64,000 nt of DNA from the NCBI GenBank assembly GCA_016795485.1, contig JAEUHM010000046.1, forward strand, positions 62,001 to 126,000, written 5' to 3'. Positions 1 to 64,000 of this stretch are shown in pieces (position 1 is the stretch's first letter; each line of letters begins with the position of its first letter). This DNA comes from Verrucomicrobiaceae bacterium. GTDB taxonomy: Bacteria > Verrucomicrobiota > Verrucomicrobiia > Verrucomicrobiales > Verrucomicrobiaceae. The notes under the pieces were generated by a model, which saw only the letters and a list, made by a program, of their open reading frames with translations, was not told where the DNA came from and did not search any database. Made by a program: the position numbers and the translations under genes.

Positions 1-44
1 AATCGTCTACCAGAGAACGCGCTGAGCCCGTAGTATCCTGCATC

Positions 45-2810
45 ATGAATCTTTTCTGTGTCCCCACCGTACTGCTAGTCACAACAGCAGCCTTTGCAGA
101 GCCCATTCGCGTGCTCTATCGCGACGAATCCGGTTCTGAGACAATGGCTCCGGGCAAGCTTCATGCTCTGATGAGAGACCTCGGCAGAGATGCAATCTAC
201 TTCGATTACGCAGCGGGAGCAGCCAAGCCTGACGCCAAATACGATCTCATACTTCGCCCCGATGAGGTTCACGACGATACTTCTAAAGCTAAGGCCCATA
301 TCCTAGAGAGCTTGCGGCCTGAGAGACGTGCCAAGTGGGAAAAGTTCCTGGCGGGCCGAGAAGAAGAGAAGCGAGAGAAGCGCTCCACGGTCGCGAACTA
401 TGAGAAGCGCCCTGAACCGCTTACCTTTCAGCTTCCGTTCTCAGTAAAGGGAAGTATGGAGCGCACTCAGGTTCCCGCTGACTGCCACCTCCAACTGTTT
501 GCAAGCGAACCCGAGATAGGAAAGCCAATAGCCATGGCTTGGGATGAACGTGGACGTTGTTGGGTAGCGGAGACGGCCGATTACCCACACGGCGTGCAAG
601 AGTCCGGTGAGGGACAGGACAGCATCAAGATATGCGAAGACACAAATGGCGACGGAAAGGCCGACAAGTTCACCGTTTTTGCCGACAAGCTCAACATTCC
701 AACGGGATTAGTGTTTGTGAACGGTGGAATTATCGTCAGTCAGCCCCCGCGCTTTCTCTTTTTGAAGGATACCAATGGTGATGACAAAGCCGACATCCGC
801 CAGGAAATCCTAACAGGATGGGGCATCCGCGATACTCACGCTCAGGCGAGCAACCTGCACTACGGATTCGACAACTGGATCTATGGTTGCGTAGGATACA
901 GCGGATTCGATGGCCAGGTAGGAGGTCGGACACTCCAGTTCGGTATGGGCACCTATCGGTTCAAACCAGATGGCAGCGCTTTGGAGTTTCTGCACCAATT
1001 TACCAATAATGCGTGGGGCCACGGAACGAACTTGGCTGGCGACCAGTTTGGCGGAACGGCAAACGGCGCTCCCCTTTTCTACGGCGGCATCCCCGCCAGT
1101 GTGTTCCCACCTTCGATTCGCGGAATGAGCGCCAAGAAGATCAATGTGGTAGATCTCTGCCACACCATCACGCCCAACTTCCGTCAAGTCGATGTGTTTG
1201 GTGGCTATACCGCCGCCGCAGGAGCCAATATTCTTAACTCACCTGCCCTCCCCTCCCGCTTTCAAGACTGTGCGATGATCTGCGAGCCAACGATGAAGGT
1301 GGTCGCTCTAATGAAGCTTGTCCCTGATGGAGCCGGTTACAAGGCCTTGGACTATTTCAATCTCTTCGCAAGCTCCGATGAGTGGAACTCCCCTGTTCAT
1401 GCGGAGGTCGGTCCAGATGGAGCTGTTTGGATTGCCGACTTCCAAAACTTCATCATTCAACATAACCCGACACCAAGCTCTGACCGTGGTGGATACGTTG
1501 CGAAAACCGGGATTGGTGGTGCTCACGAAAATGAACTTCGGGATCACACCAGAGGTAGGATCTACCGAGTATGGGGCAAAGATCTGCCTCTACTCGAAAA
1601 GAAGCCCTCCCTCACGGGTCCAACATTGTGGGCCAGACTCACAGCCCAACGTCTAATCGCCGAGACCAAGGGGCCCTTACCTCAACTGCCAGATAGTCCT
1701 CATACGCTATGGGCAGCAAAAGCCTGCAACTTGCTTACAAAGGACTTACATAAAGCTGCCCTATTGAGCAAAGATGCGATCATTCGCCGTAACGCAGTTC
1801 GTGCATTGGGTTCTGATAAGGACTCCCAGGAACTCTATTTTGGGACGGGTGTTTTTGCTGACCCAGACCTGCATACACGTCTTGCGGCTCTAGTGAAGTT
1901 GGGAGAGTTTGAAAGTACACCCGAGATCAAGACTCTCATCACGAAACTTCAAAGCGACAACGTGATCGCAAAAGACGAGTGGTTGACGGAGGCCCTCCGC
2001 ATGTTGAGCAAAAGACATGAAGTCAGCGCTTTCAAAGAAGGGCCTAATCTGCTTGTAAACGCTGGCTTTGAAGAAACCAAGGACGGCATCCCCGTAGGCT
2101 GGAAACGCCGCGACTACAACGGGCCGAGCAAAAAACAGGGTAACGAAGGTGCCCAATGGGCTATCGTGACAAGTTCAACTCACAGCGGCAAACATGCCTT
2201 ACGCTGCATTACCCGTGATGAGGCAGACACCAGCTTTTTTCAAGACGTCGTGCTTAAGCCAAACACAACTTACCGTCTGAGCGGCTGGGTCAAAACTCAC
2301 GCCCTCCGCGGCAAAGTCAGCTACAACGATCATCTCGGACGAGCTGAAACAAACAAAATCACAGCACGAGACGCAGACTGGACTGAAGTCGAAGTGGTTT
2401 TCAAGAATGTCGATAAACCAAAAGCCAGCATCAATGTCCTGCATGTTGCCAAGGGAGATGGCTATTTTGATGATGTGAAGCTTTGTGAGGTCATCCCGAT
2501 CGAAAATCAAGAGGACAAGCCCCTGGCAGGCGACATCAAAAAAGGCGAGGCGCTGTTTTGGAACCATCCAGTGGCGGCCTGCAAAAACTGCCACATTCTA
2601 AAGGGCCAGGGAAGCGCCGTTGGGCCTGCGTTGGATGGAATCGCTTCACGCAAGGACGAAAACTACATCAACGAGGCCCTCATGCAGCCAAATGCCCGCC
2701 TTGCGGAAGGGTTTGAGAAGCTTGGCGTTTCTCCGATGCCCCCAATGGGCCTGATCCTGAAGCCTCAGGAGGTCGCAGACGTCAGGGCATTCATTCTGAG
2801 TTTGAAGTAG
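45..2810 (+). CDS. PVC-type membrane-bound dehydrogenase / cytochrome c fusion protein
   Basis: Secreted 921-residue protein with an N-terminal signal peptide (about residues 1-18). Residues ~140-480 form a sugar-dehydrogenase-like beta-propeller of the PVC family (TIGR02604 type), with Asp/Asn/Gly loops such as EDTNGDGKAD and KDTNGDDKAD that look calcium-binding. HEAT-like helices follow at ~575-665. A jelly-roll, carbohydrate-binding-like domain lies at ~682-835, starting at the NLLVNAGFEE motif. A c-type cytochrome ends the protein, with heme motif CKNCH at residue 846 and an axial Met candidate in the SPMPPMG stretch. The family is known as periplasmic or outer-surface oxidoreductases of Planctomycetes and Verrucomicrobia, and the substrate is unknown. 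The jelly-roll between HEAT and cytochrome suggests polysaccharide contact (inference). An amidase gene follows in the same direction. Confidence 0.9.
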   Translation: MNLFCVPTVLLVTTAAFAEPIRVLYRDESGSETMAPGKLHALMRDLGRDAIYFDYAAGAAKPDAKYDLILRPDEVHDDTSKAKAHILESLRPERRAKWEKFLAGREEEKREKRSTVANYEKRPEPLTFQLPFSVKGSMERTQVPADCHLQLFASEPEIGKPIAMAWDERGRCWVAETADYPHGVQESGEGQDSIKICEDTNGDGKADKFTVFADKLNIPTGLVFVNGGIIVSQPPRFLFLKDTNGDDKADIRQEILTGWGIRDTHAQASNLHYGFDNWIYGCVGYSGFDGQVGGRTLQFGMGTYRFKPDGSALEFLHQFTNNAWGHGTNLAGDQFGGTANGAPLFYGGIPASVFPPSIRGMSAKKINVVDLCHTITPNFRQVDVFGGYTAAAGANILNSPALPSRFQDCAMICEPTMKVVALMKLVPDGAGYKALDYFNLFASSDEWNSPVHAEVGPDGAVWIADFQNFIIQHNPTPSSDRGGYVAKTGIGGAHENELRDHTRGRIYRVWGKDLPLLEKKPSLTGPTLWARLTAQRLIAETKGPLPQLPDSPHTLWAAKACNLLTKDLHKAALLSKDAIIRRNAVRALGSDKDSQELYFGTGVFADPDLHTRLAALVKLGEFESTPEIKTLITKLQSDNVIAKDEWLTEALRMLSKRHEVSAFKEGPNLLVNAGFEETKDGIPVGWKRRDYNGPSKKQGNEGAQWAIVTSSTHSGKHALRCITRDEADTSFFQDVVLKPNTTYRLSGWVKTHALRGKVSYNDHLGRAETNKITARDADWTEVEVVFKNVDKPKASINVLHVAKGDGYFDDVKLCEVIPIENQEDKPLAGDIKKGEALFWNHPVAACKNCHILKGQGSAVGPALDGIASRKDENYINEALMQPNARLAEGFEKLGVSPMPPMGLILKPQEVADVRAFILSLK

Positions 2811-2830
2811 CAAAACTGCGAGCATGTGGA

Positions 2831-2858
2831 GTCATGCCCGTCTACTGTCGGGCATGAC
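2831..2858 (+). promoter_or_regulatory. Perfect 10-bp hairpin overlapping the amidase start region
   Basis: GTCATGCCCG (2831-2840) and CGGGCATGAC (2849-2858) are exact reverse complements around an 8-base loop. The hairpin starts 21 bases after the stop of the upstream gene, and its right arm contains the ATG at 2854. No T-run follows, so an ordinary intrinsic terminator is unlikely. It could mask a start codon in the mRNA or stabilise the upstream 3' end (inference). Confidence 0.5.
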
Positions 2859-4383
2859 CCGGGAGCAGTTTCTACGTTCAACTACCCTTGCCACGGCAAG
2901 TTTGGCCGCAGGTTGTCGCTATCAGTCATCGCCGCAGCCATCCGCCGTAGCTCGCACACACGAGTGCCTCGACAAGATCAAACGATTTGATCGGTCTGGT
3001 CCTGGGCTTCGGGCTGTAATCGAAATCAACCCAGACGCGCTAGCTATTGCTCAAAAACTGGACCAGGAGAAAGCCCGCGGCCCCCTTCATGGTCAGCCCA
3101 TTCTGATCAAGGACAATCTCGACACCCACGATCGCATGGTCACAAGTGCAGGGTCCCTTGCTTTAGCGGAATCTATTCCACCTACTGACTCGTTTGTAGT
3201 GAAGAAGTTGCGGGATGCTGGGTTGGTGATCGCTGGCAAGACCAACATGAGTGAGTGGGCCAACTTCAGAGGCTACCGCTCCATCAGCGGCTGGAGTGGC
3301 CGAGGCGGACAAACGCTCAATCCTCATTGCCTTGATCGCAGCCCATCGGGCTCCAGTTCAGGTTCTGCGGCTGCCGTTGCTATGGGCTATACGCCTTATG
3401 CTGTTGGCACAGAGACTAACGGTTCCATCGTATCTCCCTCCTCTTGTTGTGGCATTGTTGGCTTCAAACCCACCGTTGGTCTTGTCAGTCGAACCGGCAT
3501 CATCCCCATTTCGTCGAGCCAGGATACAGCAGGGCCAATGGCTCGCACCGTAAAGGAAGCCTCGGCACTGCTTGCGATAATGTTGGGGCCAGATCCGCAA
3601 GATGCAGCCACCACAAACAATGCGGGAGAAATAGAATCACATCGCGAGTTGCTACTCAATCTTAAGCCTGCACAGAAAGCACGCATCGGAATAGCCACAG
3701 AGCTTTTTGGCATGCATCCCCTTGTGGATCCAGTTTTCACTGCGGCGATTGGCAAACTGAAACAGTGCGGAGTTGAAATGGTAGAATCAGTGCCTCTTCC
3801 ATCGATTCGCGATCTCGGGCGAGCGGATTTGACGGTCATGACCTACGAATACAAAGCCGGATTGAACGACTACTTCAAGCGCCTGGGGAATGAGAGCAAG
3901 ATCAAGACCATCGATGATCTGATAGCTTTCAATGAAAGCGAGTCAGAGCGTGAACTGTGGTTGTTCGGACAAGAGAGGCTTCTTGATGCCGCTAAGTGTG
4001 GTGCGCTGGATTCACCAGAGTATTTGGATGCCAAAAAGAAATGCGTCACATGGTCAGACTCACTAAAGGCTGTGTTCGCGAGACACCAACTCGACGCGAT
4101 TGTAGCACCAACCAGTGGCCCTGCGGCCACCATTGACTTTATCCATGGTGATCGCGGACTCGGAGGATGCTCCACCTATGCGGCAGTGGCGGGGTTGCCA
4201 CACATCACGATCCCATGCGGAAACGTTAAAGGACTACCGCTCGGATTGTCATTCTTTGGCCCGTCGTGGAGCGAGCCAAAACTCGCCAGCATAGCCCTCG
4301 CTTTTGAATCAGTATGTCAGGCAAGAATCACACCGAACTTACTGCCGATGATCCGTCTAGATGAAGGGCCATCTGCTGGATAG
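2854..4383 (+). CDS. Secreted amidase-signature family hydrolase (lipoprotein)
   Basis: About 509 residues with the amidase-signature fold. Numbered from ATG 2854, the Ser-cisSer-Lys triad is K86 (IKDN), S167 (SGSSSGSAAA) and S191 (TETNGSIVSP). The 24-residue spacing of the two serines matches the family (FAAH S217/S241). ATG 2854 gives a short N-terminus with a twin-arginine-like TREQFLR start and lipobox LAAGC, so an exported lipoprotein is predicted. An in-frame ATG at 2824 adds ten residues and cannot be excluded. The substrate cannot be read from sequence; the family hydrolyses amide bonds of many small molecules. The 3' end overlaps ispH on the opposite strand by 56 bases. Confidence 0.88.
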   Translation: MTREQFLRSTTLATASLAAGCRYQSSPQPSAVARTHECLDKIKRFDRSGPGLRAVIEINPDALAIAQKLDQEKARGPLHGQPILIKDNLDTHDRMVTSAGSLALAESIPPTDSFVVKKLRDAGLVIAGKTNMSEWANFRGYRSISGWSGRGGQTLNPHCLDRSPSGSSSGSAAAVAMGYTPYAVGTETNGSIVSPSSCCGIVGFKPTVGLVSRTGIIPISSSQDTAGPMARTVKEASALLAIMLGPDPQDAATTNNAGEIESHRELLLNLKPAQKARIGIATELFGMHPLVDPVFTAAIGKLKQCGVEMVESVPLPSIRDLGRADLTVMTYEYKAGLNDYFKRLGNESKIKTIDDLIAFNESESERELWLFGQERLLDAAKCGALDSPEYLDAKKKCVTWSDSLKAVFARHQLDAIVAPTSGPAATIDFIHGDRGLGGCSTYAAVAGLPHITIPCGNVKGLPLGLSFFGPSWSEPKLASIALAFESVCQARITPNLLPMIRLDEGPSAG

Positions 4384-5203
4384 CCGATTGCACTGCTGCA
4401 ACTGTTTCATCAAGGGTCGAGGTTCCAGCAGTCAGTCCCACATGATCGACGCCCCTGAACCACTCTTCCTTGAGGTCTTCTGGTCTTTCTACCTGGAATG
4501 TTTTGACGCCTTTAGCACGCGCCCTCTCCACGAGTTGTCGGGTGTTGTTGCTGTTGTTTCCACCCACCACGATCACGACCTGACTCTCTTCACAAAGCTC
4601 TTCCAAGGCAGCTTGGCGCTGTTTGGTAGGATGGCACACGGTATCGACAAATCGCACATCGGCCTTCGGACGCTGTTGTTTAATAGCATCAACAAGCTGC
4701 AAAACATTCATCAGAGGCTGGGTGGTCTGAGAAATGACCCCGATTTTGCACGCATTCGGAATACCTGCGATTTCATGTTCATTGAGAATCACAACGGCAT
4801 CGGGAAAGTCACCGATCAGCCCTTTGACTTCCACGTGATTTGATTGCCCAACCACAACCGGCGCGTATCCCTCGTCCACGAGCAACTGTAGTGCTTGATG
4901 TGCTTTTCTGACCAATGGACATGACGTGTCCGTTACTTGATGTCCAGACTCTAGCCACTTTTGTCGAAGGCGATCTGAGGCACCGTGGGCAGTGATAATC
5001 ACTCGCTGCGTTTTGGCCTCGCCAACGCCATCAAGGGTTCCAGTGTCCACGCCTAGATGTCGAAGGTGTCTGTCCACCTCCGGGTTGTGAACGAGTTGTC
5101 CTAGGATTGTAACAGGTTCGGCAGTTGCTGCGATGTGTGTGGTGCGGAGGGCATCCCTAACTCCGAAGCACATACCGTAATGGGTTGCGAGTTTGATAGT
5201 CAT
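4328..5203 (-). CDS. ispH: 4-hydroxy-3-methylbut-2-enyl diphosphate reductase
   Basis: A 291-residue IspH/LytB that makes IPP and DMAPP from HMBPP in the last step of the MEP isoprenoid pathway, using a [4Fe-4S] cluster. The three cluster cysteines are visible: C12 in GMCFGV, C95 in DTSCPLV and C190 in DTVCHPTKQRQ. The family motifs VVGGNNSNNT and VGLTAGTSTLD are present, and length is normal. The start ATG at 5203 has no clear Shine-Dalgarno site. A palindrome at 5227-5243 lies directly upstream and resembles a site in front of the upstream regulator operon, so regulation by that winged-helix protein is possible (inference). The 3' end is antisense to the amidase 3' end. Confidence 0.95.
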   Translation of the reverse strand: MTIKLATHYGMCFGVRDALRTTHIAATAEPVTILGQLVHNPEVDRHLRHLGVDTGTLDGVGEAKTQRVIITAHGASDRLRQKWLESGHQVTDTSCPLVRKAHQALQLLVDEGYAPVVVGQSNHVEVKGLIGDFPDAVVILNEHEIAGIPNACKIGVISQTTQPLMNVLQLVDAIKQQRPKADVRFVDTVCHPTKQRQAALEELCEESQVVIVVGGNNSNNTRQLVERARAKGVKTFQVERPEDLKEEWFRGVDHVGLTAGTSTLDETVAAVQSAIQQMALHLDGSSAVSSV

Positions 5204-5226
5204 AGTGATGGTGGGTGGTTTGGTAT

Positions 5227-5243
5227 ACTTTGTGGCGCAAAGT
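5227..5243. promoter_or_regulatory. Candidate operator upstream of ispH
   Basis: ACTTTGTGGCGCAAAGT is a 17-base inverted repeat with perfect 6-bp outer arms (ACTTTG/CAAAGT). It lies 24 bases before the ispH start and downstream of the winged-helix regulator gene. It matches 15 of 17 positions of the perfect palindrome at 6194-6210 in front of the regulator's own operon. A shared binding site is inferred from this repetition. Confidence 0.5.
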
Positions 5244-5261
5244 TTATGGTTAAAAAAACGG

Positions 5262-5567
5262 TCAGTCGGGTTTGTTGAGCTTCACAATTTCCTCAAGGGC
5301 GTTGATATACCCATTGAAGGCGATTCTACCCTGCCGAGTAATGGCAAAAACGGTCCGCGGGCGTCCGCCGCCAGTATCCTCTTTTGTTTCACTGACATAA
5401 CCAACATCAGTCAACTTGCGCAAATGTGTGATAAGGTTGCCGTCACTCATATCCAGTTCGTTCTTGAGTTCCTGATAACTCCACGCTCCACGACCAGAAA
5501 GAAGACTCATAATGCTGAGCTTGCTTCTCTCGTGGATCGTTTTGTCCAGTTGTTCAAAATCAAACAT
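5262..5567 (-). CDS. Winged-helix transcriptional regulator
   Basis: About 101 residues, a one-domain winged helix of the HTH_34/MarR-ArsR-like type: recognition-helix region MSDGNLITHLRKL, then a GGGRPRTVFAIT wing. The start ATG at 5567 is chosen because its A is also the last base of the stop codon of the upstream membrane-protein gene (TGATG), a typical translational-coupling junction. Reading frame upstream of that ATG only runs back inside the preceding gene. Small regulators of this family are often encoded beside a multi-pass membrane protein, as here. Two near-identical palindromes, one before this operon and one before ispH, are the likely operators. Confidence 0.85.
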   Translation of the reverse strand: MFDFEQLDKTIHERSKLSIMSLLSGRGAWSYQELKNELDMSDGNLITHLRKLTDVGYVSETKEDTGGGRPRTVFAITRQGRIAFNGYINALEEIVKLNKPD

Positions 5568-6187
5568 CACAACGCAGACTTTGACGGACGCAAAAACACT
5601 GCCGCTGCATAACCAATATGAAGCACGCCAAAGGTTGAACCCATCACAAGGCTGGAAAATTGACCATCGGTCAAGTAGGAACTCCAACGCTCAGGCATTG
5701 ACCAAATCGTGGTGAAGACAACACCCATTGCCAGGAAGCCACTCCCGAGTCGCTTGATCGATCTTGGCGAAAATCCACTCGCGGCGAGCATTCCACATCC
5801 GTATCCCATTACCCATATAATGGATGCCAGCGCCAGTTCTTCTCGTTTCCAGGCAGTTAGCAATCCTAGCAAACCAAATCCGACAAATGCGGGTGACATA
5901 GCTTGTACAGCGTGCTTGAACTCCTGAGATACCAGGGGACGTCCACTCTGGGCCGCTGCCTGATACAGTAGCAGGAGGTTCAATTTGGCTGTAATGACCA
6001 ACATGGCTAGCCAAGCGATTACGAAGGTCGATGCATCCACTTTGAAAGCAAATCGAGCCGACAGCACCACGGCCAAAGTGCCCCCGACGAGAGCCGCAGG
6101 TGCTGAGACTGTCCTGTAAATCTGCGATCTCTCCAAAAGAGTGCGGATAACTCGCAAATGATCAAAAGCAGTTTCCTGAGGGCTCAT
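5567..6187 (-). CDS. Multi-pass membrane protein of unknown function, co-transcribed with regulator
   Basis: About 206 residues with five or six hydrophobic segments, for example AALVGGTLAVVLSARF, TFVIAWLAMLVITAK, FVGFGLLGLLTAW and LGSGFLAMGVVFTTIW. No enzymatic motif is visible. ATG 6187 is preferred; a TTG at 6217 would extend the protein by ten residues but would place the palindrome at 6194-6210 inside the coding region. The gene overlaps the winged-helix regulator by one base, so the two should be made together. The pairing suggests that the membrane protein senses or modulates the signal handled by the regulator. This is inference from context only. Confidence 0.75.
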   Translation of the reverse strand: MSPQETAFDHLRVIRTLLERSQIYRTVSAPAALVGGTLAVVLSARFAFKVDASTFVIAWLAMLVITAKLNLLLLYQAAAQSGRPLVSQEFKHAVQAMSPAFVGFGLLGLLTAWKREELALASIIWVMGYGCGMLAASGFSPRSIKRLGSGFLAMGVVFTTIWSMPERWSSYLTDGQFSSLVMGSTFGVLHIGYAAAVFLRPSKSAL

Positions 6188-6193
6188 GTTTTT

Positions 6194-6210
6194 ACTTTGT
6201 GCCACAAAGT
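6194..6210. promoter_or_regulatory. Perfect palindromic candidate operator of the membrane protein-regulator operon
   Basis: ACTTTGTGCCACAAAGT has perfect 8-bp arms around one central base. It ends seven bases upstream of the ATG at 6187 (minus strand), so a bound protein would cover the ribosome-binding or promoter-proximal region. A closely related palindrome lies in front of ispH at 5227-5243. The two-site arrangement suggests autoregulation by the winged-helix protein. Confidence 0.6.
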
Positions 6211-6229
6211 TTGCCAATCAAGCGAAATC

Positions 6230-7078
6230 TCATTTCATGTTTTGCAACTCTCTCATCGCGTCCCCCATCATCGCGGAAGCTTTATGTAATACATCATTGT
6301 GCGTGGCCCCTGGAACCTCCTCAAGCTGACACGTAGATGGATGGAGACGAGACAACTCCCTCGCCATCTCAACGGGAATAACCTCGTCGTCCGTCCCATG
6401 GATGATAATTGCCCTTCCATCTCGTGCACCGAGCAGCCTCAGCTGTTCAATATTGTCAAATCGATGGCGATTCAGATAGCAAAATGGTCGACCAACTACA
6501 AGCCGGGCCATTTCGGTCATTGTGGTGAATGGCGCAAACAAGAGCGCTCGCCTCGTACCCCACACCTCCGCTCCGATCAGACCTGAAGCACAGCCAATTG
6601 AATGCCCGATGACAGCCGAGTGCTCACCAAGCGACTCAACTGGCACACCCAAGGCACGACTCACGGGTTCCCGAAGCGCCAAAAAGCTTTCGCGAATCCC
6701 GGCAGGACTGGCTGATCCAGAACAAAGTCCGTATCCAGGGTAGTCCACAAACAAATACGCGGTATCGCGGCCCCACCGGGGCAAGTACTGAGTGTAATCT
6801 AACGATAGGGAGCCATTTCCCCCACACACAACCCAAACGAAGGACTTTCCTGAACTGTGTGAAGGAAAATAGAATGCGGTTTGCAGACCACTCGACGTGT
6901 TCACCTCCATTTTCACCGCTCCATCCTTGAGTGCGGTCTGCAGTTCTTGGTTCGAGTAACTGCGGGGATAATAGATCAAGCGGTGCTGACAGCCAACGAG
7001 CAAGAGCACAAGCCCAACCCCAGCCAACGTCATCGTTTTCAGTCCACTTATCACAAATCGTTTCACGTCAGATGGCAT
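6230..7078 (-). CDS. Lipoprotein alpha/beta hydrolase
   Basis: From ATG 7078 this is a 282-residue protein with a hydrophobic leader ending in lipobox LLVGC (C30), followed by an alpha/beta-hydrolase fold. The nucleophile elbow is GHSIG (S160), the acid is D230 or D231 in HGTDDEVIP, and the His is H260 in GATHND. The region around CGGNGS (85-90) can form the oxyanion hole. It resembles bacterial YqiA/FrsA-like and serine aminopeptidase-like hydrolases, but the substrate is unknown. An in-frame ATG at 7153 would add 25 residues before the leader and is less likely. It is divergent from the beta-helix gene at 7170, leaving about 90 bases for both promoters. Confidence 0.82.
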   Translation of the reverse strand: MPSDVKRFVISGLKTMTLAGVGLVLLLVGCQHRLIYYPRSYSNQELQTALKDGAVKMEVNTSSGLQTAFYFPSHSSGKSFVWVVCGGNGSLSLDYTQYLPRWGRDTAYLFVDYPGYGLCSGSASPAGIRESFLALREPVSRALGVPVESLGEHSAVIGHSIGCASGLIGAEVWGTRRALLFAPFTTMTEMARLVVGRPFCYLNRHRFDNIEQLRLLGARDGRAIIIHGTDDEVIPVEMARELSRLHPSTCQLEEVPGATHNDVLHKASAMMGDAMRELQNMK

Positions 7079-7169
7079 AACAGAACTGCCTTTCGTTGTC
7101 GATGTCAGGAATAGCTCACGATTCGCCACGACGAGCAGCCGATTCTTGCTCATTTGAAGCCTTCTACGA

Positions 7170-9791
7170 ATGAAGCCCTTGTTATTCACCTCCCTCTTCA
7201 CTGTTGCCTCATCACTGCTCGCCGGAGATCTCGTTTTGAAGCCCGGCAACCTTCCCGCCGTGCTTGAGCAGGCTCGCAAGGCACCGAAACCGGTGCGCAT
7301 CGTCGTTGAAGAGGGCGTGCATCCGATCACGGAAACAATTACACTGGGCAAAGACGACTCGCAGGTGACTTGGAGTGGCAAAAACGCGGTCTTCTTGGCT
7401 GGAAAGACCATCACGGGATGGCAGAAGGCTGAGGGCGGGCTGTGGAAGGCCACGCTGCCGGACAAGGCGTGGAAGTTTGAGCAGCTCTGGATCAATGGCC
7501 GCCGCGCCACGCTGGCTCGCTCACCAAACAAGGGCTTCTTCCACATCACCGAGGCGGTGGCGGCGGATGCCTTCAAGGGGCTCACGCAGAACATGAACTT
7601 CCACGCGTTTTGCATCGCGAAGGAGCAGTTCGCGATGTTGAAGACGATTCCACAACCGGAGCGCGACGACGTGCTGCTCACGGTGACGCATGCGTGGGCC
7701 GTGGGCCAGTGCCGCATCCAGGAGTTGAACGACGAGATCCTCGGCGTGCGCATCAAAGGGCGCTCGCGTTATCCCTTCGTCGAGTTCGAGCCGGATCAGC
7801 GCTGGTGGGTGGAAAACTTCCGCGCGGCTCTCGATGCGCCGGGTGAGTGGTTTCTCGACAAGGCGAAGGGCGAGGTCCTTTACCAGCCCTTGCCGGGCGA
7901 GGACATGACGAAGGCGGAGGTCATCGCGCCGGTGGTGGAGAAGTTCCTCGTGATGAAAGGCGCTCACGACGTGCGCTTTGAAGGCCTGTCGTTTCAATAC
8001 TGCCAGCATCTGTATCCCGCCGAAGGACTTCACGATGGCCAGGCGGCCACGACGAGCGGCGGCGCGATCGAGATCGAGGACTCGCGCGGCATTCACTTCG
8101 CCAATTGCGAGGTCGCGCACACCGGCCTGCATGCGATCTGGTTTAAAAATGGCTGTGCCGACTCCACGGTCACGCATTGTCATCTCCACGACCTCGGCGG
8201 TGGCGGTGTGTATGTGGGTGAAACGGCACGTCCGGCGGAGTCGCGGGTGAATCATCACATCACCGTCGATGACTGCATCATCCAGCATGGCGGGCGGCTG
8301 CATCCGAGCGCCTGCGGCGTGGTCTTCACGCACACGCAGCACTGCGCAGTCACGCATTGCGACATCGGCGATCTTTATTACACCGGCATCAGCGCCGGAT
8401 GGAACTGGGGCTATGGCGACACCGCCTCGCGTGAGACGCTGGTGGAGAACAATCACATCCATCATCTCGGCTGGGCTTACCTCAGCGACATGGGCGGCTT
8501 TTACGGTCTCGGCACCTCGCCGGGCACGATCATTCGCGGCAATCATGTGCATCACATCGCCAGCCATCGCTACGGCGGCTGGGGGCTCTACAATGATGAA
8601 GGTGCCACGGACACGCTCATGGAGAACAATCTCGTGCACGACACCTGGAACGCGGGCTTTCACCAGCACTACGGCTACTTCAACACCGTGCGGAACAACA
8701 TCTTCGCCTTTGGCAACTCCGCGCAGATCCAGGCGAGCCGCAACGAGCCGCGCCTGCGTTTCCGCTACATGAACAACATCGTCGTGTGGGACCCCGCGTC
8801 GCCGCTGCTCGATGGCGGCGAGTGGAACTGGAAGTTCTTCGACAAAATCGACCGCGGCGATCCCAAGGACAGCCTCGTCTTCCGCAAAAACCTCTACTGG
8901 CCCACCGACGGCAAAATCCCCGCGAAGCTGACCAAGTCGCATTTCTCGTGGGACGAATGGCGCAAGATGGGCCGCGACTCCGGCAGCCAGTTTGCCAATC
9001 CGATGTTTGAAGACCTCGCGAAGCGTGACTTCCGACTCAAAGCCGGTTCGCCCGCCGAAAAGACCGGCTTCAAGCCCTGGGACCTCACTTTGGCCGGAGT
9101 TCGCAAAGCTGACGCCGCATGGCCTGCACTCGCCGCGAAGGGTCACGACTATCCAAACTGGGACACCGATGCGAAACCGTGGCCTGCGCCGCCTTTTCAG
9201 ATCGATCAGGACTTCGAGCACACCTCGCTCGGCCTCATCGGCATTCGCACAGCGAAGTATGACCGCGAAAACAAAGGCGAAAGCATCGGCGTGACCGATG
9301 AAACCTCGTCGCCCTTCACGCCCGGCGGCAAACGTTGCCTCAAAGTGCTCGACGCGCCCGGTTTGAAGCACACCTACGATCCCGTGCTCGATCTCTACCC
9401 GACCACCTGGGACGGTGGCAGCTTCCACATCGAGTTCGACATCATGGCGCAGGAGGGCGCGGATTGGTTCTTCGAGATCCGCGGCAAAAACGGCGAGTTC
9501 GCCGCTGGTCCTTACCTTCGATGGCAGAAGGGCACCCTTGTAGCGAACAATGCAAACAGCCTGAAGCTTGCAGAAGTTAAGCCAGGAGCGTGGATCCGTG
9601 TTTCGCTAACGGCGACCACAGGATCGGGTAGTTACGCGGTGACTTTAGAGACTCTTGACGGAAAAAAGGACCACTTCCCGGCAGTTCCTTGCAACAAAAC
9701 TTGGGATTCTGCCAGCTACCTGCTCTTCAGCGCACTCAGCTCGAAGCACGCGGCGTTTTTCATCGACAACGTGAAGATGGAGGAGCGCTAA
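7170..9791 (+). CDS. Secreted right-handed beta-helix protein, GH141-like
   Basis: An 873-residue secreted protein with a signal peptide (~1-18). Residues ~20-650 show parallel beta-helix coils with repeated short turns (VEHNHIHHLG-, NHVHHIA-, NNLVHDT-type) and the stretch SAGWNWGYGD, resembling glycoside hydrolase family 141 and related pectate-lyase-like folds. The family acts on plant or algal polysaccharide side chains; the exact substrate is not readable. Residues ~680-873 look like a separate beta-sandwich, possibly carbohydrate-binding. Third positions are very GC-rich up to about 9530 and less so afterwards, which produces a long antisense open frame and may reflect mosaic origin. metF follows 61 bases downstream. 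Confidence 0.85.
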   Translation: MKPLLFTSLFTVASSLLAGDLVLKPGNLPAVLEQARKAPKPVRIVVEEGVHPITETITLGKDDSQVTWSGKNAVFLAGKTITGWQKAEGGLWKATLPDKAWKFEQLWINGRRATLARSPNKGFFHITEAVAADAFKGLTQNMNFHAFCIAKEQFAMLKTIPQPERDDVLLTVTHAWAVGQCRIQELNDEILGVRIKGRSRYPFVEFEPDQRWWVENFRAALDAPGEWFLDKAKGEVLYQPLPGEDMTKAEVIAPVVEKFLVMKGAHDVRFEGLSFQYCQHLYPAEGLHDGQAATTSGGAIEIEDSRGIHFANCEVAHTGLHAIWFKNGCADSTVTHCHLHDLGGGGVYVGETARPAESRVNHHITVDDCIIQHGGRLHPSACGVVFTHTQHCAVTHCDIGDLYYTGISAGWNWGYGDTASRETLVENNHIHHLGWAYLSDMGGFYGLGTSPGTIIRGNHVHHIASHRYGGWGLYNDEGATDTLMENNLVHDTWNAGFHQHYGYFNTVRNNIFAFGNSAQIQASRNEPRLRFRYMNNIVVWDPASPLLDGGEWNWKFFDKIDRGDPKDSLVFRKNLYWPTDGKIPAKLTKSHFSWDEWRKMGRDSGSQFANPMFEDLAKRDFRLKAGSPAEKTGFKPWDLTLAGVRKADAAWPALAAKGHDYPNWDTDAKPWPAPPFQIDQDFEHTSLGLIGIRTAKYDRENKGESIGVTDETSSPFTPGGKRCLKVLDAPGLKHTYDPVLDLYPTTWDGGSFHIEFDIMAQEGADWFFEIRGKNGEFAAGPYLRWQKGTLVANNANSLKLAEVKPGAWIRVSLTATTGSGSYAVTLETLDGKKDHFPAVPCNKTWDSASYLLFSALSSKHAAFFIDNVKMEER

Positions 9792-9852
9792 CCGCTAGAT
9801 AATCCCTTGCCGGATAGGCTGTGGTCTGGTTGATTTACCGGGATTATCCCTC

Positions 9853-10782
9853 ATGCACATTAGTGACATTTTTGCCCAACAGCGTCCCACGTTGTCTTTT
9901 GAGTTTTTCCCACCCAAAACCTCCGAAGCTTCGGAGGCGCTACTAACTGCCGTCTCTGAGCTTGCCGCTTTCAAGCCGTCGTTTGTATCCGTAACCTACG
10001 GTGCTGGTGGATCGACCCGTCAGCTTACGCATGACTTGGTTGTGCGGATCAAGGCAGAAGCAGGCATCGAAACCGTGCCACACTTGACGTGTGTTTGTCA
10101 TTCAGAAGCGGAGATCGGTGGAATATTGGAGCGATATGCGGCAGCTGGCGTTGGCAACATTCTTGCGCTAGGGGGAGATCCGCCGCGAAACTTAGCTGGA
10201 TACAATCGTGCCGATGACGCTTTCCAACATGCGGCAGACCTAGTGGCATTTATCCAAAAGTTCAATCAGACCGGCGCTCACCCCGATAAGCGCGGTTTTG
10301 GAGTGGGCGTGGCAGGATTTCCGGAAGGGCACCCTTCCACACCCAACCGCATGTTGGAAATGGACTACCTTAAAGCCAAGGTGGATGCTGGCGCGGATTA
10401 TATTTGCACCCAGCTTTTCTTTGATAACCACGATTTCCTGGACTTTCGGGATCGCTGTCGGCTTGCGGGCATTCATGTGCCGATCATTGCCGGCATCATG
10501 CCTGTGACATCGTCTTCAGGTATGCGGCGGATGGCCGATTTGGCCGGTGGTGCGCGCTACCCGGCAAAACTCTTGCGGGCACTAGCGCGATGCGGCAGCG
10601 ACGAGGCCGCAGTGGAGAGAGTTGGCGTTCACTACGCTACGGAACAGTGCGCCGATCTTCTTAACAATGAAGTGGACGGCATCCATTTTTACACGCTCAA
10701 CAAGTCCAAGGCTACTCGTGAAATCTATGCCTCGCTTGGATTGCGTGACACCGAAGGCGCCAGACATCGGACGGCTGCATGA
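9853..10782 (+). CDS. metF: Methylenetetrahydrofolate reductase
   Basis: A 309-residue FAD enzyme that reduces 5,10-methylene-THF to 5-methyl-THF for methionine synthesis. Family features are the N-terminal FEFFPPKT motif with its conserved Glu, YGAGGSTRQ, the LTCVCHS strand, NILALGGDPP (usually LALRGDPP, so the common Arg is Gly here) and DAGADYICTQLFFD. Length is normal for bacterial MetF. No Shine-Dalgarno site precedes the ATG. Its stop overlaps the start of the ROK kinase gene by four bases (ATGA), so the two are probably cotranslated, although no metabolic link is obvious. Confidence 0.96.
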   Translation: MHISDIFAQQRPTLSFEFFPPKTSEASEALLTAVSELAAFKPSFVSVTYGAGGSTRQLTHDLVVRIKAEAGIETVPHLTCVCHSEAEIGGILERYAAAGVGNILALGGDPPRNLAGYNRADDAFQHAADLVAFIQKFNQTGAHPDKRGFGVGVAGFPEGHPSTPNRMLEMDYLKAKVDAGADYICTQLFFDNHDFLDFRDRCRLAGIHVPIIAGIMPVTSSSGMRRMADLAGGARYPAKLLRALARCGSDEAAVERVGVHYATEQCADLLNNEVDGIHFYTLNKSKATREIYASLGLRDTEGARHRTAA

Positions 10783-11699
10783 GTTCTTCAGGTCCTCCAT
10801 TGGTGGCCGGAATCGAAGCCGGAGGAACCAAGTTTAACGTAGTGGTAGGCACTTCTCACGAAGACATACGCGCGCGGGCACGGATCAACACGACGAATCC
10901 AAAGGAAACGATAGGCGAAGTAGTCAAGTTCTTGCTCGGCTGCAAACGCCGGTTTGGTCCAGTCAGTGCGTTTGGTATCGGGTCATTTGGTCCGCTCGAC
11001 CTTGATCCAAAGAGCCGCACTTATGGTTTCATCACTTCGACTCCCAAGAAGGGATGGCAACACTTTGATTTTGTGACGGCCTTGGCTGCCTATGCACGGC
11101 TTCCGACTGGATTTGATACTGATGTAAATGCGGCCGCTCTCGGAGAATACAGTTGGGGAGAAGGCATCGGCGCTGACCCGCTAGTCTACATTACCGTTGG
11201 CACTGGAGTCGGTGGAGGAGCCATTCTGAACGGCCAGCCACTCCATGGGCTCGTGCACCCTGAGATGGGCCATATCCACGTCCCAGCGCCACCATCCGGT
11301 GAAGTGCTATTTGCCAACTGCCAGTGCCCCTACCACAAAAGCTGCTTAGAGGGCTACGTCTGTGGCCCTGCGATTGCGGCCCGTTGGGGGGTGCGCACCG
11401 ATCGAATCCCTGACGATCACCCAGCTGTAGAGGACACCGCGGCTACCCTCGCTCATGGACTGGCCAACATCATCCTTACGTTATCACCAAGAAAAATCAT
11501 CCTTGGTGGGGGTGTCATGAAAATGCGAGGGCTGCTGCCACAAGTGAGGTCTCACTTGGTCAAAGTCCTCAACGGCTATGTAACCGCTCCCGCCATTCTT
11601 CACGACATTGATCGCTACGTTGTGGCACCTGGCCTCGGTGACGACTCGGGCGTTGCGGGTGCCATAGCGCTAGCGATTCGTGCTTTGCACAAAGCTTGA
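10779..11699 (+). CDS. ROK-family fructokinase
   Basis: A 306-residue sugar kinase. The ATP-binding signature is AGIEAGGTKF at the N-terminus. GFDTDVNAAALGE contains the catalytic Asp region. The GTGVGGG loop precedes the ROK zinc site, made of HPEMGHIHV and the cysteines in NCQCPYHKSCLEGY. This architecture fits bacterial ROK fructokinases such as GmuE/YdhR, which phosphorylate fructose at C6; mannose or glucose activity is also possible. It starts with a four-base overlap with metF. The downstream methyltransferase converges with a one-base gap. Confidence 0.9.
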   Translation: MSSSGPPLVAGIEAGGTKFNVVVGTSHEDIRARARINTTNPKETIGEVVKFLLGCKRRFGPVSAFGIGSFGPLDLDPKSRTYGFITSTPKKGWQHFDFVTALAAYARLPTGFDTDVNAAALGEYSWGEGIGADPLVYITVGTGVGGGAILNGQPLHGLVHPEMGHIHVPAPPSGEVLFANCQCPYHKSCLEGYVCGPAIAARWGVRTDRIPDDHPAVEDTAATLAHGLANIILTLSPRKIILGGGVMKMRGLLPQVRSHLVKVLNGYVTAPAILHDIDRYVVAPGLGDDSGVAGAIALAIRALHKA

Positions 11700-11700
11700 G

Positions 11701-12597
11701 TTAGGCGCTCAGCGGCTTGCGAAAAATCACCTTCATCTCACCAATGTAGAGCGGAACGATCCACTCCTTGAGCGCCCTCGGTAAGACCGCCGATGCAAGC
11801 TTCATGACGCGGTAGATCATCGGATTGAACTCAATAAACTGTGTCAGACCGTAGTTGTAGGTGAGTGGTTTGTAGGTCGCTCCGACGTGGACTGTTTGGA
11901 GTCCTGCTTTGTGTCCGAGGGCTGAAACTGTCGTCTTGTTGAAGTAATGAAGATGCTCTTCTGGAATATAGAACCACCAGCGTGATCCCATGAGCTTTGA
12001 AAAGATGCTCCCTAGATCAGGCAGCGTCAGCGCTGCAAATCCGCCGGGGTTCAATCGCTTGTAGATCTCTAAAATGAAACCCCGCGGATCGAGAACATGT
12101 TCCAGAACGTCGAATGCCGTGATGCAATCGTAAGTGTCAGTGTGAGGAAGTTCCTCCAGGCGACCACAGCGCACATCCAATCCTGCCTGGATTGCCTTTT
12201 CGACGCCAACACTCGACAGTTCAACGCCTGACGCGGCAACGCCCGTAGCGGCAGCCTCCCGAACGAAGACTCCGTCAGCGCAACCCACATCTAGCCACCT
12301 TCCGGAGTATGGGACCCATCGACCTATCTCCTTCAATCTCTGACGAGCCGTCAAAGTCTTCATCTGAGCTGCCGAAGTAAAAACGGAATACATACCATCG
12401 GCAAACTGCTCATCATAGTAGCGCTCCAACTCGCCAGGACTTGGCAGTGGCCATTGGAACTCAATGCCACAGTCAGAACAGGCCCAAAACTGTCGGCTCT
12501 TCTTCTCGAACCGATGATTCAACTCGACCAAGCCACACAGAGGGCATTCTCCGAGGCTTGGCGTGTCAATGATGGTCCGGGGGATCGCTTGGGTCAT
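11701..12597 (-). CDS. Class I SAM-dependent methyltransferase with N-terminal zinc ribbon
   Basis: A 298-residue protein. The N-terminus has a CPLCG...CSDCG pair typical of a zinc ribbon. The Rossmann methyltransferase domain follows with motif I WLDVGCADGVF, acidic residue E in ASGVELS, and FDVLEHVLDPRGFI. This matches the methyltransferase type 11/23 group often found with surface polysaccharide or lipid genes. The acceptor substrate cannot be predicted. The gene converges on the fructokinase gene with a one-base gap and has a 324-base, AT-rich region upstream. Confidence 0.88.
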   Translation of the reverse strand: MTQAIPRTIIDTPSLGECPLCGLVELNHRFEKKSRQFWACSDCGIEFQWPLPSPGELERYYDEQFADGMYSVFTSAAQMKTLTARQRLKEIGRWVPYSGRWLDVGCADGVFVREAAATGVAASGVELSSVGVEKAIQAGLDVRCGRLEELPHTDTYDCITAFDVLEHVLDPRGFILEIYKRLNPGGFAALTLPDLGSIFSKLMGSRWWFYIPEEHLHYFNKTTVSALGHKAGLQTVHVGATYKPLTYNYGLTQFIEFNPMIYRVMKLASAVLPRALKEWIVPLYIGEMKVIFRKPLSA

Positions 12598-12921
12598 GCT
12601 TCCATGTCAGTGACACGAATCACAAGCGCAAGCCTAATCATAAATGCCGCTTTTTAGATAATTAAAACATTAGCCAGACTAAACAAAATCAGCGGACGCA
12701 AAGCATTGAAAATCAGGCGATTACGTTTGGCCCAACCTCATCCGTCGGTGGGAATATATGTTTTGGCATCTCAATATTGAACATCATTTTTGGCTATTTA
12801 GAGCACAAATGCAATTTTCAGATTGAACTATAAATACCATACCTTACATTTTGCACTCCTGCCCGTGCATAGCCCATCAGCACATCATTCCATTCTTCAC
12901 TGCTCCGAACGTTCGGGGCTA
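12598..12921. other. AT-rich intergenic region before the copper/heme operon
   Basis: This stretch is clearly richer in A and T than its surroundings. It holds the divergent control regions of the methyltransferase (minus) and the copper/heme operon (plus). I see no RNA gene, no strong sigma70-type box pair and no convincing hairpin. Frame from 12823 is open into the downstream gene, but the better start is at 12922. Confidence 0.5.
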
Positions 12922-14619
12922 ATGGTTTGTAGCTTATTAAATAAATTGTGGTTTTTCGGTGCAGCCATCTGCGTGCTCTACTCGTCAGGTATCCCACTTG
13001 CAGCTCATGGAGAACCCACTGGAAAGGTCCGCCTTCAATTTCAAATCAAGTCACCCCCTGAAGGTGTCCAACTCACGCGTTTGGATCTGCTGCTGAGCCG
13101 CCTTGCTCTTCAGCGATCAGATGGCTCATGGATGGAGTCCAACGACTGGTTTGCCTTTGTGTCGCAGCAACAAAACCGACTCACCTCCGACAGTGATGGA
13201 GTTCCCGATGGCAACTACAAGGCCGTGAGATTTAACGTGGGACTACCTGAGGAGACGAACCGGGCAAATCCTGCTCAATGGCCACCTAACCATCCTCTGC
13301 ATCCCGAACTGAACGGTATGCACTGGGGCTGGCTGGGCGGCTATGTCTTCGCTGCCATCGAAGGGAAAGTTGCCGATCAGGGTTTCAGTTATCATCTCGC
13401 CGGAAAAGAGATCATCCAAACGGTGGAACTGCCCGTCACGTTCAAGGGAGGTGGTCCCGTAACGATTCTGATTGAAATCGACCCTAATGTTTGGCTTCAG
13501 GGACTTGATCTCAAAACGACGCCCAATAGCACGCATTCACGACCGGGAGACTCACTTGCTCCTGCCATAGCGGAAAAATTCGGGTCCGTTTTCAAAGTGA
13601 GAGGGATTCACTCCGATCTATTTCAACAACCCGCACGCTCTACACCTCAAAGCGTGCCGGCCGGAACTACGCCCTATCGGCTTACCATCACGGAGCGATT
13701 TTCTTCCCCGGCACTACCAGCAGACAATCCCCTGACCAAAGAAGGCGTAGCGCTCGGCAAGCGGCTCTTTCATGACAAAATCCTTTCGGGCAAACAGACG
13801 CAATCGTGCGCCTCGTGCCACATGGAAAGCCGCGCCTTTTCCCACGATGTGGCTACTTCGTTAGGTGGTGAAGGCCAGAAGGGCGTCCGGAATGCCATGC
13901 CCATTTTCAATCTCGCGTGGCACAAGGCATTCTTCTGGGATGGGCGTGCAAAAACACTGCGTGATCAGGTGCTCATGCCCATTCAGGACAAAAATGAAAT
14001 GAATGCCTCCCTTGATCTTGTATTGCAGCGTCTGAATGGCGACTCCAGCTACCCTGCCCTGTTTCGGAAATCATTTGGCAGCGATCAAATCACCAGTGCC
14101 TCGCTGGCTAAAGCCCTGGAGCAATACCTGCTCAGCATCGTCTCCCAAGACTCCAAGTTTGATCGAGCAGTGAGAAAACAAGCGGAACTGACCGCAGAAG
14201 AAAGACTCGGCCTTCAACTCTTTATCACGGAGCATGACCCCGAACGGGGACTCCGAGGTGCCGATTGCTTCCATTGCCACGGCGGAACGCTCTTTACCAA
14301 TCACGGCATTACTAACAACGGCCTGAAGGAACTCTCGCCGAGAGACCGGGGCAAGTTCAAGACGCCAAGTTTGCGCAACATAGCCCTCACTGCGCCCTAC
14401 ATGCACGATGGTCGATTCACGACTCTGGAAGAAGTCATCGAGCACTACAGCAGCGGAGTTCAACGCAATCCCGACCTTGATCCCAATCTGGCAAAGCACC
14501 CAGCAACTGGCATCCAGCTCAATGCTGAAGAGAAAAAAGCCCTCGTCTCCTTCCTCAGAACACTCACCGACGATCAGCTTCTCCACCCGACAGACCTCAC
14601 AGTAGCTAATCAACCATGA
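12922..14619 (+). CDS. MbnP-like copper protein fused to an MbnH/MauG-like diheme peroxidase
   Basis: About 565 residues from ATG 12922, which gives a proper signal peptide; an open frame extends to 12823. Residues ~35-215 match the MbnP family, with the signature HPELNGMHWGW followed by GGYVFAAIEG, where W135, W137 and W120 are the Trp candidates. Residues ~255-560 are a MauG/CcpA-type diheme cytochrome peroxidase with heme motifs CASCH (C296) and CFHCH (C449) and the KTPSLRNIALTAPYMHDG signature. In known systems MbnH oxidises a Trp of its separate partner MbnP to kynurenine, and MbnP then binds copper. Here both are one chain, so modification in cis is inferred. It shares an ATGA overlap with the next gene. 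Confidence 0.85.
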   Translation: MVCSLLNKLWFFGAAICVLYSSGIPLAAHGEPTGKVRLQFQIKSPPEGVQLTRLDLLLSRLALQRSDGSWMESNDWFAFVSQQQNRLTSDSDGVPDGNYKAVRFNVGLPEETNRANPAQWPPNHPLHPELNGMHWGWLGGYVFAAIEGKVADQGFSYHLAGKEIIQTVELPVTFKGGGPVTILIEIDPNVWLQGLDLKTTPNSTHSRPGDSLAPAIAEKFGSVFKVRGIHSDLFQQPARSTPQSVPAGTTPYRLTITERFSSPALPADNPLTKEGVALGKRLFHDKILSGKQTQSCASCHMESRAFSHDVATSLGGEGQKGVRNAMPIFNLAWHKAFFWDGRAKTLRDQVLMPIQDKNEMNASLDLVLQRLNGDSSYPALFRKSFGSDQITSASLAKALEQYLLSIVSQDSKFDRAVRKQAELTAEERLGLQLFITEHDPERGLRGADCFHCHGGTLFTNHGITNNGLKELSPRDRGKFKTPSLRNIALTAPYMHDGRFTTLEEVIEHYSSGVQRNPDLDPNLAKHPATGIQLNAEEKKALVSFLRTLTDDQLLHPTDLTVANQP

Positions 14620-17600
14620 AAAAGTCCCTCCTGTCACTGCTTGCCCTGCCGGCATTTCTCCATGCGGACACGCTGGATCACGTGGGGTCCGATCAACTAG
14701 CGCTAGAGGCCGCCCGTCTCCTGGAAAGCACATCCATGTCGTCACAGGCTGTCGCAGTCGTTGAAGAAGCCGCCCTTCCAGCTTCGACTGGCGGGACATG
14801 GAGTAACATCGTCTCCTGGACACCGCATATTCCTGTTAGTGCAGCAAATCTACCCGATGGACGCATCTTGACCTTTGCCTCTAACCAACGCACAACCTTT
14901 CCATCTGGCCCTGAGTTTACTTATGCAGCCACGTGGAATCCAACTACGGGCGTTTTCACCGAGATCAATAACAACCGGCATGACATGTTCTGCGGGTCGC
15001 TCGTGATGCTTCCTGACGGTCGAGTTCATGTTGCTGGCGGACGGGCCACGACGGTATTAAGTTCTATCTTCGACTGGCGAACCAATCAATGGGCCGCTAT
15101 ACCGAACATGAATGATCCGCGGTGGTACAACACCGCAGTTGCCCTGCCAGACGGACAAGTCTTTACGGTGAGTGGCAGCGGGGGCAGCAACACGGCTGAA
15201 CGCTGGAACAATAGCACCGGATGGGCACGCCTGAGTGGTATCGCATGGAGTCAGATCACCTCAGAGCCAGGCTTCATTAACATTTGGCATCCGTTTTTGA
15301 GCTTAGCTCCGAATGGCAATCTCATTCATTTCGGCCCCACTGACACGATGCATTGGGTGTCTGCATCCGGAACAGGCAGCATGAGCAATACAGGCACGAC
15401 GGTCCCAGGCTCGCACTACCCAAAAGAAGGATGCTGGACCATGTATGACGAGGGTAGAATCCTCGTCGTGGGCGGCGGTGCCACGACCACCAGCGGATCA
15501 GATTCAACAACGGGCACCTCAACAACAGCAGCTTACACTGTCGACGTTCGCGGATCGACACCTGCGATAGCGAACACTAGTTCTATGCGGTTCGCACGGC
15601 AGTTTGCAAATTGCGTCGTGCTGCCCAATGGCGAGGTCATGGTGATTGGTGGAAATGGGGGCGTCAAGTTCAGCGACACGGCCTCAGTCCTGGCTCCAGA
15701 GATATGGAATCCTGCCACAGGAGCCTGGAGAGAGCTGCAGGATATGAAAGTGCCTCGCAACTACCATTCCCTTGCCCTTTTGCTCAAGGATGGTCGCATT
15801 CTCGCTGCGGGTGGTGGTCTCGGTGGTGGCGATCATCGTGATGGCGAGATCTTTACCCCCCCGCATCTCTATACTTCGGGCGGAACCCTTGCTACACGCC
15901 CAGCTATCAGCAGCGCACCATCCACCATTGGAGTTGGCACTCAGTTTAACGTCAGCGCTACCGCAGGACTCACACAGTTTGCCCTCATCAAGCTTTCAGC
16001 CATCACCCACAGCGTCAATACAGACTTACGTCGAATCGTGTTGCCCCACACAGAGACAAGTAGCGGCCAATATCGACTTACCTCGCACTCGAACATCAAC
16101 GTGATGACACCGGGCTACTGGTATCTCTTTGGACTTAACTCCGCTGGCGTCTGGAGCGAGGCCGCTATCGTGCGTGTGGACACTACGACGTCAGTGGCAC
16201 TTGGCGCCATCGGCCCTCAGAATGGACGAGTTACCGAAGCCACGGCCCTTCAACTTGCTGGGAGTGGCCCAGCGGGCAGCACGCTGACCTATGCTGCTAG
16301 TGGATTACCTCCGGGCCTGAATATCAATGCAAATACTGGCCTCATCAGCGGCACTCCCACCACCGCCGGCCCTTACAGTGTGATTGCAAGCGTCACAAAT
16401 GGGACGAGCAGCGCTACTTCTCCCTTCACTTGGACGATCTACTCGTCTGAGATGCCCGGCGTCATCAAACGAGAATGGTGGCTAAACATCCCCAATGCCG
16501 ATCTCAATAGCCTAACGTCAAACGCCGCTTATCCAAATAGCCCCACTGGTACCGATTTCCTCACCAGCTTCGAGACGCCTACAAACTGGGCAGACAATCT
16601 CGGACAACGCGTGCGGGGTTACTTGCGTCCGACTGTTACGGGTCAGTATCGTTTCTGGATCGCCGGAGATGATGAATCCCGCCTCATGCTGAGTTCAAGC
16701 AGTGCTGTTTCCACCACCATCATTGCACGAGTTCCAGGTTGGACCAATTCACGCGAGTGGACCAAGTTTGCTGAGCAGCAATCAGCTCTTGTTACCCTAC
16801 AAGCAGGCCAATCATACTACATTGAAGCCCTGATGAAGGAGGGCGGAGGCGGTGACAACCTTGCGGTTGCTTGGGCGGTGCCAGGAACAACGACCCCAGT
16901 CGTGATTCCAGGCTCAGCGCTTTCGGTTTACCCAGGGGCAAGCAACTCGCCACCTACCATCGTCAATCCTGGCAGCCGCACCAATATCATTGGCGCTCCA
17001 ACCACGCTCCAAGTTCAGGCGAATGATCCCAATGGCAATGCTTTGACCTACAACGCCAGCGGATTGCCGACTGGACTTGCCATTGCCAGTTCGACCGGCT
17101 TGATCAGCGGCACCCCGAGTGCTTCTGGAACATTCTCGGTCACTGTTTCGGTGTCTGACGGCATTGCTGCCGCTGTCAGCGCATCATTCACATGGACGAT
17201 CACCACTCCACTGACAATCGGTAGCCTTTCAGCCGCTCCCATTGCTTCCGGCATCTCGAAGGCACTCAGCATCTCGTTCAGTGGCGGAATCAATCCACAG
17301 TTTGTCTGGGATTTTGGAGATGGCACGGCTTCATCGAGTGGATCGAGCGTTACCCACACATTCGCATCACCGGGTCGTTATCTGGTTACGGTAACCGCTA
17401 CTGACTCCACCGGCCGGATGTTAACAGCGAGTTACCGTCAGGGAGTCTTTGCCCCGCGCACAAGTTCACAGCCCAGGAACTCAAGTCAGATCGCGTATGA
17501 AACGCGCCCCTCAACGAGTGGACGTGTCTGGGTGGTCAATCCCGACAACGATTCAGTGTCGGTAATGGACACAGCCACCAACGCCAGAGTCGCGGAAATC

Positions 17601-20600
17601 AATGTTGGGGCAACACCGCGTTGCGTTGCCATCGCTCCAGATGGTCGTGTTTGGGTTACGAATGGCGATGCCTCTTCAATCTCCATCATCAACAACAGCA
17701 CCTTTGCAGTCACTCAAACGATCTTGCTCGCACGAGGATCTAAACCCTATGGAATCATCTTCTCGGCCTCAGGCTCTGATGCATGGGTCGTGCTCGAGGC
17801 AAAGGGGCAGGTCTTGCGCATAAATGCGTCCACTGGAGCCATCAGCGCCACGATCAATGTCGGCCCCAATCCTCGCCATGTCTCGACAACAGGAGATGGC
17901 TCGCGCGTTCTGGTGTCTCGTTTCATCACGCCACTTCTCCCTGGTGAGTCCACAGCTACCATTACAACCAATGCCACGATCGGGGCTGAGGTTGTAAGGA
18001 TCAACACAGCGAACAATACAGTAGCGGGAAACATCATTCTTCAACACAGCGAGCGCGCGGACACTTCGGTGAGCTCACGCGGTATTCCCAACTACCTCGG
18101 TGCGGTATCGATCTCACCGGACGGCCAGTTTGCATGGATTCCCTCTAAGCAAGACAACATTAAGCGCGGGATGCTCCGCGATGGTCAACAACTCACCCAT
18201 GACAGCGCAGTGCGCTCCATCATTTCGCGCATCAACATGGGCACAGCCACCGAAGACCTTGCTTCACGGGTCGATTTCAATGATGCGGGCATGGCCACGG
18301 CGTCAGTATTTGATCCCGATGGCATTTACCTCTTCGTTGCACACGAAGGAAGCAGAGAGGTGGCGATTGTGGATAGCTGGAACCGCGCTGAGATTCATCG
18401 CTTCAGTTGTGAACGTGCTCCCCAAGGTCTGACGCTATCGCCTGATGGTTCACGCTTGTTTGTTCACAACTTTATGGATCGCAGCATCACCGTGCACGAC
18501 GTTTCCCAGGTCATTGCGGGCTTTGATGCCCCGGTCGTCAACACCATCGCATCCGTGCGCACAGTAGCCGCTGAGCGCCTCACGGCTCAGGTGCTAAATG
18601 GTAAACAACTGTTCTACGACTCACGCGACAACCGTCTTGATCTTCAGCAATACATCTCGTGCGCCAGTTGCCATGCTGATGGCGGACAGGATGGTCGAGT
18701 GTGGGACTTCACTGGCTTCGGTGAGGGTTTGCGCAACACCATCACACTCAACGGCACTTCTGCCACTGGGCACGGCCCAGTGCACTGGACTGGAAACTTC
18801 GATGAGATTCAGGACTTCGAGAATCAGATTCGTGGCTTTGCTGGAGGAACCGGTCTGATCGCCACAGGCACGCCGCACCCACCCATGGGAACATCCAATG
18901 CGGGTCGAAGCACCGACCTGGATGCGCTTGCCCAATACCTCTCAACATTGACAACCACTGATGCGAGTCCCTCTCGTAATAGCGATGGAACATTGACCGC
19001 AGCAGCCATCTCAGGCAAGGCGGTGTTCGCCAACTTCAACTGCGCACAGTGCCACACTGGCACCAACTTCACCAACTCAGCGCTGAACGTTTTTGCCAAC
19101 GTTGGTACGATCAAAGCCTCCACAGGACAGCGTCTTGGCGGAGCCCTTCCTGGCCTAGATGTTCCCACCTTGAGGGGACTCTGGTCGACAGCACCTTATC
19201 TCCATGACGGTAGCGCCAACACAATCGCTGCAGCGATCAACGCACACAACACCGCAAAACCAACTCGCTCTGACCTAACCAATCTTGTCGCCTATCTCGA
19301 ATCGATTGATTCAGAAGAAGCCAGTGCGCCAGTCCTGGGTGCGCCTACCATCACGCTCGCTGCCCCGGCATCAGCAAACGGACCTTTCGCCGTTACTGTC
19401 ACTGCCAATCAGGCGATCAATGACCTTACTGCGGCCGACTTTACCGTAACGAACGGCACCGCAACCACTCTCAGCGGCTCTGGATCAAGCTACACGCTCA
19501 CAGTCAGTCCTTCCGTGGCCGGGAATGTCACCGTGTCACTGCCCGCAGGACGTGCGGTAAACATCGCTAACGTCCCGAATCTCGTGTCCAACACGACCAC
19601 CACCGCCTACTCGATCCCAGACACCACTCAACCTACGGTGACACTGAGCACATCGTCATCCACGGTGGCCTCGACATTCACGATCTCGATTGTGTTTTCA
19701 GAGAACGTCACAGGCCTCACCGGAAGCGATTTTATTGTCACAAACGGAACCGCTGGTGTCCTAACAGGCACAGGCGCTTCCTACAGCTTGTTGGTGAATC
19801 CATCTGCGAGTGGTCCAGTGACTTTGCGTCTGGCTGCGGGAGCCGCGACTGACTCAAGCGGAAACAACTCTACCGCGTCTAACACCTTAGCAGTGACCTA
19901 CAATGCTCCAGATACCACTGCGCCTTCAGTAACGTTGACTGCGGCGGCCCCGGTCGTTACCAGCAACACGTTTTCGGTGACTGCAACGTTCTCCGAGACT
20001 GTTGAGGGACTTACAGCAGGCGACTTCATCGTTACGAACGGCACCGTTACGGGCGTCTCCTCTGCTGGCGCAGTTCATTCTTTAACCGTGCAAGCCACTG
20101 CTCCAGGAGATGTCACCATCCGCCTTCCAGCAGGTGCTGCCATTGATTCCGCAGGCAATGGTTCCAGTGCCTCAAATACTGTCACCGTCCGTTATGACGC
20201 ACCAGGTGCACTCAACGCTCAGATCAATTTCCAACCCGCAGGTGCTGCTATTCCAAATGGTTACACGGCAGATTCAGGATCGATCTTTGCAGACCAGAAC
20301 GGCCTCACATACGGATGGACTAGATCTCACACCGACCGCACAAGAGATCGGAACTACAACAATGACCAGCGTCTAGACACTCACATCCGCATGAGGTCTG
20401 GTGCCGTGTGGGAGATAGCGGTTCCCAACGGAGAGTATGACGTCACCGTATCCGTGGGTGACGCGTTGGGTAACACCACGAACACGATACGCGTGGAAGG
20501 CCAGACGATGTTCAACGCTGTGCGTCTTGGCATGAATGCTTTCCGCAATGCCACTTTGAGGCTCAACATCACTGACGGACGTGCCACTATCGACAATGGA

Positions 20601-22463
20601 GCTGCTTCCAATGATGTGACTCGCATCAACTACGCCATCATCCGGTCTGTCAATGCCACTACTGAGACGCGCACGAACGGGCTAACAGCAGATTACTACT
20701 CTGGCCGCAACTTCGATCAACTTCGCTTCACCCGGCTAGACAACACCATTGACTTCAACTGGGGAACAGGCTCGCCCGACTCCCGACTTTCTGCAGATCT
20801 CTTCAGTGTGCGTTGGCGTGGTTGCATCGTCCCGCGCTACACAGAGACTTACACCTTCTATACCACGAGTGACGACGGCGTGCGGCTCTGGGTCAGAGGA
20901 GTCCAACTCATCAATCAATGGAATGACCACTCCCCCACCGTCCACAGCGGCACACTGGCACTTCAGGCAGGAGTGCCGGTTATCATCACCTTGGAGCATT
21001 ACGAGAATGGCGGAGGAGCTGTGGCGAAACTGGAGTGGCAGAGCAATACTCAAACACGTCAGGTTATTCCGGTAGATCGGTTGATGATCAATGAAGATGG
21101 AGACGGCAGACTTCCCTACCCTTCCACCTACGCTTCGTGGCTAACGTCGAACCGTCGGTCACTCGCCACCCAAGACAATGAGGACAACGACGACAACGAC
21201 AGCCTCATGGAGTATGCACTCGGTAGTTCGCCCGGAACAGGCATCCAGATCGGTGAAGAGCTCCGCATCGTCGACCAAGCTAACGGGACCATGGATGCTA
21301 CCATCACGGTGCCGAGTCACCCCACTGACATCCGCATTACCCTCGAATCCAGCCAGAACCTAAGGACCTGGAACGAGATCAACGCAGAACCGATTAAGTT
21401 GGTGCATTCAGACGGCAACGTCACTCTCACGTGGCAAGGATTTACAGCAAGCACCGGCATGCTGCGTATTCGGGTCGCGCACGACAATGGCACTACCTCC
21501 GTTGGTGCCCCTGTCGGCTGGCAACGCACCGACCTCTCCGTGGGGACCCGCCCTTTCGGTGTGCATCACCTACAGCCAGCGATTTATGCAGGAAGCATCC
21601 AAAGCAATACGGCTGACACCTTGATCCTCAATGACCTCGCCTCTCACAGCCTATCGGTCGATCCTGATGCAGTGTATTACCTTGAGGTGAGATCTGGGGA
21701 TCACGAAGGACACCGCTTTGATATCGCGAGCATCCAAGATGGCTCAGTCACCCTGCAACTTTCTGCGGTTCACAATACCCTGCCATCTCTGCCCACCTCG
21801 GGGTTGGCAGGGGCACAAGTTTACATCCGTCCGCATACCACCCTGGCTCAGGTGTTCAGGAAGGACATCTTCAGCGGCTCAGCCAACCCCGCACAGGCAG
21901 ATCAGGTACTCTTCTATGCGAATGGCAGCTACCGTCCGTATTTCCTGCTCAAGTCTGGCAGCTTTGATCAGTGGACAGCCATCTCGGATGCCAATCTTGC
22001 TAACGCGGACAACCGTATCATCCCTCCCGGCACCGGCTTGATGCTGCGACTTCCCTCGACCGGAAAAACCGTCGTCTTTAGCGGCGGCATACGCAACCTC
22101 GCCTTCCAGCAGAAGCTCTATCCCGGCAACAACCTAGTCTGCAATCCCTGGCCGATAAGTGGAAGCCCAGCACGCATGGGAATGAACCTCACGACTGGCT
22201 TCACCGGCAGTCGAAACCCTAGCACGTCAGATCAGATCCAGATCTTTAACGGCACTGGTTTCACGAGTTACTGGCTGATGTCCGCCGGAGCCACTTATCA
22301 ATATTGGACAGCATTGGCTGATACCTCCCTCGCAAACCAAAACGAAAACGCCATCCTTCAGTCGTCGTCAGCCCAGTTTATCCGTGCTCAACCAGCGACC
22401 TCTGCCCAAACCTGGCGGATACCTGCGGTTTGGGAGTGGCAAACGGGTCCTGAGGGCCAGTGA
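14616..22463 (+). CDS. Giant secreted copper-radical oxidase with diheme, beta-propeller, Ig and PA14 domains
   Basis: A 2615-residue secreted protein. Kelch/galactose-oxidase domain ~60-525: C126 (MFCGS), Y171 (RWYNT), Y383-H384 (NYHS) and H465 (ITHSVNTDLRR) align with galactose oxidase C228, Y272, Y495-H496 and H581, so a Tyr-Cys copper-radical site is predicted. Then putative Ig domains (~525-610, ~779-865), PA14 (~614-773), PKD (~866-938), YVTN-type propeller (~950-1308), MauG-like diheme module (CASCH at 1349, CAQCH at 1476), three Ig-like repeats (~1575-1865), a malectin-like domain (~1867-2015), a second PA14 (~2022-2158) and a TIGR02597-like C-terminus (~2295-2615). It follows the MbnP-peroxidase gene with a four-base overlap. 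Substrate and electron acceptor are unknown. Confidence 0.9.
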   Translation: MKKSLLSLLALPAFLHADTLDHVGSDQLALEAARLLESTSMSSQAVAVVEEAALPASTGGTWSNIVSWTPHIPVSAANLPDGRILTFASNQRTTFPSGPEFTYAATWNPTTGVFTEINNNRHDMFCGSLVMLPDGRVHVAGGRATTVLSSIFDWRTNQWAAIPNMNDPRWYNTAVALPDGQVFTVSGSGGSNTAERWNNSTGWARLSGIAWSQITSEPGFINIWHPFLSLAPNGNLIHFGPTDTMHWVSASGTGSMSNTGTTVPGSHYPKEGCWTMYDEGRILVVGGGATTTSGSDSTTGTSTTAAYTVDVRGSTPAIANTSSMRFARQFANCVVLPNGEVMVIGGNGGVKFSDTASVLAPEIWNPATGAWRELQDMKVPRNYHSLALLLKDGRILAAGGGLGGGDHRDGEIFTPPHLYTSGGTLATRPAISSAPSTIGVGTQFNVSATAGLTQFALIKLSAITHSVNTDLRRIVLPHTETSSGQYRLTSHSNINVMTPGYWYLFGLNSAGVWSEAAIVRVDTTTSVALGAIGPQNGRVTEATALQLAGSGPAGSTLTYAASGLPPGLNINANTGLISGTPTTAGPYSVIASVTNGTSSATSPFTWTIYSSEMPGVIKREWWLNIPNADLNSLTSNAAYPNSPTGTDFLTSFETPTNWADNLGQRVRGYLRPTVTGQYRFWIAGDDESRLMLSSSSAVSTTIIARVPGWTNSREWTKFAEQQSALVTLQAGQSYYIEALMKEGGGGDNLAVAWAVPGTTTPVVIPGSALSVYPGASNSPPTIVNPGSRTNIIGAPTTLQVQANDPNGNALTYNASGLPTGLAIASSTGLISGTPSASGTFSVTVSVSDGIAAAVSASFTWTITTPLTIGSLSAAPIASGISKALSISFSGGINPQFVWDFGDGTASSSGSSVTHTFASPGRYLVTVTATDSTGRMLTASYRQGVFAPRTSSQPRNSSQIAYETRPSTSGRVWVVNPDNDSVSVMDTATNARVAEINVGATPRCVAIAPDGRVWVTNGDASSISIINNSTFAVTQTILLARGSKPYGIIFSASGSDAWVVLEAKGQVLRINASTGAISATINVGPNPRHVSTTGDGSRVLVSRFITPLLPGESTATITTNATIGAEVVRINTANNTVAGNIILQHSERADTSVSSRGIPNYLGAVSISPDGQFAWIPSKQDNIKRGMLRDGQQLTHDSAVRSIISRINMGTATEDLASRVDFNDAGMATASVFDPDGIYLFVAHEGSREVAIVDSWNRAEIHRFSCERAPQGLTLSPDGSRLFVHNFMDRSITVHDVSQVIAGFDAPVVNTIASVRTVAAERLTAQVLNGKQLFYDSRDNRLDLQQYISCASCHADGGQDGRVWDFTGFGEGLRNTITLNGTSATGHGPVHWTGNFDEIQDFENQIRGFAGGTGLIATGTPHPPMGTSNAGRSTDLDALAQYLSTLTTTDASPSRNSDGTLTAAAISGKAVFANFNCAQCHTGTNFTNSALNVFANVGTIKASTGQRLGGALPGLDVPTLRGLWSTAPYLHDGSANTIAAAINAHNTAKPTRSDLTNLVAYLESIDSEEASAPVLGAPTITLAAPASANGPFAVTVTANQAINDLTAADFTVTNGTATTLSGSGSSYTLTVSPSVAGNVTVSLPAGRAVNIANVPNLVSNTTTTAYSIPDTTQPTVTLSTSSSTVASTFTISIVFSENVTGLTGSDFIVTNGTAGVLTGTGASYSLLVNPSASGPVTLRLAAGAATDSSGNNSTASNTLAVTYNAPDTTAPSVTLTAAAPVVTSNTFSVTATFSETVEGLTAGDFIVTNGTVTGVSSAGAVHSLTVQATAPGDVTIRLPAGAAIDSAGNGSSASNTVTVRYDAPGALNAQINFQPAGAAIPNGYTADSGSIFADQNGLTYGWTRSHTDRTRDRNYNNDQRLDTHIRMRSGAVWEIAVPNGEYDVTVSVGDALGNTTNTIRVEGQTMFNAVRLGMNAFRNATLRLNITDGRATIDNGAASNDVTRINYAIIRSVNATTETRTNGLTADYYSGRNFDQLRFTRLDNTIDFNWGTGSPDSRLSADLFSVRWRGCIVPRYTETYTFYTTSDDGVRLWVRGVQLINQWNDHSPTVHSGTLALQAGVPVIITLEHYENGGGAVAKLEWQSNTQTRQVIPVDRLMINEDGDGRLPYPSTYASWLTSNRRSLATQDNEDNDDNDSLMEYALGSSPGTGIQIGEELRIVDQANGTMDATITVPSHPTDIRITLESSQNLRTWNEINAEPIKLVHSDGNVTLTWQGFTASTGMLRIRVAHDNGTTSVGAPVGWQRTDLSVGTRPFGVHHLQPAIYAGSIQSNTADTLILNDLASHSLSVDPDAVYYLEVRSGDHEGHRFDIASIQDGSVTLQLSAVHNTLPSLPTSGLAGAQVYIRPHTTLAQVFRKDIFSGSANPAQADQVLFYANGSYRPYFLLKSGSFDQWTAISDANLANADNRIIPPGTGLMLRLPSTGKTVVFSGGIRNLAFQQKLYPGNNLVCNPWPISGSPARMGMNLTTGFTGSRNPSTSDQIQIFNGTGFTSYWLMSAGATYQYWTALADTSLANQNENAILQSSSAQFIRAQPATSAQTWRIPAVWEWQTGPEGQ

Positions 22464-22493
22464 GCGACCTCCAGCGCTCCGAAGCCACCCCTC

Positions 22494-22601
22494 GGCCGCT
22501 CATCGGAAGCCTACGCGGCTTCCGCTACGAGTTCGTAGTTCGAGCTTCAGCTCGCTCAGGAAGCGCTGGGGACGAGCTAAAGCTCGAACTACGAGCGCAG
22601 A
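22494..22601. repeat. REP-like palindromic element, copy 1
   Basis: This 108-bp unit recurs at 22683-22790 (offset 189) with no difference that I can see. It contains GGAAGCC/GGCTTCC arms, and long arms CGTAGTTCGAGCTTCAGCTC and the near-complement GAGCTAAAGCTCGAACTACG that would fold into a large hairpin. It is followed by a GGAACTC...GAGTTCC palindrome. The structure resembles dispersed REP/BIME elements; dispersal cannot be shown from this window. Confidence 0.75.
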
Positions 22602-22682
22602 TGCCCTCCGCTACGAATCACCCCACGCCCCACGTAGCGGAACTCGCCAGAGTTCCGACTTTTGCGCTCTGAACAAGCCATG

Positions 22683-22790
22683 GGCCGCTCATCGGAAGCC
22701 TACGCGGCTTCCGCTACGAGTTCGTAGTTCGAGCTTCAGCTCGCTCAGGAAGCGCTGGGGACGAGCTAAAGCTCGAACTACGAGCGCAGA
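22683..22790. repeat. REP-like palindromic element, copy 2
   Basis: Second copy of the 108-bp unit at 22494-22601, with the same internal inverted repeats. It too is followed closely by the GTAGCGGAACTCGCCAGAGT palindrome segment. The two copies are in direct orientation, consistent with tandem duplication of a palindrome cluster. Confidence 0.75.
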
Positions 22791-22872
22791 AGCCCCACGT
22801 AGCGGAACTCGCCAGAGTTCCGACTTCCCGACGCTCCAAAGCCAACCGCGCCCCATAATCCGCAGCCGAAGA

Positions 22873-23060
22873 GGCAGGCACGGCGGTCCCGGAGGCAGGT
22901 ACGGCGCCCTCAGAGGCAAGTACGGCTGCCGTACCTGCCATTTTCACTGCCGTATCGCCTATTTTGGCCGCCGTACCTGCCAATTCGACCGCCATATCGG
23001 CCATTTTGACTGCCGTACCTGCCAATCCGACCGCCGTACCGGGCACTCTTGCCGCCGTAC
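22873..23060. repeat. 21-bp tandem repeat array
   Basis: Nine imperfect contiguous units of 21 bp, clearest as six units from 22928 to 23053 with consensus close to GCCGTACCTGCCAATTCGAC plus one base. The first three units (22873-22935) are more diverged but keep the 21-base phase. Because 21 is a multiple of three, each strand encodes a seven-residue repeat. There are no spacers, so this is not a CRISPR array. Confidence 0.8.
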
Positions 23061-23174
23061 GACTCAAAAGATTGACACCAGGACCCAAAACCGGGAAACT
23101 CTAACCGTTCTTCGTCCCTGCGAACCGAGTTCCGAGTCGTCCCGCCCCTCAGACCTCCCCACCGTCCCCCTGGT

Positions 23175-26100
23175 ATGCACCTTCACATCACGTACGGCCT
23201 CGTTTTGGTCCTGAGCCTCCTGCTCAGCGCTTTTCATGCCCAGGGGCAGGACTTTGAGGTGCTGTTCTCGCGGGTGACGGGGTTGTCTCCATCTGGCAAG
23301 CTCCTTCAGGTGGGAGATGGCAGCTTCTACGGCACTACTTCCCGTGGCGGAGCCCACGACAACGGCACGGTGTTCAAGATAGCGCCAGATGGCACCCACA
23401 CGCTGCTGCATAGCTTTGTGTCTGACAAAGGCAGCGGTCCAGCAGGCGGTTTGGTGCTTGGCAGCGATGGCAGCTTCTACGGCACCACGAAGTATGGCGG
23501 CGTGGACGGCTACGGCACGGTGTATAAGATCACCGCAGATGGCACTCACACGGTGCTGCATAGTTTTGACCAAACCAATGGCAGCAATCCATCTGGTGGG
23601 CTGGTCATGGGCAGTAATGGCAGCTTGTATGGCACGACTTTCGGTGGCGGAGGGATAGATACCGGGACGGTGTTCAGGATCACCGAGAGCGGCACCCACA
23701 GCGTGGTGTATAGCTTCTTCATTCTCAGCCAGGGCTACTCTCCTGCTGCCGGGCTGGTGCAGGGCAGTGATGGCAGCTTCTACGGCACTAACTACTATGG
23801 CGGAGCAAGTGGCTACGGCACGGTGTTCAAGGTCACGACAGGCGGCACCTACACGGTATTGCACAGCTTTAATGGCACTGGGGGCCGCAATCCCAACTCT
23901 GATCTGGTGCAAGGCAGCGATGGCAACTTCTACGGCACTACCTTCAGTGGAGGGGCGACCGATCACGGCACGCTGTTCAAGATCACTGCCGGGGGCACCT
24001 ACACCCTGCTCCACAGCTTCAATTCCGCCAATGGCAGAAGTCCTTCTGGTGCGCTGGTACAGGGTAGCGATGGCAGCTTCTACGGCGCCACTTCCTTTGG
24101 CGGAGCAAGCGACGATGGCACGGTCTTTAGTATCACCTCCAGTGGCACTCACACGCTGCTGCACTCGTTTGACGGCACGGCTAGCTATGCCCCAGGCGGG
24201 CTGGCACTTGGCATGGATGGTCACTTCTACGGCACCACCACGAGGGACGGAGCAAGCGTTGGCGGCTCGGTGTTTAAGATGACTGCCAGCGGTACCCTGA
24301 CCCTGCTGCACAGTTTCTTGCCCCTGGCTGGCCATAGTCCAGAAGGCGGACTGGTACAGGGCGGTGATGGCAGCTTCTACGGCACCACTTACCATGGCGG
24401 AGTTAACAACATGGGCACGGTGTTCCGGGCCACACCGGACGGGACTCAGAGCGTGCTGCATAGTTTCAGCAGCGCAAATGGTAGCAATCCGGGTGACGCT
24501 CTGGTGTTGGGTAGCGATGGTAACTTCTATGGCACCACGAAGTATGGCGGAGCGTCTGATCATGGCACGGTGTTCAAGATCACCGCCAGTGGCACTCACA
24601 CCGTGCTGCTTAACCTTAACAGTACGCTGGGCAGCTATCCTGAAGCCGCGCTGGTAGAGGGCAGCGATGGTAGCTTCTACGGCACGACTTACGCTGGCGG
24701 AGTGAGCGGCAACGGCACGGTGTTCAAGATCACCGCGGGCGGTACGCACACCCTACTGCATAGCTTCAGTGGTGCCGGAGGCATCTATCCCAACGCCGGA
24801 CTGGTGCAAGGCAGCGATGGCAGCTTTTACGGCACTACGACCATTGGTGGAGCTAGCGGCTTCGGCACGGTGTTCAAGATCACTGCGGGCGGTACGCACA
24901 CACTACTGCACAGCTTCAATGATACGGATGGCGCCGAACCCCAGGGCAAGCTGGTGCAGGCCAGTGATGGGAACTTCTACGGCACTACCCACCTGGGTGG
25001 AGCCAATGCCGTGGGCACGGTGTTCAAAATCACCCCAGGCGGCACCCACACGCTTCTTTATTCCTTTGATGGCACCCCTGGTCTCAAGCCTTTGGCCGGG
25101 TTGCTCAAGGCTACGGATGGGCACTTCTACGGCACAGCAGGGCAGATGTGCATCTGGCGGCTGCGGTTCACTGGCTCCACAGACCTCTTCTACAGCCAGG
25201 CTACTGTGCCGGGGGCTGGCAAGCCGGGCAGCGGCATCCCTATCTTGGCGGGTTGGGCCAAACTGGGCGTGCCTTCCATCAATGACAACGCGCACCTGAC
25301 CTTCTCTGGCCAGTGGAGGGCAGATGCCTTGACGGGCGGCGGCATCTTCCGCAGCGGGATGGCCCGCTCTGGCTTGCAACTGGTAGCGGCCAACGGTGCG
25401 GCGGTGCCTGGGATGTTCAATGCGGTGTACCTCGCCTTCAAAGACCCGCTGCTGGCCCCGGATGGTGCCGTGGTATGGCTCTGCACTCTGGCCAATGCTC
25501 CAGGCACCACGGGCGCGGTCAAGACGAGTAATGATACGGCGATGTTCCTAGATGAAGACGGCCCTGGGGGCAACGCTCCGGTGATGATAGCCCGTGAGGG
25601 GGATGTGGCAGCAGGGATGACGTTGGGTGGGAAGTGGGCTTCGTTTGACTCCATCTCAGTGAGTGAGGGCGCTGTGGTCTTCCTGGGCAAGCTGGTGGTA
25701 TCTGCGGCAGCAGGGGTGAGCACAGCGAGTGATACCGGGCTGTGGAGATATGACAGGGAGACGGCTACGACCTCACTCATGATGCGGGAGGGTGACGCGC
25801 TGCTGGGGTCCAAGGTGAAACTCATGGGTGCCCTGGCCACGAGGACCAGGGCGGGTGGTCAGGGGCGCGGCGTCATGACTAGCAGCAGCGAGGACCAGGT
25901 GGCAATGCGAGTGACGCTGACGAATGGCAGGACAGCCATGGGCGTGGTGGCCGCTCCTGGCGGTACCACGTTCCTGTATCCGCAAGGTAGTGGCGCACCG
26001 AACTACGGCGCTGCCGCTTGGGCCAGCTTTGGTCTGCCAGGACAGAACAGCCCGGCGGGTGCTATTTGTTTCCGCGCCAAGGTGGTACCAGGCACGGGCA

Positions 26101-26711
26101 CCGCCACCTCCAGGGACAACCTAGCGCTGTTCAGCGAGGACGACGACACTCTGACACTGGTAAGGCGCTGCTACCTCTCCGGTAGCGCGGGGATAGCAGG
26201 TGGTGTGTTCTCTGGCTTCAGTGATCCGGTGAATGCGGGTGGACAGAAGATGGCGTTCATAGGCAGCATGGCTAACAACTCAGCGGCGGGCATCACGAGC
26301 GGCAGTAACGACGGCGTGTGGTTCTATAACGGCACGGCGCTCACTCTGGTCGCGAGAGAAGGCGCACAGCCACCGGGCGTGGTGACTGGAGCGCGCTGGA
26401 AGTCATTCACCACCGTGGCTCTGCCAGAAGGGCGCGGACCCATCTTTGTCGCCAAGCTCCAAACAGGCCGGGCAGGTATCACGACTGCCAAGGACACAGG
26501 CTTGTGGGCCACCGACAGCGCTGGAGCCATCAAGAAGCTCATCCAGGAGGGTGATGCGATAGCAGGCTCCAAAGTAGCTAGCTTCCAAGTGCTGACGACG
26601 GTGCCGGGCAGTCCCGCGCAGACGAGGAGCTTCAACAATCGCGGAGATGTGGTGATCCAAGTGACGAGCGCGATCGGTGAGACGCATTTGGTGCATGTGG
26701 TAGTGCCGTGA
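23175..26711 (+). CDS. GloVer tandem-repeat secreted protein, paralog 1
   Basis: A 1178-residue secreted protein with a signal peptide ending near HAQGQ. Residues ~30-660 hold 12 full copies plus a partial copy of a ~46-residue repeat built on GSDGSFYGTT...GG...GTVFKIT..GTHTLLHSF, the GloVer motif of TIGR03803, expected to form a beta-propeller or solenoid. Residues ~680-1178 form a unique C-terminal part shared with the next gene (for example KLGVPSINDNAH and GIFRSG). The function of this family is unknown; a surface or adhesion role is only inferred from export and repeats. Long antisense open frames over the repeats are shadows. Confidence 0.9.
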   Translation: MHLHITYGLVLVLSLLLSAFHAQGQDFEVLFSRVTGLSPSGKLLQVGDGSFYGTTSRGGAHDNGTVFKIAPDGTHTLLHSFVSDKGSGPAGGLVLGSDGSFYGTTKYGGVDGYGTVYKITADGTHTVLHSFDQTNGSNPSGGLVMGSNGSLYGTTFGGGGIDTGTVFRITESGTHSVVYSFFILSQGYSPAAGLVQGSDGSFYGTNYYGGASGYGTVFKVTTGGTYTVLHSFNGTGGRNPNSDLVQGSDGNFYGTTFSGGATDHGTLFKITAGGTYTLLHSFNSANGRSPSGALVQGSDGSFYGATSFGGASDDGTVFSITSSGTHTLLHSFDGTASYAPGGLALGMDGHFYGTTTRDGASVGGSVFKMTASGTLTLLHSFLPLAGHSPEGGLVQGGDGSFYGTTYHGGVNNMGTVFRATPDGTQSVLHSFSSANGSNPGDALVLGSDGNFYGTTKYGGASDHGTVFKITASGTHTVLLNLNSTLGSYPEAALVEGSDGSFYGTTYAGGVSGNGTVFKITAGGTHTLLHSFSGAGGIYPNAGLVQGSDGSFYGTTTIGGASGFGTVFKITAGGTHTLLHSFNDTDGAEPQGKLVQASDGNFYGTTHLGGANAVGTVFKITPGGTHTLLYSFDGTPGLKPLAGLLKATDGHFYGTAGQMCIWRLRFTGSTDLFYSQATVPGAGKPGSGIPILAGWAKLGVPSINDNAHLTFSGQWRADALTGGGIFRSGMARSGLQLVAANGAAVPGMFNAVYLAFKDPLLAPDGAVVWLCTLANAPGTTGAVKTSNDTAMFLDEDGPGGNAPVMIAREGDVAAGMTLGGKWASFDSISVSEGAVVFLGKLVVSAAAGVSTASDTGLWRYDRETATTSLMMREGDALLGSKVKLMGALATRTRAGGQGRGVMTSSSEDQVAMRVTLTNGRTAMGVVAAPGGTTFLYPQGSGAPNYGAAAWASFGLPGQNSPAGAICFRAKVVPGTGTATSRDNLALFSEDDDTLTLVRRCYLSGSAGIAGGVFSGFSDPVNAGGQKMAFIGSMANNSAAGITSGSNDGVWFYNGTALTLVAREGAQPPGVVTGARWKSFTTVALPEGRGPIFVAKLQTGRAGITTAKDTGLWATDSAGAIKKLIQEGDAIAGSKVASFQVLTTVPGSPAQTRSFNNRGDVVIQVTSAIGETHLVHVVVP

Positions 26712-27190
26712 GGTAATACGGTGCGGCTTGAAAGGATGCCCCCAGCAGACTGGGACAGCATGGGGAGCCACCACCCATGGCATCCACTACGACAGTCCAT
26801 GGCATCCACGACGCTCACGGGTGGTATCCCCTCCCATCACCCATGCCCTCAACGGCCAGTGTGGGTCTTATCTACAACCATAGCCCATGCAATCCCACCG
26901 CATCCTCCATGGCACCCCACCCACGCGCCTACGCTATCCCCTGCGTCTGCCTACGGCACCCCTTTTCTCTCCACAAGCTAGACTGCCTGGCCAAACTATC
27001 CGGCCGGAGGTGGCTACTTCTAACTCAAGGTTGCACAACGAGCCGGATAGTTCGGCGGGTTGCATCTCAGAGCAACGGACTCCAGCGCGCCGAACACATC
27101 CGGCCTACTACTTCCTTTGCTGAATACTGATCTGATCGCCTTCCGATTTCAGGATTGACTTGTCTGCCGCAGGGGAAGACGCTTGGGGCT
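26712..27190. other. Intergenic region between the GloVer paralogs
   Basis: About 480 bases without a credible gene. It includes two 13-base copies CCATGGCATCCAC at 26775 and 26797 (22-base period) and an 11-bp perfect inverted repeat AACTATCCGGC (26994-27004) / GCCGGATAGTT (27042-27052) around a 37-base loop. No promoter was identified with confidence. Confidence 0.5.
26994..27052. repeat. 11-bp perfect inverted repeat with 37-base loop
   Basis: AACTATCCGGC at 26994-27004 is the exact reverse complement of GCCGGATAGTT at 27042-27052. The loop contains the small palindrome GTTGCACAAC. No terminator-like T-run follows. It could be a protein-binding or RNA structure, or the remains of a small mobile element. 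Confidence 0.45.
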
Positions 27191-30100
27191 ATGAGATGCC
27201 CCCTACTTTGTTTGCTGATGACTGTGTTGAGTCTCTGGTTGGGGCTTGCTGTTACCACTGCCCATGCGCAGAGCTTTGAGACGGTGTATTCCGAGGTGAC
27301 TGGCACGCGTCCCCGTGCGGGGCTGGTGCAGGGCATGGATGGTGACTTCTACGGCACCACTCATGATGGCGGCGTGTTCAACTCTGGCACGGTCTTCAAG
27401 TTCACCTCCAGCGGTGTACACACGGTGTTGCACTCCTTCGACCGCACCTTCGGCGGCTTTCCCTATAGCGGGCTGGTGCAAGGGAGCGACGGCAACTTCT
27501 ATGGCACGACTTGGGTGGGAGGGGTGAGCAATGAAGGGACGGTGTTCAAGATCACCCCCGGCGGCACCCACAGCGTGCTTTATGACATGGACGGAACCAA
27601 TGGTCGCAATCCGGCTGCCGGGCTGGTCTTGGGCAACGATGGCAGCTTCTACGGCACTACCCAGTCTGGTGGTGCGAACGATCAAGGCACGGTGTTCAAG
27701 ATCACGGCGGGCGGCGCTTACACTGTGCTGTATCACTTTGACGGAACCAGTGGGCGCACTCCTGTGGCCGGGCTGGTCTTGGGCTTCGATGGTGACTTCT
27801 ACGGCACCACCTATGCGGGCGGGGTGAATGACGAGGGTACGGTGTATAAGATCACCACCAGCGGAGCGCACACGGTGCTGCACAGCTTCGACTCTACCAG
27901 GGGGCGCTATCCCCAAGGTGCTCTGGTGCAGGGCTTTGACGGCCACTTCTACGGCACAGCTGAACAAGGTGGAGCAGGTGCATTGGGTACGGTGTTCCAG
28001 ATCACGACCAGCGGCACCTGCACGCTCTTGCATAGCTTCAACAACACCAATGGCGCCTTTCCCCTGGCGGGACTGACCGTGGGCGTCGATGGCCATTTTT
28101 ACGGCACGACTCAACAAGGCGGTGTGAACGGCGAGGGCACGGTCTTCCGCGTAACTGCCAGCGGCACGCACACGCTGCTGCACTCCTTTGACGCGAACCA
28201 GGGCAGCGATCCCCGAAGTGGGCTGGTGCGGAACTTTGTTGATGGCAGCTTCTACGGTGTGAGTGAGCTAGGCGGGGAGAGCACTGTCGGCACGATATTC
28301 CAGATCAGCGATAGTGGTACGCACACGCTGCTGCACTCCTTTGGGGCCAGCCTGGGCAGCTACTCGGCAGACGGGCTGACACAGGGCAGCGATGGCCACT
28401 TCTACGGCACGACTTCCTCTGGTGGGGAAAGCGACGCGGGCACGGTGTTCAAGATCACCGCCAGTGGGACTCCAACGCTGGTGCATAGCTTCAACTTCAT
28501 CGGTGGCAGCACCCCCATTGGCGGGCTGGTGTTGGACAACGATGGCAGCTTCTACGGCACCACATCCGAGGGCGGATTCCACAATCAGGGAACCGTCTTC
28601 AATGTCGCTGCCAGCGGCACACAAACGGTGCTGCACTACTTCGATGGCATCAATGGCAGCCTCCCCAAGGCCGGGCTGGTGAAAGGCAGCGACGGGGACT
28701 TCTACGGCACCACATCCGAGGGCGGACAGCATAACCTGGGAACCGTCTTCAAGATCACTGCCAGCGGCACGCACACGCTGCTCCACTCCTTCAACGGCAC
28801 CAATGGCAGCCGCCCCCAGGCCGGGCTGACCGAGGGTAGTGGTGGCAACTTTTACGGCACTACCAGAACGGGCGGAACGAGCGGCTTGGGAACGGTGTTC
28901 CAGATCACCCCAGGCGGCACCCACACCCGTCTGCACAACTTCAATGGCACCAATGGCAGCTTCCCCGAAGCCGGGTTGGCATTGGGCGACGATGGCAACT
29001 TCTACGGCACTACCAGAACGGGCGGAACGAACGGCCTGGGCACGGTGTTCCAGGTCACCCCAGGCGGGATCCACACCCGTCTGCACAGCTTCAATAGCAC
29101 CAATGGCAGCAATCCCCAGAGCGGACTGGTGCAAGGGAGCGATGGGGACTTCTACGGCACCACTCGCCTGGGCGGTATGAACGACAGCGGCACCGTCTTC
29201 AAGATCACGGTGAGCGGAGTTCACACCCGGCTATACACTTTTAATGGTCGAACTTCTGGCAATCCCAAGGGCACGCTCCTGCTGGCTACGGATGGCCACA
29301 TCTACGGCACAGCGGATCAGATGGGTGTCTGGAAGCTTAGTTTCTTCGGCTCCAATGTGCTCTACTCCAAAGGCAGTGCCGTGCCGGGGGCTGGTGAGCC
29401 GGGCAGCGGCATCCCCAGCGGGGCACTGTGGACCAAGCTGGGTGTGCCATCCATCAACGATGATGCTCACGTGGCCGTCCAAGGTGACTGGAAGGCGGGA
29501 AGTGTGGCTGGTAGCGGCATCTTCCGCAGTGGAGGTGCCCGCTCCGGCCTGCACCTCGTAGTGGCGAAGGGTGCTGCTGTGCCCAGCGTGACGAATGGGG
29601 TGATGAGCACGCTGAATCATGTCCTCCTGGCAGCCGATGGCGCAGTGGCCTGGACCGCAGCGCTGGCCAATGCCCCAGGCACCACCGGAGCGGTGAATGC
29701 AACTTCCAACTTGGGCTTGTTCCTGGATTCCGATGGCCCTGAAGCAGGCGCTCCCACTCTGCTGGCTCGCAAAGGCAACCCGATCACCGCCGGAGGCGTG
29801 AATACGGCAGGGCTGGCCACGATCGACTCCGTAGCACTGAGCACCAACTCTGTGGCCATGCTTGGCAAGATGAAGCTCCAGGCAAGCGTGGTGACAGCGG
29901 CCTCTGACCAGGCGCTGTGGGTTTACAATCGCAACACCACCGCCTGGCGGCTGACACTGAGAGAGGGAGATGCGCTGATGGGCTCAACAGTCAAAGTGAT
30001 CGGCGCCCTGGTGGCCCGGACGGCGGCGGGTGGCCATGGCAGGGGTGTCGTCAACAACAGCGGCATGGATCAACTTTGTGTGCGGGTGACCCTGGCAGAC

Positions 30101-30880
30101 GGACGCATGGCTGCGGGCATAGTCAGAGCCGATGGCTCATTCAGCTTCCCAGATGTGGTCAACGGCAGCGCCCCCGGCTACAGCCCGGATGCCGTCTTTA
30201 GCAGCTTGGGCGTGCCGGTGCAGAACAGCGCGGGAGCAGTGAGCCTGCTGGGCACGGTGCGCGGCAGCACGGTGACGACGGCCAACAACGTGGCGGTCTT
30301 CACCGAGGACGATACGACCTTCACCCTGACCAAGCGCCTGACGAAGGGCGATCTGGCCGGACTTAGCACTGGGGTCTTCTCTGGGTTCAAAGACCCGGTC
30401 AATGGCCTAGACAACGCCTTTGCCGTCATAGGCAGCATGGCTCCAAACCCAGCGGCGGGCATCTCCGCAGGTACGAACGATGGCGTGTGGTATCACAATG
30501 GAAGTGCCCTGGGCATCGTGGCGCTGGAGGGCGCGCAACCGGTAGGCGCTGCCGCCGGAGCCAAGTGGAAGGCATTCACCTCCCTGGCACTGCCGGAGGA
30601 GCGCGGGCCAATCTTCTGCGCCAGCCTGGCCATCGGCCCCGGCAAGGTGACAGCGGCCAAGGACAAGGGACTGTGGGCCGTGACGCGTGCTGGAGTCTTG
30701 CAAAAGCTGATGCAGGAGGGCGATGCGATAGGTAGCTCCAAGGTGGCGAGCTTCCAGGCGATCAACGTGATCCCAGGCAGCCCAGCACAGACCAGGAGCT
30801 TCAACCGCGCTGGTGATGTGGTCATGCAGGTGACGGATGCTGCGGGTGGCACGCACTTGATGCATGTGGGAGTGCCTTAG
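27191..30880 (+). CDS. GloVer tandem-repeat secreted protein, paralog 2
   Basis: From ATG 27191, 1229 residues with a signal peptide ending at TTAHAQ; a TTG at 27155 would add 12 residues before the leader. It has 13 full GloVer repeats plus a partial one, ending in FNGRTSGNPKGTLLLATDGH, followed by the same C-terminal part as the preceding paralog (KLGVPSINDDAH, GIFRSGGARSGLHL, VASFQ and a SPAQTRSFN motif near the end). Repeats 11 and 12 (about 28860-29110) are nearly identical, showing recent unit duplication. The tandem arrangement of the two genes indicates local gene duplication. Function unknown. Confidence 0.9.
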   Translation: MRCPLLCLLMTVLSLWLGLAVTTAHAQSFETVYSEVTGTRPRAGLVQGMDGDFYGTTHDGGVFNSGTVFKFTSSGVHTVLHSFDRTFGGFPYSGLVQGSDGNFYGTTWVGGVSNEGTVFKITPGGTHSVLYDMDGTNGRNPAAGLVLGNDGSFYGTTQSGGANDQGTVFKITAGGAYTVLYHFDGTSGRTPVAGLVLGFDGDFYGTTYAGGVNDEGTVYKITTSGAHTVLHSFDSTRGRYPQGALVQGFDGHFYGTAEQGGAGALGTVFQITTSGTCTLLHSFNNTNGAFPLAGLTVGVDGHFYGTTQQGGVNGEGTVFRVTASGTHTLLHSFDANQGSDPRSGLVRNFVDGSFYGVSELGGESTVGTIFQISDSGTHTLLHSFGASLGSYSADGLTQGSDGHFYGTTSSGGESDAGTVFKITASGTPTLVHSFNFIGGSTPIGGLVLDNDGSFYGTTSEGGFHNQGTVFNVAASGTQTVLHYFDGINGSLPKAGLVKGSDGDFYGTTSEGGQHNLGTVFKITASGTHTLLHSFNGTNGSRPQAGLTEGSGGNFYGTTRTGGTSGLGTVFQITPGGTHTRLHNFNGTNGSFPEAGLALGDDGNFYGTTRTGGTNGLGTVFQVTPGGIHTRLHSFNSTNGSNPQSGLVQGSDGDFYGTTRLGGMNDSGTVFKITVSGVHTRLYTFNGRTSGNPKGTLLLATDGHIYGTADQMGVWKLSFFGSNVLYSKGSAVPGAGEPGSGIPSGALWTKLGVPSINDDAHVAVQGDWKAGSVAGSGIFRSGGARSGLHLVVAKGAAVPSVTNGVMSTLNHVLLAADGAVAWTAALANAPGTTGAVNATSNLGLFLDSDGPEAGAPTLLARKGNPITAGGVNTAGLATIDSVALSTNSVAMLGKMKLQASVVTAASDQALWVYNRNTTAWRLTLREGDALMGSTVKVIGALVARTAAGGHGRGVVNNSGMDQLCVRVTLADGRMAAGIVRADGSFSFPDVVNGSAPGYSPDAVFSSLGVPVQNSAGAVSLLGTVRGSTVTTANNVAVFTEDDTTFTLTKRLTKGDLAGLSTGVFSGFKDPVNGLDNAFAVIGSMAPNPAAGISAGTNDGVWYHNGSALGIVALEGAQPVGAAAGAKWKAFTSLALPEERGPIFCASLAIGPGKVTAAKDKGLWAVTRAGVLQKLMQEGDAIGSSKVASFQAINVIPGSPAQTRSFNRAGDVVMQVTDAAGGTHLMHVGVP

Positions 30881-30908
30881 CTCCAGTGTTCAGTAATCAG
30901 TGGTCAGT
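30881..30908. repeat. Heptanucleotide short tandem repeat
   Basis: Four consecutive seven-base units, CTCCAGT, GTTCAGT, AATCAGT and GGTCAGT, share the core YCAGT or TCAGT. They start directly after the stop codon of the second GloVer gene. Similar ATCAGT-type heptamers occur as dispersed intergenic repeats in other bacteria (from memory). Confidence 0.5.
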
Positions 30909-30952
30909 CTGAAGGCGGGCAAAACCGTGGGGTCTGCTGGCGTTTCACTGGC

Positions 30953-32746
30953 ATGACACGAGTCTTGCTGACGATCACTGCTTTGCTTTCTGCCCATCTG
31001 CTGGAGGCGGAGGAATACTTTAGGAATGACTCGCGCTCTTTCTCGCAGGCGGCTCAGGCGCTCGTGCTGACTGATCTGTCCCAAGTGCAGCCGAAGGAGG
31101 CTTTGATCACGGGCAAACGGCTGAAGGGGAAGTGGAAGATGATTCCATTTGAAACGGCACAGATGAAAGGCACCGCGCTGTCCATCTACAGCGCCACGAA
31201 CCCGCCCGTGGTGCGACTACCGCTCACGCCAAAGGGCTGGCATGCGGTTTATGTGGGATTGGCTACGACTTCAGGCGGCTTCAACATCGGCGGCAACGGC
31301 ATCAAAGCCAAGCTGAGTGATGAGCCAGTCTTCAAGCGTCTGGCAAACAACCTGGCGCTGCTGGAGAATCGCCGCGCGGTGATCCAGGAGTGCTTTCTCA
31401 CCGTGGCGGAGTTGAAAGGGCAGTCGGTGGAGATAGCGCCGCTGCCGGGGTTGCCCGCAACGGTTTGTTATGTCAAAGCGGTGCCTGTTACTGAAGCAGA
31501 GGTTAAGCGGGCATTGGCACCGTCAAAGCATCGCACATCCATCGCCACGTTTGATGGGCACAGTTGGATTTGGCCGTTCCGTCCGACGACTGCTGAGGAA
31601 CTGGCGGAGGAGTTTCGCGGATTTGAAGGCACGGACATCGGCAAGTGGTGGTTCCAAGTCACCGGCAGTGATTTGGTGTGCTATCCGAGCAAGGTGGGCA
31701 CCTATCCCGGCGAGGGCACGGTGGATTTTCCGAACGGAACCTACGGGGTCTATACGAAGTCATTGGAGACGCTGTTCAAGAAGGGCATCAACCCGCTGAA
31801 GGTCGCCCGAGACGCTGCCAAAGCCCAGGGAGCGGAGTTTCACGTCATGCTGCGTCCAGGCGGTTGGGTGGGGTCCATGCCGTATGAGGAGACGTTTAAC
31901 AGCAAGTTCTACTACCAGCACCCGGAGTGGCGCTGCTATGACAAGGACGGCACGCCCACATTCTACATGAGTTACGCCGTGCCAGAGGTGAGGAGACAGT
32001 TGCTGGAGGTGTTCCGCGAGACTCTGGAACTGCAACCTGAAGGGGTGGGGTTTGTGTTCAACCGCGGGATGCCGCTCATGCTGTGGGAGGATGCCTTCTG
32101 CGAGCGCTTCAAACAGATGCACAACGCTGATGCGAAATCCGTGGAAGACGATGATCCACGCATCCACGCCACTCGCGCGGCGATCATGACGGAGTTCATG
32201 CTGGAGGTGCGTGCCCTGCTGGATGAAACCGCGAAGAAGCAGAACCGAACCGAGCGCTACAAGATCTCGCTCGGCACCTTTGCCAAGGAAGCAGACAACC
32301 AACGCTGGGGCCTGGACTTGCCCCAGTGGATCAAACTCGGTCTGGTGGATGATTTGGCGACAACGTGGTTCGCCTACCACACCTCATTCACGAAGACTCC
32401 AGGCCAGATCGACATGGAATACTACCAACGCATCACCCAAGGCACGAACACGAAGGCGTATCCGATGATCATCGCATGGAAGACCGGCAAGCCGAAGGAA
32501 CTCAGTCAGAAAGCTGCTGCGTATCTAGTGAAGGGAGCGCCCGGCATAGCCATCTGGGACCCACAAGTGCAGAAAGGCTGGCCGGAAGGCTCTCCTGGCA
32601 ATGTCTTCGACGTGCTGGGGCATCTAGGACATCGCGATGATCTCCTCCGCTGGGCCAAACAAGGCCCGCCAACACCCCTGAGCATTCCGTTAACAAGGCT
32701 GGACGAGAACTACTTCAGCCGGTGGTTTCCTAACACGGGGTTCTGA
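30953..32746 (+). CDS. Secreted TIM-barrel glycoside-hydrolase-like protein
   Basis: A 597-residue exported protein (signal peptide ~1-19). Residues ~20-180 form a beta-rich N-terminal domain. Residues ~210-590 look like a TIM barrel: GINPLKVARDAAKAQGAEFH and VMLRPGGW resemble family-10-like putative glycoside hydrolases (GHL10/DUF-type), with FYYQHPEWRCYDKDG, YAVPEVRRQLLEVFRETLEL and a GVGFVFNRG strand. Acidic residues that could act in catalysis are present (the E of LWED, the D of DDLATTW), but I cannot assign them firmly. Likely role: polysaccharide processing outside the cytoplasm. It stands alone between the GloVer gene and a convergent minus-strand operon. Confidence 0.7.
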   Translation: MTRVLLTITALLSAHLLEAEEYFRNDSRSFSQAAQALVLTDLSQVQPKEALITGKRLKGKWKMIPFETAQMKGTALSIYSATNPPVVRLPLTPKGWHAVYVGLATTSGGFNIGGNGIKAKLSDEPVFKRLANNLALLENRRAVIQECFLTVAELKGQSVEIAPLPGLPATVCYVKAVPVTEAEVKRALAPSKHRTSIATFDGHSWIWPFRPTTAEELAEEFRGFEGTDIGKWWFQVTGSDLVCYPSKVGTYPGEGTVDFPNGTYGVYTKSLETLFKKGINPLKVARDAAKAQGAEFHVMLRPGGWVGSMPYEETFNSKFYYQHPEWRCYDKDGTPTFYMSYAVPEVRRQLLEVFRETLELQPEGVGFVFNRGMPLMLWEDAFCERFKQMHNADAKSVEDDDPRIHATRAAIMTEFMLEVRALLDETAKKQNRTERYKISLGTFAKEADNQRWGLDLPQWIKLGLVDDLATTWFAYHTSFTKTPGQIDMEYYQRITQGTNTKAYPMIIAWKTGKPKELSQKAAAYLVKGAPGIAIWDPQVQKGWPEGSPGNVFDVLGHLGHRDDLLRWAKQGPPTPLSIPLTRLDENYFSRWFPNTGF

Positions 32747-32786
32747 GCCATTGGGAAGATCGGGCTCACGAAAGGCGATGTCTGGT

Positions 32787-33308
32787 CTATGGCTCCTTCT
32801 CTGTCACAGACCTAGGTGGCGGATAAAGGGCATCGTCTTGGGTGAAGAGTTTCTTGTCTGGTCCAGCAGAACGGACCTCGTAGCTTCGTCCGCTAAGTGC
32901 GTGGAGGTTATAGGGTGTACCAAAGCGATCACGGAGGCGTCCATCTGGACTGAATGCGGGATGATCTGCTGGCAGGAGTGCTTTTCTCAAGGGGTTGTTT
33001 CCTTTGAGAATGGCAGCGAGGTCTCCATCATCGCCAATGGGCCGCCCTGGGCGGCGTTGCAGTGCTATCAGATATCGAACAATGATGGCATGAAGCGCTT
33101 CTACATCTGACTGAGCACTGCCGTTTGGCTGATTCAGGGTGCCTGCTTCCTCTGGAAATAATGCCGTGCGTGCTGTGGGAGGTGATTGGCTGACCTTGAC
33201 GTCTGCAGACGTGAGCTTGGAATCTACCACTGGAGGTGTAGTCTGCTGAAGCAGAGCCAACGCTCCTAACAGCACAAGCAGCACCACCCAAACTCGCGCG
33301 CGCTTCAC
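32787..33308 (-). CDS. Secreted or membrane-anchored GspG-like C-terminal domain protein
   Basis: A 173-residue protein starting at GTG 33308, chosen because it overlaps the DUF1501 stop by four bases (GTGA). A single N-terminal hydrophobic segment (~5-20) is followed by a linker. The C-terminal part DRFGTPYNLHALSG then SYEVRSAGPDKKLFTQDDA resembles the calcium-binding end of type II secretion major pseudopilins (GspG). The prepilin peptidase site (GFTLIE-type) is missing, so it is not a normal pseudopilin. It is the last gene of a DUF1800-DUF1501 operon and may be a partner of those exported proteins (inference). Confidence 0.7.
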   Translation of the reverse strand: MKRARVWVVLLVLLGALALLQQTTPPVVDSKLTSADVKVSQSPPTARTALFPEEAGTLNQPNGSAQSDVEALHAIIVRYLIALQRRPGRPIGDDGDLAAILKGNNPLRKALLPADHPAFSPDGRLRDRFGTPYNLHALSGRSYEVRSAGPDKKLFTQDDALYPPPRSVTEKEP

Positions 33309-34717
33309 GGAAGGAAGCCTACCGGATTGCTACTGGAGCTAAGACTGTAGAAGCGCTCAATGTTGGGCAGCACCAGTGGCAGGGATGACTTGGGAACGCC
33401 CAACCACAACGCCAGTTCAGCAAAGTAAGCATCTACCGAGGTGCTCGGGATGAGACGACCACGACCTACATCCAATGGATTGTCTTCATACAGTTCAGGG
33501 AACTGCCCGTAGACCTTGCGGCCATCCACTGCACCACCGACCACGAAGTGATTGCCTCCCCAAGCATGGTCTGAGCCTGCTCCATTGGAAGTGAGTGTCC
33601 TGCCAAAGTCAGAAGCAGTGAACAGCGTGACGGAGTCTTCCATGCCGAGTGCTGCCAAAGCCGCGTAGAAGGCTGCCACCGCACCACTCACCATAGGTAA
33701 CATCTCACCCATGTTGGCGATGACTTCATCATGATGATCCCAACCACCCACATGAACGAAGAAGGTCTGTCTGACATGACCGAGAGCAGCGTGACCCGCC
33801 ACAGCCTTGGCCACCATCTTGAGCTGTTCAGCGAGGTAGTTGCCTGGGAAGGTAACGCCAGGGGGAAGAGGTGTGCTAGTGGCAGAGTTAAACAACTGAT
33901 AGGCAGCCATGGCGTCCCGCTTCTTGGAAGCAAACGCCTCTGTGAGTAGATGCTGATACTCCAGTGCAAGCTGACCATCCACGGCCTTTGTCCGTGGCAC
34001 GATGGTGCTCCACGGGCTTGTCTCAGTGGGGTCATAGCCCTGCAACTCCTCTGCACCGCCGGGCCAGTCTCCACTACCAGCTGAGACGGCGTATTCATAG
34101 ACGGTCTCACCACTCTGCCAGATGTTAGCACCAGCCAGAGAGATGTTCATGGACACGGTAGGGTCCGTGTTGAGTTGCTTGAGCACGTCACCCACACGTC
34201 CAGCCCAACCTCGCGGTGAGCGCACATCGGGGGTGCCCGTCTGCCATTGCTCGATTTGATCCGAATGAGAAAACAGTCCCAGTGGGAACTTACCTGTGCC
34301 TTGAAAATACTGAGCCTTGGTGACTGGCTCGACCAACGTGCCTACGTTGGCCACGAAGGCTGCGTTCCCTGCCTCAAAGAGACCCTGCAAGCCAGCCATG
34401 CCAGGATGCACGCCCAACTCCATGCCTGACACGTTGGTGGGGGTGATGGGCAGCAGGCTGGCGCTCGGTATGGCCAAATCTCCGCGAATGCCTTTGTATT
34501 GCTGCCACTCGCTGGTGCCGCGTGGTGCCAGGATATTGAACGAATCAACGCCGCCAGAGAAGAACAGGCAAACGAGGGCGCGATAGTCACTCGGTCCCGG
34601 TGTAGCTGCTGCCAAGTGCCCTGCTGCTTTCAAGTTGAGCAGGGTATTGAGCACGGGGATGGAACTCACCGCTGCACAACTAGCCTGCCCAAGGAATCGC
34701 CTTCTAGAAACCTTCAT
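33305..34717 (-). CDS. DUF1501 Tat-exported protein
   Basis: A 470-residue protein with a clear twin-arginine leader (SRRRFLGQAS) and the DUF1501/alkaline-phosphatase-like fold: LVCLFFSGGVDSFNILAPRG near the start, then HPGMAGLQ, FSHSDQIEQWQTG, VHVGGWDHHDE, TLFTASDFGRTLTSNGAGSDHAWGG split over two segments (~370-395). DUF1501 genes nearly always sit beside a DUF1800 gene, as here, and are abundant in Planctomycetes, Verrucomicrobia and Bacteroidetes. Their role is not established; sulfatase-like hydrolysis or an export-linked role has been suggested. It starts nine bases after the DUF1800 stop and overlaps the GspG-like gene by four bases. Confidence 0.9.
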   Translation of the reverse strand: MKVSRRRFLGQASCAAVSSIPVLNTLLNLKAAGHLAAATPGPSDYRALVCLFFSGGVDSFNILAPRGTSEWQQYKGIRGDLAIPSASLLPITPTNVSGMELGVHPGMAGLQGLFEAGNAAFVANVGTLVEPVTKAQYFQGTGKFPLGLFSHSDQIEQWQTGTPDVRSPRGWAGRVGDVLKQLNTDPTVSMNISLAGANIWQSGETVYEYAVSAGSGDWPGGAEELQGYDPTETSPWSTIVPRTKAVDGQLALEYQHLLTEAFASKKRDAMAAYQLFNSATSTPLPPGVTFPGNYLAEQLKMVAKAVAGHAALGHVRQTFFVHVGGWDHHDEVIANMGEMLPMVSGAVAAFYAALAALGMEDSVTLFTASDFGRTLTSNGAGSDHAWGGNHFVVGGAVDGRKVYGQFPELYEDNPLDVGRGRLIPSTSVDAYFAELALWLGVPKSSLPLVLPNIERFYSLSSSSNPVGFLP

Positions 34718-34726
34718 AATCTTTCC

Positions 34727-36772
34727 TCAATGATGAACTGCTGCCTCTGGTGATGCTGCGATCAGGTAGAACGCCAAGTAGATCCGCTCCTTCTTCCAAT
34801 CCCACATATCGTCGTCGATGGCTTCCACGGCCTCTCGTATGAGTTGGTGCTGCTCAGGCGGCAGCGTGCCTCCGGTCATGACCATATCCAATCGCCGCAG
34901 TAGCGCGGGGATGTCATTGTAGAGTGAGAACTCGACGGCGAGATTGGCACGCACTTCATTGGCAGAGTTACCCTGCCCCCAGCGGCTAAAGCCATCTCTG
35001 GGCATCCGATAAAAGTAGTTGGGGATGGAGATAGCAGAGATGGCGTTCAATATTTGGAACTCGGGGGCTACCATCCCGGCATCACTCACAGGCCCGGCTG
35101 GACTGTAGCCCGGACGGAAGAAGTTGAACACACTGGGGGCGGACAAGGGCTGCTGGAAGAGCAACTCTTGCAAGCCACTCAAGCGAAACTGCCCTGAGGA
35201 ACTGCGCGCATTGAAAGCGCGAGCCAGATTGACCGTACGTAGGTAAGGCTCCTTCAATCGACCAAACGAAGTGCTGAACAGCATAGCGGGATTACGAGCT
35301 TCATCGTCTAACAATATGGCACGGATGACCGCCTTCATGTCTCCACGCACGCCACTGCCATTGTTGGCAAAGGCCGAAGATACACGCTGAACATAAGCGG
35401 GACTCGGATTGGAAGTGATCAGGCGTTGGATGAGTTGCTTGCAGATGAACGGGCCAGTGTTGGGGTGATTAAACAGGCAGTCGATGGCAGCATTCACGTC
35501 TGCCATGGTAGCGGTACCTTTATCTGGATCACTAGCCACACGAGCGGGCAAGGTCACTCCATTGAGCAGGGTCTTGGCACCCAAGTCATGCTCCTCATCC
35601 CAAGGCTTCATCGGTGCGGTAAAATAAGAACGTGCACTCCAGAAATCCTGCGCTTTGGGGTCGCCAAAGCTCAGGCCCGTGAAGACTTTGGCAAACTCCG
35701 TGATGTCACCATTGTCGTAGGTGGGGATGGGCTGGTTGTTGCCATCCAGACGGCGTGTCCCATCAGGGTTCAGTTCCCAAAGGCCGATGGTGAAGAGCTG
35801 CATCACCTCCCGTGCATAGTTCTCGTCAGGGAATGTGCCGTAATCAGGGTCCGCCTTCCGATTCATCATGTGGCTGAGATACACGCCCATGCAGGGGTGC
35901 ATGGAGACGTTAAACAAAAGAGTGCGGAAGTTGCCAAACGAGCCCTTCAACAGCATGTCGTAGTAGTTGGCCATGCCAGTCGGGTAAACGCTGAGTTCAT
36001 CCAGACCATCCGAGATGACGAAGATCTCACTGAGCGCAAAACCGATCCTTTGACGCAGAGGGTCTGCGGGAAGCACGGGTGCCCCAGGGTAAGCAGTGCC
36101 CACGCCCATGACTCTACGCCACCAGGACTCCACCTTGTGATGGGAATACACCTCACGCTTGGAGCGCCGCATGTAGTCGAGGTAAGGCTGGATGGTGCCG
36201 ACGGGCTTTTTGAACTGATCGTCTATCCACTTGCTAAACCCCATGCTCATCACGGTCTGCACATTCTGCGGAATGATGTCCGTATCTGCGGTGGAGTCCG
36301 CATTAGGCCCGAAGGCGGCTTGGGTAAGGAAGCGTGCTGCTTCTTTGGCTCCTGGCAGACCAACGTCATCTGCAATGGTCAACGTTACCGACTTCTCTTG
36401 GATCAATGACGCAACGGTGTAAGCCGCGTCTGGTAGGAGAGTCACGATGATCTTCTCAGTGGGTTCCTTCAGCGCATCCGTCACCGCACCAAAGGTCACC
36501 CACGCCTCTTTTTCTCCATCTGGGATCAGAATGTCCGTGGTGTTGGACGTCGTGTAGTCCTGCGTCACCAAAGCAGTGCCAGTGAGAGTGAACTTCACGC
36601 TCAGTGGAGGACCTGCGGCATCACGACGAACCGCCACCATGCCCAAGTCAGGCCAATCCTCCTGCATCTCACCATCCATGAGGATGAGTTTGACCTGCGG
36701 CAAGGCTTGTTGAGCCTGAAGTGAAACACAACAGGCAACAAGCACGAAGTAGCTGAGAAGGAATCGGCTCAC
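34727..36772 (-). CDS. DUF1800 protein with N-terminal Calx-beta-like domain
   Basis: From GTG 36772 this is a 681-residue exported protein with a signal peptide (MSRFLLSYFVLVACCVSLQA). The frame is open up to 36946, but upstream starts would overlap the divergent PHP gene and put extra sequence before the leader. Residues ~45-130 look like a Calx-beta sandwich. Residues ~140-680 are DUF1800, beginning at ARFLTQAAFGP, with YAREVMQLFTIGLWELNPDG and FICKQLIQRLITSNPSPAYV motifs. It is encoded directly before its usual DUF1501 partner. The function of the pair is unknown. Confidence 0.88.
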   Translation of the reverse strand: MSRFLLSYFVLVACCVSLQAQQALPQVKLILMDGEMQEDWPDLGMVAVRRDAAGPPLSVKFTLTGTALVTQDYTTSNTTDILIPDGEKEAWVTFGAVTDALKEPTEKIIVTLLPDAAYTVASLIQEKSVTLTIADDVGLPGAKEAARFLTQAAFGPNADSTADTDIIPQNVQTVMSMGFSKWIDDQFKKPVGTIQPYLDYMRRSKREVYSHHKVESWWRRVMGVGTAYPGAPVLPADPLRQRIGFALSEIFVISDGLDELSVYPTGMANYYDMLLKGSFGNFRTLLFNVSMHPCMGVYLSHMMNRKADPDYGTFPDENYAREVMQLFTIGLWELNPDGTRRLDGNNQPIPTYDNGDITEFAKVFTGLSFGDPKAQDFWSARSYFTAPMKPWDEEHDLGAKTLLNGVTLPARVASDPDKGTATMADVNAAIDCLFNHPNTGPFICKQLIQRLITSNPSPAYVQRVSSAFANNGSGVRGDMKAVIRAILLDDEARNPAMLFSTSFGRLKEPYLRTVNLARAFNARSSSGQFRLSGLQELLFQQPLSAPSVFNFFRPGYSPAGPVSDAGMVAPEFQILNAISAISIPNYFYRMPRDGFSRWGQGNSANEVRANLAVEFSLYNDIPALLRRLDMVMTGGTLPPEQHQLIREAVEAIDDDMWDWKKERIYLAFYLIAASPEAAVHH

Positions 36773-36830
36773 GGAATGAATACCCTGAAATATACAGGTT
36801 TTCGGCTTCGTGGTCAAACTCCCACCATTC

Positions 36831-39299
36831 ATGAAGCCAGCTATCCTCCTCGCCACGCTTGTTCTGCCACTCTCCGCCGCAGAAGTATTTGAAGCCAATC
36901 TCGGGCGTGAAACCGAGCTCCCCAAAGGCAAGGAAGCAGATGGCATCCGTGGCGATTTTATTCTCCGTTCAGATGCAATCGAGGCCCTCGTCTCTCACAA
37001 TGCACACAATCGCCGCGCCAATATGAGCACCTTCTACGGTCCAGACGGCGTCTCCCCAGGCTGTTTGTATGACTTAGCTCTCCGTGGCTCTGACAATGAT
37101 CAACTCATCTGCTACGGGCCCAATGGACACGGTCCCGTCAGCTACGTCCGCATCGTCGAGGGAAAAGCCGCTGTTGAGTCCGTCACCACCGCCGCCAAAA
37201 ACAACGGCATCTACAAGCGCCACGTCTATGAAGTCAAAGATGGCGACTCAGGCATCTGGATCACCACCACCTTGCGCAATGAAACCACCAAGCCAGACTC
37301 CGTCACCACGCGCGATGACTTTCAGCGCTTCAACGACTACGGCGTCACTGAAGGCATACGCTGGGCCAGCGTGGTCGATCCAGCACAGAAGACCGGCTAC
37401 GCCCTCGCCGTCGTCAAAGTGGAAGGCTCAAAGATTGCCGCAGACAAGATCACCCTTCCCCCTGGGCAAGAAGTCACCATCCAGCGCTTCATGGCCGTCG
37501 GCACCTCAGCACTTCACGCATGGGGACTTGCCATGGAAAAGACCGGTAAGCCAGTCGCCGCAGTCACCGGTGCCCTCCTCGACAAAGACGGCCAGCCCGT
37601 CTCTGCCGGGCGTCTCACCGTGAAGATCGGCAAGCACGATGTCTGGGCTTACCCAGACGCCGCAGGCAAGCTCAGCCTCAAGCTCCCCCCTGGAGAATAC
37701 GAGGCGATCGCTCAAGACATTGGCCGTCTCGACCTCCCGCTGAAGATCACCGCCCCCGGCGTTATCAGCGCCGTCATGACACCCGCCGCCGCCGTCAAGT
37801 TCAAGATCACAGACACCAAAGGCGGCGACCTCCCCTGCAAAGTCATGTTCCAGGGCATCAATGGCACCCCCAATCCCGACCTCGGCCCCGTCATGCGCGC
37901 CCACGGTTGTAAAGATCAGTATCACAGCGAGACCGGCACCTTCACCGTAGCCCTGCCACCCGGTTCATACAAAGTACGCGTCGTTCGTGGGCTGGAGTAC
38001 GCCTCCCTGGAGAAAGACATCACCATAGCACCAGGCGCACCCGTCACCTTCACCGGCACCCTCAAGCGCGTCGTAGACACCACCGGCTGGATCAGTGCAG
38101 ACTTTCACAATCACTCCACCCAAAGCGGTGACAACATCTGCGGCACCGACGATCGCATCATCAACATCGCCGCCGAGAACATCGAGTTTGCGCCCACCAC
38201 CGAACACAATCGCCTCTACGACTGGGAGCCCCATATCAAGAAGCTCAACCTCACCCCTTGGATCAAAACCGTCCGTGGCATGGAGCTCACCGGCTCACGC
38301 CAGCACTTCAACGCCTTCCCCTTCACCCCAGACCCCCTTCTCCAAGACGGCGGCGCACCCGAGTGGAATGACGATCCCCGCATCACCGCCATCACCCTCC
38401 GTCGTCATCAGGGCGAGAACGCCACCCGCTGGATCCAATTCAACCACCCAGACCTCTCCAACATGTTCATCGACCGCGATCGCGATGGCATGGCCGACGG
38501 CGGCTTTGTTGGAGTCGGTGCCATGATTGATGGCATGGAGACCCAGAACGGCAACGCTACAGAAATCCTCGCAGACGCACCACTCGTCATCAGCAGAGCC
38601 CAGGGCTCCCTTGCCGCCAAAGTCAGCCACGTCCGCGAGTTCATCTGGCTCCAATTGCTCAACCAAGGCCATCGCCTCGTCGCCGTAGCCGTAGCCGACT
38701 CACACGCCGTCTACGGCAACGGAGTCGCCGGCTGGATGACCTACCTCCCTAGCAATACCGACAACCCACCAGACATCTCTTGGGACGAGCTCTCCCCCAG
38801 AGCCAAGCGTGGAGAAATCATCCTCACCAACGGCCCCTTCCTCAGCGTCACCTGCCCAGACGGCCAGCACGCAGGTCAAGACGTACGCGCCAACGGCGGC
38901 ATCGACCTCAAAGTCAAAGTCCAAGGCACCGACTGGGTCAAGATCGACCGCATCCAAGTCCTCGTAAACGGTCGCAAAGAGCCCACCCTCAACTTCACCC
39001 GCCAGACCCACCCCAAACTCTTTGCAGAAGGCATCGTTCAGTTTGATCAAACCATCCACGTCCCCCTTCAGGCCGATGCCCACCTCATCGTCGTCGCCAC
39101 CAACGACAACGCAGACATCAGCGGCGGATACGGCACCAGCAGCCAAGCCAAAATGCGCCCCTGCGCCTACAACAACCCCATCTACGTCGACATCGACGGC
39201 AACGGCTTCAAGCCCAACGGCGACAACCTAGGCCACGACCTCCCCGTAGGAGGCCTAACAGCCGACAAAGTCCGCGCCAAACAAACACCCCCACCCTGA
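36831..39299 (+). CDS. CehA/McbA-type PHP-domain metallohydrolase, secreted
   Basis: From ATG 36831, 822 residues with a signal peptide (~1-17). Residues ~250-415 are carboxypeptidase-regulatory-like beta-sandwiches (GRLTVKIGKHDVWAYPDAAG and LPPGEYEAIAQDIG). The PHP-like metallohydrolase domain starts at residue 424 with DFHNHSTQSGD (H426, H428), followed by PTTEHNR and a late ADSHAVYGNG motif, as in CehA/McbA metallohydrolases, which cleave ester or carbamate bonds. Substrate unknown. The start is divergent from the DUF1800 start (about 58 bases apart). Codon third positions become strongly C-rich in the 3' half. Confidence 0.87.
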   Translation: MKPAILLATLVLPLSAAEVFEANLGRETELPKGKEADGIRGDFILRSDAIEALVSHNAHNRRANMSTFYGPDGVSPGCLYDLALRGSDNDQLICYGPNGHGPVSYVRIVEGKAAVESVTTAAKNNGIYKRHVYEVKDGDSGIWITTTLRNETTKPDSVTTRDDFQRFNDYGVTEGIRWASVVDPAQKTGYALAVVKVEGSKIAADKITLPPGQEVTIQRFMAVGTSALHAWGLAMEKTGKPVAAVTGALLDKDGQPVSAGRLTVKIGKHDVWAYPDAAGKLSLKLPPGEYEAIAQDIGRLDLPLKITAPGVISAVMTPAAAVKFKITDTKGGDLPCKVMFQGINGTPNPDLGPVMRAHGCKDQYHSETGTFTVALPPGSYKVRVVRGLEYASLEKDITIAPGAPVTFTGTLKRVVDTTGWISADFHNHSTQSGDNICGTDDRIINIAAENIEFAPTTEHNRLYDWEPHIKKLNLTPWIKTVRGMELTGSRQHFNAFPFTPDPLLQDGGAPEWNDDPRITAITLRRHQGENATRWIQFNHPDLSNMFIDRDRDGMADGGFVGVGAMIDGMETQNGNATEILADAPLVISRAQGSLAAKVSHVREFIWLQLLNQGHRLVAVAVADSHAVYGNGVAGWMTYLPSNTDNPPDISWDELSPRAKRGEIILTNGPFLSVTCPDGQHAGQDVRANGGIDLKVKVQGTDWVKIDRIQVLVNGRKEPTLNFTRQTHPKLFAEGIVQFDQTIHVPLQADAHLIVVATNDNADISGGYGTSSQAKMRPCAYNNPIYVDIDGNGFKPNGDNLGHDLPVGGLTADKVRAKQTPPP

Positions 39300-39469
39300 G
39301 CTTCACTCGTCGCCTTGTAACAATCCTTCCACACGACTAGACCTCAGTTTTGTCGTCCGGACTCTCGAAGGAGTATCAGCCTATGTCGAGATGCTGAGAA
39401 TCATTCCACTCAGACTGATGGTTTGGAGTTGAGGGATGTGGCTTTCTACAGCTACAGTCGCATCGATTC

Positions 39470-40813
39470 ATGCGGAAGCTCCCGACACCTTTTCATCTCA
39501 ACGCGCTGTGGACCGCGGTCTCTGCGTTGTCGATCACAATCACTGTGGCGATCGTGGTCGGGGTGATTTACTTGGGAACGCAGATTGTTGGCTTCCTTCA
39601 ACCCATCCTTGTGCCATTTGCTGTGGCAGGAGTACTGGCTTATTTGCTTGATCCTCTTGTGGCTTGGCTGATGAGACGTGGGCTCTCACGAGAAAAGTCC
39701 GTGTGGGCGGTTTTTGTAACGGCCACACTGATAGTCGCGGGGGTGACGATAATCGTAGTGACCACGCTGAAGAATCAGTGGCCGCGCTTCCAGCAGGTGA
39801 TTCCTAGTTTGGTGGAAAAAACGCGGATGAACGTTTCAAGTTTTGCCCTGCACTGGCATGATAAGCTGAAGACGGACTACAACATCGAGGTTCTCGACTA
39901 TCTCGGTGCGAGCAAGAAATCAGAGCCACCAGTGAACTCAGTAGGAAGCAATGGTGCGGATACGCCCATGCTAGATGAGTCTGGGAAACAGCAGGATGTG
40001 ATTCAAAACTTCGACCTGAATGATCTGCTGTCAGGTGAGTGGATCAAGCAGGCAGTGCCGAGGGTAGCTACAGCGCTGTGGTCGTTTGTCCGGAACAGTG
40101 TGGGTGGTTTCTTGGGTGTGTTTGGCTTTTTGCTGAGCTTTGTGATCGTGCCGCTGTATTTGTATTACTTTTTGACGGAGAGCGCAGTAATCAAGGAGCG
40201 CTGGTCGGAGTATGTCCCGCTGCGTGAGTCGAAGTTCCGCGATGAGGTGGTTGATACGCTGACTGAGATCAATGGCTATCTAGTAGCGTTTTTCCGTGGG
40301 CAATTGCTGGTCAGTCTGCTCAATGGCCTCGCTACGGGACTGGGGCTGACCATTGTGGGCCTGGAGTTCGGCTGGTTGATCGGGCTGTCGATGTGCGCAC
40401 TTGGCATGATCCCTTATGTGGGAATCTTGATTGCGTGGATTCCGGCGGTACTGATTGCTTCGGTGCAAGGTGGGGCTGGGACTTGGATTCCGCATGAGCC
40501 GTGGTGGATTTTCCCGCTAGTGGTCACAGGTATCTTTGTGGTCGTCCAGCAGATTGACGGATTGTTCATCACTCCACGCATCGTGGGTGAGTCGGTGGGG
40601 CTTCATCCAATGACAGTGATTCTATCATTGTTTGGTTGGGGCCTTGTGCTTGGTGGACTGCTGGGTGCTATCCTGGGTGTGCCCCTAACAGCATGTTTGA
40701 AAGTTCTCTTCCAGCGCTATGTGTGGACGAAAGCGGCTGCTGCGGTGGCTCCTGTCGTGGCGGGAGATAGTCCACCGGGTGAGGATGAAGTGCCTACCAG
40801 CTCAGCGTCTTAA
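39470..40813 (+). CDS. AI-2E family transporter-like membrane protein
   Basis: A 447-residue membrane protein of the AI-2E/PerM/YdiK family (PF01594). Hydrophobic segments appear at ~15-75 (three helices, including IVGFLQPILVPFAVAGVLAYLLDPL) and ~215-430. An amphipathic region lies between them (~80-210). The family signatures LINGLATGLGL-like (here LLNGLATGLGLTIVGL), YVGILIAWIPA and HPMTVILSLFGWG are present. Reported substrates of members vary (AI-2 export, Na+/H+ antiport). The hydrophilic insert at residues ~145-185 is longer than in many homologs. Its 3' end overlaps the convergent isomerase-like gene by 20 bases. Confidence 0.9.
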   Translation: MRKLPTPFHLNALWTAVSALSITITVAIVVGVIYLGTQIVGFLQPILVPFAVAGVLAYLLDPLVAWLMRRGLSREKSVWAVFVTATLIVAGVTIIVVTTLKNQWPRFQQVIPSLVEKTRMNVSSFALHWHDKLKTDYNIEVLDYLGASKKSEPPVNSVGSNGADTPMLDESGKQQDVIQNFDLNDLLSGEWIKQAVPRVATALWSFVRNSVGGFLGVFGFLLSFVIVPLYLYYFLTESAVIKERWSEYVPLRESKFRDEVVDTLTEINGYLVAFFRGQLLVSLLNGLATGLGLTIVGLEFGWLIGLSMCALGMIPYVGILIAWIPAVLIASVQGGAGTWIPHEPWWIFPLVVTGIFVVVQQIDGLFITPRIVGESVGLHPMTVILSLFGWGLVLGGLLGAILGVPLTACLKVLFQRYVWTKAAAAVAPVVAGDSPPGEDEVPTSSAS

Positions 40814-41645
40814 GGTAGTCCAGATGTTGAGGCATCTGCTTCAATACCGAGTCCGATTCGTCCTCGATCAGATGATGCTTAATACCGGCTTCTGAGGCGG
40901 CCTTAAAGAAAGATTTCCAGTCTACTTGGCCTGTGCCGAGAGGAACGTTGTTGTTTACATCGGTGTGGCCGGTGAGCGATCCAGTGGCGACCCCTTTTCT
41001 GAGATCTTTGAGATGGCTCAATATCCAGCGATTTGGATACTTTTTGAGCAGTTGCACAGGAGACTGCCCCGGAAAGACAATCCAGAGTACGTCCATCTGG
41101 CAGGAAACAAACTCTGGCTTTGTCTCCTTCATGAAGAGATCGAAGAGGGTGCCATCGCCATGGGGCTGAAACTCGAACCCGTGGAAGTGATAATACAAGC
41201 CGATGCCCTCTTTAGCCAGGGCCTCTCCAGCTTGATTGAAGGTATTGATCGCGTCCCGGCACTCTGCTTCATCAAAAGCGTCCTTGTGGTCGATCCAAGC
41301 GCATCCCACGTATTTGAGACCAAGTGTCTTGGCGTCTTGGATGATGCCCGCCACATCGTCCTTGTATCGCTTGTAGCTGAAGTGAGAGCTGATGGCGGTC
41401 AACCCGCGCTCATCCAACTTCTTCTTCATCTCAAGTGGCGTCAGATCCGGAACGCCTGAAGCGAGTTCTACAGTCTTGATGCCGAGCGCCTTAACTTGAT
41501 CCAGTGTCCAATCTGCGCCCCTCAGCTTAAACTGAGAACGCAAAGAATAGAGCTGGAGGCCCGGCAACTCATTCAACTGCCCTGCGACAGCAACAGAACC
41601 GAAACAAATCAGGCCCAGACTGAGCCGAGAAACGAAACGTAGCAT
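40794..41645 (-). CDS. Secreted sugar phosphate isomerase/epimerase-like protein
   Basis: A 283-residue protein with a signal peptide (~1-21) followed by a xylose-isomerase-like TIM barrel. Motifs: LQLYSLRSQFK, GIKTVELASG, ISSHFSYKRY, YVGCAWIDH, YYHFHGFEF, CQMDVLWIVFPGQ and SHLKDLRKG. Candidate metal ligands are E, D, H and E residues at strand ends. This exported subgroup is common in Planctomycetes and Verrucomicrobia and probably acts on sugars or cyclitols. The gene precedes the small secreted protein and cupredoxin genes, which lie upstream on the same strand. Confidence 0.87.
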   Translation of the reverse strand: MLRFVSRLSLGLICFGSVAVAGQLNELPGLQLYSLRSQFKLRGADWTLDQVKALGIKTVELASGVPDLTPLEMKKKLDERGLTAISSHFSYKRYKDDVAGIIQDAKTLGLKYVGCAWIDHKDAFDEAECRDAINTFNQAGEALAKEGIGLYYHFHGFEFQPHGDGTLFDLFMKETKPEFVSCQMDVLWIVFPGQSPVQLLKKYPNRWILSHLKDLRKGVATGSLTGHTDVNNNVPLGTGQVDWKSFFKAASEAGIKHHLIEDESDSVLKQMPQHLDYLKTLSW

Positions 41646-41663
41646 ACAAGGGCAGATCAGAGA

Positions 41664-42167
41664 TTACTTTTGGAACGGGCTGCTGACCATCTTCTTGAAT
41701 GCCTCTTTGATGCTGTCCACGGCGGCTTTGGGGCCAGCAAGCTTAATGGCCACTGGTCCGCTGCCTTCCACGGGAATCAGTGCACCCAGCATTGCGTAGT
41801 TCTCCTGAGCACCAAGACCAGCGAATGGATCGGTGTAAGTGCCCGTAGCATGAAAGAAGGTTACTTTGGTGGTGCCGACCGTGACTTCCTCCACCTTTGG
41901 AGCATCTGCTCCCTGAATCTGGCCCTTCCAACGCTCAATATTGCTGGGTACATCGCCGCCTGGAAAATGGTAGAAGATGGCCTCAAGGGGCTTCTCAAGG
42001 CCATCTACTGGGTATTGCAGGGTTGCCTTGCGCATCGAACTTGATGGCGCGATGGACTTCCACGGTGCAGTCACCGCGAAGTTCAGATCTGCCACCGTCA
42101 CCTTATCCGCATCTTGAGCAGAGACGGCAACCGCAGCCAGAAGTGAGAGGAGGAGTAATGATTTCAT
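41664..42167 (-). CDS. Small secreted protein of unknown function
   Basis: A 167-residue exported protein with a signal peptide ending at VSAQD. The mature part is about 150 residues with alternating beta pattern (LNFAVTAPWKSIAPSSSMRK, LEAIFYHFPGGDVPSNIERW and TTKVTFFHATGTYTDPF). No cysteine or catalytic motif is evident. It lies 18 bases upstream of the isomerase-like gene and 60 bases after the cupredoxin gene on the same strand, so the three may form one transcription unit. Function not recognised. Confidence 0.75.
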   Translation of the reverse strand: MKSLLLLSLLAAVAVSAQDADKVTVADLNFAVTAPWKSIAPSSSMRKATLQYPVDGLEKPLEAIFYHFPGGDVPSNIERWKGQIQGADAPKVEEVTVGTTKVTFFHATGTYTDPFAGLGAQENYAMLGALIPVEGSGPVAIKLAGPKAAVDSIKEAFKKMVSSPFQK

Positions 42168-42227
42168 GGTCGGGTATTGGAGAGTTCGATTGATAAGGCA
42201 AAGAGAGAGTTGTTTGAGAAGGGAGAA

Positions 42228-42689
42228 TCAGTTCGTGACTTTCAGCACGCCCTTCATGATGGCAGAGTGGCCAGGGAAAGTGCAGAAGAACGGATAGTCA
42301 CCCACTTCGGCTGGAAGTGTCACCTCTACAGACTCCGTCTGACTTGGCTGGGCAAACTTGGTGAATGCGATGACATCAGGGGTCTCGGGCACATAAGCCT
42401 TAGCCATGCCTGCAGGGTCAGTGAGCATTGCCATAGCAGCGCCCATGACCTTCTCTGCAGTGCCTGGCTTGCAAAGAACCACGTTGTGAGGCTGAGGGAC
42501 AGCGCCACCGTTGTTGCTAATGACAAGCTTCACTTTGGCACCGGCCTTGGCAGTGAACTCCGTCTTTTCATAAGCCAGCGGCGTGGCTGGGTTCGTGCTA
42601 GGCTTGAGTTCAATCACGTTAGCATCTTGAGCGAGAGCGATGCCAGTAACGGTGAGAAGGGATGCAATTGCGGCGCGGAGTTTGATCAT
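42228..42689 (-). CDS. Azurin/plastocyanin-like type 1 copper protein
   Basis: A 153-residue secreted cupredoxin with a signal peptide (~1-20). The four type 1 copper ligands can be placed: H68 in PQPHNVV, C136 and H141 in FFCTFPGH, and M145 in SAIMKG. This order and spacing fit azurin-like proteins, which carry single electrons between periplasmic redox partners. It is a possible electron carrier for the cytochrome c or copper oxidase proteins elsewhere in the window (inference). Its start is divergent from the isomerase-like gene at 42937, with about 250 bases between. Confidence 0.9.
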   Translation of the reverse strand: MIKLRAAIASLLTVTGIALAQDANVIELKPSTNPATPLAYEKTEFTAKAGAKVKLVISNNGGAVPQPHNVVLCKPGTAEKVMGAAMAMLTDPAGMAKAYVPETPDVIAFTKFAQPSQTESVEVTLPAEVGDYPFFCTFPGHSAIMKGVLKVTN

Positions 42690-42936
42690 GTTGCGGGGTT
42701 TGGTTGGTTATGAGTGACGTTACGGCTGTCCGCCGAAACGGGAGGTGCACAACGACAAGCTTCCCGGACGTTTTTCAACGTGTTTTTCTGCCCGAGATTG
42801 GGCCATCAATGTGCCTCTCCTGATCCAAGTTGGCCATAGGGCCACCACAGCAATTGCTCCATTTTCACACTGGACAAGAGAAACGTCACCGCTCCATTTC
42901 CGCCCGCAATCTTCAACCCACAAACCCAGATACCCT

Positions 42937-43800
42937 ATGGCAAACATTCGCTTCGGCTCTGAAGTCTACACCTGGTTCATGCAAGGAACCGGCAAGGGCT
43001 ACGACAACAAACTAGATCACATGATCGCAGTCGCCGCTAAGGCCGGCTTTACAGGGATTGAGCCCATGGTGCTCGAAATCTCTGAAAGCGCCCTCGGCTG
43101 CTGCAAATACTGGCTCGGCGACTTCTGTGATGCTGCCCGGCTCAAAGATGCGCTGGATAAGCACAACATGAAGCTCGCTGGTCTCGCGCTCGTCTGCGCC
43201 TGGGACAATGAGGAAGAGACACCAGCCGAGAAAGAGGCTGCTGACTTTACGATCAATCTGCTCAAGCAGTTCCCAGGAGCTATGCTCGGCACGGTGACCT
43301 TGCCAAGTGGTCGCAACAAAGACCTCCAGCGTCGCCGTCTGAATGTTGCTCGCAACGTGAACAACGTCTCCAAGCGAGCCACCGATGCTGGCCTCAAGTG
43401 CTCTTACCACCCGAACAGCCCACCCGCATCACTGGTCCGCACTCAGGAAGACTATGATGTTGTCCTGAGCAGCCTCGATCCAAAGGTCACAGGTTGGACT
43501 CCTGATGTGGGCCACATCATCCGCGGCGGCATGGACGTGATCGCCACACTCAACAAGTGGCAGCACTTGGTGAACCACATTCACTACAAGGACTTCAGCG
43601 GAAATGGTCCAGAGCCATGGGCTCAAATGGGCACTGGCAAACTCGACTTCCACAAGATCACCGAGTGGCTCGTCCAGCACAACTACGAAGGCTGGATCAT
43701 CTGTGAGGATGAAGCCCATGTCGCAGTAGACGATCCCGATGGGGTCACACTGCAAAACGGCGAGTGGTGCAAGGCCAACCTCGCTCCCATCGTGGCTTAG
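42937..43800 (+). CDS. Sugar phosphate isomerase/epimerase family protein
   Basis: A 287-residue cytoplasmic TIM-barrel protein of the AP endonuclease 2-like family (IolE/IolI/hydroxypyruvate isomerase-like). ATG 42937 gives the conserved N-terminus MANIRFGSEVYTWFM; the open frame to 42745 adds unrelated sequence. Motifs: AGFTGIEPM, LAGLALVCAW, CSYHPNSPP, TPDVGHIIRGG, HIHYKDFSGNG and WIICEDEAH, which contain the expected metal-binding H, D, H and E. A role in inositol or ketose metabolism is plausible but unproven. It converges on moeA with a nine-base gap. Confidence 0.87.
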   Translation: MANIRFGSEVYTWFMQGTGKGYDNKLDHMIAVAAKAGFTGIEPMVLEISESALGCCKYWLGDFCDAARLKDALDKHNMKLAGLALVCAWDNEEETPAEKEAADFTINLLKQFPGAMLGTVTLPSGRNKDLQRRRLNVARNVNNVSKRATDAGLKCSYHPNSPPASLVRTQEDYDVVLSSLDPKVTGWTPDVGHIIRGGMDVIATLNKWQHLVNHIHYKDFSGNGPEPWAQMGTGKLDFHKITEWLVQHNYEGWIICEDEAHVAVDDPDGVTLQNGEWCKANLAPIVA

Positions 43801-43809
43801 CCTCCGCTA

Positions 43810-44997
43810 TCACATTAAGATCGCTTTTTTGGAACCCGGCGGGATCACCTCGCCGGGTTCTACGCGTACAAGCCCATCACTCAAACTCAGTGAAAACAAT
43901 GCGTCACTCCGCTGCAAACCCACTGGCGCAAATGAACCGTGAGAGTATTGGCCACGCACATAGAGCGGACGATCCCCAGCATTGTCCAACCTCTCCGTCA
44001 CTACTCCAACAACGTCAGACGCCAACGAAAGGCCTCGTAATGCTCTTAGCGCAGGTCTAACTAACAAAAGAAAGGTGACAAATGACGAAACTGGATTACC
44101 CGGCAAGCCGAATACCCACCGTTCACGCCCTCCCACATTGCCATGTGCAAAGAGAAATGGCTTCCCGGGCTTCATCCGCACCCTCCAGAACACCGGCGGC
44201 AAGCCTACCTCTTCGAGAGCAGGCTTAACCCAATCATGATCACCCACACTTACTCCCCCAGAGACAATGACTACATCCGCCTCTGTTGTAAGGCGCTTTA
44301 AACAAGTCACTGTATCCAACTTATCATCTCTACAGTGAGACGCAGACACCCCTGCAATGCCTTCGGCACGAACCAGCGCCTCCAACATCGGCGCGTTGCT
44401 ATTATAAAGTTGTCCCTCAGCCAACCTAACTCCCGGAGAGACTAGTTCGTTGCCCGTCGTTAGAACGGCCACCACCGGATCAGATACCACATCGACCTGC
44501 ACCCTACCCTGAGACGCCAAGAGTCCGATCCTTGCAGCATTCACCACGTCGCCGGAACGCAGGATTACCTGCCCTGGACACAAATCGCTGCCTCGTCTCC
44601 GAATGAACTGCCCAAGCTCAACATCATCGGCGACTTCAACCCTCGCACCACCATCGTGCAACCTCACATCCTCCTGCATCACCACGGCATCAGCACCCAC
44701 CGGGATCTGCCCACCTGTAAAGATCCGCACAGCTTCACCCTTACCTAAAGAGAGACCGACGTTTCTGACACCCGCCGCTTGTTCTCCCACGCAACTCAAG
44801 ATGGCACCACGAGCCGCATCCTCAGCACGCACAGCATAGCCATCCATCGCACTGTTATCAAAGCCCGGCAACGCCACCGAAGCCAACACATCCCGCGCGG
44901 CAACGTTGCCCAGAGCCCCTAACAGCGGCACACCACACGCAGGCAAGCGATTGACCGTCCCAAGCACCTGCTCCAACGCCTGATTTACTTCCATCAT
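43810..44997 (-). CDS. moeA: Molybdopterin molybdenumtransferase
   Basis: A 395-residue MoeA, which inserts molybdate into adenylylated molybdopterin. Diagnostic motifs: LPGFDNSAMDGYAVRA, GGQIPVGADAVVMQED, TGNEL, the GGVSVGDHDWVKPAL loop and the MKPGKPFLFA plus FGLPGNPVSSFVTF segments. Length is normal. The start ATG 44997 overlaps the stop of the upstream lipoprotein gene by four bases. A moeB-like gene lies 10 kb away at 54163. No molybdoenzyme is visible in this window. Confidence 0.95.
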   Translation of the reverse strand: MMEVNQALEQVLGTVNRLPACGVPLLGALGNVAARDVLASVALPGFDNSAMDGYAVRAEDAARGAILSCVGEQAAGVRNVGLSLGKGEAVRIFTGGQIPVGADAVVMQEDVRLHDGGARVEVADDVELGQFIRRRGSDLCPGQVILRSGDVVNAARIGLLASQGRVQVDVVSDPVVAVLTTGNELVSPGVRLAEGQLYNSNAPMLEALVRAEGIAGVSASHCRDDKLDTVTCLKRLTTEADVVIVSGGVSVGDHDWVKPALEEVGLPPVFWRVRMKPGKPFLFAHGNVGGRERWVFGLPGNPVSSFVTFLLLVRPALRALRGLSLASDVVGVVTERLDNAGDRPLYVRGQYSHGSFAPVGLQRSDALFSLSLSDGLVRVEPGEVIPPGSKKAILM

Positions 44998-45488
44998 GGA
45001 GCGCCAACAGAAGCTGTGGGTGATCCGGGCGAGGTCGAAACCGAAGGCACAGCTTCTGGGAGTTGGGGCACCACGAAACTCGAAGTGCCTGATGGCGAAA
45101 TGCTTGCGGTCGGTGATTCACTCCGTGCTGCCCCTGCTGCCAAGGGCTCCTGTTTGTGCCACATGACTATCTGCCCCTTTTCTGGATTCCCTGAAACAAT
45201 GTCCGCAGTCAGAAATGTGCCCATTCGCTCCGGTGATACCTTCAGCTTTGCTACCTCCATGCCGTCTACCGTCTCCGCTACCAACTCCGTGCCCACTGGC
45301 CAGGTCCGACGATCAGGGTTGTGAATCAAAACAAAGTTCTGCTCCGTGTTCACGAGATCTACGGCTCCAACCACCGCCTCGGTGATCGCCACCTGAGGTT
45401 GGGGCTTCCGCTTTTTGCGAAACACTGCGCAACCCGTAGCCAAGGCAATCAAACCCAGGACCAACAGCCAACGAAATAACCATCTCAT
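44994..45488 (-). CDS. Small lipoprotein of unknown function
   Basis: From ATG 45488, 164 residues. The leader MRWLFRWLLVLGLIALATGC ends in a lipobox Cys, followed by a basic stretch FRKKRKP. The middle (EAVVGAVDLVNTEQNFVLI and GTELVAETVDGMEVAKLKVS) is a small beta-barrel-like domain and the tail is Ser/Pro-rich (~125-164). The frame is open to 45635, but this would place 49 residues before the leader and overlap the PIN/TRAM gene. It overlaps moeA by four bases. Function unknown. Confidence 0.8.
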   Translation of the reverse strand: MRWLFRWLLVLGLIALATGCAVFRKKRKPQPQVAITEAVVGAVDLVNTEQNFVLIHNPDRRTWPVGTELVAETVDGMEVAKLKVSPERMGTFLTADIVSGNPEKGQIVMWHKQEPLAAGAARSESPTASISPSGTSSFVVPQLPEAVPSVSTSPGSPTASVGAP

Positions 45489-45549
45489 GCCCCAAAGCCT
45501 AGCCAGAACCCAACTCCTCAGCAAGCCCACGTGAGTAACGCTAATCAAT

Positions 45550-46572
45550 TTACGGAGTCGTAAGTTCGCCAAACACGAGACGCCCGGCGGATGTTTGGGT
45601 GGTGCCGGTAATTGTTGCCCGCACGGATTGGCCAATGAGCTGAGAAGCCTGATTGACCACTACCATCGCTCCGTCCGGCAAGTAGCCCACGGCTTGATGC
45701 TTGTCCTTGCCGAGCTTGACTAGCAACAGTTCTACTTCATCACCGGCATGAAGTTCGTTCTCCAGTGCGCGCACAAGTTCAGTGAGCATCAGGACAGTAA
45801 TCCCACGCAAACGTGCCACTTTAGAAAGGTTCTCATCATTGGTCAGCAGGCGCGCATTGATGGCATGAGCGAGAGACATGAGCCTAGAATCTATGGGTTC
45901 AGTTTCACTGCCAACGTCCTGGTGGATCGACACATCCAATTGCTTCATGCCGCGCATTTCTTGCAAGGCGAGCAGACCACGTTTTCCACGCTCCGCCTTA
46001 ACGGGATCCCTGGAATCAGCGAGCCGCTGTAGTTCTTCGAGTACCATCTGCGGTACAACCATCCGCCCAGTGAGAAAGCCGGTCTGTACGAGCTTGGGGA
46101 CACGCCCATCGATCACCACATTGGTGTCCAAAAGCATGGGATCGCCTTCCGAGGAATCACGCCGGAAACGAATGTAGGGAATGAGGACGGCAAATTGATC
46201 CCGATCTGAACGTACGGCCAAAGTCGTTCCGAGAAAGCCGAGGACTGCGTAAACGGCGACCTCCAAAGTGTTGCGGAGGGTATCCATGGCTAGGCTGGTT
46301 TCAAAAAAGCCCAACTGAAGCAAGCCGAGTCGTGTGATGAGAAAGGCGCAAAAGAGCCCGGCCATAAGTCCCACCACCGCATGGGAGAAATGCCTGACGC
46401 TCACCCTGGCCAAAAGCACGTCTAATCCGACCACGCCTGACCCGATCAAAAAACCGACTCCTCCGCCCAAAACGCGACCAGCACCGAAGCCGGGTGCCAA
46501 GTAAACCCCCAAGTAGACGCAGAATGCCACGAACAGCAGCCTTAATCCGTTTATGAACCAACTGATGGCCAT
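45550..46572 (-). CDS. PIN/TRAM-domain membrane protein, YacL-like
   Basis: A 340-residue protein. Four hydrophobic helices occupy ~5-120. A PIN nuclease-like domain follows with LLDTNVVIDGRV (D149, D155), VVPQMVLEELQRLAD and LLTNDENLSKVA, holding the acidic metal-binding residues. A C-terminal TRAM domain (~270-335) ends in VRATITGTTQTSAGRLVFGE. This is the YacL/PilT-N family architecture of Gram-positives and other bacteria, where PIN and TRAM point to an RNA-cleaving or RNA-binding membrane protein. It is 29 bases downstream of the DUF1080 stop and 61 bases upstream of the lipoprotein gene. Confidence 0.9.
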   Translation of the reverse strand: MAISWFINGLRLLFVAFCVYLGVYLAPGFGAGRVLGGGVGFLIGSGVVGLDVLLARVSVRHFSHAVVGLMAGLFCAFLITRLGLLQLGFFETSLAMDTLRNTLEVAVYAVLGFLGTTLAVRSDRDQFAVLIPYIRFRRDSSEGDPMLLDTNVVIDGRVPKLVQTGFLTGRMVVPQMVLEELQRLADSRDPVKAERGKRGLLALQEMRGMKQLDVSIHQDVGSETEPIDSRLMSLAHAINARLLTNDENLSKVARLRGITVLMLTELVRALENELHAGDEVELLLVKLGKDKHQAVGYLPDGAMVVVNQASQLIGQSVRATITGTTQTSAGRLVFGELTTP

Positions 46573-46601
46573 GAAGTGCTGCTGTTCGGGCGAATGGTTC
46601 G

Positions 46602-47315
46602 TTACTTGTCGAGCTTGGTAAGGAGAACGTCCTTAAACTGAACGGTCATGGGCGGCCCAGCGTGAACCTGGAAGGCCAAAATGCCTTCCTTGGCACCAGC
46701 TGCGCTCTCATCCATTACGTCCACCGTCTGGACGCCATTGATGAAGTGCTGAAGGTGCCCACCCTTTGCCACTACCTTGTAGGTGTTCCAGTCTTCGCTT
46801 TTAATCTGTGCCTGGATTTCTTCGGATTTGCCCACGGAGCCAACTACTTCTTTGTTCGCTTTTTTTGGATCAGCGCCGTCTTTGATGACCACCTTTTCTC
46901 CACGGAGAGCAAGTATGCCCCTGGCACGCTCTTCGTAGAGGATACCAGAATAGGTCTTCCCTGCTTCAAAATCCGCCTGATAGCCACTGACAATAGGTCC
47001 ATCTGCACCCTTCTCCAGTTCTCGGCTCCGGTATTGGATTCCGCTGTTCCCATTCACAATGCGGTACTTGAAAGTGAGTTCAAAATCCTTCACCGTGCCG
47101 CCCTTCCAGACGAGGAACGTGTTGTGCTTTAGCGTCGACTTCTTCGGATCCTCCCCAGCAATCGTAGTGCCGGTGATTGCACCCTCTTTCACGGACCAGA
47201 GGGCGGGATTCCCCTCCCAGCCACTGAGATCATTTCCATTAAACAATGCCGTGGCGTCTGCACGAGCGAGGCCTGACAATGCAACGAGTGCGAAGAGTGT
47301 GAATGCTGCTTTCAT
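46602..47315 (-). CDS. Secreted DUF1080 (3-keto-disaccharide hydrolase-like) protein
   Basis: A 237-residue exported protein with a signal peptide (~1-19) and a single DUF1080 (PF06439) concanavalin-like domain: ATALFNGNDLSGWEG, NTFLVWKGGTVKDFELTFKY split near 70, NSGIQYRSRE, and the C-terminal GPPMTVQFKDVLL. Some DUF1080 members hydrolyse 3-keto-glycosides, while most are uncharacterised. DUF1080 proteins are very abundant in this phylum. The upstream region (47316-47544) holds a TTTGTGCCAC motif like the operators at 5.2-6.2 kb. Confidence 0.9.
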   Translation of the reverse strand: MKAAFTLFALVALSGLARADATALFNGNDLSGWEGNPALWSVKEGAITGTTIAGEDPKKSTLKHNTFLVWKGGTVKDFELTFKYRIVNGNSGIQYRSRELEKGADGPIVSGYQADFEAGKTYSGILYEERARGILALRGEKVVIKDGADPKKANKEVVGSVGKSEEIQAQIKSEDWNTYKVVAKGGHLQHFINGVQTVDVMDESAAGAKEGILAFQVHAGPPMTVQFKDVLLTKLDK

Positions 47316-47499
47316 GAGTAGGAGAAAGGATGCTAGCGATAAAACTTCCGGGTGTCTACACTCCTTCTGCTCACCGATTGAGCTAGGGGTGACAAACCAT
47401 GCTCGGAGAGAATGTTTCTGCTCCCAACTGCGCTTAGCGTCCGATCATTACTGGATGTGCCCGTGATTCCAGCGGCACTGGTGTGGCACCTTGAAATCT

Positions 47500-47517
47500 A
47501 CTTTGTGCCACCAAAGC
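47500..47517. promoter_or_regulatory. Possible third operator-like site (imperfect)
   Basis: ACTTTGTGCCACCAAAGC shares its first 12 bases with the perfect palindrome at 6194-6210 and then carries one extra C, so the symmetry is broken by one base. It lies about 185 bases upstream of the DUF1080 gene and just beyond the stop of the next upstream gene. It may be a degenerate site or chance. Confidence 0.25.
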
Positions 47518-47544
47518 GTAAGCGAGTGACCTAGTGATTGCTTC

Positions 47545-48951
47545 TCACTCGTCCAAAGCCTTCAAAAGTGGCTTGTACGCATGCAAATTGAGTAGCGCGA
47601 TGGCACCTCGGTCACTTCCGTCACGCGCGGCATCAGCAAATGAATTGAGCGAGTTATAAAAGGACTCAGCGGCCAAGTCCATCATGTCGGGCTTGATCGA
47701 TTCGATGGCAGAAACGAAGTGAAAGGCCGATTCCAAGCGCTTAGCGTGGTAGAGCGTAAAACTCCTCGCCCCTTCTCTAGCTCGAGTATTCGCACGATAC
47801 ATCTCGTTCATTGCATTGGCATACAGCGTCTTGAGCTCAGTGATCCATGGTTCAGGTGATTTGGAGAGGAGTCGTGTTTTCAGCATATCGACCTTTGGGA
47901 CGCCAAGCTCTGGATCATTCTTCCCCACCAACTCCGCAGCCTGAGCGATGTAGCCGAAGCCCTTTGACAAGCGCTCGGCAACACCCTCTCCGCAAATCGG
48001 AGTCACCAACTCAGAAAGGGCTGAGTCGGGAGTGAGTTGAAGACCGAGCATGGTTCTGCTGGCAAGCTGAGCCGCAGCGTTCAAGTCACCTGGCATCTGA
48101 ACTCCCAGACAGATCGTGGTGCTTCCACGCTTCACCTCGGCCGCGATTTGCGATTGCAAACTACCCAGAGAGAATGTCGGCAAAAAAGACCCATTCGAAG
48201 CGCCTAGAGCGTGAGTCACAGGCTCAAAAGACACTACAGTGAGCCCCCAACGCTCTGACTCTGCTTTGAGATCACCTGGGTGCTCTGCTGTGCCATATTT
48301 TTTGGCACCCGCGAACGCTTTGCGTCCTCCACAATCGCCATCAATTGGAACCTCCGCGATTTCACCGAACCGATCAGGAACGACGACATGAGTAAACCGA
48401 AGTTTTGCGAGCTGTCCGAGCAACTTCACCATCGAGTCCTTGGTCCATGACTCACCGCCACTCAGTTGGCCATTGTACATGCTCCAAGTGCGATGCGGAA
48501 TGACGGGTTGCTGCGTAAATTGAATGCCTGATAGCGTAAACGTTGGTTTCTCCACCGGAAGCACGTCTCCTTGGAGCAAGTGGCGGATACCCCAGCGATA
48601 ACTAAGCTCGGCAGCGGCCCAAATCAGAGCGCGGGGGCTTCCGCCGCAAACCAAGAGCCCTTCCGACGTGCTCTTCACCGAAATCTCCTGCTCACCCAAC
48701 TCCGAGATACCAGCCCTGCTGAACGCCGGGTGGCTATCTGGAGCGCCAAGAATGATGAGGTTGTCCGAAGCTCCTACTCGCTCCGTCAGGATCGATACCT
48801 CAGCATCGAAAAGCCCAGTCATATCTGCTTTCAGCTGTTCGGCGGCAGTTCTTGCCGCCGGCTCAGACTTGCCTGCCATCAGGACAGTGACCTTTGGCCC
48901 AGCTTCAGCCCATGTGATGGCAACCAGAAGAAAGAAGAGTGTCTTGATCAT
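47545..48951 (-). CDS. Secreted protein with alpha-glucuronidase N-domain-like region
   Basis: A 468-residue exported protein (signal peptide ~1-17). Residues ~20-145 resemble the GH67/GH20 N-terminal domain: ARTAAEQLKADM, NLIILGAPDSHPAF, SPRALIWAAAELSYRWGIRH and a following FTLSGIQFTQQPVIPHRTW segment. The remaining part (~150-460) has a barrel-like start (GQLAKLRFTHVVVPDRFG) but is too short and diverged for a firm catalytic assignment. A role in glycan processing is inferred. It is seven bases... downstream of the PQQ propeller gene stop on the same strand, so co-transcription is likely. Confidence 0.65.
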   Translation of the reverse strand: MIKTLFFLLVAITWAEAGPKVTVLMAGKSEPAARTAAEQLKADMTGLFDAEVSILTERVGASDNLIILGAPDSHPAFSRAGISELGEQEISVKSTSEGLLVCGGSPRALIWAAAELSYRWGIRHLLQGDVLPVEKPTFTLSGIQFTQQPVIPHRTWSMYNGQLSGGESWTKDSMVKLLGQLAKLRFTHVVVPDRFGEIAEVPIDGDCGGRKAFAGAKKYGTAEHPGDLKAESERWGLTVVSFEPVTHALGASNGSFLPTFSLGSLQSQIAAEVKRGSTTICLGVQMPGDLNAAAQLASRTMLGLQLTPDSALSELVTPICGEGVAERLSKGFGYIAQAAELVGKNDPELGVPKVDMLKTRLLSKSPEPWITELKTLYANAMNEMYRANTRAREGARSFTLYHAKRLESAFHFVSAIESIKPDMMDLAAESFYNSLNSFADAARDGSDRGAIALLNLHAYKPLLKALDE

Positions 48952-48957
48952 GAAATC

Positions 48958-50394
48958 TTAGGGCTGAACTGACTTGCTGGAGACGCAGATAAGGCTCTCG
49001 CGAGTCCGCACCAGCATCCGACCATCAACCACAGCCGGAGTGGCTATGATTTCCTCGCCAAGATCATGTTTGCCGAGGACTTTGAGTTCAGGACCATCTT
49101 CTAGCACGACCACGAATCCATTCTTCGCGGCGATGTACAATCGTCCATTGGCCGCAATGGGCGAGGCGTAGTAGTCGCCAAAGTTACCGAGACGACTCCG
49201 CTCCCAAAGTGTCTTCCCATCCTTCGTATCATAGCAACTGCTCATCCCACCGCTTTTGACCAAATAGAGGCGTCCGTTGTAGAAAAGTGGTGAAGCGATG
49301 TTGGAGGGCGTCTTGTGGTCCAAGTTCCAAACAAGGTGCGTCTTGGTGACATCGCCCAAGCCCCCACCACGGATCGCCTGGATGATGTTACCGCCTGCTG
49401 CCATGTTATCAGGGCTCTGGAAGGCTGTATCAATCTCCTCGGGACCGATTTGCTTGTCGTGATTCTTGTCGGACGCATCAAAACGCTCATGGAACTCTTT
49501 TGGAGTCTCATCTCTGGAGAGGATTCCGTCTTGGTTGGTATCCAGCCATTCAAGCAGCGCATGCTTCAGAGTTCGCGTGGCATCACCATAGCTCTGCACG
49601 GCGATGTAAATGACTCCCTCATTCACCACTGGTGATGTCATGATGGTTCGCAAAAGGGTGTTACAGGTCCACAGCTCTTTTCCAGTTGAAGGATCATAAC
49701 CTTTCAATTTGCCACTCCCCGCAACGACAATGTCCGTGCGGCCTTCTGCCTCACAGACAACAGGCACGGCATAACCCGCCAGCATTTCACTTCGTGGAGT
49801 CTTCCACTTCTCTTTGCCTGTGGCTGCATCCACAGCGACCAGAAATGGCGCCAGATCGTCATCCTGACAGAAAATGACCATTCCGTTGAGCACAACAGGT
49901 GAGGCCGCCGCGCCCCAATCCATCAGATACGCAGGCTTTGGCATGACATACCTCCACACCTCTTTCCCGGTGTTGGAATCAAAGGCAACGATCCCAACGG
50001 TGCTCACATAGAGATAGACGCGCTCGCTATCTGCCGCTGGTGTAGAAGACGCGTGGCTATTTGGTGGCGTTATCCTTGGGAGCTTGCCTGTTTCGATATC
50101 ATGGCTCCAAAGCTTGGTCCCATCGGCCAACTTAAACGCTATGAGGCTGATCTTCTGCTCACCCGTCATGGCAGATACAAAAACCCTTCCATTCATGATT
50201 ACGGGGGAAGCGATTCCATCTCCTACTTGGTGTTTCCAAGCGACATTCTCCTCCGAAGAGAACACTTCCGGCAGTGGTTCCTTGCTGGTTGAGATGCCTG
50301 AAGCGTTCTGACCTCGGAACTGAGGCCAATCCTCTCCGTGAAGGACGCAACTCAATAGAAACAGTGGCACGGCAAGAAATAGAGAACGCATCAT
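48958..50394 (-). CDS. PQQ-type beta-propeller protein with inserted EF-hand pair
   Basis: A 478-residue exported protein with a signal peptide (~1-20) and a PQQ-like quinoprotein propeller: repeated W-containing blades such as DGTKLWSHD, TGKEVWRYV, TGKEKWKTP, TGKELWTCN and DGKTLWERS. Two canonical EF-hand loops interrupt the propeller at residues 285-296 (DTNQDGILSRDE) and 309-320 (DKNHDKQIGPEE), so calcium binding is expected. Such propellers start with EDWPQFRG in PVC bacteria. A dehydrogenase role is not established, since ligands for PQQ are not clear. It starts five bases after the TPR peptidase stop and probably forms an operon with it. Confidence 0.88.
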   Translation of the reverse strand: MMRSLFLAVPLFLLSCVLHGEDWPQFRGQNASGISTSKEPLPEVFSSEENVAWKHQVGDGIASPVIMNGRVFVSAMTGEQKISLIAFKLADGTKLWSHDIETGKLPRITPPNSHASSTPAADSERVYLYVSTVGIVAFDSNTGKEVWRYVMPKPAYLMDWGAAASPVVLNGMVIFCQDDDLAPFLVAVDAATGKEKWKTPRSEMLAGYAVPVVCEAEGRTDIVVAGSGKLKGYDPSTGKELWTCNTLLRTIMTSPVVNEGVIYIAVQSYGDATRTLKHALLEWLDTNQDGILSRDETPKEFHERFDASDKNHDKQIGPEEIDTAFQSPDNMAAGGNIIQAIRGGGLGDVTKTHLVWNLDHKTPSNIASPLFYNGRLYLVKSGGMSSCYDTKDGKTLWERSRLGNFGDYYASPIAANGRLYIAAKNGFVVVLEDGPELKVLGKHDLGEEIIATPAVVDGRMLVRTRESLICVSSKSVQP

Positions 50395-50399
50395 TTAAC

Positions 50400-52949
50400 T
50401 CAGTTGGGTAAAGGTTGGAGGTCCAAAAGCAATTGATGAGCCTCCTTGAAGCGTGGCGCATCCACCAGTGCATCCAGCAAATAGCGCACGGCCTTCGTTC
50501 GGTCCGATCCGCGATAAAGCTCAGCCAGTTTGTATCGAACCAGTGTTGGATTGGGCGGCCCAATTATCAGGAGGCGCTCATAGTGCCCACTAGCCGCCTC
50601 TTTCTGACCCAGGTTCTCTGCCGCAAGAGCAAGACTTTCCGTTGGTTCTGGCAAGAATGGATTCAGCGCAAAAACTCTTGATGCGTGCTTTTGCAGTTCC
50701 ACCCACTGCTTTGCTTCTCGCTCCACTTCCATGAGCCTCAGAAACACTGGAGTGGCATCCGAAGAGGCGTCCGCCACCTGTCGGAGAAGTTTGAGTTCTT
50801 CATCGTGGTTCTCCAGTCGGTTGTAGGCCTTTGCTTTCAGCCAGAGCGCCGACCCACTGCCGGAAGCCTCTGGCTCTAGCGCGTGAAGCTTGTCGGCCGC
50901 AATCAGCACGGCATGCCAATTTTTGGCATCCATCTGCTCCGCAATGAGCCGTCTCCATGCGATAACGTTGGTTGGATGATCTTTGAGATAGTTTTCCAGT
51001 GACTCAATGGTTGAACCCGCTTCCTTTGGCGGCTCAAAATCGGCTCTCGGAGCATAAGCGGCAGCCTGAGCTTCAATTTTCTTGGCAAAGCCCGCGTTCA
51101 GTTTCTCCGCCGGTGCGAGGACGTGTTCAAGTGCCAGTTTGATCCGTGTTCCAGACGCCAACTCACGCAACAGCGCTTGAAACTTGTCATTGCCATACGT
51201 TTCGGTGAGGTATTCCACCGCTCGGCTGCTCAAGAAGTACGCAAACATGACCGCTTCACCATCTTCCGCATTCAGGAAGGCCTCTGAGAGGTCAGTGAGT
51301 GCCGTTGGCGGAGTTTCCTTGTTAAGTATTCGCTTCTTCCATTCAGAGGTCATTGGCATTCCCCACGAGGCATCCTTTCTTGTTTCCTCGTAGACGGAGA
51401 TTCCCTCACTGAGCCATCTGGGCATTCGGTTGTGTGTCGCTCCAAGGGTCACTACATGGCAGTATTCATGCCATAGCGTTGCTTCCCAGTTGTTTCGCCC
51501 TGCGGCAAGTGAACCAGGGCTGTTCATCGTGATCACAGTGCCAAAACAAACACCCAGAAGGCCCTGTCCACCGAGCGAACCAAAGGTCCGAATAGCAAAG
51601 TCTTGTTGAGAGGGAAAGAACTCAACGGTGGTCGGCCGCGACAGTCCCAGATTGAGCCCATATTTGCTAGGTAATGACGAACGCGCCGCCCGCAATATTT
51701 CCAGTGCCCGTTTGCCATAGACCTGCCAGTCTTTGAGAGGCATCCGCAAGATGAAGTCCGTCTCTCTTTGCACATGAAAGCCCGACATTTGGCGCTCCAG
51801 CAAGCCAAGATTGTGCGCTTGGGTGTTGTAGCCATCCTCTTTACGGATGTCCGCTGCGAGCTTCCACGCTTCTTCCGTCTCACCCAGCCTCATGAGGTCG
51901 TGAGCGAGTTGCATTTTGACTTTCAGATTCCCACTCTGCATCGCTAGCGCTTCTCGCTGATACTGAGCGCCTTCACGAAAACGATATGCCTTTGAAAGCA
52001 CCTTGCCGATGAGGTGATCCACCTCAGGGTTCATCTGCCAACGATCTAGCGCTTTCGTTCGATGGCTAGCTGCCCCAAACGGGTCGTTGTCATAGAGCAA
52101 CGAGATGGCACTACGCAATGCCAGTGCCTGAGGAAGCCCATCGTCAATCGCCAGCACCTCGTCCAATTTCTCCACGGCTTCATCGTAACCTTCTGCAGCG
52201 ATGAGATGCTCTGCCTGCACCATTAGGGCGCCGATGTGACGGCTATTCATCTCAAGCGCTCGCCGCGCATTGCGTAAACTCACAGGTCGGTCACTCGGAG
52301 CAAACGCTCGCGCCATGCCCACACGGAGAGCAGGGTGTTCGCCTTGCTCCTTGAGCCCTATCTCAAACTCTTTCGCTGCCCGCTGATAGTCCCCCTTCTC
52401 CAAGGCCAACTCACCGAGTGCCAGAGTCGCCTCCAGCAGCTTAGGGTCCTTCTTCCGGGCTGGATTGAGGTAGGTGCCAATGACCAGTTGAGGATCAGCG
52501 CCAGCAGCAAGTGCCGCCCGGCCAAGAGCAACCATATCCAAGGCTGTCCGCTTTGCCGCAGGCTTGCGTTTTGCCAGTTCATTCACTGCATTGAGGGCTG
52601 CGGGCATGTCAGGCGTTCTGCCAAACACCTTCAACACATCGTAGTGACGCATCGCCAAATGAATGTCGTCTGGGTGCTCTTCCATCCCTGCCCTAGCAGC
52701 AACGATTGCTTCCTCCGGCATCCCGACCGTCACCAAGCAGTCTACCAGCACACGGAAATAGTCCGCAGATGCCTCACCGTCTGCCACGATTGCCTGAGCC
52801 GCATTGGCTGCACGTTCATACTCGCCTGTGACGTGCAGTCGTTTCACCGGATCAAGGTATCGATCCCTCAGCGCCTTCTGAATATCCAGCGTCTGCCCCC
52901 AGAGCGGCAGGGATGAAATCAAGAGCAGGAGAGCAATCTTCTTGGACAC
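50400..52949 (-). CDS. TPR protein with peptidase MA-like metalloprotease domain
   Basis: An 849-residue exported protein (signal peptide ~1-18) with TPR repeats at ~25-400 and ~640-849 flanking a gluzincin peptidase MA-like domain. The zinc motif is H494-E495-YC-H498 in LWHEYCHVVTLGATHN, and the third ligand is expected in the WLSEGISVYEE helix just after. Membership of this family is common in Verrucomicrobia and delta-proteobacteria. Likely a periplasmic protease or a scaffold with a protease module; substrate unknown. It is the first gene of the minus-strand group that continues with the PQQ-type propeller, and is divergent from the S4 gene. Confidence 0.87.
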   Translation of the reverse strand: MSKKIALLLLISSLPLWGQTLDIQKALRDRYLDPVKRLHVTGEYERAANAAQAIVADGEASADYFRVLVDCLVTVGMPEEAIVAARAGMEEHPDDIHLAMRHYDVLKVFGRTPDMPAALNAVNELAKRKPAAKRTALDMVALGRAALAAGADPQLVIGTYLNPARKKDPKLLEATLALGELALEKGDYQRAAKEFEIGLKEQGEHPALRVGMARAFAPSDRPVSLRNARRALEMNSRHIGALMVQAEHLIAAEGYDEAVEKLDEVLAIDDGLPQALALRSAISLLYDNDPFGAASHRTKALDRWQMNPEVDHLIGKVLSKAYRFREGAQYQREALAMQSGNLKVKMQLAHDLMRLGETEEAWKLAADIRKEDGYNTQAHNLGLLERQMSGFHVQRETDFILRMPLKDWQVYGKRALEILRAARSSLPSKYGLNLGLSRPTTVEFFPSQQDFAIRTFGSLGGQGLLGVCFGTVITMNSPGSLAAGRNNWEATLWHEYCHVVTLGATHNRMPRWLSEGISVYEETRKDASWGMPMTSEWKKRILNKETPPTALTDLSEAFLNAEDGEAVMFAYFLSSRAVEYLTETYGNDKFQALLRELASGTRIKLALEHVLAPAEKLNAGFAKKIEAQAAAYAPRADFEPPKEAGSTIESLENYLKDHPTNVIAWRRLIAEQMDAKNWHAVLIAADKLHALEPEASGSGSALWLKAKAYNRLENHDEELKLLRQVADASSDATPVFLRLMEVEREAKQWVELQKHASRVFALNPFLPEPTESLALAAENLGQKEAASGHYERLLIIGPPNPTLVRYKLAELYRGSDRTKAVRYLLDALVDAPRFKEAHQLLLDLQPLPN

Positions 52950-52978
52950 GCGTAGAGACTAGACCAGTATACCAACGA

Positions 52979-53386
52979 ATGGCCAGCACCGAACCTGCAT
53001 TGACTTCACTTCGAGTCGACAAATGGCTCCATCACGTCCGGGTTTTCAAAACTCGCACTCTTGCGGCGGCTGCGTGCAACAAGTCCAACGTCACCATAGG
53101 CGGCCAGGCCGTCAAACCAGCCCGTGAAGTGCGCTGTGGCGACGTGATTGACGTCAAACGCGGTGAACTAGCCCTAGTGCTAAAGGTTCTCGCCCTCCCC
53201 CCTGCCCGGCTCGGTGCTCCTCACGTTCCAGCTTGTTGTGAGAACCTCACTCCGCCAGAGAACTACGAGAAAGCTGCTGCCGCCCGCAAAGATCGTGAGT
53301 TAACGGCCCCAAAGCCGCACGAGACGGCTTTCAAGCCCAGTAAAAAGGATCTTCGCGACATCCGGGAGTGGCTGGGGCGCGATTAA
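52979..53386 (+). CDS. S4-domain RNA-binding protein, Hsp15-like
   Basis: A 135-residue protein from ATG 52979; the open frame to 52913 overlaps the divergent TPR gene. The S4 domain occupies ~8-75: LRVDKWLHHVRVFKTRTLAA, VTIGGQAVKPAREVRCGDVI and VLKVLALPPARLG. A basic tail ends in KDLRDIREWLGRD. This matches the heat shock protein 15 (HslR/YrfH) family, which binds the 50S subunit with stalled nascent chains and recycles it. It is 29 bases from the divergent TPR peptidase start and 45 bases upstream of araD. Confidence 0.9.
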   Translation: MASTEPALTSLRVDKWLHHVRVFKTRTLAAAACNKSNVTIGGQAVKPAREVRCGDVIDVKRGELALVLKVLALPPARLGAPHVPACCENLTPPENYEKAAAARKDRELTAPKPHETAFKPSKKDLRDIREWLGRD

Positions 53387-53431
53387 CTTGATGCTTGGCT
53401 GCTGCGCCTTTGCGTTTGCCCACGGGACGGC

Positions 53432-54163
53432 ATGTGCAAGCATGCACCCTTCATGGATGCGTCGTTGAACCTTCTTCGAGAGCAAGTCTGCCAAGCCAAC
53501 CGCGAGCTGCCCGACTCTGGCTTGGTGTGCCTAACGTGGGGGAATGTCTCCCAGATTGACCGCGAGCGCGGACTGTGGGCCATTAAACCAAGCGGCGTCG
53601 ATTATCTCGACTTGAAGCCTGATGACATCGTGATCTTGGACTTGGAGGGAAATGTAGTGGAGGGCTCGCTCAGGCCGTCCTCAGACACCAAAACTCATTT
53701 GCATCTCTATCGCTCGTTTCCGGCCATTGGCGGCATCACTCATACTCACAGTCCTTATGCCACGGCCTTTTCACAGGCAGGACGTGAGCTTCCATGTCTG
53801 GGCACCACTCACGCAGATCACTTTCACGGCACTGTGCCTGTCGTGCGGGCTCTAACTCCTGAAGAAGTGGCCGCCGACTATGAACACTTCACAGGTGTGG
53901 CGATTGTGGAACGCATCCGTGAACTCGAAATCAATCCCATGCACATTCCGGCGGTGCTACAGCATCATCACGCGCCGTTTACGTTCGGCAAGAACGCAGC
54001 GGACTCGCTCAAGAACTCCATTGCACTGGAAATGTGTGCTCGAATGGCGATTGAAACATGGAAGCTAGCCCCGGCTGCTAACTCCATTCCTGGTCACGTT
54101 CTCGACAAGCACCACGAGCGCAAGCACGGCCCTGGTGCCTACTACGGCCAAGGAAAAGCGTAA
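53432..54163 (+). CDS. araD: L-ribulose-5-phosphate 4-epimerase
   Basis: A 243-residue class II aldolase/epimerase that interconverts L-ribulose 5-phosphate and D-xylulose 5-phosphate. It aligns well with E. coli AraD: LTWGNVS, IKPSGVDY, the SSDT motif with D85, H104 and H106 in GITHTHS, H180 in HHHAPF and the C-terminus LDKHHERKHGPGAYYGQ. These residues match the E. coli metal ligands and D76 with a constant offset of nine. ATG 53432 has a GGGA five bases upstream; M8 (53453) is an alternative. Its stop TAA shares its last base with the moeB start. No araA or araB is seen nearby. Confidence 0.92.
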   Translation: MCKHAPFMDASLNLLREQVCQANRELPDSGLVCLTWGNVSQIDRERGLWAIKPSGVDYLDLKPDDIVILDLEGNVVEGSLRPSSDTKTHLHLYRSFPAIGGITHTHSPYATAFSQAGRELPCLGTTHADHFHGTVPVVRALTPEEVAADYEHFTGVAIVERIRELEINPMHIPAVLQHHHAPFTFGKNAADSLKNSIALEMCARMAIETWKLAPAANSIPGHVLDKHHERKHGPGAYYGQGKA

Positions 54164-55308
54164 TGGAACCAATGCTGAGCGATCTCCCAACCTTGTCAGA
54201 CGCGGAAGTGAGGCGATACGCTCGTCACCTCAACATCCCTGGCTTTGGTCCTGAAGCTCAGCGCAAACTCAAAGCCGCGCGAGTGCTGGTCATCGGCGCG
54301 GGTGGGCTTGGTTCTCCTGTGTGTCTATATTTAGCGGCAGCGGGGGTGGGCTATTTGCGGCTAGTTGATGCCGACAAAGTGGAGTTGTCTAACCTTCAGC
54401 GTCAAGTTCTTCACGGCGAGTCTGACATCGGGCGCGCCAAAACCGAATCCGCTGCGGCTCGACTTCAGGAGATCAATCCTCATGTGAGAGTCGAACAAGT
54501 CCCAGATGTTTTCTCCGCTTCCAACGCTATGAGCTTGGCGGACGGGTGTGATGTCATTATTGACGGCACCGACAACTTTCCCACTCGCTACTTGAGCAAT
54601 GACGTAGCCGTATGGAATCGCATTCCCAACGTCTATGGCTCCATCCTGAGATTTGACGGTCAAGTCAGCGTGTTTGCTCCGCATCTCGATGGCCCGTGCT
54701 ATCGTTGCATGGCCCCCATCCCGCCAAAGCCTGGGCTGGTGCCTACGTGTGCAGAAGGCGGCGTGCTTGGCGTACTTCCTGGAATCGTGGGATCCATGCA
54801 GGCCTTAGAGGCCATCAAACTCATCACTGGACTTGGCGCACCTTTGATCGGCAGGCTGTTACACGTGGACACGCTGGCCATGGCGTTCCGCACTTTCAAA
54901 CTCAAACGCGATCCAGATTGCGTCGTTTGTGGCCCCAATCCGAGCATCACAGAACCCATTGACTACGATGGCTTCTGTGGCGTACCCAAACATTCCCCTT
55001 CTATGAATACCCTGAACGTCGTTGAACTCAAAAAACTGAGAGATGCCAAAGACGAGCATTTTCTCATCGATGTGCGCCAACCGGACGAGTGGCAGGCATG
55101 CAACTTGCCCGGTGCGGTACTCATCCCGCTAGCCGAGGTCCCCGAGCGGGCTCATGAAATCCCTCAGGACAAACGCATCATCGTCCACTGCAAGGCAGGT
55201 GGCCGCAGCGCGAGAGCATGCACTTGGCTGCTGGAAAATGGCTTCTCCGATGTCTGGAATGTCGAAGGTGGCATGGACGCCTGGCTGCAAACTCATGGTC
55301 AACCATGA
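54163..55308 (+). CDS. moeB: MoeB/ThiF-type adenylyltransferase with C-terminal rhodanese domain
   Basis: A 381-residue E1-like enzyme. The ATP-binding motif is GAGGLGSP (~46-52). The catalytic core shows the ThiF-type signature YLRLVDADKVELSNLQRQVL and CDVIIDGTDNFPTRY. Two Cys pairs (CYRC near 184, CVVC near 252) bind zinc. A C-terminal rhodanese domain (~287-378) has the active-site loop HCKAGGRSA with C343. Such fusions activate and sulfurate sulfur-carrier proteins such as MoaD or ThiS. Gene name by similarity; ThiF or MOCS3-like roles remain possible. It overlaps the next gene by four bases. Confidence 0.88.
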   Translation: MEPMLSDLPTLSDAEVRRYARHLNIPGFGPEAQRKLKAARVLVIGAGGLGSPVCLYLAAAGVGYLRLVDADKVELSNLQRQVLHGESDIGRAKTESAAARLQEINPHVRVEQVPDVFSASNAMSLADGCDVIIDGTDNFPTRYLSNDVAVWNRIPNVYGSILRFDGQVSVFAPHLDGPCYRCMAPIPPKPGLVPTCAEGGVLGVLPGIVGSMQALEAIKLITGLGAPLIGRLLHVDTLAMAFRTFKLKRDPDCVVCGPNPSITEPIDYDGFCGVPKHSPSMNTLNVVELKKLRDAKDEHFLIDVRQPDEWQACNLPGAVLIPLAEVPERAHEIPQDKRIIVHCKAGGRSARACTWLLENGFSDVWNVEGGMDAWLQTHGQP

Positions 55309-55520
55309 CCGACGATTGGATCGACGATTTTTTGCCCACGATGCAGTGTCCTCACACCCGTGAGGCCTTGCGGCATGCTTCTGATCTTGAGAAGGAACGG
55401 GCGGGAATTGGTAAGGACCAAACGGCACTTGCCAATCAGAGCGGGACACACGTCTATCCAGTCATTGATCGCATCTTGCGGCTTCTGCCGGATGACGCGG
55501 TTGTGATAACGCCTTCCTGA
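55305..55520 (+). CDS. Small Trm112-like protein
   Basis: A 71-residue protein starting at ATG 55305, whose ATGA overlaps the moeB stop, and ending at a TGA whose last base starts the next gene. The N-terminus MTDDWIDDFLPTMQCPHTRE and the C-terminal YPVIDRILRLLPDDA resemble Trm112/UPF0434 small zinc-ribbon-like proteins, although only one cysteine remains, so zinc binding is doubtful. Trm112 proteins partner methyltransferases; none is adjacent here. The reading frame is longer to 55218, but the overlap junctions decide the start. Confidence 0.7.
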   Translation: MTDDWIDDFLPTMQCPHTREALRHASDLEKERAGIGKDQTALANQSGTHVYPVIDRILRLLPDDAVVITPS

Positions 55521-56020
55521 TGCATCGGCTCAAAGACTTCTTCCTCTTCAGAGAGCTAGCCCCCCACTGGGCGGTCGTGGTGCTCATGGCCATTCTCATC
55601 CCGGCCCTCACCGCCAAGACGGAGAAGCCCGGAGAGTTTTACCCATTCTCCAACTACCCGATGTATGACAGCTTCGAGCCTGCCACATACTATGTGAAGG
55701 TCACCGACACCCAGGACCAGCAGGTTGCCATCGGCACGACTTTTGGCATTGCCAGTTCTGATGTGAAGAAGGCTTTCGACCGCAAACTGATCGCCGCCAA
55801 AGCCGCCTCGGGTGGGAAGATCAAAAAAGCCGATCTTCCGCCAGAGATTCAGCAAAAAGCAGCCATTGATGTGCTCCAATGGCTGCGAACTATCTCTCCG
55901 CCAGATCAAAAGGCCCGTGTCGATGCACTGCATGGCCTGCGCCTTCACCGGGTGGACATCACCCTGGAGAATGGCGACCTGAAACGCCAATCCAAGCCAG
56001 TGGGGGAGATTCAATACTGA
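55520..56020 (+). CDS. Membrane-anchored small protein paired with an HTTM-like gene
   Basis: A 166-residue protein with one N-terminal hydrophobic segment (~15-31, WAVVVLMAILIPALTA). A conserved-looking motif FYPFSNYPMYDSFEP follows at ~40-55; similar FPFS.YPMY motifs occur in proteins encoded beside HTTM-domain genes in this phylum (from memory). The rest is soluble, probably periplasmic. Its start overlaps the Trm112-like stop by one base, and its stop overlaps the HTTM-like start by one base, so expression is coupled to both. Function unknown. Confidence 0.75.
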   Translation: MHRLKDFFLFRELAPHWAVVVLMAILIPALTAKTEKPGEFYPFSNYPMYDSFEPATYYVKVTDTQDQQVAIGTTFGIASSDVKKAFDRKLIAAKAASGGKIKKADLPPEIQQKAAIDVLQWLRTISPPDQKARVDALHGLRLHRVDITLENGDLKRQSKPVGEIQY

Positions 56021-56976
56021 TGAAACGCTTGTTAGATGTCCTTTGGCGTTGGGAGCCCATGGCACACTCAAGGTGGGAGCTTGTTTTCATGCGCGTCATG
56101 GTGGCCCTCCTCATCTGGGACACTCACAGCGCCTGGGTTAACCAACTGTGGGATCCCGTGGCAGTCATCAAGGCCATGGCGGAGCGCCCATTCGCCTGGG
56201 ACATCCCCTTCACCGCCCAGCCGCATCCCAATGGCCTCGCCATGTGGATGGACGTCACCTGGGTCTCCACCGCAGCCGTTGAGCAGACCCTCAGGGCACT
56301 CACTTTTGTAAGCCTCATCGCCTACGTGGCAGGAGTCTCCGCAGCTTGGTCACTAGCGATCCCCGTGTGGTTCGGCATCCTGGCCGGGACTCTGAGCAAC
56401 TCTCAGGGTGCCATTGGTCACATGACGCAAGGCCTACATCAGGTCACGCTCGGTATCTGGATGGCCAGCGTTTGGTGGGCTCTGCGTTCAAGGAAAGGCC
56501 TGCCCTTATGGCGTGGATTCAATCGAGGACAGTGTGAGGCTGAGGTTGGACGGCAGGTGCTTATAGGAGGCTACGTCGTCTCCGCTGTGTCGAAACTGAT
56601 CGAAAGTAAGGCTCTGTGGTTTGTAAATGCACGTTACGTGCCTCTGCACATGCTCAAGAATAATGAAATGAAGTATGCCCAGAGCTTGGACCCAGCCTTC
56701 CTTCAGATGGAAGGCCTTTCCCGCCTCATGCTTGACCATCCCGTCATCTGCCAGTTGCTGTTTGGCGTTGGCCTGCCACTGGAGTTGTTCGCTTTTGTAG
56801 GCCTTCGGAACCGGAAGCTTGCCGTCATTATCGGAGCCTTGCTCATTTTTTTCCACTGGTCTGTGATGCAACTCATGAGCCTGTTCTTTTTCTTCAACAT
56901 CACGCTCCTTCTTACCTTCTTGGTGTGCCCGTGGTGGTGGCTCAACCCTCGCCGAACAGCTCAGGAAGCCACTTGA
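56020..56976 (+). CDS. HTTM/vitamin K-dependent gamma-carboxylase-like membrane protein
   Basis: About 318 residues with roughly eight hydrophobic segments, for example ELVFMRVMVALLIWDTH, LRALTFVSLIAYVAG, LAIPVWFGILAGTLS and LFFFFNITLLLTFLVCPWWW. The N-terminal FMRVMVALLIWDTH and central QVTLGIWMASVWWA match the HTTM (PF05090) style, related to vitamin K-dependent gamma-carboxylase membrane domains. ATG 56020 is chosen because its A is the last base of the preceding stop; the frame is open from 55879. Its stop is shared with a TTG-started gene downstream. Enzymatic activity is not established in bacteria. Confidence 0.8.
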   Translation: MKRLLDVLWRWEPMAHSRWELVFMRVMVALLIWDTHSAWVNQLWDPVAVIKAMAERPFAWDIPFTAQPHPNGLAMWMDVTWVSTAAVEQTLRALTFVSLIAYVAGVSAAWSLAIPVWFGILAGTLSNSQGAIGHMTQGLHQVTLGIWMASVWWALRSRKGLPLWRGFNRGQCEAEVGRQVLIGGYVVSAVSKLIESKALWFVNARYVPLHMLKNNEMKYAQSLDPAFLQMEGLSRLMLDHPVICQLLFGVGLPLELFAFVGLRNRKLAVIIGALLIFFHWSVMQLMSLFFFFNITLLLTFLVCPWWWLNPRRTAQEAT

Positions 56977-57734
56977 ATACACGCCAGCAAAAACGCCGCT
57001 GGTTTTGGCTGCTGATTCCGGCGGCTCTTGGCATCTGCGGCGTCTGGTGGTACTTTCAATCGCCTCCTGACGTTCACCTGCCCGACTCACTAGCAGCAGA
57101 ACTTCCTCCTCAGTGCCTGCAAGTGGTGCTCGTGCAAGTGCGAGCGCCTCACGAGAGCCAAGGCCAACTCTCCCTTCATCAGCGGACCAGCCCAACTGCG
57201 CCATGGGTTCAAGTCACTCCTCCGATTCCGGTCGTCATCGGCAAAAACGGCCTCGCTTGGGGTCTCGGCGAGCACCGCCATCCACCGCCCGACGGTTTCC
57301 GATTGAAGCTAGAAGGAGATGGTTGCAGCCCGGCAGGTATCTTTCGGCTGCCCTATGCCTTTGGCTACTCCCAGGCCCCGGTAGGCATCCGTCTACCTTA
57401 CCAACAACTCACTCCCACCCACCACGGAGTGGATGATCCTCAGTCGCGCTTCTACAACCAAGTCGTGGATACAAACCTCGTTCAGCGAGACTGGAACAGC
57501 CACGAAACCATGCTCCGTGAGGATGGGCTTTACCGTTTCGGAGCTTTCGTTGCACACAACCCTGAAAACCATCCCGGCAAAGGTTCGTGCATTTTCCTCC
57601 ATCTGTGGCGTGGTCCCGCACAGGGCACCGCTGGTTGCACAGCCATGAGTGAGGCCGACCTTCTTCACGTCTTGCACTGGCTAGATGCCACCAGAGAGCC
57701 GCGCCTCATCCAGTGCCTTGCAGACAGCCGCTGA
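56973..57734 (+). CDS. L,D-transpeptidase (YkuD-like) family protein
   Basis: A 253-residue protein. TTG 56973 is preferred: it overlaps the HTTM stop by four bases (TTGA) and has AGGAAG about five bases upstream. A single transmembrane helix (~8-25, FWLLIPAALGICGVWWYF) anchors it. The catalytic region has H210 in IFLHLWRGP and C222 in GTAGCTAM, a variant of the YkuD HG...S.GC motif. Proteins of this type cross-link or modify peptidoglycan in the periplasm. It ends the chain of overlapping genes that starts at araD. The wider frame from 56925 is an overlap with the upstream gene. Confidence 0.83.
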   Translation: MNTRQQKRRWFWLLIPAALGICGVWWYFQSPPDVHLPDSLAAELPPQCLQVVLVQVRAPHESQGQLSLHQRTSPTAPWVQVTPPIPVVIGKNGLAWGLGEHRHPPPDGFRLKLEGDGCSPAGIFRLPYAFGYSQAPVGIRLPYQQLTPTHHGVDDPQSRFYNQVVDTNLVQRDWNSHETMLREDGLYRFGAFVAHNPENHPGKGSCIFLHLWRGPAQGTAGCTAMSEADLLHVLHWLDATREPRLIQCLADSR

Positions 57735-57783
57735 TCCCAGGCTTTTGCGCCAGAAAGCAAGCTCTTTAATCGTTACCACGCCC

Positions 57784-59424
57784 ATGATTCGCACTGCGTT
57801 GCTCTCCATCACCATCAGCACCGGCTTCATGATGGCCGCTGACAAGAAACCCAACATCCTCTTTTGTTTTGCAGACGACTGGGGGCGGTATGCAAGTTGT
57901 TACGCCGCAGTCGACGGATTTTCCTCTGCTAACGACATTGTTAAAACCCCAAACATCGACCGCATCGCCAAGCGAGGTGTCATTTTTCGCAACGCCTTCG
58001 TCAACGCCCCCTCCTGCACTCCGTGCCGGAGCGCTATCCTCAGCGGACGTTACTTTTTCAACACTGGCCGGGCTGCAATCCTTAGCGGAGCCGTTTGGGA
58101 CGGCAGCGTGCCCTCTTGGCCGATGCCCGTAAAACAAGCAGGCTATCACATAGGCAAGACCTGGAAAGTATGGAGCCCCGGCACACCAGCAGACATCCAG
58201 TTTGGCCAGGGAGAGAACGACTACTCCAAAGCTGGAGGCGGCAAAGGAAGCTTTGGTTCATTCTCAGAGAACGTGATGAAAGCGATGGCTGCCGGGAGCG
58301 ACCTTTCGCAAGCCAAAGACCAAATGTATGCCCAAGTCCGCGGCAACTTTGACGCATTTCTCCAAGCCAATACCGCCGGCAAGCCCTGGTGCTACTGGTT
58401 TGGACCTACCAACGTCCACCGTGCTTGGGCCAAAGGCTCTGGCAAGGCCATCTGGGGCATGAATCCTGATGACCTCAAAGGCAAGCTGCCCAAGTTCCTC
58501 CCAGACGTCCCGGAAGTGAGGGAAGATTTCGCCGACTATCTCGGAGAAGCGCAAGCGTTCGATGCCGCGATTGGCGAACTACTAAAAACCGTGGAAGCCA
58601 AAGGCGAACTGGACAATACCTTCATTGTCATAAGTGGCGATCACGGCGCCCCAGGCTTCCCTGGTGGCAAGTGTAACCTCTACGACTTCGGGGTCGGTGT
58701 TGCGCTCATCGCTGCCGGTCCAATGATCCCTGGTGGCCGAGTCGTAGACGATATAGCCAATCTCATGGACCTGGCCCCCACCTTCCTGGAAGCCGCAGGG
58801 GCCAAAGCCTACAACGGAATGAACGCCCGCAGCCTCATGCCCGTACTCACCAGCACACAAACAGGCCAAGTCGACGCGGATCGCACCTGGACCATCACCG
58901 GGCGCGAGCGCCATGTCGATGTAGCCCGAGAGGGCTTTCTGCCTTACCCGCAAAGAGCACTCAGAACACACGACTACCTTCTCATCAAAAACTTCAAACC
59001 TGAGCGCTGGCCTATGGGCTCCCCACTTAAGGTTACAGACACCAGTGAGCCAGACGCCAGAACCCTTGAGGACGATACCCGCGCAGCATTCCCAGACATG
59101 GACTCAAGCCCCACCAAAGGCTGGCTGATTAACCACAGAAAAGACCCCGCTTGGCAGTGGCACTTCGACTACGCCTTCGGCAAGCGGCCTATCATCCAGT
59201 TGTTCGACCTAAAGAAGGACAGAGACCAAACCCAAAACGTGGCTGAAGACCCATCATACGCTGAAATCAAACAAAGCCTGGAACGACAACTGATGGACGA
59301 ACTCATCCGCGTGGGAGACCCCCGTGTCACAGGCGATGGGATGACCTTCGAAAAAGCGCCCTTCACAGGCCCAGCCGCCAACGAAGGCGGCAAAAAGAAA
59401 AAGAAAGCCAAAGCCACCAAGTAG
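57784..59424 (+). CDS. Secreted sulfatase
   Basis: A 546-residue exported arylsulfatase-type protein from ATG 57784 (signal peptide ~1-19). The formylglycine site is C78 in SCTPCRSAILSGRY (CxPxR), and metal-site motifs are PNILFCFADDWGR, ISGDHGAPGFPGG and MDLAPTFLEAAG. The Cys-type site requires a formylglycine-generating enzyme, not visible in this window. A Lys-rich tail (GGKKKKKAKATK) ends the protein. Such sulfatases desulfate host or algal polysaccharides and are numerous in Planctomycetes and Verrucomicrobia. No Shine-Dalgarno site is visible. It converges on rplQ, with a terminator hairpin in between. Confidence 0.93.
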   Translation: MIRTALLSITISTGFMMAADKKPNILFCFADDWGRYASCYAAVDGFSSANDIVKTPNIDRIAKRGVIFRNAFVNAPSCTPCRSAILSGRYFFNTGRAAILSGAVWDGSVPSWPMPVKQAGYHIGKTWKVWSPGTPADIQFGQGENDYSKAGGGKGSFGSFSENVMKAMAAGSDLSQAKDQMYAQVRGNFDAFLQANTAGKPWCYWFGPTNVHRAWAKGSGKAIWGMNPDDLKGKLPKFLPDVPEVREDFADYLGEAQAFDAAIGELLKTVEAKGELDNTFIVISGDHGAPGFPGGKCNLYDFGVGVALIAAGPMIPGGRVVDDIANLMDLAPTFLEAAGAKAYNGMNARSLMPVLTSTQTGQVDADRTWTITGRERHVDVAREGFLPYPQRALRTHDYLLIKNFKPERWPMGSPLKVTDTSEPDARTLEDDTRAAFPDMDSSPTKGWLINHRKDPAWQWHFDYAFGKRPIIQLFDLKKDRDQTQNVAEDPSYAEIKQSLERQLMDELIRVGDPRVTGDGMTFEKAPFTGPAANEGGKKKKKAKATK

Positions 59425-59498
59425 CACCCAGTCCGGCAGAAGTGCCAGAGAACGACCACCCACACCTAGTTCCTCCGGAACCTCAAGTTTCCAAATAA

Positions 59499-59528
59499 AA
59501 GCGCGATGGCGGTTAGGCCATCGCGCTT
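59499..59528 (-). terminator. Intrinsic terminator of the rpoA-rplQ operon
   Basis: A perfect 12-bp stem AAGCGCGATGGC (59499-59510) / GCCATCGCGCTT (59517-59528) with a six-base loop lies 33 bases after the rplQ stop. Read on the minus strand, the stem is followed by TTTTATTT, a typical U-rich tail. The plus strand lacks such a tail, so it serves rplQ, not the sulfatase. Confidence 0.85.
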
Positions 59529-59560
59529 CAGTGTGATATCGTTTCTACTCGTCTGGTGAA

Positions 59561-60079
59561 TCAGGCCTCTTCGGTCTTCTTCTTGCGAGTGGCGCGCTTT
59601 TTGGGTGCGGCTGCTGCCTCAACGACTTCCGCTTCTACGGGGGCTGCGGCTCCTTCGGCTGACTCTTCCGCTGCTGGGGCGGCGGTGGTCTTGGGCACGA
59701 AGGCGTCTACCCACTCGATGAATGCCATCGGAGCAGAGTCGCTGCGGCGTTGGCCGAGCTTGGTGATGCGGGTGTAGCCTCCTTTGCGCTCCACAGATGC
59801 CTTGGCGATCTCGTCGATCAACGTTTTCACGATGGCGGGCTTGCGGAGTTTGGCGATGGCCTGACGACGGCAGTGAAGTGCGTCTTTCGCCTCGGTGGCG
59901 GCGAGTGCGCGCTTACCAAGGGTGACGAGCTTCTCAGCCACAGGGCGAAGTGCCTTGGCTTTGGCCAGCGTGGTGCGAATGCGGCGGTGGACGATCAAAC
60001 TGCAGGCCAAGTTGGCGAGCAGCGCGTCACGGTGGTCGCCTTTGCGCTGGAGTTTTACGATTTTGCGGCGGTGTTTCAT
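59561..60079 (-). CDS. rplQ: 50S ribosomal protein L17 with extended C-terminus
   Basis: A 172-residue L17, the large-subunit protein near the tunnel exit. The N-terminal MKHRRKIVKLQRKGDHRDAL and central RRIRTTLAKAKALRPVAEKLVTLG (split near 40) are diagnostic, and GGYTRITKLGQRRSDSAPMAFIEW ends the core near residue 127. A further ~45 residues form an Ala/Glu-rich tail ending in KKRATRKKKTEEA, longer than usual (about 120-130 residues in most bacteria). It follows rpoA with a 51-base gap, and the operon terminator is just downstream. Confidence 0.97.
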   Translation of the reverse strand: MKHRRKIVKLQRKGDHRDALLANLACSLIVHRRIRTTLAKAKALRPVAEKLVTLGKRALAATEAKDALHCRRQAIAKLRKPAIVKTLIDEIAKASVERKGGYTRITKLGQRRSDSAPMAFIEWVDAFVPKTTAAPAAEESAEGAAAPVEAEVVEAAAAPKKRATRKKKTEEA

Positions 60080-60130
60080 GTCTTTCTAGTTCTAAAACGG
60101 TGTGTCCGAGGGTGACGTCACGTGCAGAGA

Positions 60131-61252
60131 TTAATCGTCATCTTCGTCAGCACCACCGAGGTTGGCGGTGATGAGCTTGGAGAAGTCGTCTGCATCAGCC
60201 TCTTCGTCTTCCTCGCGGAAGGTAGTGCTACGTGCGAGGAGGGAGATGCCGCCTGGGTTAGGATCAAGCAGGGAGGAATCGAACTTCATGCCGAGAGAGA
60301 GACCAAGCTCGGCGAGCTTTTCTTTGATCTCGGTGAGGGACTTCTTGCCGAAGTTGCGGTAGCGGAGCATTTCGCCCTCGGACTTCATGGCCAACTGGCC
60401 AACGGTGGTGATGTTGGCGTTGTTGAGGCAGTTGGCGGCACGGACGGAGAGTTCGATCTCGTTGACGCTCATGTTGAGGAGCTTGCGGAGTTCGCTGTTC
60501 TCTTCTGACTGCGCCTCTGGTGCTGCCTCGAACTCGATCTGGCTGTCGTCGTAGTTGACGAAGACGTCGAGGTGCTTGCGGAGGATGGCGGAAGCTTGGG
60601 TAAGCGCATCGCTAGGGTTGATGCGGCCGTCGGTCCAGATGTCGAGCACGAGCTTGTCGTAGTCGGTATTCTGTCCCACACGGGTGGCCTCAACAGCGTA
60701 CTTGACGCGGGTGACTGGGGAGAAGATGGCGTCAATGGGCAGCACTCCAATCGGGGTGTCTGGGCGCTTGTTCTCTTCCCAAGATGCGAAACCGCGGCCA
60801 ACGCGGACTTCGAACTCGGCTTCAAACTTGGTTTTGCGATCGAGGTGGCAGATGACGAGGTCTTTGTTGATGACCGAGTAGCGGTGATCTTCCTTAATGT
60901 CGCCTGCGGTGACAGCGCCGTCTTTCTCGACGTTGATGGAAAGGATGGCAGCTTCTTTGTTGTCGTTGGTGTGCGCGAACTTGACCTTCTTCAGGTTGAG
61001 AATGATCTGCACCACGTCTTCGAGCACTCCAGGAAGTGAGGTGAACTCGTGTTCAGCACCACGAATCTTCACGGAAGTGATGGCTGCACCTTCCAGCGAG
61101 GAAAGGAGCACGCGACGGAGGGAGTTGCCCAGGGTATGACCGTATCCACGGTCGAAGGGTTCTGCCGCAAACTGGGCGTAGGTGTCTGTGGCGGTGGCCT
61201 CGTTACGGACGAGGCGGTTTGGCATTTCGAATCGAGCTAAGCGAACTGACAT
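60131..61252 (-). CDS. rpoA: DNA-directed RNA polymerase subunit alpha
   Basis: A 373-residue alpha subunit from ATG 61252 (the open frame to 61363 is non-homologous leader). N-terminal domain: RGYGHTLGNSLRRVLLSSLEGAAI, PGVLEDVVQIILNLK, and TRVGQNTDYDKLVLDIWTDG, needed for dimerisation and assembly of beta and beta'. C-terminal domain: SVRAANCLNNANITTVGQL and RNFGKKSLTEIKEKLAELGL, the DNA- and activator-binding HhH region. An acidic tail (REEDEEADADDF...DEDDD) extends the end. It is followed by rplQ, as in most bacteria; the usual upstream ribosomal genes are not adjacent, a UbiA gene being there instead. Confidence 0.97.
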   Translation of the reverse strand: MSVRLARFEMPNRLVRNEATATDTYAQFAAEPFDRGYGHTLGNSLRRVLLSSLEGAAITSVKIRGAEHEFTSLPGVLEDVVQIILNLKKVKFAHTNDNKEAAILSINVEKDGAVTAGDIKEDHRYSVINKDLVICHLDRKTKFEAEFEVRVGRGFASWEENKRPDTPIGVLPIDAIFSPVTRVKYAVEATRVGQNTDYDKLVLDIWTDGRINPSDALTQASAILRKHLDVFVNYDDSQIEFEAAPEAQSEENSELRKLLNMSVNEIELSVRAANCLNNANITTVGQLAMKSEGEMLRYRNFGKKSLTEIKEKLAELGLSLGMKFDSSLLDPNPGGISLLARSTTFREEDEEADADDFSKLITANLGGADEDDD

Positions 61253-61419
61253 GTATTTAGTGGATTGCCGGGTTACTTCCAGGGCGAGAATCCCGTGCCA
61301 GACTAGAGCCTGAACGGACCTGGAAACCAACGGCGGTTGGGGTACTCGCGAGGGGGGGGGCATTAAAGGTCAGTCCGGCTCAGATGCAAGGGGAAAGTGG
61401 ACTTGCATTTTGGGCCGTC

Positions 61420-62244
61420 TCAGGTGGCAGAGACAAAGCGCTGCCAGTAGCGCAATGCAGGTGGCATTAGGCAGAGAGCGAGCACCCACAGGTCGTTGTT
61501 GCCAGCGCTTGCCAGAGCTAAGGCGTCCACGAGCGGAATGCCGGCTAGGAGCCATCCCACGGCACTTCCGATGGCTGGACCACCCCGGCCCATCTGGCGC
61601 AAGCAAATCCAGACTAGCGCGGCAAATGCCACCGCTGAGACCAGCCAAAACGGATTGGCTGAAAGGGATGTCCAGACCGGAACAAGCAACAGGGCGACGA
61701 GCAAAGCTCTCTTTCCGGTCGTGAGGCCCCCCTTCCCTTCAGCCCGGGCAAGCAATGAGAGCGCGATGACGTAAATGCCTAGAGCCGTGCCAGCATTCGC
61801 CACGGCAATGCCGCCCGTAGCCAGATACAGGAACGTCCGACAACTCCCCATCACTACGACTGAGCCCGCCCATGGCTTATGGAATAGGTCATAGGCGACC
61901 ACGGCTGTGCACAACGCGATCAACCAGGTCAAATGGGTGCCGGGAGTCGACCAAAACACCACCAAGCCCAGTCCGAGGGCGACCAAACCAACCGTCCAGG
62001 CAGTGACAAGACGAACACGTCCGCTTGGAATGGGGCGCTCGGGCTTGTTGACACGATCCCACGAGGCGTCACCAGCATCGTTGAGGATCATGCCGGCCGT
62101 ATAGATCAGGGAAGCGCCAGCGATGATCTGCAGCAAGGCGCTATCGGCAGAGTGACCCGCCAGCAGCCATGCGGCCAGCACATTAGTCCAGATTGTGGGC
62201 AGATTAGAAATCCGCGCGAGTTCCAACCAAGCGCGAACGGTCAT
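61420..62244 (-). CDS. UbiA-family prenyltransferase
   Basis: A 274-residue membrane protein with about eight hydrophobic segments. The first Asp-rich motif NDAGDASWDRVNKPERPIPSG (around 55-75) is the prenyl-diphosphate binding site of the UbiA family, and YDLFHKP carries part of the second. This resembles EboC-like and other uncharacterised UbiA members; the aromatic or lipid acceptor cannot be named. The start ATG shares its A with the TAA stop of the PBP-like gene, so the two are cotranslated. It is upstream of rpoA with a 167-base gap that contains a G9 tract. Confidence 0.85.
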   Translation of the reverse strand: MTVRAWLELARISNLPTIWTNVLAAWLLAGHSADSALLQIIAGASLIYTAGMILNDAGDASWDRVNKPERPIPSGRVRLVTAWTVGLVALGLGLVVFWSTPGTHLTWLIALCTAVVAYDLFHKPWAGSVVVMGSCRTFLYLATGGIAVANAGTALGIYVIALSLLARAEGKGGLTTGKRALLVALLLVPVWTSLSANPFWLVSAVAFAALVWICLRQMGRGGPAIGSAVGWLLAGIPLVDALALASAGNNDLWVLALCLMPPALRYWQRFVSAT

Positions 62245-64000
62245 TACTCGATTCGGATCGGTGATGGAGGCGGCAACTTGATAGGAAGCCCCTCTTCCGA
62301 AGGCTCCTCGGTGACTTTTGCACGCTTGATGGCCGTGCTGCCGTTCTCACCGTCGTTGCGGCCAAGAGGCAAGAGAGGTCTGACGCTTTCAAACGGGTCA
62401 ACGCCACTAATGGTGGGGCCTTCCATTCTCACTGGAGTGATGTGTGCAAAGCGGGGATCGACTGGAGCAGATGATGCTCCGGCACCCAATGCACTGAGTC
62501 CAAAATCCGCTCTGAACACCTGAATGTCGCGCGCCAATCCTTCCCCTTTGTGCTGCATGCAAAAGGCGGAATCCAAAGCGGTGCCAGGCTTGACGAGTTC
62601 AAAGATCGTGGACCTCTCGACCCGCTCCACACCTGACTTCTTGTCGACAATCTTATCCACGCAAAACTCTGTGGCCCTCGCACCTGACAATCTGCAGATT
62701 TCGACGCGTTCGAGCCCTTCTGGCTCGGGAAAGGCCTTGGGCTTGTAGCTTTCCTCGGCGGTGTTCATAATGTCTGCCCAGATAGGCAGAGCGATTCGGT
62801 TAGAATAGGCCTGCGGATAGATTTCTTTTGGGTTGTCGAAGCCGACCCACACGCCGCAGGTTACCTCTGAGCTGTAACCAATGTGCCAGAGATCTTTGAA
62901 ACCGTAGTGCGTGCCTGTTTTGCCTGCTGCCGGGAACTTCTTGAGTCCAAAATCCGTGCGTGCGGCAGCACCTGTTCCCCGCTCTAGGCTATCAACAAGG
63001 CAGGAGTGAACCTGATAGGCCGCCACTTCGTCCATGACCTTCTGCGGTTGCGACTCTTCTTCGGAAATCTGGAAAACGGTCTGATCATTGAAGTCAGTGA
63101 TCCGATTCACGATATGAAGTTGCTTGGCGCGACTGCCTTGATTGGCAAAAGTCGTGTAAGCCAGAGTCATGTCGGCCAGTTTCGCACCGGATTTGCCAAG
63201 GAAAGCCGACGGAAGTTTCTCCAGAGGGCTGGTGATGCCTAGGTTCTTCGCCATCTCCTCCACCGGCCCGTAGTTGATGGGCATGTCCACTTTGTCGATC
63301 TCTCCATTGCCATAGAGGTCACGTCCAAGATACATCGTGGCACCGATTCTTGAGCGCATCAGAGCTTCACGGGCACTGATGTGGTCTTTGAACACAGTTG
63401 CCTGCTCCGTTTCCTCACCCCACTCGCCTGCGAGTCCCTCGATCGACCCCACCATCACGTAGCGGTTATCGATCCATTTATCCCGAAGCGAAGTGCCGGG
63501 GAAAACTTTGCCGCTGTTGAACGCTGCCGCATAGAATACTGGCAAAAACGCAGTACCAGCGGCTCGGTTGGCGAGCGTGGCGCGATTGAACTGAGAGTCC
63601 AGGAAGTCCCGACCACCGGCCACCGCGAGGATCGAACCTGTGGTGTTGTCGACCACGATGGCCGACCCCTGAAGGTAGTCTGCCTTCGGCTTGGGAGTGG
63701 CTGGATCAATCGTCCTTGCCTTCAACCTAAGCCGCCAGTCATGGGCCAAGGCCTTGAACTGGGCGTAGGTCTGATGTTGATATCCATCACGAGTTTCAAC
63801 CTCGCTCAGACGCTTCCGAAGGCTTTCTTCCACCGTTTTCTGAAGCTTGGAGTCGATGGATGTATAGATCCGAAAGCCACCCGTCGAGGCACGCTCCTCG
63901 CCCACGACATTCATGACCTGCCGCCGCACCTCGTCGTAGACATAGGTCAAGCGTCCGTCCTCTTTGGGAGCAGAAATGATCATGGGCTTAGCCTTTGCTT
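62244..64000 (-). CDS. Class A penicillin-binding protein-like, 5' truncated by the window edge, atypical transpeptidase site
   Basis: At least 585 codons; the frame stays open to the window end, so the N-terminal part (probably GT51 glycosyltransferase) is missing. The transpeptidase region shows YTSIDSKLQKTVEESLRKRL, IVVDNTTGSILAVAGGRDF, then AAGTAFLPVFYAAAFNSGK where active PBP1 proteins have a GSSFKP-type SxxK motif. Here the nucleophile position is Thr (codon 63552-63554) and the Lys position is Leu (63543-63545). The SxN position reads SRI. KTGT is kept in AGKTGTHYGFKD. So transpeptidase activity looks lost. It overlaps the UbiA start by one base. Confidence 0.85.
   Translation of the reverse strand, partial: AKAKPMIISAPKEDGRLTYVYDEVRRQVMNVVGEERASTGGFRIYTSIDSKLQKTVEESLRKRLSEVETRDGYQHQTYAQFKALAHDWRLRLKARTIDPATPKPKADYLQGSAIVVDNTTGSILAVAGGRDFLDSQFNRATLANRAAGTAFLPVFYAAAFNSGKVFPGTSLRDKWIDNRYVMVGSIEGLAGEWGEETEQATVFKDHISAREALMRSRIGATMYLGRDLYGNGEIDKVDMPINYGPVEEMAKNLGITSPLEKLPSAFLGKSGAKLADMTLAYTTFANQGSRAKQLHIVNRITDFNDQTVFQISEEESQPQKVMDEVAAYQVHSCLVDSLERGTGAAARTDFGLKKFPAAGKTGTHYGFKDLWHIGYSSEVTCGVWVGFDNPKEIYPQAYSNRIALPIWADIMNTAEESYKPKAFPEPEGLERVEICRLSGARATEFCVDKIVDKKSGVERVERSTIFELVKPGTALDSAFCMQHKGEGLARDIQVFRADFGLSALGAGASSAPVDPRFAHITPVRMEGPTISGVDPFESVRPLLPLGRNDGENGSTAIKRAKVTEEPSEEGLPIKLPPPSPIRIE

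Follow-up and report, generated by a model that had tools for sequence, protein, structure and literature searches.

Two neighbouring genes on the forward strand of a Verrucomicrobiaceae genome were analysed within a contig stretch of 64,000 nucleotides, referred to below as the window. Gene 1 opens with an ATG at 12922 and its TGA ends at 14619. The start codon of gene 2, at 14616, falls within an ATGA that also contains the stop codon of gene 1, and the 4-nt overlap described in the earlier note on this DNA is thus present, with both reading frames open throughout (table 1). The N-termini of both proteins resemble signal peptides (judged by eye; hydrophobic in gene 1), and export is a prerequisite for the attachment of c-type heme. 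Each protein has two CxxCH motifs, giving four c-type heme sites across the pair; these motifs and the Pfam matches bear out the earlier description of copper-type and heme modules in each gene and of four hemes in total. A consensus scan gave no sigma-70-like promoter at the pair, and the sigma-70 consensus says little for Verrucomicrobiota.

Table 1. Positions of the two genes and their domains in the window.
Feature	Coordinates	Strand	Description
Gene 1	12922..14619	+	ORF, 565 aa, MbnP-type domain and MbnH/MauG-type diheme domain
MbnP-type domain of gene 1	13054..13660	+	aa 47-205; H124, H134-W135-G-W137, H158 and H205 conserved
Diheme domain of gene 1	13717..14577	+	aa 266-552; CASCH C296-H300, CFHCH C449-H453, W339, Tyr509
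Gene 2	14616..22463	+	ORF, 2615 aa, AA5 oxidase, propeller, diheme and Ig/PA14/PKD domains
AA5 copper-radical oxidase domain	14778..16190	+	aa 55-525; C126, Y171, Y383, H384, H465
PA14, He_PIG and PKD linker domains	16440..17415	+	between oxidase and propeller; Pfam
Seven-bladed beta-propeller, YVTN/YncE type	17433..18515	+	aa 940-1300; TIGR02276 and hydrazine_beta matches
Diheme domain of gene 2	18528..19370	+	aa 1305-1585; CASCH C1349-H1353, CAQCH C1476-H1480, W1391, His1544
Big_12 Ig-like domains, malectin-like stretch, second PA14 and C-terminal region	19356..22463	+	makeup varies between relatives

Downstream of gene 2, at 22489-23060, a 137-nt repeat occurs twice (91% alike), and a tandem array with a 21-bp unit comes after it. 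The longer element is partly palindromic and was found on seven contigs, mostly as partial copies; a 21-bp unit recurs beside it on contig C19 as well, and together they look like a dispersed REP/BIME-like composite repeat. Further on, at 23175-26711 and 27155-30880, lie two large neighbouring paralogues made of repeats of about 50 aa (GTVFKIT..GTHTLLHSF) that derive from 150-bp tandem repeats.

The MbnP-type domain of gene 1 was matched by PF20243 (E 6.4e-27) with 95.1 bits, above the gathering threshold of 27 bits, and its diheme domain by PF03150 (CCP_MauG; aa 274-421, E 3.8e-56, 190.3 bits). The top NCBIfam match was TIGR04039 (MbnH) at 239.5 bits, below the cutoff of 362.85; the MbnP equivalog TIGR04052 gave 41.8 bits against a cutoff of 140, and the MauG equivalog TIGR03791 (cutoff 443.85 bits) gave 176.7 bits for gene 1 and 31.2 for gene 2. 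Comparison by phmmer with the MbnH structure 6e1c gave E 1.5e-49, and no solved structure was returned by phmmer for the MbnP domain alone. The single-sequence AlphaFold2 model of gene 1 had a pLDDT of 34 and was not used, and gene 1 was read from its sequence.

Each of the four His residues in the MbnP-type domain (H124, H134, H158 and H205) was kept in at least 23 of 24 orthologues linked to a copper-radical oxidase (CRO), and in 14 of 15 other homologues. W135 was invariant and W137 was present in 22 of the 24 CRO-linked rows; these two residues are candidate sources of a kynurenine, and by analogy with the family the domain may form kynurenine and bind copper. In the diheme domain both CxxCH motifs, the bridging-type W339 and Y509 were invariant in 39 homologues. 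Because Y509 aligns with the Tyr of 6e1c where Geobacter CcpA has its axial Met, gene 1 is of the MauG/MbnH type, with two CxxCH motifs, a bridging Trp and a Tyr at the axial position of the C-terminal heme, and the replacement of the axial Met rules out a classical bacterial cytochrome c peroxidase.

Gene 2 begins with an oxidase of the AA5 family. A galactose-oxidase-like match was obtained over aa 47-521 (phmmer, E 7.5e-92 to 9g8h), together with PF09118 (E 3.1e-18), and C126, Y171, Y383, H384 and H465 correspond to Cys228, Tyr272, Tyr495, His496 and His581 of Fusarium galactose oxidase, that is, to the ligands of its copper and Tyr-Cys site. All five were kept in 39 of 39 family homologues; in a cross-phylum set of 46 rows the four Tyr and His ligands were invariant and the Cys was present in 41. 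For the fold, a compact relative (L211; 1,191 aa) was modelled with AlphaFold2 from the 46-row alignment (mean pLDDT 86.9, pTM 0.79). The oxidase part of this model matched galactose oxidase 9g43 with Z 53.3 over 460 residues at 37% identity, and GlxA with Z 43. The kelch propeller and E-set fold of AA5 enzymes are thereby found along with the full ligand set. The GlxA equivalog NF052501 scored 150.4 bits on gene 2, below its cutoff of 800. The region aligned with Trp290 of Fusarium galactose oxidase is shortened in gene 2 and lacks that Trp, so the substrate probably differs from that of galactose oxidase.

Five CRO fusions from Thiotrichaceae/Leucothrix (L182, L183, L186, L188 and L193) have Ala in place of the cross-link Cys and keep the other four ligands; judged by their residues, these proteins may be copper-radical oxidases that have no thioether. 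In four of them the His at the axial-Met position of the fused diheme domain, described below, is missing as well.

Between oxidase and propeller the linker varies from 93 to 963 aa among relatives. The propeller of the L211 model superimposed on hydrazine synthase beta (5c2v_B) with Z 34.5 and an rmsd of 1.9 over 302 residues. The adjoining CCP_MauG/cytochrome c region of gene 2 (aa 1328-1563), with its two CxxCH motifs, matched hydrazine synthase gamma (5c2v_C) by phmmer with E 2.3e-14; VIA-align listed no match for the diheme part of the L211 model, and absence from that listing is not evidence of absence. The heme motifs and W1391 were found in 41 of 41 homologues and His1544 in 39 of 41, and in the cross-phylum set of 46 rows the heme Cys and His residues and the bridging Trp were invariant, with His at the axial-Met position in 42. 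His1544 aligns with the axial Met of the bCcP structures 1iqc and 3o5c, and His/His coordination is therefore predicted; with the axial Met absent, a classical bacterial cytochrome c peroxidase was rejected for this domain too. Heme gamma-II of hydrazine synthase is also bis-His (PMC12607021). The hydrazine synthase residue aligned with His1544 is a Thr, so its gamma-II ligand may come from elsewhere. By sequence comparison, the propeller-diheme part of gene 2 is a module of its own, related to hydrazine synthase beta/gamma. An assignment of gene 2 as hydrazine synthase itself was rejected (75.9 versus 1250 bits for the fusion, 55.2 versus 625 for gamma and 39.1 versus 560 for beta). The C-terminal region of gene 2 probably has a binding or anchoring role and not a catalytic one.

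The genome that contains the window also encodes a propeller-diheme paralogue of 1,932 aa with no oxidase domain (G000:C11, L033:5540-11338), and relatives of this paralogue occur in many genomes of the family.

Conservation of the pair was surveyed across the GTDB family of the window (68 genomes), in which gene 2 was searched for by its domains and gene 1 was scored as present where a close MbnP-MbnH homologue of at least 52% identity was found. Both genes occurred in 36 genomes and neither in 30; the remaining two carried the CRO only (G052) or gene 1 only (G056, 77% complete, with gene 1 at a contig end). Fisher's test for co-occurrence gave p about 5e-17, kinship not being corrected for, and presence of the pair was patchy within one genus. 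Among the 37 CRO-positive family genomes the two genes were adjacent and co-directional in 26, separate in 9, both truncated at contig ends in one (G007) and without gene 1 in one. Outside the family, the CRO was complete in three genomes from two other families (G279, G300 and G399), and all three carry MbnP-MbnH directly upstream. The synteny comparison proposed in the earlier note, which took separation of the genes in most relatives as evidence against a linked pair, thus came out in favour of linkage. Altogether, 45 fetched loci had MbnP-MbnH followed by the CRO, 30 of them with the identical 4-nt overlap, although some genomes enter this count through two collections. The possible operon of the earlier note is accordingly an operon-like unit kept across Verrucomicrobiota; the pairing persists across families and orders, and the gene order is more than chance.

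In a tree, the CRO-linked MbnP-MbnH proteins fell largely into one clade. The few clade members without an adjacent CRO were nested inside it, and a CRO was present elsewhere in their genomes. There was one protein of the clade per genome and one to three CROs, some of them far off, which fits a maturation factor able to act in trans. MbnP-MbnH fusions also exist without any CRO, so the ancestral role is not CRO-specific.

Other MbnP-MbnH fusions were seen in different surroundings. One in the window's own genome (L031) lies directly downstream of a histidine kinase gene, and two more (L041 and L043) adjoin YHYH and glucose/sorbosone dehydrogenase-like (GSDH) genes, with a similar protein in L050. 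These neighbours suggest further client enzymes or copper sensing.

When the oxidase alignment was scanned against 84,980 species genomes, 80 loci were obtained, of which 64 had a complete oxidase, propeller and diheme domain in one ORF. The fused proteins are about 1,500-3,500 aa in size and occur in at least eight phyla, mostly without MbnP: Verrucomicrobiota, Pseudomonadota (Thiotrichaceae, Woeseiaceae, Granulosicoccaceae and Methylococcaceae), Chloroflexota, Acidobacteriota, Deinococcota, Rhodothermota, Myxococcota and Planctomycetota. As the carriers are mostly metagenome bins, individual phylum assignments may be in error; named strains include Brevifollis gellanilyticus, Roseibacillus persicicus and Leucothrix pacifica, and the first two, both cultured, have the gene pair (L146 and L189). 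This breadth had been overlooked in the earlier note, as had the standing of the propeller-diheme part as a module of its own with relatives in hydrazine synthase beta/gamma; its reading of an operon-like pair stands. Its suggestions that gene 1 might load copper, supply H2O2 or make a Trp-derived site for the oxidase, and that the four hemes might move electrons, are conjectural. It had also not recognised the combination as a described system, and in the open-licence literature no description of the CRO-cytochrome fusion or of its partners was found.

A second type of partner was found beside the same kind of oxidase. The gene beside the CRO in Woeseiaceae and in an unclassified gammaproteobacterium encodes a MauG-like diheme domain within a protein 442-581 aa long. 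At the N-terminus Pfam YtkA scored above gathering in L196 and L200 and more weakly in L178 and L198, and the N-terminal YtkA domain of L196 and L200 also aligned in L194, L195 and L198. In Leucothrix pacifica separate MauG-like and YtkA-like genes both lie adjacent to the CRO, and separate YtkA and MauG genes lie beside it in a Granulosicoccaceae locus (L246) and a myxococcote locus (L251). In total, a YtkA-MauG partner adjoins the CRO in 9 loci. It was detected in 14 of 28 tested CRO-fusion genomes without an adjacent MbnP type; the other half of these 28 gave no match, and for most of the distant CRO loci the neighbouring genes included no partner. YtkA/CtaK has been implicated in CuA assembly in Bacillus (PMC13344008). 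That two unrelated copper-type domains, each with a MauG-like diheme enzyme, stand beside the same oxidase is the strongest argument that both functions serve the oxidase, and the retention of a copper-domain and heme-enzyme partner by unrelated groups suggests that this partner loads or switches on the oxidase's copper site.

In a Blastocatellia bin (L191:11654-12634) a gene for a heavy-metal-binding domain (PF19335) follows the CRO fusion and is possibly a third type of metal partner.

MauG-type enzymes oxidise protein residues at a distance. A CRO at rest is in an inactive Cu(II) form and requires one-electron oxidation, which in Colletotrichum is carried out by a tandem peroxidase (PMC9770985). 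In mtoX-SCO1-MauG operons a copper chaperone and MauG lie beside a copper oxidase and are sometimes fused (PMC5739008), and CorA/MopE have kynurenine-copper sites and genes that lie with those of diheme proteins (PMC3912023). From these fungal, MauG, CorA/MopE and mtoX precedents we infer the role of gene 1, with its own kynurenine-copper site, the hand-over of copper and the formation of the radical. The chances that gene 1 is a dedicated maturation or activation factor of the gene 2 CRO, acting by copper loading and long-range one-electron oxidation, are in our judgement evenly balanced.

The sequence of events would be as follows, with copper transfer, radical activation, the substrate and the role of the gene 2 hemes all given conditionally as what we infer. 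Gene 2 would be exported and would oxidise an alcohol or aldehyde at its copper/Tyr-Cys radical site, the substrate plausibly being a glycan or glycan fragments. The MbnP domain of gene 1 would capture copper by way of a kynurenine, which the fused diheme enzyme would have formed from a Trp of that domain, and would deliver the metal to the apo-oxidase. With H2O2, the MauG-like diheme domain would then remove an electron from a distance and convert resting Cu(II) into the active Cu(II)-tyrosyl radical, so that gene 1 may help to generate or regenerate the oxidase radical. The propeller-diheme module of gene 2 may take up the H2O2 or the electrons of the oxidase, and its hemes might serve in H2O2 removal, in helping activation or in electron carriage. 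In other phyla the YtkA domain and MauG-like diheme enzyme would do the same job as gene 1.

Several observations weigh against maturation by gene 1. The Tyr-Cys link of galactose oxidase forms with copper and O2 alone, so that an enzyme of this kind can do without a maturase. The two domains of gene 1 score under the NCBIfam MbnP and MbnH cutoffs, and a few Thiotrichaceae CROs have no cross-link Cys. The absence of a YtkA-MauG match from half of the 28 tested genomes, the many distant CRO loci with no partner beside them and the MbnP-MbnH fusions in genomes without a CRO count on the same side. The wider proposal is of a bacterial maturation system dedicated to CROs: a copper domain paired with a MauG-like diheme enzyme, MbnP-MbnH in Verrucomicrobiota and YtkA-MauG in Gammaproteobacteria and Myxococcota, would supply the CRO-propeller-diheme enzyme with copper and form its tyrosyl radical. 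It is put forward tentatively, as somewhat short of an even chance.

A rival reading makes gene 1 a redox partner. Gene 2 might be a dehydrogenase that sends the electrons of its copper site through its own diheme domain, with gene 1 or a periplasmic cytochrome as the acceptor; alternatively, the diheme domains might be peroxidases that remove the H2O2 of the oxidase. Gene 1 would then be an electron-transfer or detoxifying partner and not a maturase. This is consistent with the presence of the diheme domain in the oxidase ORF at 64 of the 80 loci, with its invariant heme Cys and His residues and bridging Trp, with the prevalent His at the axial-Met position (42 of 46 rows) and with the kinship between the propeller-diheme module and hydrazine synthase beta/gamma; for that redox enzyme, a surface heme has been proposed to accept electrons from a cytochrome c (PMC12607021). 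Linkers of 93-963 aa argue against a fixed, tight electron path, however, and the model leaves unexplained the copper-type domain of the partner and the occurrence of one partner with several CROs in a genome; the axial position of gene 1 moreover holds a Tyr of the MauG/MbnH type and not the Met of the bCcP type. Taken together, this alternative is considered unlikely, though worth keeping in view.

Slightly less probable is that gene 1 is an ordinary MbnP-MbnH protein for copper uptake or storage, which shares a promoter with gene 2 through common conditions and has no specific part in maturation. Links of MbnP/MbnH pairs with copper homeostasis and TonB transporters are widespread (PMC3621798), and among homologues of gene 1 one adjoins a histidine kinase gene and others adjoin YHYH and GSDH genes. 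Against this, the clade-specific linkage to the CRO, the near-perfect co-occurrence and the existence of a second copper-plus-MauG partner point to a more specific tie than a common need for copper would lead one to expect. That the genes are independent and joined by locus ancestry, gene 2 being an adhesin-like protein with decayed catalytic domains, would suit its size, its many Ig, PA14 and PKD domains and the genomes in which the genes stand apart, but is very improbable given catalytic and heme residues of the oxidase protein that are invariant over deep divergence and a pairing that persists across families and orders.

The locus was compared with the systems that it most resembles. Gene 2 has the same fold and all five ligands of the AA5 CROs (the Fusarium and Pseudoarthrobacter (9g43) galactose oxidases and Streptomyces GlxA), and unlike them its oxidase is fused to a propeller and a diheme domain in a large protein that is predicted to be secreted. 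Gene 1 resembles MbnP/MbnH, MopE-SACCP and CorA-CorB in its copper-type domain with WxW and conserved His residues, its MauG-like diheme domain and its axial Tyr; in contrast to these pairs it is one polypeptide, and it adjoins an oxidase gene where MbnP/MbnH-type pairs adjoin methanobactin or TonB-transporter genes. The fungal AlcOx-Perox tandem of Colletotrichum and Magnaporthe likewise pairs a CRO gene with a secreted heme peroxidase. The fungal partner is a class II peroxidase encoded head-to-head with the CRO, whereas the bacterial one combines a c-type diheme enzyme with a copper-type domain and belongs to an operon-like unit; activation by one-electron oxidation was demonstrated in fungi. 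The methanethiol oxidase operon mtoX-SCO1-mauG also sets a bacterial copper enzyme beside a copper chaperone and MauG, but its oxidase is unrelated (methanethiol oxidase is not a CRO), as is its chaperone. Hydrazine synthase beta and gamma, including beta-gamma fusions, share the order of propeller then diheme domain and a clear similarity of diheme sequence, whereas in gene 2 the propeller-diheme part is fused to a CRO. The parts belong to or resemble known families, and what appears to be new is their combination: a CRO that carries hemes of its own, accompanied by a dedicated partner with a copper-type and a diheme domain.

CROs used in biocatalysis are known to need activating with horseradish peroxidase. 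For activation in nature the fungal alcohol oxidase-peroxidase tandem is the established case; the open-licence literature yielded no natural activator for bacterial CROs, and the locus provides a directly testable candidate; if the proposal is true, the partner could aid the biocatalytic use of bacterial CROs. MbnP-MbnH, so far tied to copper uptake, gains a possible client enzyme. The fusion of c-type hemes to a CRO, seen in many phyla, would alter the scope of the enzyme class, whose members could be oxidases or heme-wired dehydrogenases.
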